From contig JAOADD010000066.1 in the NCBI GenBank assembly GCA_026417495.1, positions 1 to 35,417 on the forward strand: a stretch of DNA of 35,417 nucleotides, given 5' to 3'. Position 1 is the stretch's first letter; each line of letters starts with the position of its first letter. Position numbers and translations under genes: made by a program. Source of the stretch: Ignavibacteria bacterium (GTDB lineage: Bacteria > Bacteroidota > Ignavibacteria > Tepidaquicellales > Tepidaquicellaceae). Positions 1 to 35,417 of this stretch are shown here, piece after piece. A model generated the notes under the pieces. The model was not told where the DNA came from, ran no database searches, and was given only the letters and a program-made list of their open reading frames with translations.

Positions 1-897
1 AGAACCTACATCACCAAATAAGTAATATGCTGTGCCAGACGGATTGGTCGGTATCTCCATCCACATACTTATTGTCCAACTGGATGTCCCAAAATTGCAG
101 TTCCAACCTGTGGTCACCCCTGAACTTGATAATCCAGTACCTGTTATGCAACTGTCAAATTGTCCTCCTGGGGTTAATGTAACATTTGCTATCGGTGCTA
201 TCTGTGTCCCAGCGCCTGGATTTGCACAGTTAAGCACTGTAGTCGGTGATGGATTGTTTTTAAACTTGTAATAAAGCAATGTAGGAGTAAAATTGGGTGC
301 TGGTTCAACATCAACACCAAAATTAACTGTAGCAGCATCACCACTACTATATGGAGTAAATGGGCAACCACCTACTGACCAAATTCTCTTGTAATTTGGA
401 GAAACTGTTGTGTTATATACAGTAGTTCCCGTACCCGTGTATCCACACTGTCCTACAAATGTAATTAAACTCTTATTTGGATCATAGACAAATGGTTTTG
501 AAAGTTGAATTTTCATCCACCCTCCTGATGTACTTGAAGTTGTTGTATCTTTTGCAAAAACTGTATCATAAGGACCCGGATAAAATGTAGCATATTGGAG
601 TGTTGTTATGGTATCCTGAGCCATTAAAATGTGTAAATTAGTAAAAGTGCGAGTCCCTGTGGATCCAGTTCTGAAATACACGGCGGTTATTTGGTACCCT
701 GGTGGAATTGGAGTTGGTTGATTAAAAGCACCTGGGAGGAATAAGGTGTTAACTGCTTTACCACCAGAAACGTTGAATGGAAAACTATTTGCGCTTGTCC
801 CCGTATTAAAATTGTAATACTGAGGAGTTTGAGCAAAAATTGTTCCAATTAGAATTAATGTTAAAACAAATGTTGAAAAAAAGTGAAATTTTTTCAT
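1..897 (-). CDS. Secreted protein with LamG/concanavalin-like domain, C-terminus outside window
   Basis: An open frame of 299 codons starts at ATG 897 and runs without a stop to base 1, so the C-terminus is missing. The first ~22 residues (MKKFHFFSTFVLTLILIG..AQ) form a Sec signal peptide. Residues ~25-200 form a beta-rich N-terminal domain full of Gly, Thr, Ser and Pro. From about residue 206 (LLYYKFKNN) to the edge the pattern SSWTISMWMEIP followed by YYLFGDVGS resembles a LamG/concanavalin A-like jelly roll. Proteins of this layout in Bacteroidota are commonly exported by the type IX system and end in a sorting domain; that domain cannot be seen here. Function is unknown; an adhesin or carbohydrate-binding surface protein is an inference. 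The Cys pairs near residues 223, 250 and 267 could form disulfides. Confidence 0.85.
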   Translation of the reverse strand, partial: MKKFHFFSTFVLTLILIGTIFAQTPQYYNFNTGTSANSFPFNVSGGKAVNTLFLPGAFNQPTPIPPGYQITAVYFRTGSTGTRTFTNLHILMAQDTITTLQYATFYPGPYDTVFAKDTTTSSTSGGWMKIQLSKPFVYDPNKSLITFVGQCGYTGTGTTVYNTTVSPNYKRIWSVGGCPFTPYSSGDAATVNFGVDVEPAPNFTPTLLYYKFKNNPSPTTVLNCANPGAGTQIAPIANVTLTPGGQFDSCITGTGLSSSGVTTGWNCNFGTSSWTISMWMEIPTNPSGTAYYLFGDVGS

Positions 898-1359
898 AAT
901 AATTTTATTTAATTAATTAGTACAATAATATATACATAATTTTATATAATGTCAATAAGAAATTATTGCCCCCCAAAACCCTTTTATCCATCTAAATTTA
1001 TACATCTGAAAGTTTTTAAATGAAAAATAAATTATTAATAAATTTTGACTTTATGTATTATCCTATCATAGTTTTTCAAATAAACTATTTAAAATAAAAA
1101 ATTTTCTGTAAAAGCATTTTCGTAATAAAAGGATATTAGAATATTTTTCCAAAATTAAAACATTTCATTTTATCTAAAATAAAATATTGACAATTGCTAA
1201 AATATATTATTGTAATCAATTTTAATATAGTTCTTAACTCTAATGACTAAGAACTTTAATTTTATTTATACCCTTAATGAGTTTCAGTAATATTTTTTGT
1301 TAATATTTTTATTTGTTATAAAGTTAAAATCAAGAATAACAAAATTACATTTTAAATTA
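898..1359. other. AT-rich intergenic region without a gene
   Basis: This 462-nt gap separates two minus-strand genes. I find no credible open frame, RNA gene or convincing Bacteroidota promoter (TAnnTTTG with an upstream TTG) in the right place. It holds one hairpin at 1229-1255, listed separately, and a short C-run at 970-974. It must contain the promoter of the LamG-like gene that starts at 897, but I cannot place it. Confidence 0.6.
1229..1255 (-). terminator. Possible hairpin terminator after the YD-repeat-like gene
   Basis: AGTTCTTA and TAAGAACT form an 8-bp perfect stem around an 11-nt loop, about 105 nt downstream of the minus-strand gene ending at 1360. The T-richer flank lies on the plus-strand side (TTAATTTTATTT), so an intrinsic terminator for the minus-strand transcript is only weakly supported. 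It could instead be an RNA-stabilising hairpin. Confidence 0.25.
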
Positions 1360-2247
1360 TTAATAAAACTGATAACTATATTCTAAATAACTATCCATTT
1401 TATCATTTGAATCATAAGTTATTACGTTTTCAATTAATCCATTTATATTAAGATTATACAAAGTTTTCGAAATAGTATTTCCTTCTTCTGTTTTTTTCTG
1501 TATTTCAGAAAATTTATCCCCACTTGCAAAATATTTATATGTGAAATAATATAAAAGTTTATTAGTTTCATCAAAAATTCTTTTTTCTTTCCTTAAATTG
1601 TTATCTTCAAAAACATTTTCCACTCTCATAATTAATTTACCATTGGGTTTTTGTTTTATTATTTCGATATTATTTCCATAGTCAGGATTACTGTCGTATT
1701 TATAAATTATCTGGTATTCAATTGAATCAAATTGCTTATACTTATTAAATATTATAGTATTATTTCTGTAATCTATTGAATAATTAAATTTAGAATCAAA
1801 TTCCCCATCGATTGCATAATTTATTTGTTCTTTTATTCTTCCATATTCATCATACTTGAACTCACTTTTAGCTGATACTTTATCTTCGGTGTATTCAGTT
1901 AAACTAATCACATTCATAAATTCATCATAAAGATAAATATCCTTATATTTTATTGAACCATCCTCGTTATAGACTGTAATTATAGACACATTCCCATTTC
2001 TGTCATACTCTATCGTATAAAATAAAATTTTGTTTTCTTGCTTTACTATTCCATCATCTATTTTGAATTTCCATACAGATAGAGAATTTATTTTATTATT
2101 AAAAATAAATTTTCTTTCCTCCTCCATCTTCTCTTTCTCCTTTAAGGTTTTAGGTGGTTCAAAATGTCCATATGCTAAACCTCTTAAAAAGAGATAAATA
2201 AAAATAAAAAAAAGAATTTTTTTGTAATAAAAATTTGTAATATTCAT
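1360..2247 (-). CDS. Secreted protein with YD/RHS-like beta repeats, function unknown
   Basis: The protein is 295 residues if it starts at ATG 2247. A TTG two codons earlier (2253) directly follows the stop of the upstream gene and is less likely. The N-terminal hydrophobic stretch (KKILFFIFIYLFLRGLAYG) is a signal peptide or anchor. The body consists of repeated units such as YDRNGNVSIITVYNEDG, YDEFMNVISLTEY, YDEYGRIKEQINYAIDG and YKYDSNPDYGNNIEI, spaced about 20-25 residues apart. These resemble the YD repeats of RHS and wall-associated proteins and the MORN-like beta strands of small Bacteroidota secreted proteins. There is no toxin or peptidase domain. It follows the DUF454 gene with a 6-nt gap, so the two are probably co-transcribed. 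No function can be assigned. Confidence 0.7.
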   Translation of the reverse strand: MNITNFYYKKILFFIFIYLFLRGLAYGHFEPPKTLKEKEKMEEERKFIFNNKINSLSVWKFKIDDGIVKQENKILFYTIEYDRNGNVSIITVYNEDGSIKYKDIYLYDEFMNVISLTEYTEDKVSAKSEFKYDEYGRIKEQINYAIDGEFDSKFNYSIDYRNNTIIFNKYKQFDSIEYQIIYKYDSNPDYGNNIEIIKQKPNGKLIMRVENVFEDNNLRKEKRIFDETNKLLYYFTYKYFASGDKFSEIQKKTEEGNTISKTLYNLNINGLIENVITYDSNDKMDSYLEYSYQFY

Positions 2248-2253
2248 AAACAA

Positions 2254-2673
2254 TCATTTTAATGTTTTCAAAGATAAAATATGATACGATACGATTAAGG
2301 CAATAATAACTAACACAAATTTTATTATTATACTGTCAATAACAAAAATAACAGAAAAAAGTATTGTAGCCCAAAGTAAAGAGCAAGAATAAATTTTTAC
2401 TTTAATTGGGATCCCCCTTTTTTCTTTGTAATTTCTAATGTACTCACCAAAATATTTATTTTCTAACAACCACCTATAAAATTTCTTTGAACTTTTTGCA
2501 AAACAAGCTGCAGATAATAATAAAAACGGTGTTGTTGGTAAAAGTGGTAAAAATATTCCAATTATCCCAAGCACTAATGAAATAATACCAATAATCATAA
2601 GCATTACTCTGATCACTCTATTTTTGTTCTCATTTACCTCATTAAATAAATAATCATTCTTAGAATTTTTCAT
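2254..2673 (-). CDS. DUF454 (YbaN-like) inner-membrane protein
   Basis: The 139-residue protein starts at ATG 2673. It shows the DUF454 signature: a first membrane hairpin with LGIIGIFLPLLPTTPFLLLSAACFAKSS (residues ~37-62), then FYRWLLENKYFGEYIRNY, a basic segment (KRGIPIKVK), and two C-terminal membrane helices. The family, which includes E. coli YbaN, is a widespread inner-membrane protein without an established biochemical role. The N-terminal ~20 residues are polar and probably cytoplasmic. It heads a two-gene unit with the secreted YD-repeat-like protein and is divergent from the QueD-like gene across a 219-nt AT-rich gap in which I see no clear promoter. Confidence 0.85.
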   Translation of the reverse strand: MKNSKNDYLFNEVNENKNRVIRVMLMIIGIISLVLGIIGIFLPLLPTTPFLLLSAACFAKSSKKFYRWLLENKYFGEYIRNYKEKRGIPIKVKIYSCSLLWATILFSVIFVIDSIIIKFVLVIIALIVSYHILSLKTLK

Positions 2674-2892
2674 ATGTACACAAAAATTAAATTAGATTAG
2701 ATTTCTGACAAGCAATATAAAAATTTAGAAAATCAATTTAAATTTATTATTAAAAATTTACCAAATTGATTCTACTAATGAATTTATTAAATCTACAAAA
2801 CAATTTGATACCTAAACAAACAAAAAAATATATGGAAAAGTAATTATGTTTAAAAATTGATGTATATTATATAAGTTATAATAAAAATTGAT

Positions 2893-3294
2893 ATGTTATA
2901 TATAACAAGAAAAGAGCATTTTTCTGCTTCCCATATTTTAACAAACAAGAAGTTAACTATTAAGAAAAATGAAAAGATTTTTGGTAAATGTAATGAATAC
3001 CATGGGCATAATTATTATTTAGAGATAACAGTATGCGGAAAATTAAAAAAAGAAAGCGGTTATGTTTTTGATTTGAAGCTTTTAAGCAAAATAATTCAAG
3101 ATAAAATAATAAGTAAGGTTGACCATAAACTGTTGAATGAAGTAGACATTTTTAAAAATACAATACCGACCACAGAAAATATGGCAATTATTTTTTGGAG
3201 AATACTCAAACCTGAACTTGACAAATACAAAATAAAATTATATTCAATTAAGATTTATGAGACAGAAAAAAATATTGTTGAGTATAGAGGATAA
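2893..3294 (+). CDS. queD: 6-carboxytetrahydropterin synthase / 6-pyruvoyl-tetrahydropterin synthase family (QueD-like)
   Basis: This 133-residue protein belongs to the PTPS/QueD family, which converts 7,8-dihydroneopterin triphosphate to 6-carboxy- or 6-pyruvoyl-tetrahydropterin. Zinc ligands are His14 (FSASH), His37 and His39 (YHGHNY). The catalytic triad is Cys33 (FGKC), Asp77 and His78 (VDHKLLN), and Glu123 in the C-terminal ETEKNIVEYRG would bind the pterin. The IPTTEN motif is at 91-96. The GKC..HGHNY arrangement is closer to the PTPS-like branch common in Bacteroidota than to E. coli QueD. Queuosine synthesis (the queD role) is the default reading, but no other queuosine gene is in the window, so a different pterin role is possible. 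The next gene starts 3 nt after its stop. Confidence 0.9.
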   Translation: MLYITRKEHFSASHILTNKKLTIKKNEKIFGKCNEYHGHNYYLEITVCGKLKKESGYVFDLKLLSKIIQDKIISKVDHKLLNEVDIFKNTIPTTENMAIIFWRILKPELDKYKIKLYSIKIYETEKNIVEYRG

Positions 3295-3297
3295 AAA

Positions 3298-4098
3298 ATG
3301 ACAAAAAACCAAATTAAGCAAATCCTGAAGTTAAAACAAAAAAAGTATAGAGAACTATATAAAAAATTTATAATTGAAGGTTCTCATTTAATCGAGGAAT
3401 GTCTAAACTCAATTAGATATAGGGGATTGATAGAATATATAATAATGAGAAAAGACTTTAAGAAAAAACATTTAATAACATTGATAAGGAACAGCGGATG
3501 TAAAGTTGAACTCATAGATGACAAGACTTTTGAAAAATTAAGTGAAACAGAAAACCCAGAAGGTATAATTGGAATAATAAATATGCCAGAAGGAGTTTCA
3601 AGAGAAGAATACAAAGCGAGTTTAGTAATTTGTCTTGATAAAATTAATGACCCTGGTAACTTGGGTACAATATTAAGAACTTGCTGGTGGTTTGGGGTAG
3701 GAAATGTAGTTATCAGTAAAAACTCAGCGGATATATACAATCAAAAAGTTCTACGAGCTTCGCAGGGGGCAATATTCAATCTCTCAATAATTACAGAAGT
3801 AGAATTGGAAAAATATTTAGAAAAACTTAAAAAAGAAAATTACCAAATATTTTTAGCAAGTTTAAATACAAATAATTTACTCTCAAATCAAAACTTCCTG
3901 ATAGATAAAAAGTACGCTTTCGTATTTGGAAATGAAGTTAAAGGAATTTCCGAAAACATATTAAAAAATAAAAACTATTATAATATTAAAATTGATTCAT
4001 TTACTAATTGTGAATCCTTGAATGTATCAGTTTCAGTTGGTATTATACTTGCTTATTATAAGATAAACTTAAATAAAAATAAACACATCTATATATAA
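3298..4098 (+). CDS. SpoU/TrmH-family RNA 2'-O-methyltransferase
   Basis: The 266-residue protein has an N-terminal SpoU substrate-binding domain (residues ~12-95, with KKYRELYKKFIIEGSH typical of this subfamily) and a C-terminal SPOUT knot. Motif 1 is NDPGNLGTILRT (117-128), with the catalytic Arg at about 127. Motif 2 is FGNEVKGIS (210-218) and motif 3 is ESLNVSVSVGII (239-250). It would transfer methyl from SAM to a ribose 2'-OH in rRNA or tRNA; the target nucleotide cannot be told. It is a divergent paralogue of rlmB at 18398. It is transcribed with the QueD-like gene. Its TAA is immediately followed by the stop of the convergent YARHG gene, with no space between them. Confidence 0.88.
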   Translation: MTKNQIKQILKLKQKKYRELYKKFIIEGSHLIEECLNSIRYRGLIEYIIMRKDFKKKHLITLIRNSGCKVELIDDKTFEKLSETENPEGIIGIINMPEGVSREEYKASLVICLDKINDPGNLGTILRTCWWFGVGNVVISKNSADIYNQKVLRASQGAIFNLSIITEVELEKYLEKLKKENYQIFLASLNTNNLLSNQNFLIDKKYAFVFGNEVKGISENILKNKNYYNIKIDSFTNCESLNVSVSVGIILAYYKINLNKNKHIYI

Positions 4099-4626
4099 TT
4101 ATTCATAACTTTTTATAAATTCAACATTATATCTTTCAATGTCGCTTAATAAATGATCAACATTATAGTACTGCGGATAATACCAACTTTTTTTCATAAA
4201 ATGATTTCTGATTGCTAAATTTTTCCTGAAAATATATCCATGTCTAGCATATATCTCATTTCTCATTACACTTAATTCCCATCTTGATTTGCCTGCTATA
4301 TCAGAATATGTCAAATATCTGGTAGAACCTTCTGGATAATCACCAGGAACACCATCAGTATATCTTCTCGTTGTTCTCGTTTCCTCTTTCCTTTTTTGTA
4401 ATTCCTCTTCCTTAATTCGCAATTCTTCTTCTTTTAGTTCAAGTTCTTTTTTCTTTAATTCTTCTTCCTTTTTTGTGAGTTCCGATGATTCAGCTTCATT
4501 TTTTGCTACTGTTGATTGCTCGGTTTTTGTCTCTGACTTGTTTTCTGATTCTTTATCTTTGAAAACTTTGTCACACCCTGATGTTGATATCAGGAATGCA
4601 ATCAAGAAAACTAAATATTTATTCAT
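4099..4626 (-). CDS. YARHG-domain lipoprotein with coiled coil
   Basis: The 175-residue protein starts at ATG 4626. The N-terminus ends in TSGC, so lipidation at Cys18 is likely, although Thr at -3 is a weak lipobox residue. Residues ~20-85 are a charged, heptad-like coiled coil rich in KKEEEL units. Residues ~107-155 match the YARHG domain: LTYSDIAGKSRWELSVMRNEIYARHG, then a Trp/Tyr-rich end (KSWYYPQYY). YARHG domains occur on extracytoplasmic proteins and are presumed to bind cell-wall or peptide ligands; no activity is known. It lies 24 nt after the PP2C phosphatase gene, at the end of the long minus-strand operon, so a functional link with that membrane phosphatase is plausible but unproven. 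Confidence 0.85.
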   Translation of the reverse strand: MNKYLVFLIAFLISTSGCDKVFKDKESENKSETKTEQSTVAKNEAESSELTKKEEELKKKELELKEEELRIKEEELQKRKEETRTTRRYTDGVPGDYPEGSTRYLTYSDIAGKSRWELSVMRNEIYARHGYIFRKNLAIRNHFMKKSWYYPQYYNVDHLLSDIERYNVEFIKSYE

Positions 4627-4650
4627 AAATTTATATTTTAATTAATTAAT

Positions 4651-6246
4651 TTATTTATTGTTTTCTTCTCTTTTCTCATTCAGTGTATCCTTTTGATTAA
4701 GGTCCTTTCTATATTCTTTCACTTTTTGTTCTTTTCTTTTTTCTGTTTTAGTTTCTACTTTTGGTTTTTTATCTTCTTTTTGCTTTAATTCTTGCTTTTT
4801 TGTTTTTTTCTTTTTTGTTCTATCATCTGATCTCTTTTCTAGAACTCGTTTTTCTTCCGATTCTTTCTCCTTACCATGAATGTATTTTATATTCAATATT
4901 TTGTAAGGTTTATGTCTCAAATTAATTGTTATTTGATATAGGTTAGTTTTATTCTTATTGAATGTTACTTTATAGTCACATATTACGGTATCACCTTTTA
5001 TAATGTTATTCTCTATATTACTAAACTCAATTTTATTATCAGTAATGTTTTTTAAAAACTTATTTTCATCCATTAATTCTCTACTATATTTTCCAGTATA
5101 TTCTATACTATCAGCATAATATAATTGTTTATTTTTTTTGCCACTATATAAATCCCTTAATATTTCGAGTACGATGCTGTCCTTATTTATAATATTTGTA
5201 GAAATTTTTTCAACTTGCTTTATAGTATCTATAGTTTGTGTTTTCAATCGATTCTCTTCCTTTTTCCCTTGCAAAAGCAAATATATTAATACTATACTTG
5301 CAACAACTAATAAAGCAGGAAATACTATATAAACTATACTAAAAAGTTTTTTCTTTTTTTTAAATGTTTCCTGACTATCCTCTACTTCCGTTTCTTCCTC
5401 CATTTCAAATTCGATTTTTTCGTCCATTTTCACTTTTGTCTCGGGTTTTATTTCATCTATAGTTGACGTTTCAGGAAGTTCATCACCTTCAATAACCTCC
5501 ACGATTTGAATTGTAATGTTATCTTTTCCACCATATTCATTTGCTCTCTGAATTAACACTTCAGCTGCTTCTTCTATTTCATTATGCATTAGGATTTCAG
5601 AAATTTCCTCATCACTCAACATAGTATTAAGCCCATCTGTGCAGAGCAGAAATTTATCTCCTTTATATATTTTGAGTCCGCTCTCCCTAATATCAGGAAT
5701 TAAGTTTTCACTAATCCCTAATGCTTTTGTTATCTCGTTTCTGCGAGGATGAGATTCTGCTTCCTTGGGAGTAATTAAACCCTTATCAACAAGTTGCTGC
5801 ACGAAGGAATGGTCTTTTGTCAAACTAGTAAAAATGTTATCCCTTAAAAGATATAATCTTGAGTCTCCTACATGCCCATAATAAGCAAATTCATCCTTTA
5901 AAATTAAAACCACAACAGTTGTCCCCATTCCTTTCAGTGAAGGATCTTCATTACTTTTATCAATAATAATTTTATTAGCAACATCGATTGCTTCTTGAAT
6001 TATATCAATTGGATTAGATAAATTTCTCGGATTTTTAAGAATTCTACTTTTAATAGCATTTGTTGCAAGTTGAGATGCAATTTCACCACCTGAATGCCCA
6101 CCCATACCATCGCATACTATAAATACTTCACCAAACTCAGAACTGAAACTGTCATAAAAATCTTCATTATTAGAACGAACCTTTCCCAAATCGGTTTTGC
6201 AAACAAAAGAGAACTTTGATGATTTACTAATATTTGATTCGTCCAT
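4651..6246 (-). CDS. Membrane-anchored PP2C-type Ser/Thr protein phosphatase
   Basis: The 531-residue protein has a cytoplasmic N-terminal PP2C (PPM) domain at ~12-252. Metal and phosphate residues are visible: NNEDFYD (26-32), VCDGMGGHSGGE (44-55, Asp46), GHVGDSRLYL (124-133), LCTDGLNTML (201-210, Asp204) and GGKDNIT (239-245, Asp242). This matches the PrpC/Stp/PstP group that reverses PASTA-type kinases. An acidic linker (~252-295) leads to one membrane helix at ~301-326. Outside is a ~100-residue beta-rich segment (~350-455) and a very Lys/Glu-rich tail to the end. No kinase gene is nearby, but a kinase-less PASTA protein heads the same operon. ATG 6246 is preceded by GAGGAA nine bases upstream, a better ribosome site than most genes here. 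Confidence 0.93.
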   Translation of the reverse strand: MDESNISKSSKFSFVCKTDLGKVRSNNEDFYDSFSSEFGEVFIVCDGMGGHSGGEIASQLATNAIKSRILKNPRNLSNPIDIIQEAIDVANKIIIDKSNEDPSLKGMGTTVVVLILKDEFAYYGHVGDSRLYLLRDNIFTSLTKDHSFVQQLVDKGLITPKEAESHPRRNEITKALGISENLIPDIRESGLKIYKGDKFLLCTDGLNTMLSDEEISEILMHNEIEEAAEVLIQRANEYGGKDNITIQIVEVIEGDELPETSTIDEIKPETKVKMDEKIEFEMEEETEVEDSQETFKKKKKLFSIVYIVFPALLVVASIVLIYLLLQGKKEENRLKTQTIDTIKQVEKISTNIINKDSIVLEILRDLYSGKKNKQLYYADSIEYTGKYSRELMDENKFLKNITDNKIEFSNIENNIIKGDTVICDYKVTFNKNKTNLYQITINLRHKPYKILNIKYIHGKEKESEEKRVLEKRSDDRTKKKKTKKQELKQKEDKKPKVETKTEKRKEQKVKEYRKDLNQKDTLNEKREENNK

Positions 6247-6312
6247 AATCTAATTCCTCAGAAAATTCTGTTTTAATATAATTAATTTGAGATATAATTT
6301 AAAATCAAAAAC

Positions 6313-7563
6313 TTACTCTTTAGTTAATTCTTTTCTAATAATATCAAGCGCGTGATAAGCAGCTCTAATTTTATTCCTTAACCTCAAATGCCCCAATAAA
6401 AACTTTTTTACAAAATTTTTCCGATTATCAGAATAACCTATATACACGAGTCCTACTGGTTTTTCATCCGTTCCACCATCTGGACCTGCAATACCAGTAA
6501 TCGAAATACCAATATCGGATTTAAATAATTCTCGCACATTTATTGCCATTTCTAATGCTGTTTCTTCACTGACCGCTCCATACTTTCTTATTGTAGATTC
6601 ATTAACCCCAAGAATATTAACTTTTGACTCATTAGAGTATACATTTACACCACCGAGAAAATATTCTGAACTACCACTTATATCTGTAATTTTATTTGCA
6701 AGCAATCCACCCGTACATGACTCAGCTGTAGCTAATTTAAGATTTTTCAACTTGAGTAAATTACCCACAATTTTTTCTAATTGATCATTATCAACCCCAT
6801 AAATATACTCATCAATTTTATTTCTTAACTTTGATTCAATTTTACTAAGAATTTCTGAAATTTGCTCATTTGTTTCAGCAGAAACATCTACTCTCAATTT
6901 AACCCCTATCAGTGAGGGAAGAAAAGCCAGTTTGTGCTCACCTATTATATCCTCAACATTACCAATCATCTCTGCAAGTGAGGATTCGCTAATTCCAATT
7001 GTTAAAAATGTTTTTGATTTTTTTATGTATCCAACTCCACCTGAATACTTCTCTGTTAACATAGGTACTACAGAATTGTTCATCATCTCCTCCATCTCAT
7101 ATGGTACACCAGGTAAAGCAATGTATAACTTTTCATCTTTTTCAAAGCAAAATCCAGGTGCAGTTCCTATTCTATTCCAAATAATCAATGCCTTGGTAGG
7201 TACCATTGCCTGTTCCTTATTAATTGATGGCGTTTTGATTCCGCGAATTTTGAATAAATTTTCTATATTTTCATATATCTTCTCATTGAACACAAGTTCG
7301 TCATTAAAAAATTTCAATAAAACACTTTTTGTAATATCATCATGAGTAGGACCAAGCCCACCAGTAATTACTGTTATATTATAATATTTTTCTGAATCAA
7401 TTAATTCCTCCATTAAATCAACTTCATTATCTCCAATAGCTACAATTTTCTTCACTTCAATATTAATTGAATAAAGTTTTTCACTTATGAAAGTAGCATT
7501 TGAATTAGTTGTCTGTCCAATTAGGAGTTCATTCCCGACAGATATTATTTTTGCATTAACCAT
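6313..7563 (-). CDS. cinA: CinA-family protein: nicotinamide-nucleotide amidase / competence-damage protein
   Basis: The 416-residue protein has both CinA halves. The N-terminal MoCF-like (ADP-ribose pyrophosphatase/COG1058) domain covers ~4-170, with ISVGNELLIGQTTNSNA (7-23), TGGLGPTHDDIT (67-78) and LPGVPYEM (150-157). A middle segment leads to the C-terminal amidase domain (~258-412) with ATAESCTGGLL (278-288), Y309..E312 and TGIAGPDGGTDEKPVGLVY (356-374). The amidase deamidates NMN to NaMN in the NAD recycling pathway; the N-terminal domain hydrolyses ADP-ribose in studied homologues. It follows pgpA with a single base between. The same operon carries the NAD(P)H-hydrate repair enzyme, so two nicotinamide-nucleotide maintenance genes sit together. 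A 66-nt gap to the phosphatase gene may hold an internal promoter. Confidence 0.96.
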   Translation of the reverse strand: MVNAKIISVGNELLIGQTTNSNATFISEKLYSINIEVKKIVAIGDNEVDLMEELIDSEKYYNITVITGGLGPTHDDITKSVLLKFFNDELVFNEKIYENIENLFKIRGIKTPSINKEQAMVPTKALIIWNRIGTAPGFCFEKDEKLYIALPGVPYEMEEMMNNSVVPMLTEKYSGGVGYIKKSKTFLTIGISESSLAEMIGNVEDIIGEHKLAFLPSLIGVKLRVDVSAETNEQISEILSKIESKLRNKIDEYIYGVDNDQLEKIVGNLLKLKNLKLATAESCTGGLLANKITDISGSSEYFLGGVNVYSNESKVNILGVNESTIRKYGAVSEETALEMAINVRELFKSDIGISITGIAGPDGGTDEKPVGLVYIGYSDNRKNFVKKFLLGHLRLRNKIRAAYHALDIIRKELTKE

Positions 7564-7564
7564 T

Positions 7565-8080
7565 TTACCAGATTAGTTTAATTATATAAATTAATATTGA
7601 AGATGAAAAACCTGCATATATACCTGAAACAATATCGTCCATTAAAACACCAAAAGTATTTTTTAAACCATCAAAATATTTTGCAGGTTGAATTTTAATA
7701 ATATCAAAAAATCTAAAAAATAAAAATCCTATAAAAATATGCAATAATATTGTATCCTCAAAAATTATTTTTATAATAATTGCAGTTATCCACATTCCAA
7801 TCACTTCATCCATTACAAATATTGAAGGGTCGTCACCATATTTCCGTAAAATATTTTTCGCTGATAAAAGAGAAATAATAAAAAAAATAATTGTTACAAG
7901 AAATATAACTGCGACGTTATTGAATTCAGGAATTACCAAAGGGACTAAAGCAAAAATACTTGCAACAGTACCACTTGCAACAGGGACAAATCCAATAAAA
8001 AAGAAGCTATTAAATAATAGAGAGAAAAAATTTACTTTTATATTTGTGTCTAAAATTTGTTTTTTCTTAATTATTCCCAA
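7565..8080 (-). CDS. pgpA: Phosphatidylglycerophosphatase A
   Basis: The 171-residue integral membrane protein carries the PgpA signatures: GFVPVASGTVAS (30-41), GDDPSIFVMDEVIGMWIT (82-99), FRFFDIIKIQPAKYFDGLKN (122-141) and FGVLMDDIVSGIYAG (143-157). It removes the phosphate from phosphatidylglycerophosphate to give phosphatidylglycerol in the inner membrane. It directly follows pgsA, which makes its substrate. The two genes overlap by 14 nt (8067-8080), suggesting translational coupling. The only plausible start is TTG 8080 inside the end of pgsA, because no ATG or GTG occurs before the first conserved motif. The usual KPxP after the FD motif reads KIQP here. Confidence 0.93.
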   Translation of the reverse strand: MGIIKKKQILDTNIKVNFFSLLFNSFFFIGFVPVASGTVASIFALVPLVIPEFNNVAVIFLVTIIFFIISLLSAKNILRKYGDDPSIFVMDEVIGMWITAIIIKIIFEDTILLHIFIGFLFFRFFDIIKIQPAKYFDGLKNTFGVLMDDIVSGIYAGFSSSILIYIIKLIW

Positions 8081-8648
8081 TTTTTTGAAATTTGCTAATA
8101 ATGTATTCCACCCCAGTATAGAGTGTCAAAATTGTCACCAATAAAAGTAATATATAATTTAAATTAGATTTATATAAAAAATAATCTATCGTAGCAATAA
8201 ACGAATCATCATAAATTATATATTGTAAATTCAATAACACAAGAATAACAAAAATATAAGTCATTTGAATAAAAGTTTTCACTTTTGCAATGTATGAGGT
8301 CTTTAAAGTTTTACCTTTGTATTCATCATAAGAACGAAGTAATGTTATAATTAAATCCCTCATTGCAATAATGATTAACATCCATAGAGGCATAATGTTT
8401 TTAATATAGAAAAAAATAAAAGCAAAAGTAGTAAGTACTTTATCAGCAAAAGGATCTAAAAACACTCCAATTCTAGTAACTCTTTTATATTTTCTAGCAT
8501 ACCATCCATCATACCAATCAGTAATTGTAGCGATGAAATAAACAATAAAAGAAACCCTGAATAGATTAACATTATCACTTAAAGCTAAAAATAAGAAAAC
8601 CGGTGCTAAAATTATTCTAACAATTGATAATTGGTTAGGAAATGTCAC
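8067..8648 (-). CDS. pgsA: CDP-diacylglycerol--glycerol-3-phosphate 3-phosphatidyltransferase
   Basis: The 193-residue membrane enzyme has the CDP-alcohol phosphatidyltransferase motif D44-x2-D47-G48-x2-A51-R52-x8-G61-x3-D65-x3-D69 (DWYDGWYAR ... GVFLDPFADK), with all eight residues intact. It joins CDP-diacylglycerol and glycerol-3-phosphate to give phosphatidylglycerophosphate, which PgpA then dephosphorylates. The N-terminus FPNQLSIVRIILAPVF is the standard family start and fixes the start at GTG 8648, since no upstream ATG exists before the ssb stop 17 nt away. The specific PgsA call, rather than another CDP-alcohol transferase, rests on this N-terminus and on the adjacent pgpA. Confidence 0.93.
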   Translation of the reverse strand: MTFPNQLSIVRIILAPVFLFLALSDNVNLFRVSFIVYFIATITDWYDGWYARKYKRVTRIGVFLDPFADKVLTTFAFIFFYIKNIMPLWMLIIIAMRDLIITLLRSYDEYKGKTLKTSYIAKVKTFIQMTYIFVILVLLNLQYIIYDDSFIATIDYFLYKSNLNYILLLLVTILTLYTGVEYIISKFQKIGNN

Positions 8649-8665
8649 GAGTAAATCTTTTATTT

Positions 8666-9094
8666 TTAAAATGGTGGCTTTCCATCATCTTCCTCAGGAA
8701 TGATATCTTCAAAACTTTCAACATCACTAGAATCAATTTTCTGTTCAACTTCCAATTCAGCTTTTTTAGGTTCAAGCATTGACAAATCTGTAATATTTAT
8801 AAAAGCCGCTTTTATTTTCACTTTATCTTTTTCATAAGTATTGTATCTGAGCCTACCTTCACAATATACTAAACTACCCTTCTTTAAATATGTATGACAG
8901 ATTTCAGCTAACTTCCTCCAAGCAACTATCGAGTGCCATTCTGTTTGGGTCACTCTGTTTCCATCTTTATCTTTATATACAATATCAGTTGCAAGTGAAA
9001 ACTTACAAAACGCAGTTCCATCAGGAGTATATTTTAATTCTGGGTCCTGTCCTAATCTCCCAATTAAAATAACCTTATTTAAACCTTTACTCAT
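8666..9094 (-). CDS. ssb: Single-stranded DNA-binding protein
   Basis: The 142-residue protein has an N-terminal OB fold (residues ~4-108): LNKVILIGRLGQDPELKYTP, FSLATDIVYKD, TEWHSIVAWRKLAEICHTYLKKGSLVYCEGRL, and a final beta strand ending in ADLS-like ITDLSML. A short acidic linker ends in EEDDGKPPF, the variable form of the acidic tip (DDDIPF in E. coli) that recruits replication and repair proteins. It coats single-stranded DNA in replication, repair and recombination. ATG 9094 is clear. It lies 6 nt after the NHL-propeller gene and 17 nt before pgsA, an operon mix without obvious functional logic. Confidence 0.96.
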   Translation of the reverse strand: MSKGLNKVILIGRLGQDPELKYTPDGTAFCKFSLATDIVYKDKDGNRVTQTEWHSIVAWRKLAEICHTYLKKGSLVYCEGRLRYNTYEKDKVKIKAAFINITDLSMLEPKKAELEVEQKIDSSDVESFEDIIPEEDDGKPPF

Positions 9095-9100
9095 AATAAA

Positions 9101-9973
9101 TTATTTTTTATTATAAAGATATAAACTTTGTTTCGAAAGAATAAAAATTTTATCAAAAGAGGTAACCAAAATATCTGTTAAATCATTTTTGAAATCTTGG
9201 GTAAAGCTTATCACCTCCGTAAAAGCTTTTTTTTCAGCACTATAAATATAAATGCAAGAATTTGTTAAAATATAAATATAATCATTATATACACATAAAG
9301 AAATAATATCTTTCAGATTAATAGAAGAAATATAACTACCAAAATTATCATATTTAAGAATTTGTGAACGAGCTTCATCAAAAATGTACAAAACATTTTT
9401 TGAATCTCTAACCATTTTTTTCGGTTTAACCAATGCAACATTCCCTGACTGATAACTTCCAAAATATAGAGTTGGAAATTTCTGACTTGAAAACACAACT
9501 ACTCTTGGGTCATCCCCATCAATTATATATAAATCCTGTGAATTTATCAGCACAGAACAAATTGGTTTCCTTATTCTGAATCGTTCTTCTATAGATTCAA
9601 TGTTGGTCATAATAGCATTTATGAAACCAAGATTTAAATCAAATACTTGTATTCTACTATTCATTTTGTCAGATACAAATAAATTCATACCACCTGTTCC
9701 ATCAATGTGTGTAGGATTAAAAAACTCACCGTAACCCCACCCTTTTTTCCCAATTCTTTTTAATTCCTTGAGGTTATCATTATATTTCACTATCTCACAT
9801 AATTCATAATCCAGAACATATATATTCCCCTTAAAATCTGTCGTTATTGAAACTGCACTTTTAAAATTTCCTGTTGATTTATATAAAAATAAATTTGTAT
9901 CCTTTGCTAAAGAATTAACAAATAAACATTGAAAAGTCAAAAGAAATACAAAAGGTAGTAAAAATTTCTTCAA
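9101..9973 (-). CDS. Secreted NHL-type beta-propeller protein
   Basis: The 290-residue protein has a signal peptide (MKKFLLPFVFLLTFQCLF..SLA) and then NHL-like blades. Examples are SAVSITTDFKGNIYVLDYELCEIVKYN (about 39-65) and GYGEFFNPTHIDG followed by LFVSDKMNSRIQVFD. Further IYIID, VLYIFD and IYILT strands recur every ~40 residues. The predicted fold is a periplasmic or surface beta-propeller of about six blades; no catalytic residues are recognised. The start is TTG 9973, one base after the nuoN stop; no ATG precedes the signal sequence. Cotranscription with nuoN is very likely. A role linked to the respiratory complex would be speculation. Confidence 0.8.
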   Translation of the reverse strand: MKKFLLPFVFLLTFQCLFVNSLAKDTNLFLYKSTGNFKSAVSITTDFKGNIYVLDYELCEIVKYNDNLKELKRIGKKGWGYGEFFNPTHIDGTGGMNLFVSDKMNSRIQVFDLNLGFINAIMTNIESIEERFRIRKPICSVLINSQDLYIIDGDDPRVVVFSSQKFPTLYFGSYQSGNVALVKPKKMVRDSKNVLYIFDEARSQILKYDNFGSYISSINLKDIISLCVYNDYIYILTNSCIYIYSAEKKAFTEVISFTQDFKNDLTDILVTSFDKIFILSKQSLYLYNKK

Positions 9974-9974
9974 G

Positions 9975-11402
9975 TTATTTTAAAATAATTTTAAAAAATG
10001 TAAAAAATATTTCAGGATAGATTCCAATGATAAATGTTAGTATAGCACTGATAAAAATTGCAATAGAAGAAAAAGTATCTATATGGATTACTTCCTTTGA
10101 GTCAGGTTCATAAAACCACATATAAACAACAACTTTTAAATAATAGTATACAGAAATTACACTAAATATTATAGCAATCACAGAGATAGTAATTAAGTTT
10201 TCTTTTATCGCTGCATAAAAAATGTAATATTTACCCCAAAAACCTGCAAGTGGTGGAATTCCACTTAATGAAAGTAGAAATATTGATAGCATAATTGCTA
10301 AATATGGATTTGTTTTTATTAAACCTTTATAATCTTCAATGTTTACATTCAAATATTCTTTAGAACCAGCTGAAGGTTTTTCAAGAATTGATACAACTAT
10401 GAAAGCCCCAAGTTGCATTAAAACATAAGCCAAAAGATAGTAAGCAATGCTCTTCAAAGCTAAATCTGTATTTGCGCAAACTGCAACAAATATATATCCT
10501 GCACTTGCAATTGAAGAATATGCAAGAAGTCTTTTCATGTTTGTTTGAGTTAGTGCAAGTACATTACCAATAAGCATAGTAACAAGAGCAATTATACTAA
10601 TAAGACTTTCATAAGTATTGACATTAAGCCTTATAATGAAAGGAACAATTGTTCCGACAGCGGCAATCTTTCCAGAAGTTGACATTAGACCAGTAACGGT
10701 TGTTGGAGCACCCTCATAAACATCTGGTACCCAAAAATGGAAAGGAAATAATCCAATTTTAAAGAAAAATCCAGCAAAGAACAGTATTGAACCTAAAACA
10801 AATATAGGTTGCTTTATTACAGATAAATCAGAAAAAATTACCTGATACTTGGTTGAACCTGTAGAGCCAAAAATTAATGCCATCCCCAAGAGTAAGAACC
10901 CTGTCATAAAGGCACCAAAGAAGAAATATTTCAATGAAGCTTCATTTGAAACAATTTTAGTTCTATAAAAACCTGTTAATATATAAAAACAAATTGACAT
11001 AAATTCCAATCCAATGAAAACTGTTATTAAATCATTTGCTTGAACCATAACAAGCATTCCGACTGCAGAAAAGAGTAAAAGTGGATAAAATTCTGGATAA
11101 TTGATTTCCTGCTTGATTATATAGAAATATGACGCAAGTAAACTCATTAAGACTGCAATTAGAGTAATAATAGCAAAAATAGAATTATTAACATTAATAG
11201 CGATAAAATCCCCAAATGCAAACAGATCTTTTCCGAGATTTCTATACAAGAAATAAATTGAAATAATAACTGATAATAGAGTGAGTGTGAAAACAAATCT
11301 TTGGCTTTTCTTAAATATAACGCCAACAAACAATAATAAAATAGCCATTAAGGCTAATATTATTATTGGAGATATATTTAACAAATCCTGTAGTTTAATC
11401 AT
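9975..11402 (-). CDS. nuoN: NADH-quinone oxidoreductase subunit N
   Basis: The 475-residue protein has about 14 membrane helices and is of normal NuoN length. Diagnostic segments are ANDLITVFIGLEFMSICFYIL (about 122-142, with the key Glu), EASLKYFFFGAFMTGFLLLG (154-173, with the key Lys), FKIGLFPFHFWVPDVYEGAP (215-234) and VTGLMSTSGKIAA (237-249). It is one of the three antiporter-like proton-pumping subunits of complex I in the inner membrane. Subunits L and M share the fold, but the LEFMSIC and VYEGAPT patterns favour N. No other nuo gene lies in the window; its neighbours are a VanZ-like gene and an NHL protein, so it is split from the usual nuoA-N operon or the rest lies elsewhere. Confidence 0.93.
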   Translation of the reverse strand: MIKLQDLLNISPIIILALMAILLLFVGVIFKKSQRFVFTLTLLSVIISIYFLYRNLGKDLFAFGDFIAINVNNSIFAIITLIAVLMSLLASYFYIIKQEINYPEFYPLLLFSAVGMLVMVQANDLITVFIGLEFMSICFYILTGFYRTKIVSNEASLKYFFFGAFMTGFLLLGMALIFGSTGSTKYQVIFSDLSVIKQPIFVLGSILFFAGFFFKIGLFPFHFWVPDVYEGAPTTVTGLMSTSGKIAAVGTIVPFIIRLNVNTYESLISIIALVTMLIGNVLALTQTNMKRLLAYSSIASAGYIFVAVCANTDLALKSIAYYLLAYVLMQLGAFIVVSILEKPSAGSKEYLNVNIEDYKGLIKTNPYLAIMLSIFLLSLSGIPPLAGFWGKYYIFYAAIKENLITISVIAIIFSVISVYYYLKVVVYMWFYEPDSKEVIHIDTFSSIAIFISAILTFIIGIYPEIFFTFFKIILK

Positions 11403-11413
11403 AAAAATTTATT

Positions 11414-11806
11414 TTATATAATTACTTTTTTAAGTCTGAATCTTAAAAATAAAAAAATAACAATAAAACCTATTAGAGCACCAGTGAAATCAGAGAGAAA
11501 ATCCAAAATATCAGCATCCCTGTTTGGAACAAATGACTGATGCAATTCATCTAAAAGCCCATAAACAGTAGCAAACAATAATGAAAATATTAAAGCTTTA
11601 TTTTTAATAATATTATTCTTACTTAGATGAGATAGTGAAAAGTAAAAAAGGTAAAAAGCAATGAGGTATATTAATCCGTGTATGATTTTATCTGAAATTG
11701 TAAAAGTAAGTTCAGGTAAATCATCTCCAGGGATTGAAGAGAAAATAAAAATAATAATTAAATATAATGTGACTGGAAGATGGTATTTTAAAAATTTCCT
11801 AAGCAA
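11414..11806 (-). CDS. VanZ-like membrane protein
   Basis: The 130-residue protein has four predicted membrane helices and the VanZ family core: SSIPGDDLP (24-32), DKIIHGLIYLIAFYLFYF (39-56) and the conserved LLDELHQSFVPNRDADILDFLSDFTGALIG (about 84-113). VanZ of enterococci gives low-level teicoplanin resistance; the chromosomal homologues common in Bacteroidota have no established role. The start is TTG 11806, overlapping the end of the upstream nnr gene by 8 nt. No in-frame ATG exists upstream of the first helix, so the TTG is well supported. It is followed by nuoN after 11 nt. Confidence 0.88.
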   Translation of the reverse strand: MLRKFLKYHLPVTLYLIIIFIFSSIPGDDLPELTFTISDKIIHGLIYLIAFYLFYFSLSHLSKNNIIKNKALIFSLLFATVYGLLDELHQSFVPNRDADILDFLSDFTGALIGFIVIFLFLRFRLKKVII

Positions 11807-13367
11807 TATCTAGCTCCATTTTTACTTCATTTATCAACTGAATTAAGTCACCTGCAATTGTAGAATTGCATCCAAATTTTTCATATAAAATATCTCCACA
11901 TCTACCATGAATATAACAACCAAGTAATGCTGCTTTAATAGGATTTTTGCATAATGAATATGCAGATGCCATTATACCTGATAATACATCGCCACTACCA
12001 ATAGTAGCAAGATTTTCCCTGCCTGTAGGATTAATATAGAAATATTCACCATCTGTAATTATAGAAGGAGAATTTTTTAGAACTAGAATTACATTATATT
12101 TTAATGCAAACTCTCTTGACAATTCATAAAAATTTTCCAATATATCTTGTGTTTTATAACCTGTTAACAGTGAAAATTCTCCATAATGAGGTGTTAGTAT
12201 TATTTTATTTTTTTGTTTTCTTAATATATCAAGATTGTCTTTGAAAGCAAATATTCCATCAGCATCTATTATATAATTTGCTTTAATTGATGATACTATT
12301 TTTCTAACTAATTCCATTGTTTCAGGATGTCTACCCATTCCTGGACCTATGAGAGTTACATCGCTCCATTCAATCCTTTTAGCAATCCCACTAAATCCAC
12401 TAATCGATAGAGATTTATCCAAGTTAGAGTTAAAAGGAACCGTAATAACCTCAGTCGTCTTTATCTCTAATATATCATGAATAGAATCAGGTACTCCCAA
12501 AACTACAGCACCACTTCCCATTCTTAATGCTGAAATTGAGCTCATATAAACAGCACCTGTAAAACCAACAGAACCACCCAATATAAATACTTTACCATTA
12601 TTATATTTATGAGAATTAATATTTCGCTTTGGAATACTACCCATTAAATCATTTTTTTCAATCTCAAATATTTTCTTTTTATTATATGGCAGAAAACATT
12701 CATCAGGTATTCCTATTGGCACACAAACTATTTTTCCACTTAATTCCCTACCCTTATTGAATATTGTATAAAATTTCTTTTGTGACATAGTAATTGTCAT
12801 ATCAGCTCTTAATAGATCATCGGTATCGTAATGATTTTTTAAACCACTTATTGTATCTATTGCAATTACTTTGATATTACTAAGAGAATTAATTAGTTTA
12901 AATATTTCCTTTATTCTATTTTCAAGTTCCCCTTTGAATCCAATACCGAAAACAGCATCAAGTAAAACAAAACTATCTTCAATTTTATTCTTCGAAAGTA
13001 TTTTTTTTAAATCTTTTGGTGTTGATATATCTTCGAAATTTACACAATCTGATTTTAAATTCTTCAGAATTGTATAATTAGTTAATGCATCTCCTCCAAG
13101 CTGAGAATATGGGAATAGTGATACTATAAAAATTCTTATCCCTTTATCTATTAGATGCCTTGCAATAACGAATGCATCACCTGCATTATTACCTTTACCT
13201 GATAGAATTAAAATTTTCCTGTAACCAAATTCATTACAAACTTTCAATACCTCTTCGGCAGAATTTTTCCCTGCATTTTCCATCAAGAGAATGGAAGGAA
13301 TATTTAAGTTCTTTATTATTTCTTTTTCTGCTTCTAGAATATCGTTATTGAAAAAAACATTTTTCAT
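11799..13367 (-). CDS. nnr: Bifunctional NAD(P)H-hydrate epimerase / ADP-dependent NAD(P)H-hydrate dehydratase
   Basis: The 522-residue protein fuses both halves of NAD(P)HX repair. The N-terminal YjeF_N epimerase domain (~1-215) has LMENAGKNSAEEV (28-40), SGKGNNAGDAFVIARHL (56-72), LLDAVFGIGFKGEL and IAIDTISGL. The C-terminal carbohydrate-kinase-like domain (~235-515) has GKVFILGGSVGFTGAVYMSS, GPGMGRHPET, YIIDADGIFAF, ILTPHYGEFSLLTG and the catalytic-site motif GSGDVLSGI. It converts damaged NADHX/NADPHX back to NAD(P)H using ADP. The epimerase loop reads NNAGDA where most homologues have NNGGDG, so that half may be altered. It overlaps rpe by 4 nt (ATGA) and the VanZ gene by 8 nt. Confidence 0.95.
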   Translation of the reverse strand: MKNVFFNNDILEAEKEIIKNLNIPSILLMENAGKNSAEEVLKVCNEFGYRKILILSGKGNNAGDAFVIARHLIDKGIRIFIVSLFPYSQLGGDALTNYTILKNLKSDCVNFEDISTPKDLKKILSKNKIEDSFVLLDAVFGIGFKGELENRIKEIFKLINSLSNIKVIAIDTISGLKNHYDTDDLLRADMTITMSQKKFYTIFNKGRELSGKIVCVPIGIPDECFLPYNKKKIFEIEKNDLMGSIPKRNINSHKYNNGKVFILGGSVGFTGAVYMSSISALRMGSGAVVLGVPDSIHDILEIKTTEVITVPFNSNLDKSLSISGFSGIAKRIEWSDVTLIGPGMGRHPETMELVRKIVSSIKANYIIDADGIFAFKDNLDILRKQKNKIILTPHYGEFSLLTGYKTQDILENFYELSREFALKYNVILVLKNSPSIITDGEYFYINPTGRENLATIGSGDVLSGIMASAYSLCKNPIKAALLGCYIHGRCGDILYEKFGCNSTIAGDLIQLINEVKMELDIA

Positions 13368-14023
13368 TTTTTACTTATTTCTTTCAGTATTAACTTAGTT
13401 GCTTTGATTTTATCTTTTGCTCTATATATTGAAGCACCAGCAACAAACATATCTGCACCTGCATTTTTTATTACCCTTATATTACTTGCATCAATTCCAC
13501 CATCAACTTGTATATGACAATTATATTTATTCTTTATAATCAATCTTCTCAAAGCTTTTATCTTTTCTAATGAAGATTCAATAAATTTCTGCCCACCATA
13601 TCCCGGATTCACACTCATTATCAAAACATAATCGACAAATGGTAATATTTCTATAATGTTCGTTATGGTAGTGGAAGGGTTAATAGCTACACCGGCTTTT
13701 AGATTAAAACTTTTGATTAAACTTATAGTCCTATGTAGATGAATATTATTTTCAAAATGGACAGAGATATAATCAGCACCTGCATTTGCAAATTCCTTAA
13801 TAAATAAATCACAATTATCTATCATCAAGTGTACATCAAGAGGTAATTCTGTTATTTTATTAACTGCAGAAACTACCATCGGTCCATAAGAAATATTAGG
13901 GACGAAATGGCCATCCATAATATCGCAATGTATTCCCTGAACACCAGCACTTTCAACTAATTTAATCTCCGATTCTAAATTAGAAAAATTCGCTGAAAGT
14001 ATGGAAGTATATAAACCCTTCAT
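13364..14023 (-). CDS. rpe: Ribulose-phosphate 3-epimerase
   Basis: The 219-residue TIM barrel interconverts ribulose-5-phosphate and xylulose-5-phosphate in the pentose phosphate pathway. Signatures are SILSANFSNL (7-16), GIHCDIMDGHFVPNISYG (30-47, with metal-binding His and Asp), LPLDVHLMI, DYVLIMSVNPGYGGQKFI (about 133-150), IQVDGGIDASNI (with the second catalytic Asp) and the phosphate-binding ADMFVAGASIYRA. All catalytic positions look intact and the length is normal. The start is ATG 14023, 11 nt after the PASTA gene, and the stop overlaps the nnr start as ATGA. Confidence 0.96.
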   Translation of the reverse strand: MKGLYTSILSANFSNLESEIKLVESAGVQGIHCDIMDGHFVPNISYGPMVVSAVNKITELPLDVHLMIDNCDLFIKEFANAGADYISVHFENNIHLHRTISLIKSFNLKAGVAINPSTTITNIIEILPFVDYVLIMSVNPGYGGQKFIESSLEKIKALRRLIIKNKYNCHIQVDGGIDASNIRVIKNAGADMFVAGASIYRAKDKIKATKLILKEISKK

Positions 14024-14034
14024 ATAAAATAGTT

Positions 14035-14964
14035 TTATTTTGTTTTTTGTTTCTCCTTATCAGAACCTTCTTTGGTTCTATCTTTTGGAGCAAGAATTTT
14101 TTTCTCTTTACTTTCGCTTTTTGGGACATCTTGCTTTTGTTTCTGTGATTCCTCTTTTGTCTTCCCTTCTATTCCACCTTCCTTCTTCTTTGGAGTATCA
14201 TTATCTTTTTTATCATCAGATGGGATATCTTCTATTTCCTCTTTTGGTATGACAACTTTTTTCTTAGCGACAAACAAATCAACAGGAGTGTTTTCAACTG
14301 CTGACTTATCCTTTTTGGGATATTGATCTAAAATTTGACCCGCAGGTAAATCACTTGTTTGATAAGTTATTCTTCCCACTTTAAGTTTTTTCTCTGTTAG
14401 AATCTTCTTTGCCTCTTCTAGTTTTTTTCCAATTAAATCTGGAATTATTATGTTTCCTATTTGCGGACCGTTACTTACAATGACATCAATTTTAGTCATT
14501 CTTTTAACTTTACTACCAGGTTGAATAACTTGAGAAATTACAACATCTTCTGGATATTGATTAGAGAATTTTTTTGTTATTTCACCTATTTGCAGATTCC
14601 TCTGGTCTAATGTAAATTTTGCATCTCTTATTGTTCTTCCTGAGAGTCTTGGAACTTCTACCAATTGTTCTCCTCCACAAATTACTAGATAAACTCTTCT
14701 TCCGCTTTTTACTATTTCTCCCGCTGTAGGACTTTGCTCAAGTATTGTTCCGACAGGTGTAGTACTATCATATCTAATATCCCCTTGTTTAACATTTAGA
14801 CCTGCATCTTCAAGAATTTTTTTTGCTTCGTTAAAATGCAGACCTACTACATCAGGCACTTTCGTCAAACTTGAGTGTTTCACATACAATGGCATCGCAA
14901 CATAATTTAAAACCAATACCAAAACAAAAATAATACCAAATATTAATAATATTTTCTTTACCAT
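14035..14964 (-). CDS. Membrane-anchored PASTA-domain protein without kinase domain
   Basis: The 309-residue protein has a short cytoplasmic start, one membrane helix (~5-27) and three extracytoplasmic PASTA domains at about 34-97 (KVPDVVGLHFNEAKKILEDAGL), 101-166 (EVPRLSGRTIRDAKFTLDQRNL) and 172-234 (IIPDLIGKKLEEAKKILTEKKL). A disordered tail (~238-309) of mainly Lys, Glu, Asp and Ser follows. PASTA domains bind peptidoglycan fragments in penicillin-binding proteins and Stk kinases. Kinase-free versions are common in Bacteroidota and have no settled role; wall or division sensing is an inference. It is the first gene of a twelve-gene minus-strand run whose eleventh member is a membrane PP2C phosphatase. 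ATG 14964 is the only reasonable start. Confidence 0.9.
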   Translation of the reverse strand: MVKKILLIFGIIFVLVLVLNYVAMPLYVKHSSLTKVPDVVGLHFNEAKKILEDAGLNVKQGDIRYDSTTPVGTILEQSPTAGEIVKSGRRVYLVICGGEQLVEVPRLSGRTIRDAKFTLDQRNLQIGEITKKFSNQYPEDVVISQVIQPGSKVKRMTKIDVIVSNGPQIGNIIIPDLIGKKLEEAKKILTEKKLKVGRITYQTSDLPAGQILDQYPKKDKSAVENTPVDLFVAKKKVVIPKEEIEDIPSDDKKDNDTPKKKEGGIEGKTKEESQKQKQDVPKSESKEKKILAPKDRTKEGSDKEKQKTK

Positions 14965-15275
14965 ATCATAATCTAACTAAGTTAAATTTAAAAATAAATT
15001 TAAATTTAAAATCATTAATTGCATTTATTTTATCACATATTAATAAAAAATAATTTTAGAATTCTATAGTAAGAAATATAATAAATGAAGAAAAAAATCA
15101 GCACTTATTAATCACCTACAAAAGGAATTAATTTGATATGTAAAAACGTATTCCAATTATTTTAAAAACAGTTTCAGAGAAAATTCGTAAAATTTAATAA
15201 ACATTCCTAAATTGCATAAATATATTATTTTATTTATATTTATAAATATTTTTTAAAAAATATTTGGAGAAAAAA
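14965..15275. promoter_or_regulatory. Divergent AT-rich promoter region
   Basis: This 311-nt stretch separates the divergent PASTA (-) and TPR lipoprotein (+) operons, so it should carry both promoters. Near 14980-15010 it has TAAATTT-type short repeats. Its right end holds a perfect palindrome at 15244-15265 followed by GGAG. I found no exact TAnnTTTG element with a correctly spaced TTG, so no promoter can be placed. No gene or RNA is visible. Confidence 0.5.
15244..15265 (+). repeat. Perfect 22-bp AT-only palindrome next to the ribosome binding site
   Basis: The arm AAATATTTTTT is followed at once by its exact reverse complement, giving an 11+11 bp perfect palindrome. The next four bases are GGAG (15266-15269), six bases before ATG 15276. 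Possible roles are an operator site or an RNA hairpin that modulates initiation at the TPR lipoprotein. A similar imperfect element occurs at 34688-34707. Confidence 0.6.
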
Positions 15276-16196
15276 ATGAAAAATTCAAAACAGATTCTTT
15301 TTTTGTTTTCGGGTGTCGTATTATTGATTATGGGCATAATAATCTGGGGATGTGCTTCCGCAGAATTGACAACCGGAAAACTTGCGTTTCAACAACGCGA
15401 TTATGAAAAAGCAGAAATAAACTTAAAAAAAGGATTGGAAATTGATAAAAACGATGCTGAAGGTTGGTATATGTTAGCAGTAAGCCAAACAGAATTGAAA
15501 AAGTATGATGAAGCTAGAAAATCATTTGAAATGGCAATGAAGGTCTCAAAAGCTTATGAAGATGAGAGAATGGAATATTGGAGAATTAAATTTAATGAAT
15601 GTATAAAATATTTTAATTCTGCAGTCGGAAAGGATTCAGCAACAACAGTAAACAATCTCTTAATCTCTCTTGATTATGCATACGCTGCAATTGCTGTCAT
15701 ACCAGATAGCTTAGAGACTTACAGAGTTGCTGGAGATGCACTCTATTATTTACAAAATTATGATAAAGCAATTGAATATTATAGAATTCCGTATGAAAAA
15801 ACCAAATCAAAAGATGATGCGATAAATTTAGTGAAAACAATATACAAAAAGGGTCTAAACTTAAGACTAAATGAAAAATATGAAGAATCTATTACAACAT
15901 TAAAACAAGTGTTGCAATTACAAAATGTTCCACAAGATAACTCATACTATGAAGCTTGTATCTTAAATATTGGAATTAATTATTATCAACAAGCATTAAT
16001 TGCATCAAAAGAAGAAAAAGAATATAAACCATATTTAAATGAAGCAGTTGTATATTTTGAGAAATTACTCTCAAGCAAAGATGAAAAATTATTAAAAGAT
16101 TTATATGAATACTTATATTCAACATATCAGGCTTTAGGTAATGAGGAAAAAGCATCTGAAATAATGAAATTAAAGGAACAAATGATTAAACAATAA
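15276..16196 (+). CDS. TPR-repeat lipoprotein
   Basis: The start is ATG 15276, because GGAG at 15266-15269 is ideally placed for it. A TTG at 15264 in the same frame overlaps that site and can be dismissed. The protein is 306 residues. The N-terminal hydrophobic segment ends in IIIWGC, a lipobox-like site, so it is probably a lipoprotein. TPR units follow: ELTTGKLAFQQRDYEKAEINLKKGLEID, AEGWYMLAVSQTELKKYDEARKSFEMAM, YRVAGDALYYLQNYDKAIEYYRI and GLNLRLNEKYEESITTLKQVL, with a further C-terminal pair. TPR lipoproteins act as scaffolds in the envelope; the partner is unknown. It overlaps sppA by one base (TAATG), so the two are translationally linked. Confidence 0.85.
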   Translation: MKNSKQILFLFSGVVLLIMGIIIWGCASAELTTGKLAFQQRDYEKAEINLKKGLEIDKNDAEGWYMLAVSQTELKKYDEARKSFEMAMKVSKAYEDERMEYWRIKFNECIKYFNSAVGKDSATTVNNLLISLDYAYAAIAVIPDSLETYRVAGDALYYLQNYDKAIEYYRIPYEKTKSKDDAINLVKTIYKKGLNLRLNEKYEESITTLKQVLQLQNVPQDNSYYEACILNIGINYYQQALIASKEEKEYKPYLNEAVVYFEKLLSSKDEKLLKDLYEYLYSTYQALGNEEKASEIMKLKEQMIKQ

Positions 16197-17161
16197 TGAA
16201 TCAAATAGAACAAAAACAAAAACGCAGTAGGAAAGGATTTTGGATTGTAATAATATCATTCCTTAGTTTTTGTCTTTTGATTGGTATAATAATTATACTT
16301 GCACTGGTTAAATCTATTTTCTCTGGAATTAATACAACAGAATTTGAATATGAAGTAATTAAATCGGGGAATGAAAAAATTGCTATAATAGATTTAGATT
16401 ATACTATTATAACACCAGATATTTTGGTCAGGCAAATAAAAAAATACCGTGAAGATAAATCAATCAAGGCGATAGTACTTCGTGTTGATTCTCCTGGTGG
16501 TGGTTCAGCAGCAACGCACGAGATGTATGAAGAGGTTAAGAAAACAAGGGACAGTGGCAAACCTGTTGTGGTATCAGTAGGAACAGTAGCAGCAAGTGGT
16601 GGTTATTATGTATCCTGTGGAGCAAATAAAATTGTTGCAAATCCGAGTTCTCTTGTTGGTAGCATAGGAGTTATCATTCAATATATCACAATAAGAGATT
16701 TAGCAGATAAACTTGGGATTAAGGATGTAACAATAACAAGCGGTGACTTAAAAGACACAGGAAACCCATTTAGAGATGTAAACGAAAAAGATAAAAAATA
16801 TTTGCAAGATATAATAAATGATAGTTACGAATTATTTGTTGAGATAGTTGCAAGAGAAAGAAAAATAGACATTGATACATTAAAGAATATAGCAACAGGT
16901 AGAGTATATACTGGTAGGCAAGCAATAAAATACAAATTAGTAGATACACTTGGCACTTTAGATGATGCTATAAAAATAGCAGCTGAACTCGCGAACATTA
17001 AAGGAGAACCAACCATAATAAAAGAAAAAAAGAAAACTTATTTTTTAGACATTCTGCTTGATAAAATCTCCCAAATCGGATTAGGAGAAATAAACAATTT
17101 ATTGAAAGATGAGTATTTGAATAAACCAGTTTTACAATACAAATATGAGATAAGAAAATGA
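16196..17161 (+). CDS. sppA: Signal peptide peptidase SppA (short, single-domain type)
   Basis: The 321-residue membrane protease degrades cleaved signal peptides. One N-terminal membrane helix (~14-38) is followed by the S49 protease fold. Motifs are IAIIDLDYTI (62-71), IVLRVDSPGGGSAATHEMYE (93-112), VVSVGTVAASGGYYVSCGA (125-143) with nucleophile Ser134, VGSIGVI (154-160) and TSGDLKDTGNPFRD (181-194) with general base Lys186, then GRVYTGRQAIKYKLVDTLGTL. Length and the single catalytic domain match the Bacillus/Bacteroidota short form rather than E. coli's tandem protein. It overlaps the TPR gene by one base and the HU gene by four (ATGA). Confidence 0.95.
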   Translation: MNQIEQKQKRSRKGFWIVIISFLSFCLLIGIIIILALVKSIFSGINTTEFEYEVIKSGNEKIAIIDLDYTIITPDILVRQIKKYREDKSIKAIVLRVDSPGGGSAATHEMYEEVKKTRDSGKPVVVSVGTVAASGGYYVSCGANKIVANPSSLVGSIGVIIQYITIRDLADKLGIKDVTITSGDLKDTGNPFRDVNEKDKKYLQDIINDSYELFVEIVARERKIDIDTLKNIATGRVYTGRQAIKYKLVDTLGTLDDAIKIAAELANIKGEPTIIKEKKKTYFLDILLDKISQIGLGEINNLLKDEYLNKPVLQYKYEIRK

Positions 17162-17445
17162 CAAAAGCACAAATAGTATCAAAAATCTCTGAAGCAACAG
17201 GGATTAGCAAAAAAGAAGTAGAAATTATAATTGAAGGATTTATTGGAATAATAATTGATTGTTTAAAAAATGATGATAGTATTGAGATAAGAGGATTTGG
17301 AACTTTTAAAAATAAAAAACGAGAAGCCCGAAAAGCAAGAAATCCTAAGACAGGAGAAATAATAGAGTTGAAGAAAAGATATATTCCATATTTTAAAGTA
17401 TCAAAAGAATTTAAAAAAGTCGTTTTAGATTCATTAGTAAAATAA
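17158..17445 (+). CDS. HU/IHF-family nucleoid DNA-binding protein
   Basis: The 95-residue protein starts at ATG 17158, overlapping the sppA stop. It shows the full HU fold: helical N-half (TKAQIVSKISEATGISKKEVEIIIEGF), the signature IRGFGTFKNKKREARKARNPKTGEII with the DNA-intercalating NP pair on the beta arm, and the C-terminal strand and helix (YFKVSKEFKKVVLDSL). It bends and compacts DNA. HU cannot be separated from an IHF-like subunit by sequence alone, so no symbol is given. Eighteen bases separate it from the next small gene, which has its own strong ribosome site. Confidence 0.95.
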   Translation: MTKAQIVSKISEATGISKKEVEIIIEGFIGIIIDCLKNDDSIEIRGFGTFKNKKREARKARNPKTGEIIELKKRYIPYFKVSKEFKKVVLDSLVK

Positions 17446-17463
17446 AAAAGGAGAGAAAATCAT

Positions 17464-17556
17464 ATGCCTTGCGGTAGAAAAAGAAAAAGAGCAAAAATGG
17501 CAACTCATAAAAGGAAAAAAAGACTACGCAAGAATAGACATAAAAAGAAAATTTAA
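17464..17556 (+). CDS. 30-residue AURKAIP1/COX24-like (bS22/mS38-type) ribosomal mini-protein
   Basis: Below usual gene-size limits, this 31-codon frame reads MPCGRKRKRAKMATHKRKKR followed by LRKNRHKKKI. Nearly half of its residues are Lys or Arg. The KMATHKRKKRLRKNRHKK core matches the AURKAIP1/COX24 domain known from mitochondrial mS38 and the short bS22 protein of mycobacterial ribosomes. Bacteroidota genomes carry near-identical tiny proteins. It has the best Shine-Dalgarno of the window, AAAGGAGAG at 17447-17455, about ten bases before ATG 17464. It is the last gene of the TPR-sppA-HU operon, and a strong terminator follows. A ribosome-bound role is inferred from the family; the exact position in this ribosome is not known. 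Confidence 0.85.
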   Translation: MPCGRKRKRAKMATHKRKKRLRKNRHKKKI

Positions 17557-17606
17557 TAACAGGACTATTTAATATAGTCTTGTTAGACTTAAATCATTTA
17601 ATAATA

Positions 17607-18323
17607 TTAAGGAGAAATGTTATTTATTACGATAACAAATTCTCCTTTTTCTTTTATCTTGTTAATATTAATATCTTTAACTTTACCTCTATAAACTTCT
17701 TCAAACATTTTTGTCAATTCCCTACAAATAGCAATATTTTTATTTCTGAAAAACTCCTTTAATTCTTTTATAGTACTTTTAATTTTATATTTTGACTCAA
17801 AAATCACTATAACCATTTTTAACTGTTTCAAATTTTCTAAGATACTTCTTCTTCCTTTGTGTGGTAGAAACCCTTGGAAATAAAATTTATCTGTATTAAA
17901 ACCAGACATTACTAAAGAATGAATTAATGAACTTGCTCCTGGTACTGGTTTAATATTTATTCCTCTCTCTATACATTTTGAAATCAAAATACTTCCAGGG
18001 TCTGATATACAAGGTGTACCTGCATCAGATACTAAAGCAACCTTTTTACCAGAAATCAATTCATTAATCAAAAAATCAATTCTAGAAGTCTGATTCCCTA
18101 CAAAATAACTAATCAAATGTTTTTTAATCCCATAATGTTTTAATAATATAGAAATTTTTCTCGTATCTTCTGCTGCAATCAAATCACAGTTTTTTAAAAT
18201 ATATAGAGCTCGAAACGAAATATCATTAATGTTACCAATTGGGGTAGATACAACATATAATGTCTTATCGCAGATTTTTTCTTTACATTTATTAATATAT
18301 TCTTCTATTTCTTCAAAATTCAT
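17607..18323 (-). CDS. rsmI: 16S rRNA (cytidine-1402-2'-O)-methyltransferase
   Basis: The 238-residue protein belongs to the tetrapyrrole methylase superfamily. RsmI signatures are VVSTPIGNINDISFRALYIL (24-43), LIAAEDTRKISILLKHYGI (48-66), VALVSDAGTPCISDPGSIL (95-113), KPVPGASSLIHSLVMSGF (125-142) and FQGFLPHKGRR (149-159). It methylates the ribose of C1402 in the 16S decoding centre using SAM. It is shorter than E. coli RsmI (286 residues), ending after the core domain. About 19 extra residues precede the usual start, and the YHEHN-type loop reads ISYFVGNQTSR here. Its last codons overlap the convergent operon's terminator. Confidence 0.93.
   Translation of the reverse strand: MNFEEIEEYINKCKEKICDKTLYVVSTPIGNINDISFRALYILKNCDLIAAEDTRKISILLKHYGIKKHLISYFVGNQTSRIDFLINELISGKKVALVSDAGTPCISDPGSILISKCIERGINIKPVPGASSLIHSLVMSGFNTDKFYFQGFLPHKGRRSILENLKQLKMVIVIFESKYKIKSTIKELKEFFRNKNIAICRELTKMFEEVYRGKVKDININKIKEKGEFVIVINNISP
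17609..17654 (+). terminator. Rho-independent terminator of the TPR-sppA-HU operon, inside the rsmI 3' end
   Basis: AAGGAGAA (17609-17616) pairs with TTCTCCTT (17640-17647). After a small internal loop, TGTTAT (17618-17623) pairs with ATAACA (17632-17637) around an 8-nt loop. The stem runs into a T tract (TTTTT C TTTT). The whole element lies within the last codons of rsmI on the other strand. A smaller hairpin, GACTAT/ATAGTC at 17563-17579, precedes it. The hairpin could also slow the convergent rsmI transcript, though T-richness is lower on that side. Confidence 0.75.
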
Positions 18324-18397
18324 TTATAAAAAAATTTTTTCAGTCTATTTAAAAATTAATATAATTATATTGAAGTATAAAATAAATCAAAAATAAA

Positions 18398-19147
18398 ATG
18401 CTTGTTATAGGAAAAAACCCTATCTTAGAAATATTAAGAACTGAACCGAAAGAATTTAGTAAAATCATCATTTTAAAAAGTGTAAAATACGATGATAAAA
18501 TAAAAGAAATAATTAAATTAGCACAGGATAATGGTATTAATTATATGATGCTTAGCAAAGAAGGTTTTATAAAATACTTCAATAGAAAAAACAAATCAGA
18601 AGGTGTTTCACAAGGTGTATTAGGTTTTATAAGAAATTTTCAATATGCATCATTGAAAGAAATGCTTAAAAAATTTGAAAAAATGCCATACCCTCTAATC
18701 GTTATTCTGGATTCGATAACTGACCCTCATAATCTTGGAGCAATAATACGTTCTGCTGTATGTTTAGGTGCAGATGGAGTAATAATTCCAAAACATGAAT
18801 CAGCAGATATAAATCATACTTCTTTAAAATCCTCTGCAGGAACTGCAAAATTAATCCCAATAGCAAAGGAAACAAACTTAATAAATACAATTAGATTATT
18901 AAAAAGCAAAAACTATTTCATAGTTGGTGCTGACCTAAAAACAAACAATTATGTTTACGAAGTTGATTATAAAAAACCCCTAGCACTGATTCTTGGAAGT
19001 GAAGGTAAAGGGATAAGAAAAGGAATTCTTTCATTATGTGATTCAATTGTAAGAATTCCTTTAACAGCAAAAATTGATTCACTAAATGTATCTGTTTCAG
19101 CTGGTATAATTTTATACGAAATATTTCGGCAAAAAAATCTGAACTAA
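18398..19147 (+). CDS. rlmB: 23S rRNA (guanosine-2251-2'-O)-methyltransferase RlmB
   Basis: The 249-residue SpoU enzyme has the compact RlmB N-terminus (LVIGKNPILEILRT, 2-14) and substrate-binding domain (~1-75, ending SEGVSQGVLGFI), then the SPOUT knot. Motif 1 is DPHNLGAIIRSA (109-120), motif 2 LGSEGKGIRKG (199-209) and motif 3 DSLNVSVSAGI (227-237). It methylates the ribose of a 23S rRNA guanosine in the peptidyl-transferase P loop. It is divergent from rsmI across 74 nt, so two rRNA methyltransferases share a promoter region. Its stop lies 3 nt from the stop of the convergent hydrolase gene. Confidence 0.92.
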   Translation: MLVIGKNPILEILRTEPKEFSKIIILKSVKYDDKIKEIIKLAQDNGINYMMLSKEGFIKYFNRKNKSEGVSQGVLGFIRNFQYASLKEMLKKFEKMPYPLIVILDSITDPHNLGAIIRSAVCLGADGVIIPKHESADINHTSLKSSAGTAKLIPIAKETNLINTIRLLKSKNYFIVGADLKTNNYVYEVDYKKPLALILGSEGKGIRKGILSLCDSIVRIPLTAKIDSLNVSVSAGIILYEIFRQKNLN

Positions 19148-19150
19148 ATC

Positions 19151-19948
19151 CTATAAATTTTCTTTAAACCACTTAATTATCAGGTCATTGATTCCTGGAT
19201 AATCTGCAATTAAATCCTTGCCATGCTTATCCGATTCGAATTCTTTGAACTCTTTTGGAGTATCAACATAATTTTCAAAAATCATTTTGCTTTCTTTATA
19301 ATAGTCACCGTCTTTTGTACCACAAATCATTAACACACCTTTCACTCTTGGAATTAATTTTCCCATCATGCTTTCAAAAATCCCTGTAAGATTTTCAAAA
19401 GTAAGTTTCCCAACAGAAATAGCTACTATTGCCTTTACATTAAGATAGTATAAACTATAAAATGCAAGAGAACCTCCAATTGAAGTACCAGCAACACCAA
19501 TTCTATTTGAATCAATCGCAGGATTATTCTTCACCCACCTAATAACTGCTTCTAAATCTTTCGGAGTTTGCAATTGATCTGTAAGAAGCTTATCAATTTC
19601 AACTTTCGCTTTATCAGATTTTCCATGACTCCTTAAATCAAAAGTTAAAACTTTCATTCCGTTATTTATTAAAGAATCAATTAAAACTCCGCTCCATTGT
19701 TCTTTTGATGACTTAAACTGGTGTATCAATACTACCACAGGTTGTTTTTCATCTTTATTTTTTTGGTTATAGTAATAATTAGCAGATATATTCAAACTAT
19801 CACTTGTTAAAATTTTTATTTCCTCTTTTTGATAATTTACTTTTCCTTTGTTATTACCTGATTTCCCATTCTTATCTTCAGCTTTATTTCCACAACCATT
19901 AATAGTAGTAATTGTAATTATCACAATTAATAATAATAACCTTTTCAT
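19151..19948 (-). CDS. Alpha/beta-hydrolase lipoprotein
   Basis: The 265-residue protein has a signal ending in TINGC (lipidated Cys19) and a charged linker (~20-40). The alpha/beta-hydrolase fold follows: oxyanion region VVLIHQFKSSKEQW (72-85), FDLRSHGKSD (103-112), nucleophile elbow GTSIGGS with Ser156 (154-160), acid GTKDGD with Asp213 (210-215) and SDKHGKDL with His242. The triad is complete. The layout resembles dienelactone-hydrolase or acyl-esterase-like periplasmic enzymes; the substrate is unknown. It lies 85 nt after ilvE on the same strand, with a hairpin between, so separate transcription is possible. Confidence 0.88.
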   Translation of the reverse strand: MKRLLLLIVIITITTINGCGNKAEDKNGKSGNNKGKVNYQKEEIKILTSDSLNISANYYYNQKNKDEKQPVVVLIHQFKSSKEQWSGVLIDSLINNGMKVLTFDLRSHGKSDKAKVEIDKLLTDQLQTPKDLEAVIRWVKNNPAIDSNRIGVAGTSIGGSLAFYSLYYLNVKAIVAISVGKLTFENLTGIFESMMGKLIPRVKGVLMICGTKDGDYYKESKMIFENYVDTPKEFKEFESDKHGKDLIADYPGINDLIIKWFKENL

Positions 19949-19980
19949 ATTGATTCCAAATTTAATAAATATTTTAGTTA

Positions 19981-19997
19981 TGCATTAAATTAATGCA
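19981..19997 (-). terminator. Hairpin between ilvE and the hydrolase gene
   Basis: TGCATTA and TAATGCA form a 7-bp perfect stem with a 3-nt loop in the 85-nt gap. On the minus strand it is followed by AACTAAAATATTT rather than a T run, so it is a weak terminator at best. It could be an RNA-processing hairpin or a protein-binding palindrome before the hydrolase gene. Confidence 0.3.
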
Positions 19998-20033
19998 ACC
20001 TTAATTAATCTAAAATATATTATATAAAAAAGA

Positions 20034-21110
20034 TTAATTCACTTCTACTCTTAGCACCCAATTTTTTGTATCTTCTATTTCACCGTACTGAATTCCAGTA
20101 ATAGTATCATAAAATTTTTGTGCAACAGGACCAATTTCGTTATTATTAATAACCATATCTAAACCATTATAATGTAATAAACCAACTGGTGAAATAACCG
20201 CAGCAGTTCCAGTTCCAAAAACCTCTTTTAAGGTTCCATTTTTATAACTCTCAACCACTTCATCAATAGATATTTCTCTCTCACTTACCTTCATTCCCCA
20301 TTCTCTAGCAAGTTGCAAAACCGACAATCTTGTAATTCCAGGAAGAATTGCTCCTCTCTCTAAAGAAGGTGTAATTAATTCATCTCCTATCACGAACATA
20401 ATATTCATAGCGCCAACTTCATCAATATACTTCCTTGAAATTCCATCTAACCATAAAACTTGTGAGAATCCTTTCTTATGAGCTTCATAACCAGCTCTTA
20501 AAGAAGCTGCATAATTTGCAGCGGCTTTGCACATCCCCAAACCTCCTTTTACGGCTCTTACATATTCAGTAGAAACTAAAATTTTTACTGGTTTCAAACC
20601 CTCAGGATAGTAGGAAGCAACAGGAGAAGTAATAATAACTAATCTATAAGTATCAGATGCTGTAACACCGAGAAAATTACCAGTTCCAAAAACAAATGGT
20701 CTGATGTAGAGTGACTGCCCTCTTACTTTTGGTATAAAGTTGTAATCCAACTTTACCAACTCAACCATTGCTTCAATCAACAGATTTTCATCAAATTCGG
20801 GTATGCATAGCATTCTTGCAGAATTATTTAATCTTTTTGCATTCATATCAGGTCTAAAAATATTTGCACCACCTTTAACAGATCTGAATGCTTTTAAACC
20901 TTCAAAAATCGCTTGTGCATAATGTAAAGTACACATAGCAGGATCAATATCCATTGGTGAATATGGTTCTATACGACCACCATCCCATTTCCCATCTTTG
21001 TAATCAGAAACAAACATATGATCTGAGAAATAAACACCAAACTTTAAATCATTCCAATTAATGTCATTAAATCTTGTTTTCTGAGTTTTTGTTATATTAA
21101 ACGAAGCCAT
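20034..21110 (-). CDS. ilvE: Branched-chain amino-acid aminotransferase (class IV, long form)
   Basis: The 358-residue PLP enzyme transfers the amino group between Leu, Ile or Val and 2-oxoglutarate. It matches the long (type II) BCAT form common in Bacteroidota: FGVYFSDHMF (24-33), LHYAQAIFEGLKAFRS (62-77), IFRPDMNAKRLNNSARML (84-101), LYIRPFVFGTG (134-144), the PLP-lysine region GLGMCKAAANYAASL with Lys195, VLWLDGI and FGTGTAAVISPVG (phosphate cup). Length and motifs are complete. No other branched-chain synthesis gene is nearby. The heptosyltransferase gene ends 58 nt upstream on the same strand. Confidence 0.96.
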   Translation of the reverse strand: MASFNITKTQKTRFNDINWNDLKFGVYFSDHMFVSDYKDGKWDGGRIEPYSPMDIDPAMCTLHYAQAIFEGLKAFRSVKGGANIFRPDMNAKRLNNSARMLCIPEFDENLLIEAMVELVKLDYNFIPKVRGQSLYIRPFVFGTGNFLGVTASDTYRLVIITSPVASYYPEGLKPVKILVSTEYVRAVKGGLGMCKAAANYAASLRAGYEAHKKGFSQVLWLDGISRKYIDEVGAMNIMFVIGDELITPSLERGAILPGITRLSVLQLAREWGMKVSEREISIDEVVESYKNGTLKEVFGTGTAAVISPVGLLHYNGLDMVINNNEIGPVAQKFYDTITGIQYGEIEDTKNWVLRVEVN

Positions 21111-21168
21111 AATTTAATTATTTGATTTTTAATAAATTACTAAAATATATGAAATATTCATTTAATTT

Positions 21169-22329
21169 TTAAGTCAACTTATTTTTCTCTAATATACATT
21201 TCCTCAAAACTACATATACATCATCAACTTTTATTCTATCCATACAATTAGGTTTATTACATCCATACTCATGACCAAGATATAAACAAGGACTACAATA
21301 AATATCACTTTGTATAGAAATAGCATTATCAGAATATGCTCCCCATATTTTAGGATTAGTTGGTCCGTTCAAAGAAATTGTCTTTGTACCTAAACCAGCA
21401 GCCATATGTAATATTCCTGTGTTTCCGCAAACAACAACATCAGAAGATTTAATAACAGAAAGTGCTTTTCCTAAATACTTTTGAACTAAAACAAAAGAAT
21501 ATTCTTTAATACCTTCAGCAATTTTTTCACATATAGGTAAATCATTTTGGGAACCTGAAATAATTATTCTCACAAAAGGAAAATCAGAAATAATTTTCTT
21601 CCCCAAATTTATAAAATTATTAATATTCCAGTCTCGAGCATAACCATCAGTACCAAAACCTGGATGAAATACTATTACAAATTTATCATTTAAATTCTTA
21701 GTGTTCCAATAGTCTCTCGCAAATTTTTCTTCATCTTCTGTTAAAAAGAATTTGAGTTTTTTATCTTCATTACTTTTTGGAAATATTCCAAGCGGTTCAA
21801 GTAGTGCAAGGAAATTTTCAACTTCATGCCTTGTACTCAAATGGTCTGCTGTTGCATCAAAAAAATAATGCTTATATTGATTTTCTAATTTATAACCGAT
21901 CAAATATTTATGTCTCATAAATGCCGTTATAATTGTATCAATTCTTGACCATTGTTCACCATCTATAACAAGGTCATATTCCTTTGCTCTTAAAAATTTG
22001 ATGAACTTAACAAACTTAAAAATATTTTTTATAAACTCATAAACATTTATACTAATAACTTCATCAAGATATGAAATCCGCTTTACCATTTCTACATTCA
22101 ATTCAGAACATAGAAAAGTAATTTTAGCATCTGGAAAATTTTTTCTAAGTAATCGTATTGTTGGTAATAATAATACTATATCACCTATTGCAGCAAATTT
22201 AATGAAAAAAATACTTCTAATTCGTTTTGGGAACTCTCTTTTCCTCTTTTTTTTAAAAAGGCGCAGTATCTGTACGATGGGAATACCAAGATATCTATCA
22301 AGTTTCCTATAAATTGGTTTTCGCTTCAT
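21169..22329 (-). CDS. Glycosyltransferase family 9 (ADP-heptose:LPS heptosyltransferase-like)
   Basis: From ATG 22329 the protein has 386 residues. A TTG at 22389 would add 20 residues with no family match, so the ATG is preferred. The GT9 fold starts at about residue 36 with IRSIFFIKFAAIGDIVLLLPTIRLLRKNFPDAKI, the Heptosyltransferase I/II nucleotide-fold start. It continues with VFHPGFGTDGYARDWNINNF and VVCGNTGILHMAAGLGTKTISLNGPTNP, the sugar-nucleotide site. The C-terminal CSPC ... YGCNKPNCMDRI Cys cluster is typical of GT9. It probably adds a heptose-like sugar to the LPS core at the inner membrane; the donor and acceptor are not readable. It is divergent from cdd. Confidence 0.9.
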   Translation of the reverse strand: MKRKPIYRKLDRYLGIPIVQILRLFKKKRKREFPKRIRSIFFIKFAAIGDIVLLLPTIRLLRKNFPDAKITFLCSELNVEMVKRISYLDEVISINVYEFIKNIFKFVKFIKFLRAKEYDLVIDGEQWSRIDTIITAFMRHKYLIGYKLENQYKHYFFDATADHLSTRHEVENFLALLEPLGIFPKSNEDKKLKFFLTEDEEKFARDYWNTKNLNDKFVIVFHPGFGTDGYARDWNINNFINLGKKIISDFPFVRIIISGSQNDLPICEKIAEGIKEYSFVLVQKYLGKALSVIKSSDVVVCGNTGILHMAAGLGTKTISLNGPTNPKIWGAYSDNAISIQSDIYCSPCLYLGHEYGCNKPNCMDRIKVDDVYVVLRKCILEKNKLT

Positions 22330-22408
22330 TAAAATATCTGTACTGAATTTAATCTTTGATAATTTACCTATAAATTTATAAATTATCAATTATAAGTAGT
22401 CACAAGAT

Positions 22409-22795
22409 ATGAATCTGAAGTATACCAATCTGATTGAAAAAGCAATTCAAGCAAGGGAAAATTCTTATTCCCCTTTTTCAAATTTTAAAGTTGGAGCTGC
22501 GTTGTTAACCAAAAATGGGAAAGTTTATACTGGTTGTAATATAGAAATATCCTCATTCTCATTAACTCTTTGCGCAGAGAGAGTTGCCTTTGCAAAAGCA
22601 ATTTCTGAAGGTGAAACTCAATTCATTGCTATTGCAATATCGACAAATAAAAATAAGATATTTTACCCCTGCGGTGCATGTTTACAATTTATGGCAGAAT
22701 TTTCAAAAGAACTCAAAGTAATATTGATTGGAACAAAAACTAAATATGAAATTCATAATCTAAATAAATTACTACCAAAACAATTCAATTTATAA
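22409..22795 (+). CDS. cdd: Cytidine deaminase
   Basis: The 128-residue enzyme deaminates cytidine and deoxycytidine to the uridine forms in pyrimidine salvage. Motifs are YSPFSNFKVGAALLTKNGKVYTGCNIE (20-46), the first zinc motif LCAERVAF (54-61) with Cys55 and catalytic Glu57, and the second FYPCGACLQFMAEF (85-98) with Cys88 and Cys91. Length is that of the small tetrameric form. It is the first gene of a three-gene unit with tdk (17-nt gap) and a nucleoside-binding lipoprotein (13-nt gap). Confidence 0.96.
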   Translation: MNLKYTNLIEKAIQARENSYSPFSNFKVGAALLTKNGKVYTGCNIEISSFSLTLCAERVAFAKAISEGETQFIAIAISTNKNKIFYPCGACLQFMAEFSKELKVILIGTKTKYEIHNLNKLLPKQFNL

Positions 22796-22812
22796 ATTAA
22801 TCTTTTAAGAAT

Positions 22813-23397
22813 ATGTCTGTTGAAATGAACGAACATCTGCAAATTAGAACATACAAAAAATCAGGACATATAGAAGTTATATGTGGTAGTATGTTTTCTG
22901 GGAAAACAGAAGAACTAATAAGAAGAATTAGAAGAGCAGAAATTGCCAAACAAAGAGTAAAGGTTTTTAAACCAAAAATTGATAACAGATACAGTGATTC
23001 ATCAATCGTTACACACAACGAGCAATCTTACCCATCTGAAGTCGTAGAAAAAGCAAGCGACATTCCTGATAAATGTTTCGATTATGAAGTAATAGGAATT
23101 GATGAAGCACAATTTTTTGATAATGATTTGATTGAAGTATGTCAAATATTAGCAGATTCAGGTAAAAGAGTTATTGTCGCAGGTTTGGATCAGGATTATA
23201 GAGCAAAACCATTTGAACCAATGCCGCAACTTCTTGCAATAGCAGAATATATTACAAAGATTCATGCTGTCTGTGTTGTATGTGGTGCACCAGCAAATAG
23301 AACCCAGAGAGTAACGAAGGAATCAGATAGGGTCTTAGTGGGTGGTAAAGATCACTATGAAGCTAGATGCAGATTGCACCATACAATTCCTGATTAA
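22813..23397 (+). CDS. tdk: Thymidine kinase
   Basis: The 194-residue type II thymidine kinase phosphorylates thymidine and deoxyuridine with ATP. The P-loop [18 protein letters not shown] is at 24-41. Next come the lid region with THNEQ and the Walker-B/base motif IGIDEAQFF (94-102, catalytic Glu98). The zinc site is formed by CVVCG (154-158) and ARCRLHH (184-190). ATG 22813 or the in-frame ATG at 22825 could be the start; the first is kept. It acts after cdd, whose deoxyuridine product is also a substrate. Confidence 0.96.
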
Positions 23398-23410
23398 TTA
23401 AATTTACTTT

Positions 23411-24427
23411 ATGAATAATAAATATAAAATTTTTTTCTTTTTAATATTTGTCCTGACTATTCCCATTATATCTTCATGTACAAAGAAGAAAGAAGAATCA
23501 AAAGCAAATAAAATAGGACTGGTGTTTGATGTTGGAGGAAGAGGAGATAAATCATTTAATGACGCAGCATATAGAGGATTGGAAAGAGCAAAAGTAGAAC
23601 TCGGAATAGATTTCGAAGTTATTGATCCTGGAGATGGTTCTGATCGAGAATCTGCCCTTAGAATATTAGCAGCAAGAAAAGATATTGGTTTAATATTTGG
23701 AGTTGGTTTCATTTTCACTGATGATATTACTAACATAGCCAAAGAATTTCCCGAAAAAAAATTCGTTTGTATTGATTACACAATTACTGAGGGAAAAACA
23801 ATACCTCCGAATTTACTTGCAATAACTTTTAAAGAAGAGGAGGGTTCATTTTTAGTAGGAGCAATTGCTGGATTAATTACAAAAACAAAAACAGTTGGTT
23901 TTGTAGGTGGAATGCAATCAGCACTAATAAAAAAATTTGAAATCGGTTTCACAGAAGGTGTAAAATATGTTTGTAATGAATGTAATATATTAACAGCTTA
24001 TGTCGGTGTAACGGGTGAAGGATTTAAGAATGCCCCCAAAGCAAAAGAAATTGCACTCACTCAATATAACAACAAAGCTGACATAATTTATCATGCTTCA
24101 GGTTTATCAGGTATAGGTGTATTTGAAGCAGCGAGAGAAACAAAAAAATTTGCAATTGGAGTTGACTTAAATCAATGGGACGAAGCACCTGGATATATAC
24201 TCACAAGTATGACTAAACAAGTAGATGAGATGATACTTCTTGCTATAAAGGATTATGTAAATGGTAATTTCAAAGGAGGTGTTAAGAATATAGGTTTAAA
24301 AGAAAAAGGTGTTAATTATGTTTATGATGACAACAATAAACATTTAATTCCTGAAAATGTTCATAAAAAAGTAGAGGAGATAAGAGAAAAAATTATTAAT
24401 GGAGAAATTATTGTAAAATCAAAATAA
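23411..24427 (+). CDS. BMP-family (PnrA-like) nucleoside-binding lipoprotein
   Basis: The 338-residue protein has a signal ending in PIISSC (lipidated Cys23), a Lys/Glu linker and the BMP/Med periplasmic-binding fold. Signature stretches are IGLVFDVGGRGDKSFNDAAYRGLERA (35-60), LIFGVGFIFTDDI, KFVCIDYTI, EEGSFLVGAIAGLITKTKTVGFVGGM and IIYHASGLSGIGVFEAA followed by FAIGVDLNQWD. Homologues such as Treponema PnrA bind purine nucleosides for an ABC importer. The adjacent cdd and tdk support a nucleoside ligand. The permease and ATPase genes of such an importer are absent here and must be elsewhere or not used. No clear terminator lies in the 38 nt before convergent sprA. Confidence 0.93.
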   Translation: MNNKYKIFFFLIFVLTIPIISSCTKKKEESKANKIGLVFDVGGRGDKSFNDAAYRGLERAKVELGIDFEVIDPGDGSDRESALRILAARKDIGLIFGVGFIFTDDITNIAKEFPEKKFVCIDYTITEGKTIPPNLLAITFKEEEGSFLVGAIAGLITKTKTVGFVGGMQSALIKKFEIGFTEGVKYVCNECNILTAYVGVTGEGFKNAPKAKEIALTQYNNKADIIYHASGLSGIGVFEAARETKKFAIGVDLNQWDEAPGYILTSMTKQVDEMILLAIKDYVNGNFKGGVKNIGLKEKGVNYVYDDNNKHLIPENVHKKVEEIREKIINGEIIVKSK

Positions 24428-24465
24428 TTTTCTCCCATAAAATCTGATTCGCAAAAATATCCAAA

Positions 24466-27400
24466 CTAGTTAATTGAAATCCTAATATTTAAACCACCCT
24501 CATTTGAGGTTCTCGGTATAGTTGTTAATGTGTTTTGTAATGGTTCAGTTCTTATGTATTTGTAAAAGAATTGTAATTGCACTTTCGAACTAAGAGAATA
24601 TTGTATTGTAGGATTTATTGTTGTTACAGTCGAACCACTACCAGGAATTTTTTCAGGTTCTGCAATCCCAACATTGAATCTGTAATCTATAGGTTCATTA
24701 CTATTTTTGCTAATTGTTAATGCGATAGATATATCATTTTTCAAATATAATCCGAAAAGTGGAATATCAAAACCTGCTTTTGAAAAATTAGCAGTAATTG
24801 CAAAATCATTGGTAGTAAGTGATTGAATAAGAGAAGAAGAGGGAGTTAATATTAAATTACGAGATTTGTTCAACCTGAATGAAGCAGTTAAATTCCCTCC
24901 AAATATTTCTTTGAAAGTAATATTTATGCCAATTAATGGATTGAATGATTGAGTAATAGTTTGCTTATCTATAAGTTGAATACCTTTAAAATCAGTTTTT
25001 GATTGTTCATTATATTCTGCTGTAAATGTGTTTTCTAATGTTACTGAAGTTGCAAATTCTGCAAATAATGGAAATGCTTCTAATCCTGAAATTGATAGTG
25101 ACCAATTTGGGAACGGAAATGAAGAAATATCCTTTTTAAAACTACTTGATAAATTTTTAATATTATCATCAGGATTTGTTGAACCTTCATATTTAAATTT
25201 ATCCACATCACCTATTAAGAATATAGAATACCCATCGGTAAGAGTGCTATTCGTAATAGAATTTAATCTATTAACACCATCGGGTGCAGATGTATACTGG
25301 AAACTTTGATTTTTTCCAAAATTCTTCTTAAAAGTTAAATTAACTCTGATTGAAGATGGTATTATAGGTGTGATAATGGCATTTAAAGTTAGAGAGTTAG
25401 TTTGATTATCATTATCATTTATAAGCAAATCGGGAACCCTCTTACCTGGATTTCTATTGAACCCAAGTTGATAGTTAATTGGTGGTCCATATTTTTCATC
25501 TGATAAGAAACTAAACCAAAAATTTGTAAACCCAGGTCTACCCTGAACACCACCATTTGTAACTGTATTGGTTTGAGTAAAATTGATTGAAACATTATCA
25601 GGTATGAAAGACCTAATTAATTTTAATAAATCAATTTGATCATCAGAATTCTTTTGGGATATATTAAGATCTGATTGTGATTGTGCACTTAAAGTTCTTA
25701 TTTTTACTCCATCATCTTCTCCTTTAAATATCTTGAAAATCTCACCTATTTTGAGATTAGCAGTTGTGTTAATATTATTAGAAAACCCAACATTGAAACC
25801 AACATTCCTTGTGGTATTAGGATTAATCCACCCATAAGTAACATTGTAACTTAGATTGATATCAAAGTAATTTTTTAGAATTGGGATATTAAACTTTGGA
25901 TTAAATACAGTTGTCTGCTGAAAGTCAAGGTCCTTACCAAAATTTACAAAAGCATTATTAAAAAATATTTCTTTCAAAATCTCTGATCCAGTTCTTTGGT
26001 ACCTACTACTATCACCATAGGTCTCGAATCCTGACAAATCACTACCAATCTTGATTGTATATTGCCCTGTTAAATCTACAATCCAGTTTTCAATAAATTT
26101 CCAATTAAAGTTAAAACCTCTATTTGACCTAAAATTTCTGCCTATAGGATCGTCAAACAAGAGCTTCCTTTGTCTTGCCTTACTTTGTGAACGAATAAAA
26201 TCTATACTCGCAGAGAAATTATCTGAAAATAATGGGACAAATGGTATAATTGGAATAAATAAATAAATTTTTGCTTCCTTGTATTCCTCACCTAGATTAA
26301 TCAGCTTATTAATATTGAAGTAAAGTGATTTAGAGAACCCAAAATCTGTGTTAAAAATAAGAGCACCATTATAACTAAATTCATATTTATTTCTGAATGT
26401 ATAATCACGGTAAGTTTGATTCATTGAGGAAAAATTCAAAGATAAAGAATTTACAAAAGTCTTAATAAAATAATTATCACTAGGAATATTAATTTTTGCG
26501 CCGTTAATAGAAAACTCATCTCTGACAGTTAATGTTTGTGCTTCTAATTTAATAGCTTCTGATGCTTCTCTTGCTAAATTCTCATTATTTGTAAGATTTA
26601 AAACCTGTCTATATTTTTCTTCTGCTGCTTTTTCTAATTCAATATCTGATCCAGGGAAATATTTTGGATTAATCATATTTTCATAGTGCCTAAAATTAAT
26701 TGGTAAGTTTAAAAAATCTTTCCATTCTTTAGAAATCAACATAGCTATAGCATTGTTAATAATTTTATGAGCATTTAAACTTATACCAATGTCCCATTGA
26801 GTACCTGTCACCCTACTTCCAACTCGCGTCTCTACAGAATGAAAATTAGGATCAACCTTATTGAAATTAATATTAATATTTGCAAGGTCTGCTACTTTAA
26901 TTGATGCATTCAAATTCATAGCATAACCATTATCATCATTTACTTTTAGTACCCTTATCTCGTTAAACCAGACACTCCCAGTCAAAACTGCGTTAGGTCC
27001 TGCTTTATTTTTTTCTACACCCAATTCAAATTGTTTTATAGAACTAAGAGATGGATTCCCTCTGATCCTATAATAAGAACCAGGTGGACCATTGGGCACT
27101 GGTTTTTCTACTATTTCACCAATTGAATCACGAGATATTTTTAAACTTGTCAAATCTGCAAAAACTATTGTTACTTCATTAAATTTATTCCAGGGTTGAC
27201 CTGGTCTGTTATCAGGGTGAATTGGTGCTCGATATTCATAATAATTATTCGAATCCGTTCCGAATCTTATTATCATAGTAGCATCATAAACAACCTCATT
27301 TGTATAATTGAAACTCGGGTCACCATTAACAAACAATTTCAATACCTTATAATTAAATAAATCCAAGGTTTGTGTTTTATAATCTTTAACAACAATCTTT

Positions 27401-30400
27401 CTTTGACCATTAACTAAATTTTTAACTTCAAGTGATAAAGACTGTTCGTTAGATTTTGTATCAACTCCACTTGTATTCCTTATTGTCTGACGTAAGATAT
27501 CTCCCGGAACTGGACTCATATAAATTTGGGAATTTTCTTCAATGCTTACGACAGATATGTTATAAGTTGTATCGCTTTTGTCAGGTTTATACCATTGATT
27601 CCCAACTAAATTAAAATCTACGATTGCTAATTTTACTTCTTGATTAACACCCTTAATCCAAAATCTGACAAACTCAATATTTGTTAATGAAGGATTGTTT
27701 ACAACTTTTGAAAATTCTGATAATGGAATTCTGTATTGAAACCATCCACTACCAGGTTCACCTCTACCAGAAATTCTTTTATTGTTAGTTGTATCTAAAG
27801 AAATTTCATATTCAAAATAAGCATTATAAGTATCAAGACTACTGTTTCTGTTCAAGTCTTCTGTATCTGGTCTATTTCCACCTTCAAAGTATGCATTATT
27901 TTGAGTACCATTGATGATATCAAAATTTATAACCCCTTGAACTTTACTATTATTATCACCCGCTGGGTCTTGATATGGAAAATCATTTAAAGTTAAATTT
28001 GTATCGTTAATTTGATTATATAATGCTAATTCTTCTAAGTCTGTAAGGAAATCCAATCCTATATCTTCATTTGGGTCAAGTTGCCCATTACTGTTTTTAT
28101 CTTCAGTATCTAATATTCCATTTGGTATAGCATCTTCTGATATTTGCCCTAAATCAATGCAAATTTTTGCATTACTAAAAGTTTGATTATTTCCTGTATT
28201 CTCAATTTTCATATTAAACTCTATAAATCCAATATTTTCATTCAACAAGTCAGTCGATGTGGTATTCAGAAACTTCATTATTCCGTTCCAATTTGTGAAT
28301 TTATTCGTTGTATCAAATCCCCTCTGCTTATAATTATATACACCTCTCTGATTTGGATTGAAGATTATATATAATGGAGTTAACCTATCTTGACCAGGTT
28401 GTACATCTCTGGCAGGGTAAACTTTTTTCACTTCAACATCACCTTGAATATTAAACCATCTCATCTTTCCTCGCTTTGCTTGCTTTAATGAATCAGAAAT
28501 TCCAATAGACGAATCAACAGGCAAAGAACTAATTGTCCATTGGGAAAATGTTGTACCTAAAGATATTATTTTCTTTGCTCCTTCCATATCATCTATATAT
28601 GCAACTGCCTCATTATTATCCTGTGGAATACGACTCTTCAATGTGTTCGGATCAGGTGCAATTACAGCAATTTCAGAATTGATAGTAACTGTTGATTCCT
28701 CTTTTGTATTATATCCAGGAAGCAAATTAACAAAATTGGTTAGTGGTTTTAATTTGAATTCACTTTTGAAGTCGAATCCAAAAATAGAATTGTTTGTCGG
28801 TTCTTCTCCAATTCTCACTTTGTCATTTAAGGTCTCTTGCCTTAAATTAACAAATGTGAATCCAAAACTTGTTTTGTCTGTAATTTTATAATTCGCTCTA
28901 GCTCCTATTAATGTTTTTGAAGCTAGAGAGAATAAATCATTTGTTTCATAAGAGATTCTCAACCCTGATGAAGCTAGTGCTTGTGGGTTTCTAATAACAA
29001 CAATTCCCGTAGAATAATCGACAGTGTAATCAACATTTTCAATTAACTTCTGCTCTCTATCATAAATTTCCACGCTTCCTGGAACAACATTAAATCCAAG
29101 ATTGATAGTATTTGTTAAACCTGCTTCTCCCTTCGCAGTACCTTTTATTTTATATCTCGTAGCAATTGGGTAAGTTATAGCTTCGGTTTTTACTTTTGTA
29201 TATAATTGAGAAAAGAAATATGAAGTATCTGCACCTGCTTCACTAATATTATCAAAGAAAGGTCTCAAAGTAGGAAAAATAATATCACCTGACTCTACAT
29301 TTATCGTAAGTCCTGGTATGAAGTCGAAGACATTATCGGGCGGTGGATTTCTAGTTGTCCCTTGATATCTATCCAGTCCAACAATTTGCAATAATTGTTT
29401 TTGACCACTTTGGGTTGGAATAGTAGGAACATCATTATTCTCTTCATTTGTATAATATATATTTAAACTAAAACCATCTTGAATTACTTTTGACACGGGG
29501 AGTCTATATATATTCCGCAATTTCAATTCCCATGCTAATGGTGTTGCTTCAGGATTTAAATTTCTGCATTTCACCATTTTTAGAACGAGGGTGTCACTAT
29601 TCTGCGGTTTATCTTTACTACTTCTGCCAAACTTTTCTCCTTTTTTAGTTCTATAAGTAACTGCTACAACAAAGTTTTCAGGTATATTTACCTTAAGACT
29701 TATGAATCCAGCATAAGGATTTATATAATATTCATTTTGCTCAAGCTTTCTGAATACACCAAAAAATCTTATACCTTGTATTTCATTAGTATTAATTAAT
29801 GTATCATAATTAACAGTTGTTGCTTCGGGTAACATTGTAATCGCTACGGCATATCTTTTTCTACTATCTGTAATATCTGTTTGAACCCAAACTTCAAAAC
29901 TGTTATCACCTGCTAAAACCTGATTGCTATCCGTTTTGGGACTAATTACACCTGTTGTATTATTATAATAATCAAGAAAACTCGATTTGTAAATTGTATC
30001 AAGGAAATAATGATTATCAGAATAGTCAAAAACATTTATTTGAAATTCTTGCGATTGGCTTCCACCAGTAAAATCTTTTCTTTCTCGTTTACTTTTTTTC
30101 TGAGAAAAAACTGATGTTAATGTTAGTGGTCCAAGTTTAAAATCCCCTTTCACTCCAAACAATGCTTGAGATGATTGGATTAAACTTGAACCCGTTTCAA
30201 GCGAAACATTTCCACCTTCAATTTTTTGAATTACTTCATCCTTATAACCAGTATATCTAATCCGCAGTTGATTTTCAAAATCAAAAGTCCTTTGAGTGTT
30301 CCAGTCAGCATCTATTGTTAACTTATCACCCACAGTTCCTTTTGCAGTAATTTGCAAATCCTGTTTGAAATTAATATTTTTTTGATTCCCAAGTAGATTA

Positions 30401-31035
30401 CTTAATATTACCTGTTCGCTTTTAATACTCTGGTATGATGCTGTTAAATCTACAGTACCATTTATTCTTAAATTAATGGTCGGAGGTCCAAAAATAGTTT
30501 CAGTCTTAAAAGGAAGTGGAATTGTTATATCTGTAAATTTCTCAAAAAGTTTTGTTAAATCATTAGTAACCTGCCCTTTAAATTTTTCAGAGACTAAGTT
30601 ATTCATCGAGGTTTTAAAATTTACATCTGAAACTTTCTTTAAATATTCATTAATAGGTAAAATCAAAGGAACATTTATTGGTTCACCAAATAAAGTTTTT
30701 ACAATTGTAACATTACCTAATGAATCAAATTTTACTTCCCTTTTTATTGCAGATGCATCTCCTAAAAGTAGAGGTGATATATTATATTCTATTGGTGTAA
30801 AAAAAGAAAATTCCCTTTCGTAGACAAAGTATTTTATTCTTGCTGTAGAATCCCCTTTGAAAACATTTAAGGTATCTTTTAAAATCTTACTTGTATCTTG
30901 ACCCTTCAGTAAAGAAGTATCCCCTGAAATATACCTTTTACCATCAATATCTCGCCTACCCTGTGAAAAGACATTAACAGACAGGAAAGTAATAAATAGA
31001 ATCAAAAGTAATATTTTAAAATATAGTTTTCTCAA
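24466..31035 (-). CDS. sprA: SprA, outer-membrane translocon of the type IX secretion system
   Basis: The 2189-residue protein starts at TTG 31035 with a signal peptide (MRKLYFKILLLILFITFLSVNVFSQ). An in-frame stop just upstream excludes an ATG. SprA forms a giant 36-strand outer-membrane barrel through which type IX cargo crosses. Recognisable family stretches include PLPFKTETIFGPPTINLRING, ITAKGTVGDKLTIDADWNTQR, VLKMVKCRNLNPEATPLAWELKLRNIYRLP (around 480-510), LLQIVGLDRYQG, IIFNPNQRGVYNYKQRG and VEFVRFWIKG. Two acidic DxNxNGxxD-like loops sit around 970-990 and 1050-1070. The rest is alternating beta strands to a C-terminal strand. The length is near that of F. johnsoniae SprA (about 2400). 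No other secretion gene is in the window. Confidence 0.97.
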   Translation of the reverse strand: MRKLYFKILLLILFITFLSVNVFSQGRRDIDGKRYISGDTSLLKGQDTSKILKDTLNVFKGDSTARIKYFVYEREFSFFTPIEYNISPLLLGDASAIKREVKFDSLGNVTIVKTLFGEPINVPLILPINEYLKKVSDVNFKTSMNNLVSEKFKGQVTNDLTKLFEKFTDITIPLPFKTETIFGPPTINLRINGTVDLTASYQSIKSEQVILSNLLGNQKNINFKQDLQITAKGTVGDKLTIDADWNTQRTFDFENQLRIRYTGYKDEVIQKIEGGNVSLETGSSLIQSSQALFGVKGDFKLGPLTLTSVFSQKKSKRERKDFTGGSQSQEFQINVFDYSDNHYFLDTIYKSSFLDYYNNTTGVISPKTDSNQVLAGDNSFEVWVQTDITDSRKRYAVAITMLPEATTVNYDTLINTNEIQGIRFFGVFRKLEQNEYYINPYAGFISLKVNIPENFVVAVTYRTKKGEKFGRSSKDKPQNSDTLVLKMVKCRNLNPEATPLAWELKLRNIYRLPVSKVIQDGFSLNIYYTNEENNDVPTIPTQSGQKQLLQIVGLDRYQGTTRNPPPDNVFDFIPGLTINVESGDIIFPTLRPFFDNISEAGADTSYFFSQLYTKVKTEAITYPIATRYKIKGTAKGEAGLTNTINLGFNVVPGSVEIYDREQKLIENVDYTVDYSTGIVVIRNPQALASSGLRISYETNDLFSLASKTLIGARANYKITDKTSFGFTFVNLRQETLNDKVRIGEEPTNNSIFGFDFKSEFKLKPLTNFVNLLPGYNTKEESTVTINSEIAVIAPDPNTLKSRIPQDNNEAVAYIDDMEGAKKIISLGTTFSQWTISSLPVDSSIGISDSLKQAKRGKMRWFNIQGDVEVKKVYPARDVQPGQDRLTPLYIIFNPNQRGVYNYKQRGFDTTNKFTNWNGIMKFLNTTSTDLLNENIGFIEFNMKIENTGNNQTFSNAKICIDLGQISEDAIPNGILDTEDKNSNGQLDPNEDIGLDFLTDLEELALYNQINDTNLTLNDFPYQDPAGDNNSKVQGVINFDIINGTQNNAYFEGGNRPDTEDLNRNSSLDTYNAYFEYEISLDTTNNKRISGRGEPGSGWFQYRIPLSEFSKVVNNPSLTNIEFVRFWIKGVNQEVKLAIVDFNLVGNQWYKPDKSDTTYNISVVSIEENSQIYMSPVPGDILRQTIRNTSGVDTKSNEQSLSLEVKNLVNGQRKIVVKDYKTQTLDLFNYKVLKLFVNGDPSFNYTNEVVYDATMIIRFGTDSNNYYEYRAPIHPDNRPGQPWNKFNEVTIVFADLTSLKISRDSIGEIVEKPVPNGPPGSYYRIRGNPSLSSIKQFELGVEKNKAGPNAVLTGSVWFNEIRVLKVNDDNGYAMNLNASIKVADLANININFNKVDPNFHSVETRVGSRVTGTQWDIGISLNAHKIINNAIAMLISKEWKDFLNLPINFRHYENMINPKYFPGSDIELEKAAEEKYRQVLNLTNNENLAREASEAIKLEAQTLTVRDEFSINGAKINIPSDNYFIKTFVNSLSLNFSSMNQTYRDYTFRNKYEFSYNGALIFNTDFGFSKSLYFNINKLINLGEEYKEAKIYLFIPIIPFVPLFSDNFSASIDFIRSQSKARQRKLLFDDPIGRNFRSNRGFNFNWKFIENWIVDLTGQYTIKIGSDLSGFETYGDSSRYQRTGSEILKEIFFNNAFVNFGKDLDFQQTTVFNPKFNIPILKNYFDINLSYNVTYGWINPNTTRNVGFNVGFSNNINTTANLKIGEIFKIFKGEDDGVKIRTLSAQSQSDLNISQKNSDDQIDLLKLIRSFIPDNVSINFTQTNTVTNGGVQGRPGFTNFWFSFLSDEKYGPPINYQLGFNRNPGKRVPDLLINDNDNQTNSLTLNAIITPIIPSSIRVNLTFKKNFGKNQSFQYTSAPDGVNRLNSITNSTLTDGYSIFLIGDVDKFKYEGSTNPDDNIKNLSSSFKKDISSFPFPNWSLSISGLEAFPLFAEFATSVTLENTFTAEYNEQSKTDFKGIQLIDKQTITQSFNPLIGINITFKEIFGGNLTASFRLNKSRNLILTPSSSLIQSLTTNDFAITANFSKAGFDIPLFGLYLKNDISIALTISKNSNEPIDYRFNVGIAEPEKIPGSGSTVTTINPTIQYSLSSKVQLQFFYKYIRTEPLQNTLTTIPRTSNEGGLNIRISIN

Positions 31036-31306
31036 AAAACTATGTCAATTTTACATCAATTTTAATATTTATAATATCGTAAAATTTTATTCTATAATTA
31101 CTCTCCTGTTTTGTTGAAACTTATTGAAAATAAATAATAAAATCAAAATAAAAATAAAATATACGATTTATGCATAAATTGACTTTTAATTATAAAGAAA
31201 ATACATATTTTTATATAAACTTTTATGATATATTTTTGTTTTAAAAATGTAAAAAGGAGGTAATTATAAACAATTTTGACATTATGTATAATTAAAATGT
31301 ACTGCT
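31036..31306 (+). promoter_or_regulatory. Divergent promoter region between sprA and the protease/barrel gene
   Basis: This 271-nt region has the TAnnTTTG-type element TATTTTTG at 31231-31238, the Bacteroidota -7 box, pointing right. The expected TTG 19-20 nt upstream is replaced by TTT, so the match is partial. AAAGGAGG follows at 31253-31260, but the gene's start is TTG 31307, too far away to use it. I see no equivalent box for sprA. Confidence 0.3.
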
Positions 31307-34300
31307 TTGAAAAAATTCATAACATTATTAATATTATTTCTATCGATAAAAACATACTCTCAATTCGAACCTCATCCTGATGTTGATTGGTATACAATCG
31401 AGACAGAAAATTTTAATATAACATTCCATAAGGGGACAGAACGGAGTGCTAAATTAACAGCAAAAATTGCAGAAGAAATTTATGCTCCAGTAACCTCACT
31501 TTATAACTATAAACCAGACACTAAAACAAACATTATCGTTAATGATTTGTCTGATATATCAAATGGGGCAACCGATTTTTTTAATAACAGAATTGAAATA
31601 TTTTCTTCAGCATTAGATTTTGAATTTCGTGGTACTCACAATTGGTTAAGGAATGTTATAACCCACGAATTTACTCATATGGTACAACTTCAAGCATCAA
31701 TGAAGTTCTCAAGAAAGGTACCTGCCATTTACTTACAATGGTTGAATTATGAAAAAGAGAGAAGACCAGATGTTCTATATGGCTATCCAAATGCAATTGT
31801 ATCTTACCCTATTTCAGGTATTAATGTTCCTGCCTGGTTTGCAGAAGGTACTGCACAATATCAAAGGCAACAACTCGCCTATGATAAATGGGATTCTCAA
31901 CGTGATATGATATTAAGAATGTATATTGAAGATAATAATATGCTCTCTTATAACGAAATGGGACAGTTTTCTTCAATTACATCACTTAAAGCAGAATCAA
32001 TATACAATTCTGGATATGCACTTGTAAGATATATTTCTGAGAAATACGGAGAGGATAAATTGAAAGAAATAACAGAGGGTTTGTCACGAGTATTTAACTT
32101 TAGTATGGATGCAGCATTAAAGAAAACAATAGGAAAAAGCGGAGATGAATTGTACAATGAATGGATCGATTATTTGAAGAAAGATTATTCTTTAAGATTA
32201 AAAGGAGTTAAAGAGACAAAAATTTCAGGCACACTTATCGAAACAGAAGGGTTTGCAAACTATTCACCTAAATATTCTCCCGACGGGAAAAAAATAGCAT
32301 ATCTTACTAATAAAGGTTATGATTTTGGATTAACAAGAATTGTTATTTATGATAGAATTACAGACAAAAAAGAAGAACTTGAGTTTCCTGTTTCATATTA
32401 CTCTTGGGCTCCAAATAATGAAAAAATTATTTTCTCTGAAAGAAATATTCCTCCAAAACTTGATGGGATTACTATATTTGATTTATATGAATATGATTTA
32501 AAAACGAAAGAAATTACAAAATTAACAGAAAATAAGAGGGCAACCTCACCATCCTATTCTCCTGATGGTAAACAAATAGTTTATCTTGTTAATAAAGATG
32601 GTACTATAAATATTGAGATAGCTGACAATAAAGCTAAAAATCCAAAGAGATTAACTGATTTCAAAAATGGAGAACAATTGTATAATCCAAAATTTTCTCC
32701 AGATGGTAAATTTATTTTTTTTGAATACTCCCTCGAAGAAGCCAGAAAAATAGCATATATAGATTTGGAGACGAAAAACTTTTATTTTATCCTGAATGAA
32801 CCAAATGTTGATTACAGAAATCCTGAACTTTCAAAAGATGGGAAATATTTATTTTTCTCCTCAGATAAAACTGGAATATTCAACATATATAAATACGATC
32901 TTGAGACAAAAGAGATTAAACAAATCACGAATGTAATTGGAGGTGCATTCATGCCATCAATTGACAGTAATGATAACCTCGTTTATGCCTCTTATTATTC
33001 CAGCGGTTTTAAAATAGAAGAGTTGAAAAATATTAGCGCTTATCAGGATAAAGAAATAAAAAACTACATTCCACCATCAAGACTCGTCGAAAAATACGCT
33101 AATGCAGATTCGACAAATAAAAATGACAAATTCGATTGGAGAAAATTAAGAAATTACGATGACAAAATTTACAAAGATTACACTTACAATAACTACAAAC
33201 CTATTTTCAATCAGCTTTCATTGTTTCCTGTAATTCGATTTGACAATTACACAAAGGACAATAATATTTTAGATGCAATAAAACCTGGCCTATATTTTTA
33301 TTCTGATGAATTAATGACAAGATTCTCAATATTTGGTGGAGCATTTATAAACAGGAAAGCTGAGCGGGATATATTTTTACAATTTACTTATAATAATGGT
33401 TTCCCAATCGGAAAAGATTTTCTAATTAAGAAATTTGGTTTCTCTCCAAAATTAATTTTTGAAGGTTACAATGTCACAAGAAAAGCTGATGCGCAGGTAA
33501 TAGCTGGTTTGGATTCTATAAAAATTGGTGTAGAATATAATCTACTTGCGTTCATACTTGGATTGGAATTTCATTTATTCAATAATGACCATCTATTAAG
33601 ATTTGAATATGGATATAACAAATATCAATCGAATATTGACCCATTCCTCATACCAAGTAGTGGAATTTCTGTAAGAGGTTCTTCACAAGATTATTTTAAA
33701 GCACATAGTTTTTCCTTTATATACAACTACACTTCCTATGCAAGGAATAGAAACTCTGACATTAATCCAATTGGAAGAAAAGTTGATTTAAGATACGATT
33801 ATGAAGCCAGTGATATTAATCCAGAGTATACTGTAGAAAATGATGGTACAATTCGAACACTTTACACACACAATAAATTACATAAACTTGAAATTAAGTG
33901 GTTCGAATCAATTGGACTATTTAAAAATAAACATTCTTTATCATTTAAGTTAAGAGGAGGTACAATTTTTGGTCCAGAAGTAGATAACTTTTACAATCTT
34001 TATGTCTCGGGTATTACAGGTATGAAAGGTTATCCTTTCTTTGCACTTGGTGGAGGAAGAATTGCTTCTATAAATATCACATACAGATTCCCACTAATAG
34101 AAAACCTCGATTTTAGAATTTCTCCAATATACTTTGATAAATTATATTTAGGATTATATACAGATATTGGAGATGCATGGGAAGAAAATAAATTTAAAAT
34201 TAGTGAATTAAAAAAAGACGCTGGCATAGAATTAAGGTTACAAGCATTTTCTTTTTATGCTTTCCCAACAAGTATTTTCTTCAATGCTTCCTACGGATTT

Positions 34301-34393
34301 GACAAATTTACTAAAACCTTCAGGGGTGAAAATATTACCTACGGTAAAGAGTGGAGGTTATATTTTGGTATATTATTCGGATTTGATTTATAA
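31307..34393 (+). CDS. Surface metalloprotease-like / TolB-type propeller / outer-membrane barrel fusion
   Basis: The 1028-residue protein starts at TTG 31307; an in-frame stop at 31289 excludes anything earlier beyond a few codons. After a signal peptide (~1-19) comes a gluzincin-like domain (~25-300) with zinc motif HEFTH (120-124) in NVITHEFTHMVQLQ and the distal Glu ligand in PAWFAEGTAQY (Glu180), as in peptidase MA-like families. A TolB/PD40 propeller (~310-580) follows, with repeats such as YSPKYSPDGKKIAYLTN, PSYSPDGKQIVYLVN, PKFSPDGKFIFFEYS and PELSKDGKYLFFSSD. The C-terminal ~380 residues look like a beta-barrel of the BamA/surface-antigen type, ending in an amphipathic aromatic strand (LYFGILFGFDL). 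Substrate and partners are unknown. It is divergent from sprA. Confidence 0.88.
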   Translation: MKKFITLLILFLSIKTYSQFEPHPDVDWYTIETENFNITFHKGTERSAKLTAKIAEEIYAPVTSLYNYKPDTKTNIIVNDLSDISNGATDFFNNRIEIFSSALDFEFRGTHNWLRNVITHEFTHMVQLQASMKFSRKVPAIYLQWLNYEKERRPDVLYGYPNAIVSYPISGINVPAWFAEGTAQYQRQQLAYDKWDSQRDMILRMYIEDNNMLSYNEMGQFSSITSLKAESIYNSGYALVRYISEKYGEDKLKEITEGLSRVFNFSMDAALKKTIGKSGDELYNEWIDYLKKDYSLRLKGVKETKISGTLIETEGFANYSPKYSPDGKKIAYLTNKGYDFGLTRIVIYDRITDKKEELEFPVSYYSWAPNNEKIIFSERNIPPKLDGITIFDLYEYDLKTKEITKLTENKRATSPSYSPDGKQIVYLVNKDGTINIEIADNKAKNPKRLTDFKNGEQLYNPKFSPDGKFIFFEYSLEEARKIAYIDLETKNFYFILNEPNVDYRNPELSKDGKYLFFSSDKTGIFNIYKYDLETKEIKQITNVIGGAFMPSIDSNDNLVYASYYSSGFKIEELKNISAYQDKEIKNYIPPSRLVEKYANADSTNKNDKFDWRKLRNYDDKIYKDYTYNNYKPIFNQLSLFPVIRFDNYTKDNNILDAIKPGLYFYSDELMTRFSIFGGAFINRKAERDIFLQFTYNNGFPIGKDFLIKKFGFSPKLIFEGYNVTRKADAQVIAGLDSIKIGVEYNLLAFILGLEFHLFNNDHLLRFEYGYNKYQSNIDPFLIPSSGISVRGSSQDYFKAHSFSFIYNYTSYARNRNSDINPIGRKVDLRYDYEASDINPEYTVENDGTIRTLYTHNKLHKLEIKWFESIGLFKNKHSLSFKLRGGTIFGPEVDNFYNLYVSGITGMKGYPFFALGGGRIASINITYRFPLIENLDFRISPIYFDKLYLGLYTDIGDAWEENKFKISELKKDAGIELRLQAFSFYAFPTSIFFNASYGFDKFTKTFRGENITYGKEWRLYFGILFGFDL

Positions 34394-34447
34394 AATAAAA
34401 TCACACTCAATTAAATCTATAATTTAAAGGGATAATATTTAATCTTT

Positions 34448-34467
34448 TTATTTCAATATTGAAATAA
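34448..34467 (+). terminator. Perfect 20-bp palindrome after the protease/barrel gene
   Basis: TTATTTCAAT is followed by its exact complement ATTGAAATAA. As RNA this gives an 8-bp stem with a 4-nt loop, 54 nt after the stop, with T-rich sequence (TTTATTTTTATATTCT) beginning a few bases later. It may end the transcript or be a dyad operator. Confidence 0.4.
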
Positions 34468-34687
34468 TTCCGATTTATTTTTATATTCTAAAAAAAATGT
34501 ACACCTCGGGTTCGTTAGTGTTTAATATCTTGCCAAGCGATATATCATATCTCAGACAGTATAATATATATAATTCACTAATGATCAATTATTATTAAAG
34601 TCAGTCAGTTATTATTTTTAAATTTTATAAATAAAATGAATCAAAACACATATTAAAAATTACATTTTTTACTTTAATTCTGAAGAG

Positions 34688-34707
34688 AAATATTTTAAAA
34701 AATATTT
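34688..34707 (+). repeat. AT inverted repeat similar to the one at 15244
   Basis: AAATATTTT and AAAATATTT flank a 2-nt centre. The core is the same as the arms of the 15244-15265 palindrome. It lies 65 nt upstream of ATG 34773. In such AT-rich DNA chance cannot be excluded. Confidence 0.35.
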
Positions 34708-34772
34708 TAATAAAAAAATATAAGTACAATTTTTAATCAAATACCTTTATACTCTTCAAAAACTTTTTAAAT

Positions 34773-35417
34773 ATGAAAAAAGGAGCTCAAAAGAATATCA
34801 CTATTTCCCTTCTAATTTATTTTTTAATATTAGAATCATTGTTAACCTCGATATGTAACAGTCAACCAACAACACCAGGCTGGTTTTATCAACCATTACC
34901 AATACCTACTAATACTCAAATCCATGATCTAAGATTCTTTGACGAAAATACAGGATTAGTTGTAACAGGTACTCCATTCTACATCTTAAGAACTACCAAT
35001 GGTGGATACAATTGGTATCCTGTAATTAATAATCAATATATTTCACTAATAGACATAATTGATAGTAATGCTGTATATGGAGCAGGGGCATTTTCCAATG
35101 GCAATCAACAAATTATTCGTTCTTACAATCGAGGATTAACCTGGGATAGTATAGCGGTAAATGTTATTCAACAAATTTTTGGTATTTCATTTGTAAATCG
35201 TGACACAGGTTGGATAGGAGGCACAGCAAATGGATTACCTTTCGTATGGAGAACTACAAACGGTGGACTGACCTGGACTGTTCAGTCTGATAATACAGGA
35301 TATGGAAAACTGTTCTTCCTCAAACAAAAAGTTAATGGACACTATATTGGCTGGTCGATGAACTACTACGAATTATATAAAACTACTAATTCTGGAATGA
35401 ACTGGACTCAAATACAA
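34773..35417 (+). CDS. Secreted YCF48/BNR-type beta-propeller protein, C-terminus outside window
   Basis: The open frame of 215 codons from ATG 34773 continues past the window end. The first ~30 residues (NITISLLIYFLILESLLTSI after a basic start) are a signal peptide. Four repeats of the YCF48/BNR Asp-box kind are visible: ILRTTNGGYNWYPV (71-84), IIRSYNRGLTWDSI (114-127), VWRTTNGGLTWTV (158-170) and LYKTTNSGMNWTQI (201-214), each preceded by a strand such as FFDENTGLVV or FVNRDTGWIGG. This layout is frequent in proteins that end in a type IX sorting domain; that end is not visible. The ligand or activity is unknown; adhesion or surface glycan binding is an inference. Confidence 0.85.
   Translation, partial: MKKGAQKNITISLLIYFLILESLLTSICNSQPTTPGWFYQPLPIPTNTQIHDLRFFDENTGLVVTGTPFYILRTTNGGYNWYPVINNQYISLIDIIDSNAVYGAGAFSNGNQQIIRSYNRGLTWDSIAVNVIQQIFGISFVNRDTGWIGGTANGLPFVWRTTNGGLTWTVQSDNTGYGKLFFLKQKVNGHYIGWSMNYYELYKTTNSGMNWTQIQ

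Follow-up and report, generated by a model that had tools for sequence, protein, structure and literature searches.

Among the described systems closest to the protein analysed here is the WD40-Omp85 subfamily, which was defined and likened to a fusion of BamA with BamB in the main text of PMC4104836 (Heinz and Lithgow, 2014); the same text discusses surface delivery for PlpD, a patatin-Omp85 protein. Type IX secretion systems (T9SSs) have been characterised best in P. gingivalis and F. johnsoniae (PMC11285876). In a P. gingivalis interactome paper the attachment complex consists of PorU, PorV, PorQ and PorZ, and neither a metalloprotease nor an Omp85 protein is mentioned. In the open-licence literature that we searched, we found neither a metalloprotease nor an Omp85 protein described as belonging to T9SS. 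The WD40-Omp85 class has been known since 2014; a zincin-propeller-Omp85 protein, or its pairing with T9SS and with M6i (the NCBIfam family “T9SS-dependent M6-like inactivated metalloprotease”), is something for which we found no report in that literature. PF00149 is the family of calcineurin-like phosphoesterases (metallophosphoesterases) and not a protease family. Since the main text of PMC4104836 defines a separate Omp85 “metalloprotease” subfamily by PF00149, that label may mislead.

We analysed a window of 35.4 kb (this name is used for the whole stretch of DNA examined) located on contig C13 (the whole genome measures 2.19 Mb), in which an intact open frame at 31307-34393 (forward strand) encodes a protein of 1028 aa predicted to consist of a gluzincin domain, a TolB-type propeller and an Omp85-type barrel; we call it the protease-barrel gene. 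Its closest named relative, by protein, is in the Ignavibacteria MAG isolate Ch128a (83% identity). We consider the gene a good candidate for an overlooked part of T9SS.

Domain composition of the protein

The AlphaFold2 model of the full-length protein, built on a 51-sequence alignment (pLDDT 86.6, pTM 0.85), shows three folded domains. The preliminary description of this DNA had placed a peptidase, a propeller and a barrel on one polypeptide and had proposed structure prediction of the whole protein as a check; all three were predicted. The open frame starts at a TTG (31307), and this start is uncertain: a close relative begins at an ATG further upstream (L044:9940-10010, compared with window 31240-31310), the window counterpart of which runs into a TAA, with the spacing off by one base, so the TTG is the likely start. 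An element, AAAAAGGAGG, lies well upstream of the start and is conserved in the window and in L044. Residues 1-19 (31307..31363, forward strand) are a predicted Sec signal peptide with no lipobox cysteine, judging from the sequence and from a low-confidence N-terminal helix in the model.

The N-terminal domain (about aa 22-303; 31370..32215, forward strand) is a gluzincin-like metallopeptidase domain. The window protein matches Peptidase_MA_2 of Pfam with an E-value of 4.8e-9 (36.8 bits, against a gathering cut-off of 32.4), and all 21 members of A1 match this family at E <= 0.01. The motif HEFTH at aa 120-124 (31664..31678, forward strand) would supply the zinc ligands H120 and H124 and the catalytic E121, and E180 in WFAEG (31844..31846, forward strand) is the presumed third zinc ligand; these positions had been read correctly in the preliminary description, and Pfam, conservation and fold agree with its assignment. 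All 51 aligned relatives (83-43% identity) keep H120, E121, H124 and E180 unchanged, which at the sequence level argues for a functional active site. In the predicted structure HExxH belongs to one helix (113-130) and E180 to another further along the chain (176-185), which is the gluzincin order. Because the propeller and the barrel fill the match list of the full-length model, we modelled aa 22-308, the N-terminal domain, separately with AlphaFold2 (pLDDT 79.5); almost all of the structural matches then listed were gluzincin zinc peptidases, the best being lugdulysin of family M30 (Z 16.4 over 233 residues), and others were M1 aminopeptidases and M9 collagenases, with M61 in the Foldseek list. 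A PDB profile search with the N-terminal domain alone returned no match, so the domain is assigned as a peptidase by its motif, its Pfam match and its fold.

The peptidase domain is followed by a six-bladed TolB-type beta-propeller (about aa 305-575; 32219..33031, forward strand), identified by PD40, by a PDB profile search and by structural comparison: the Pfam match of the window protein to PD40 has an E-value of 2.8e-18, and the best structural matches of the propeller are TolB (Z 25.1, 2.3 A, 239 residues), in keeping with the roughly six PD40 blades counted earlier from the translation. A plain TolB orthologue was considered and rejected, since the protein reaches only 101.3 bits against the TIGR02800 model (equivalog cut-off 343.15) and differs in architecture.

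The C-terminal part (about aa 636-1028; 33212..34390, forward strand) is predicted to form a 16-strand barrel of the Omp85/BamA type, as first proposed from the letters; the strands span about 638-1024. Its best structural match is BamA of D. radiodurans (Z 23.5, 329 residues), and BamA of F. johnsoniae was matched as well; a search with the barrel profile found TamA alone (E 0.92). No barrel family of Pfam matches the window protein itself, and PF01103 (Omp85) was found in 8 of 25 related barrels (best 1.3e-7). The profile check proposed at the outset therefore held for Peptidase_MA_2 and PD40, but for Omp85 only among some of the relatives; the expectation that automated labels would miss the protease and the barrel was correct for the barrel of the window sequence and not for the peptidase, which lies above the Pfam cut-off. 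The alignment also reveals GMKGYPF (34019..34039, forward strand) as the counterpart of the loop-6 motif (V/I)RG(F/Y) known from Omp85 proteins. We saw no POTRA domain (searched with Pfam) and no other translocation element.

Gene neighbourhoods in and beyond the window's clade

In the window the gene lies head-to-head, as had been described, with sprA/sov (24466..31035, reverse strand; TIGR04189, 5.8e-284), which encodes the T9SS outer-membrane translocon. The divergent intergenic region is 271 bp long (31036..31306), and promoter-like sites around it are about as frequent as in shuffled sequences, so they are uninformative. Downstream, a YCF48/BNR-repeat protein starts at 34773 and is cut by the end of the window (34773-35417); similar proteins, which are possible T9SS cargo, also adjoin the gene in several relatives. 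The head-to-head arrangement is kept in 12 loci of the window's clade. The proposed survey of related genomes thus had a divided outcome: the fusion recurs, with its catalytic residues kept in the 51 relatives, but the sprA neighbourhood is confined to this clade, and both the loci and the tree led us to reject it as a general rule. In a sister group (L055-L062) the gene is near genes for cytidine deaminase and thymidine kinase, which flank sprA in the window; neither sprA nor porU-porV-M6i was found beside it there, within the flanking DNA examined.

Elsewhere in the Ignavibacteria the gene belongs to an operon with the order porU-porV-M6i-[protease-barrel gene]-DUF5683; in some cases sprA comes some 4 kb further on. 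All 57 loci with upstream DNA that belong neither to the window's clade nor to its sister group have M6i immediately before the gene, and where the DNA extends far enough M6i is usually preceded in turn by porV and porU; a DUF5683-like gene mostly lies downstream, and in 8 loci the next 4 kb or so also contain lptG-lptF and sprA. For example, the genes of locus L069 match the NCBIfam models of PorU (1.4e-290), PorV (2.5e-81) and M6i (4.6e-259). In the tree each gene arrangement falls on one side of a branch, and the porU-porV-M6i arrangement is the widespread one. The same operon is found in L126, outside the window's class, which suggests that this arrangement is probably the older and that the sprA arrangement of the window's clade was probably derived from it. 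The window genome itself carries porU-porV-M6i on contig C35 without the protease-barrel gene, which adjoins sprA instead.

HExxH is absent from all 48 aligned long M6i ORFs of these loci. The M6i copy in L069, predicted to be displayed at the surface, combines FG-GAP repeats with a T9SS type A sorting domain. Judged by sequence, then, M6i, which is secreted and has an inactive protease fold, accompanies a putative outer-membrane protein whose protease site never varies. The location of M6i invites the suggestion that the barrel might bring the protease and propeller that precede it out onto the cell surface, where the protein would bind M6i, by analogy with PlpD, whose N-terminal enzyme is reported to reach the surface by way of an Omp85-family barrel (as discussed in PMC4104836); the N-terminal domains of Omp85 proteins are, however, normally periplasmic, and with no POTRA or other translocation element seen we regard such display as quite improbable.

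Co-occurrence with M6i across the phylum

Orthologues were searched in 198 genomes of the phylum, in which a clear gap in E-value separates full-length orthologues (<= about 1e-97) from paralogue-level matches (1e-32 or weaker). M6i was searched in 80 of the 198 genomes and afterwards in a second set of 78. Of the 158 genomes sampled, 78 carry the protease-barrel gene together with M6i, 80 carry neither, and none departs from this pattern. The first set contributes 56 genomes with both, 24 with neither and none with one alone (Fisher p 6e-21, a genome-level statistic to which genomes of one phylum contribute as non-independent samples); counted by family, the same set has 17 families with both and 14 with neither (Fisher p 4e-9). 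The second set has 22 genomes with both and 56 with neither, again with 0 exceptions, and includes one split genus, with both genes in G081 and neither in G151. According to the coordinate tables, M6i is immediately upstream of the gene in about 68 of the 78 genomes that have both.

Of 80 genomes tested, 77 have SprA, and a PorV-family protein scores above the cut-off in 79 of 80, nearly all of the pair-less genomes among them; the pattern therefore tracks M6i and not T9SS as such. T9SS genes were found in most of the pair-less genomes that were checked, and the pair-less genomes include those with the highest scores against the SprA family model. A core component would be present wherever T9SS is; many genomes with SprA and PorV lack the gene, so many members of the phylum run T9SS without it and it does not belong to the core. 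In different lineages we do find it genetically linked to T9SS genes, as would be expected of an accessory component. The preliminary description had called a link to T9SS conceivable, and that link has become much stronger, mainly through the porU-porV-M6i operon and the co-occurrence with M6i rather than through sprA. This module would be easy to miss, since T9SS has been studied best in P. gingivalis and F. johnsoniae, and the pair-less genomes include the top SprA scorers.

The presence of SprA and PorV in genomes without the gene also bears on whether the barrel might be a working outer-membrane insertase or assembly factor, folding M6i-associated or T9SS proteins such as PorV while the peptidase clears misfolded client. 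An Omp85-type barrel with a loop-6-like motif and a TolB/BamB-like propeller would suit this role, and Heinz and Lithgow, in the main text of PMC4104836, proposed one resembling a BamA-BamB fusion for WD40-Omp85 proteins; yet the phylum includes genomes that have PorV and SprA but lack the gene, which is thus not needed for their assembly in general, and we consider this role improbable.

Replacement of PorZ/PorQ by M6i and the protease-barrel gene was rejected, since PorZ/PorQ are found in most genomes both with and without the pair. Four genomes of one family (G061, G108, G119, and G171) have M6i and the protease-barrel gene, yet no PorZ match at E 1e-20, and their PorQ is under the cut-off or absent. 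In another genome the C-terminal half of SprA (G079:C7:260525-263974) lies in a 6523-codon open frame, by far the longest SprA frame among those listed.

The window genome contains two paralogues of the same architecture (L128:8389-11208 on contig C9, and L129:5260-8430 on contig C64). Both retain HExxH followed by WF(V/A)EG, and the contig C9 copy matches Omp85 at 6.9e-14. Their neighbours are unrelated to T9SS, so the architecture alone does not imply T9SS. The protein might accordingly be a general quality-control protease of the outer membrane or periplasm, BepA-like and tethered, with its carriage in T9SS operons incidental and M6i a passenger. Its architecture suits a tethered periplasmic protease, and same-architecture paralogues stand beside unrelated genes in the same genome, with paralogue-level matches also in genomes without M6i; but neither an all-or-none co-occurrence with one T9SS cargo nor retention beside porU/porV or sprA is expected of a housekeeping enzyme, and we hold this explanation to be rather unlikely.

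Proposed role and comparison with known systems

We lean, with slightly better than even confidence, towards a T9SS accessory module in which the protein is an outer-membrane-anchored metallopeptidase that binds or processes the secreted pseudoprotease M6i. Sec would export the protein and its C-terminal Omp85-type barrel would insert into the outer membrane, leaving the zinc metallopeptidase and the TolB-type propeller, N-terminal to the barrel, by default in the periplasm as in other Omp85 proteins. The propeller and barrel may then bind M6i at the T9SS exit, while it crosses the outer membrane or once it has done so, with other cargo or PorU/PorV as further possible partners, and the gluzincin peptidase would clip or quality-control the bound partner. 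Our computations show the domain architecture, the unvarying catalytic residues, the linkage in the operon and the co-occurrence with M6i. A shared operon and joint inheritance fall short of proving that the partners interact physically or catalytically; what we infer beyond them is the peptidase activity, the topology, the physical partner, and cleavage as the role. Extending this reading, we suggest more tentatively, as a possibility somewhat short of even, an unrecognised sub-module of T9SS, in which an active outer-membrane-anchored metallopeptidase and its obligate secreted pseudoprotease M6i would provide a second, zinc-dependent step of processing or gatekeeping at the outer membrane, beside the PorU cysteine sortase, in part of the T9SS-bearing lineages of the phylum. 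Two genes that are strictly inherited together and that share the porU-porV operon in many families would amount to a new accessory branch of T9SS. For the WD40-Omp85 proteins, which are poorly understood, the finding supplies a definite setting and a partner that can be tested.

With a PD40 propeller of TolB fold and no POTRA (by Pfam), the protein has the make-up of the WD40-Omp85 subfamily, described in the main text of PMC4104836 as N-terminal TolB-like propeller repeats followed by a POTRA-less Omp85 barrel; that main text mentions neither a metallopeptidase domain nor a T9SS association for the subfamily, unlike what we find here. The six-bladed PD40 propeller fold is common to TolB, whereas the protein here adds a peptidase and a barrel and scores far under the TolB equivalog cut-off. 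It has in common with the Omp85 insertases BamA and TamA the 16-strand barrel fold and a loop-6-like motif, but carries a peptidase and a propeller instead of POTRA domains. Its gene is in the same operon as porU/porV in most relatives, yet the protein is not homologous to the members of the PorU/PorV/PorQ/PorZ attachment complex and is present in only a subset of T9SS-bearing genomes. Finally, it shares with the clan MA gluzincins (lugdulysin M30, M1, and M9) the overall fold and the order of an HExxH helix followed by a Glu-ligand helix, and it differs from them in a long insertion between HExxH and Glu (about 55 residues) and in the fusion of the peptidase to a propeller and an outer-membrane barrel.
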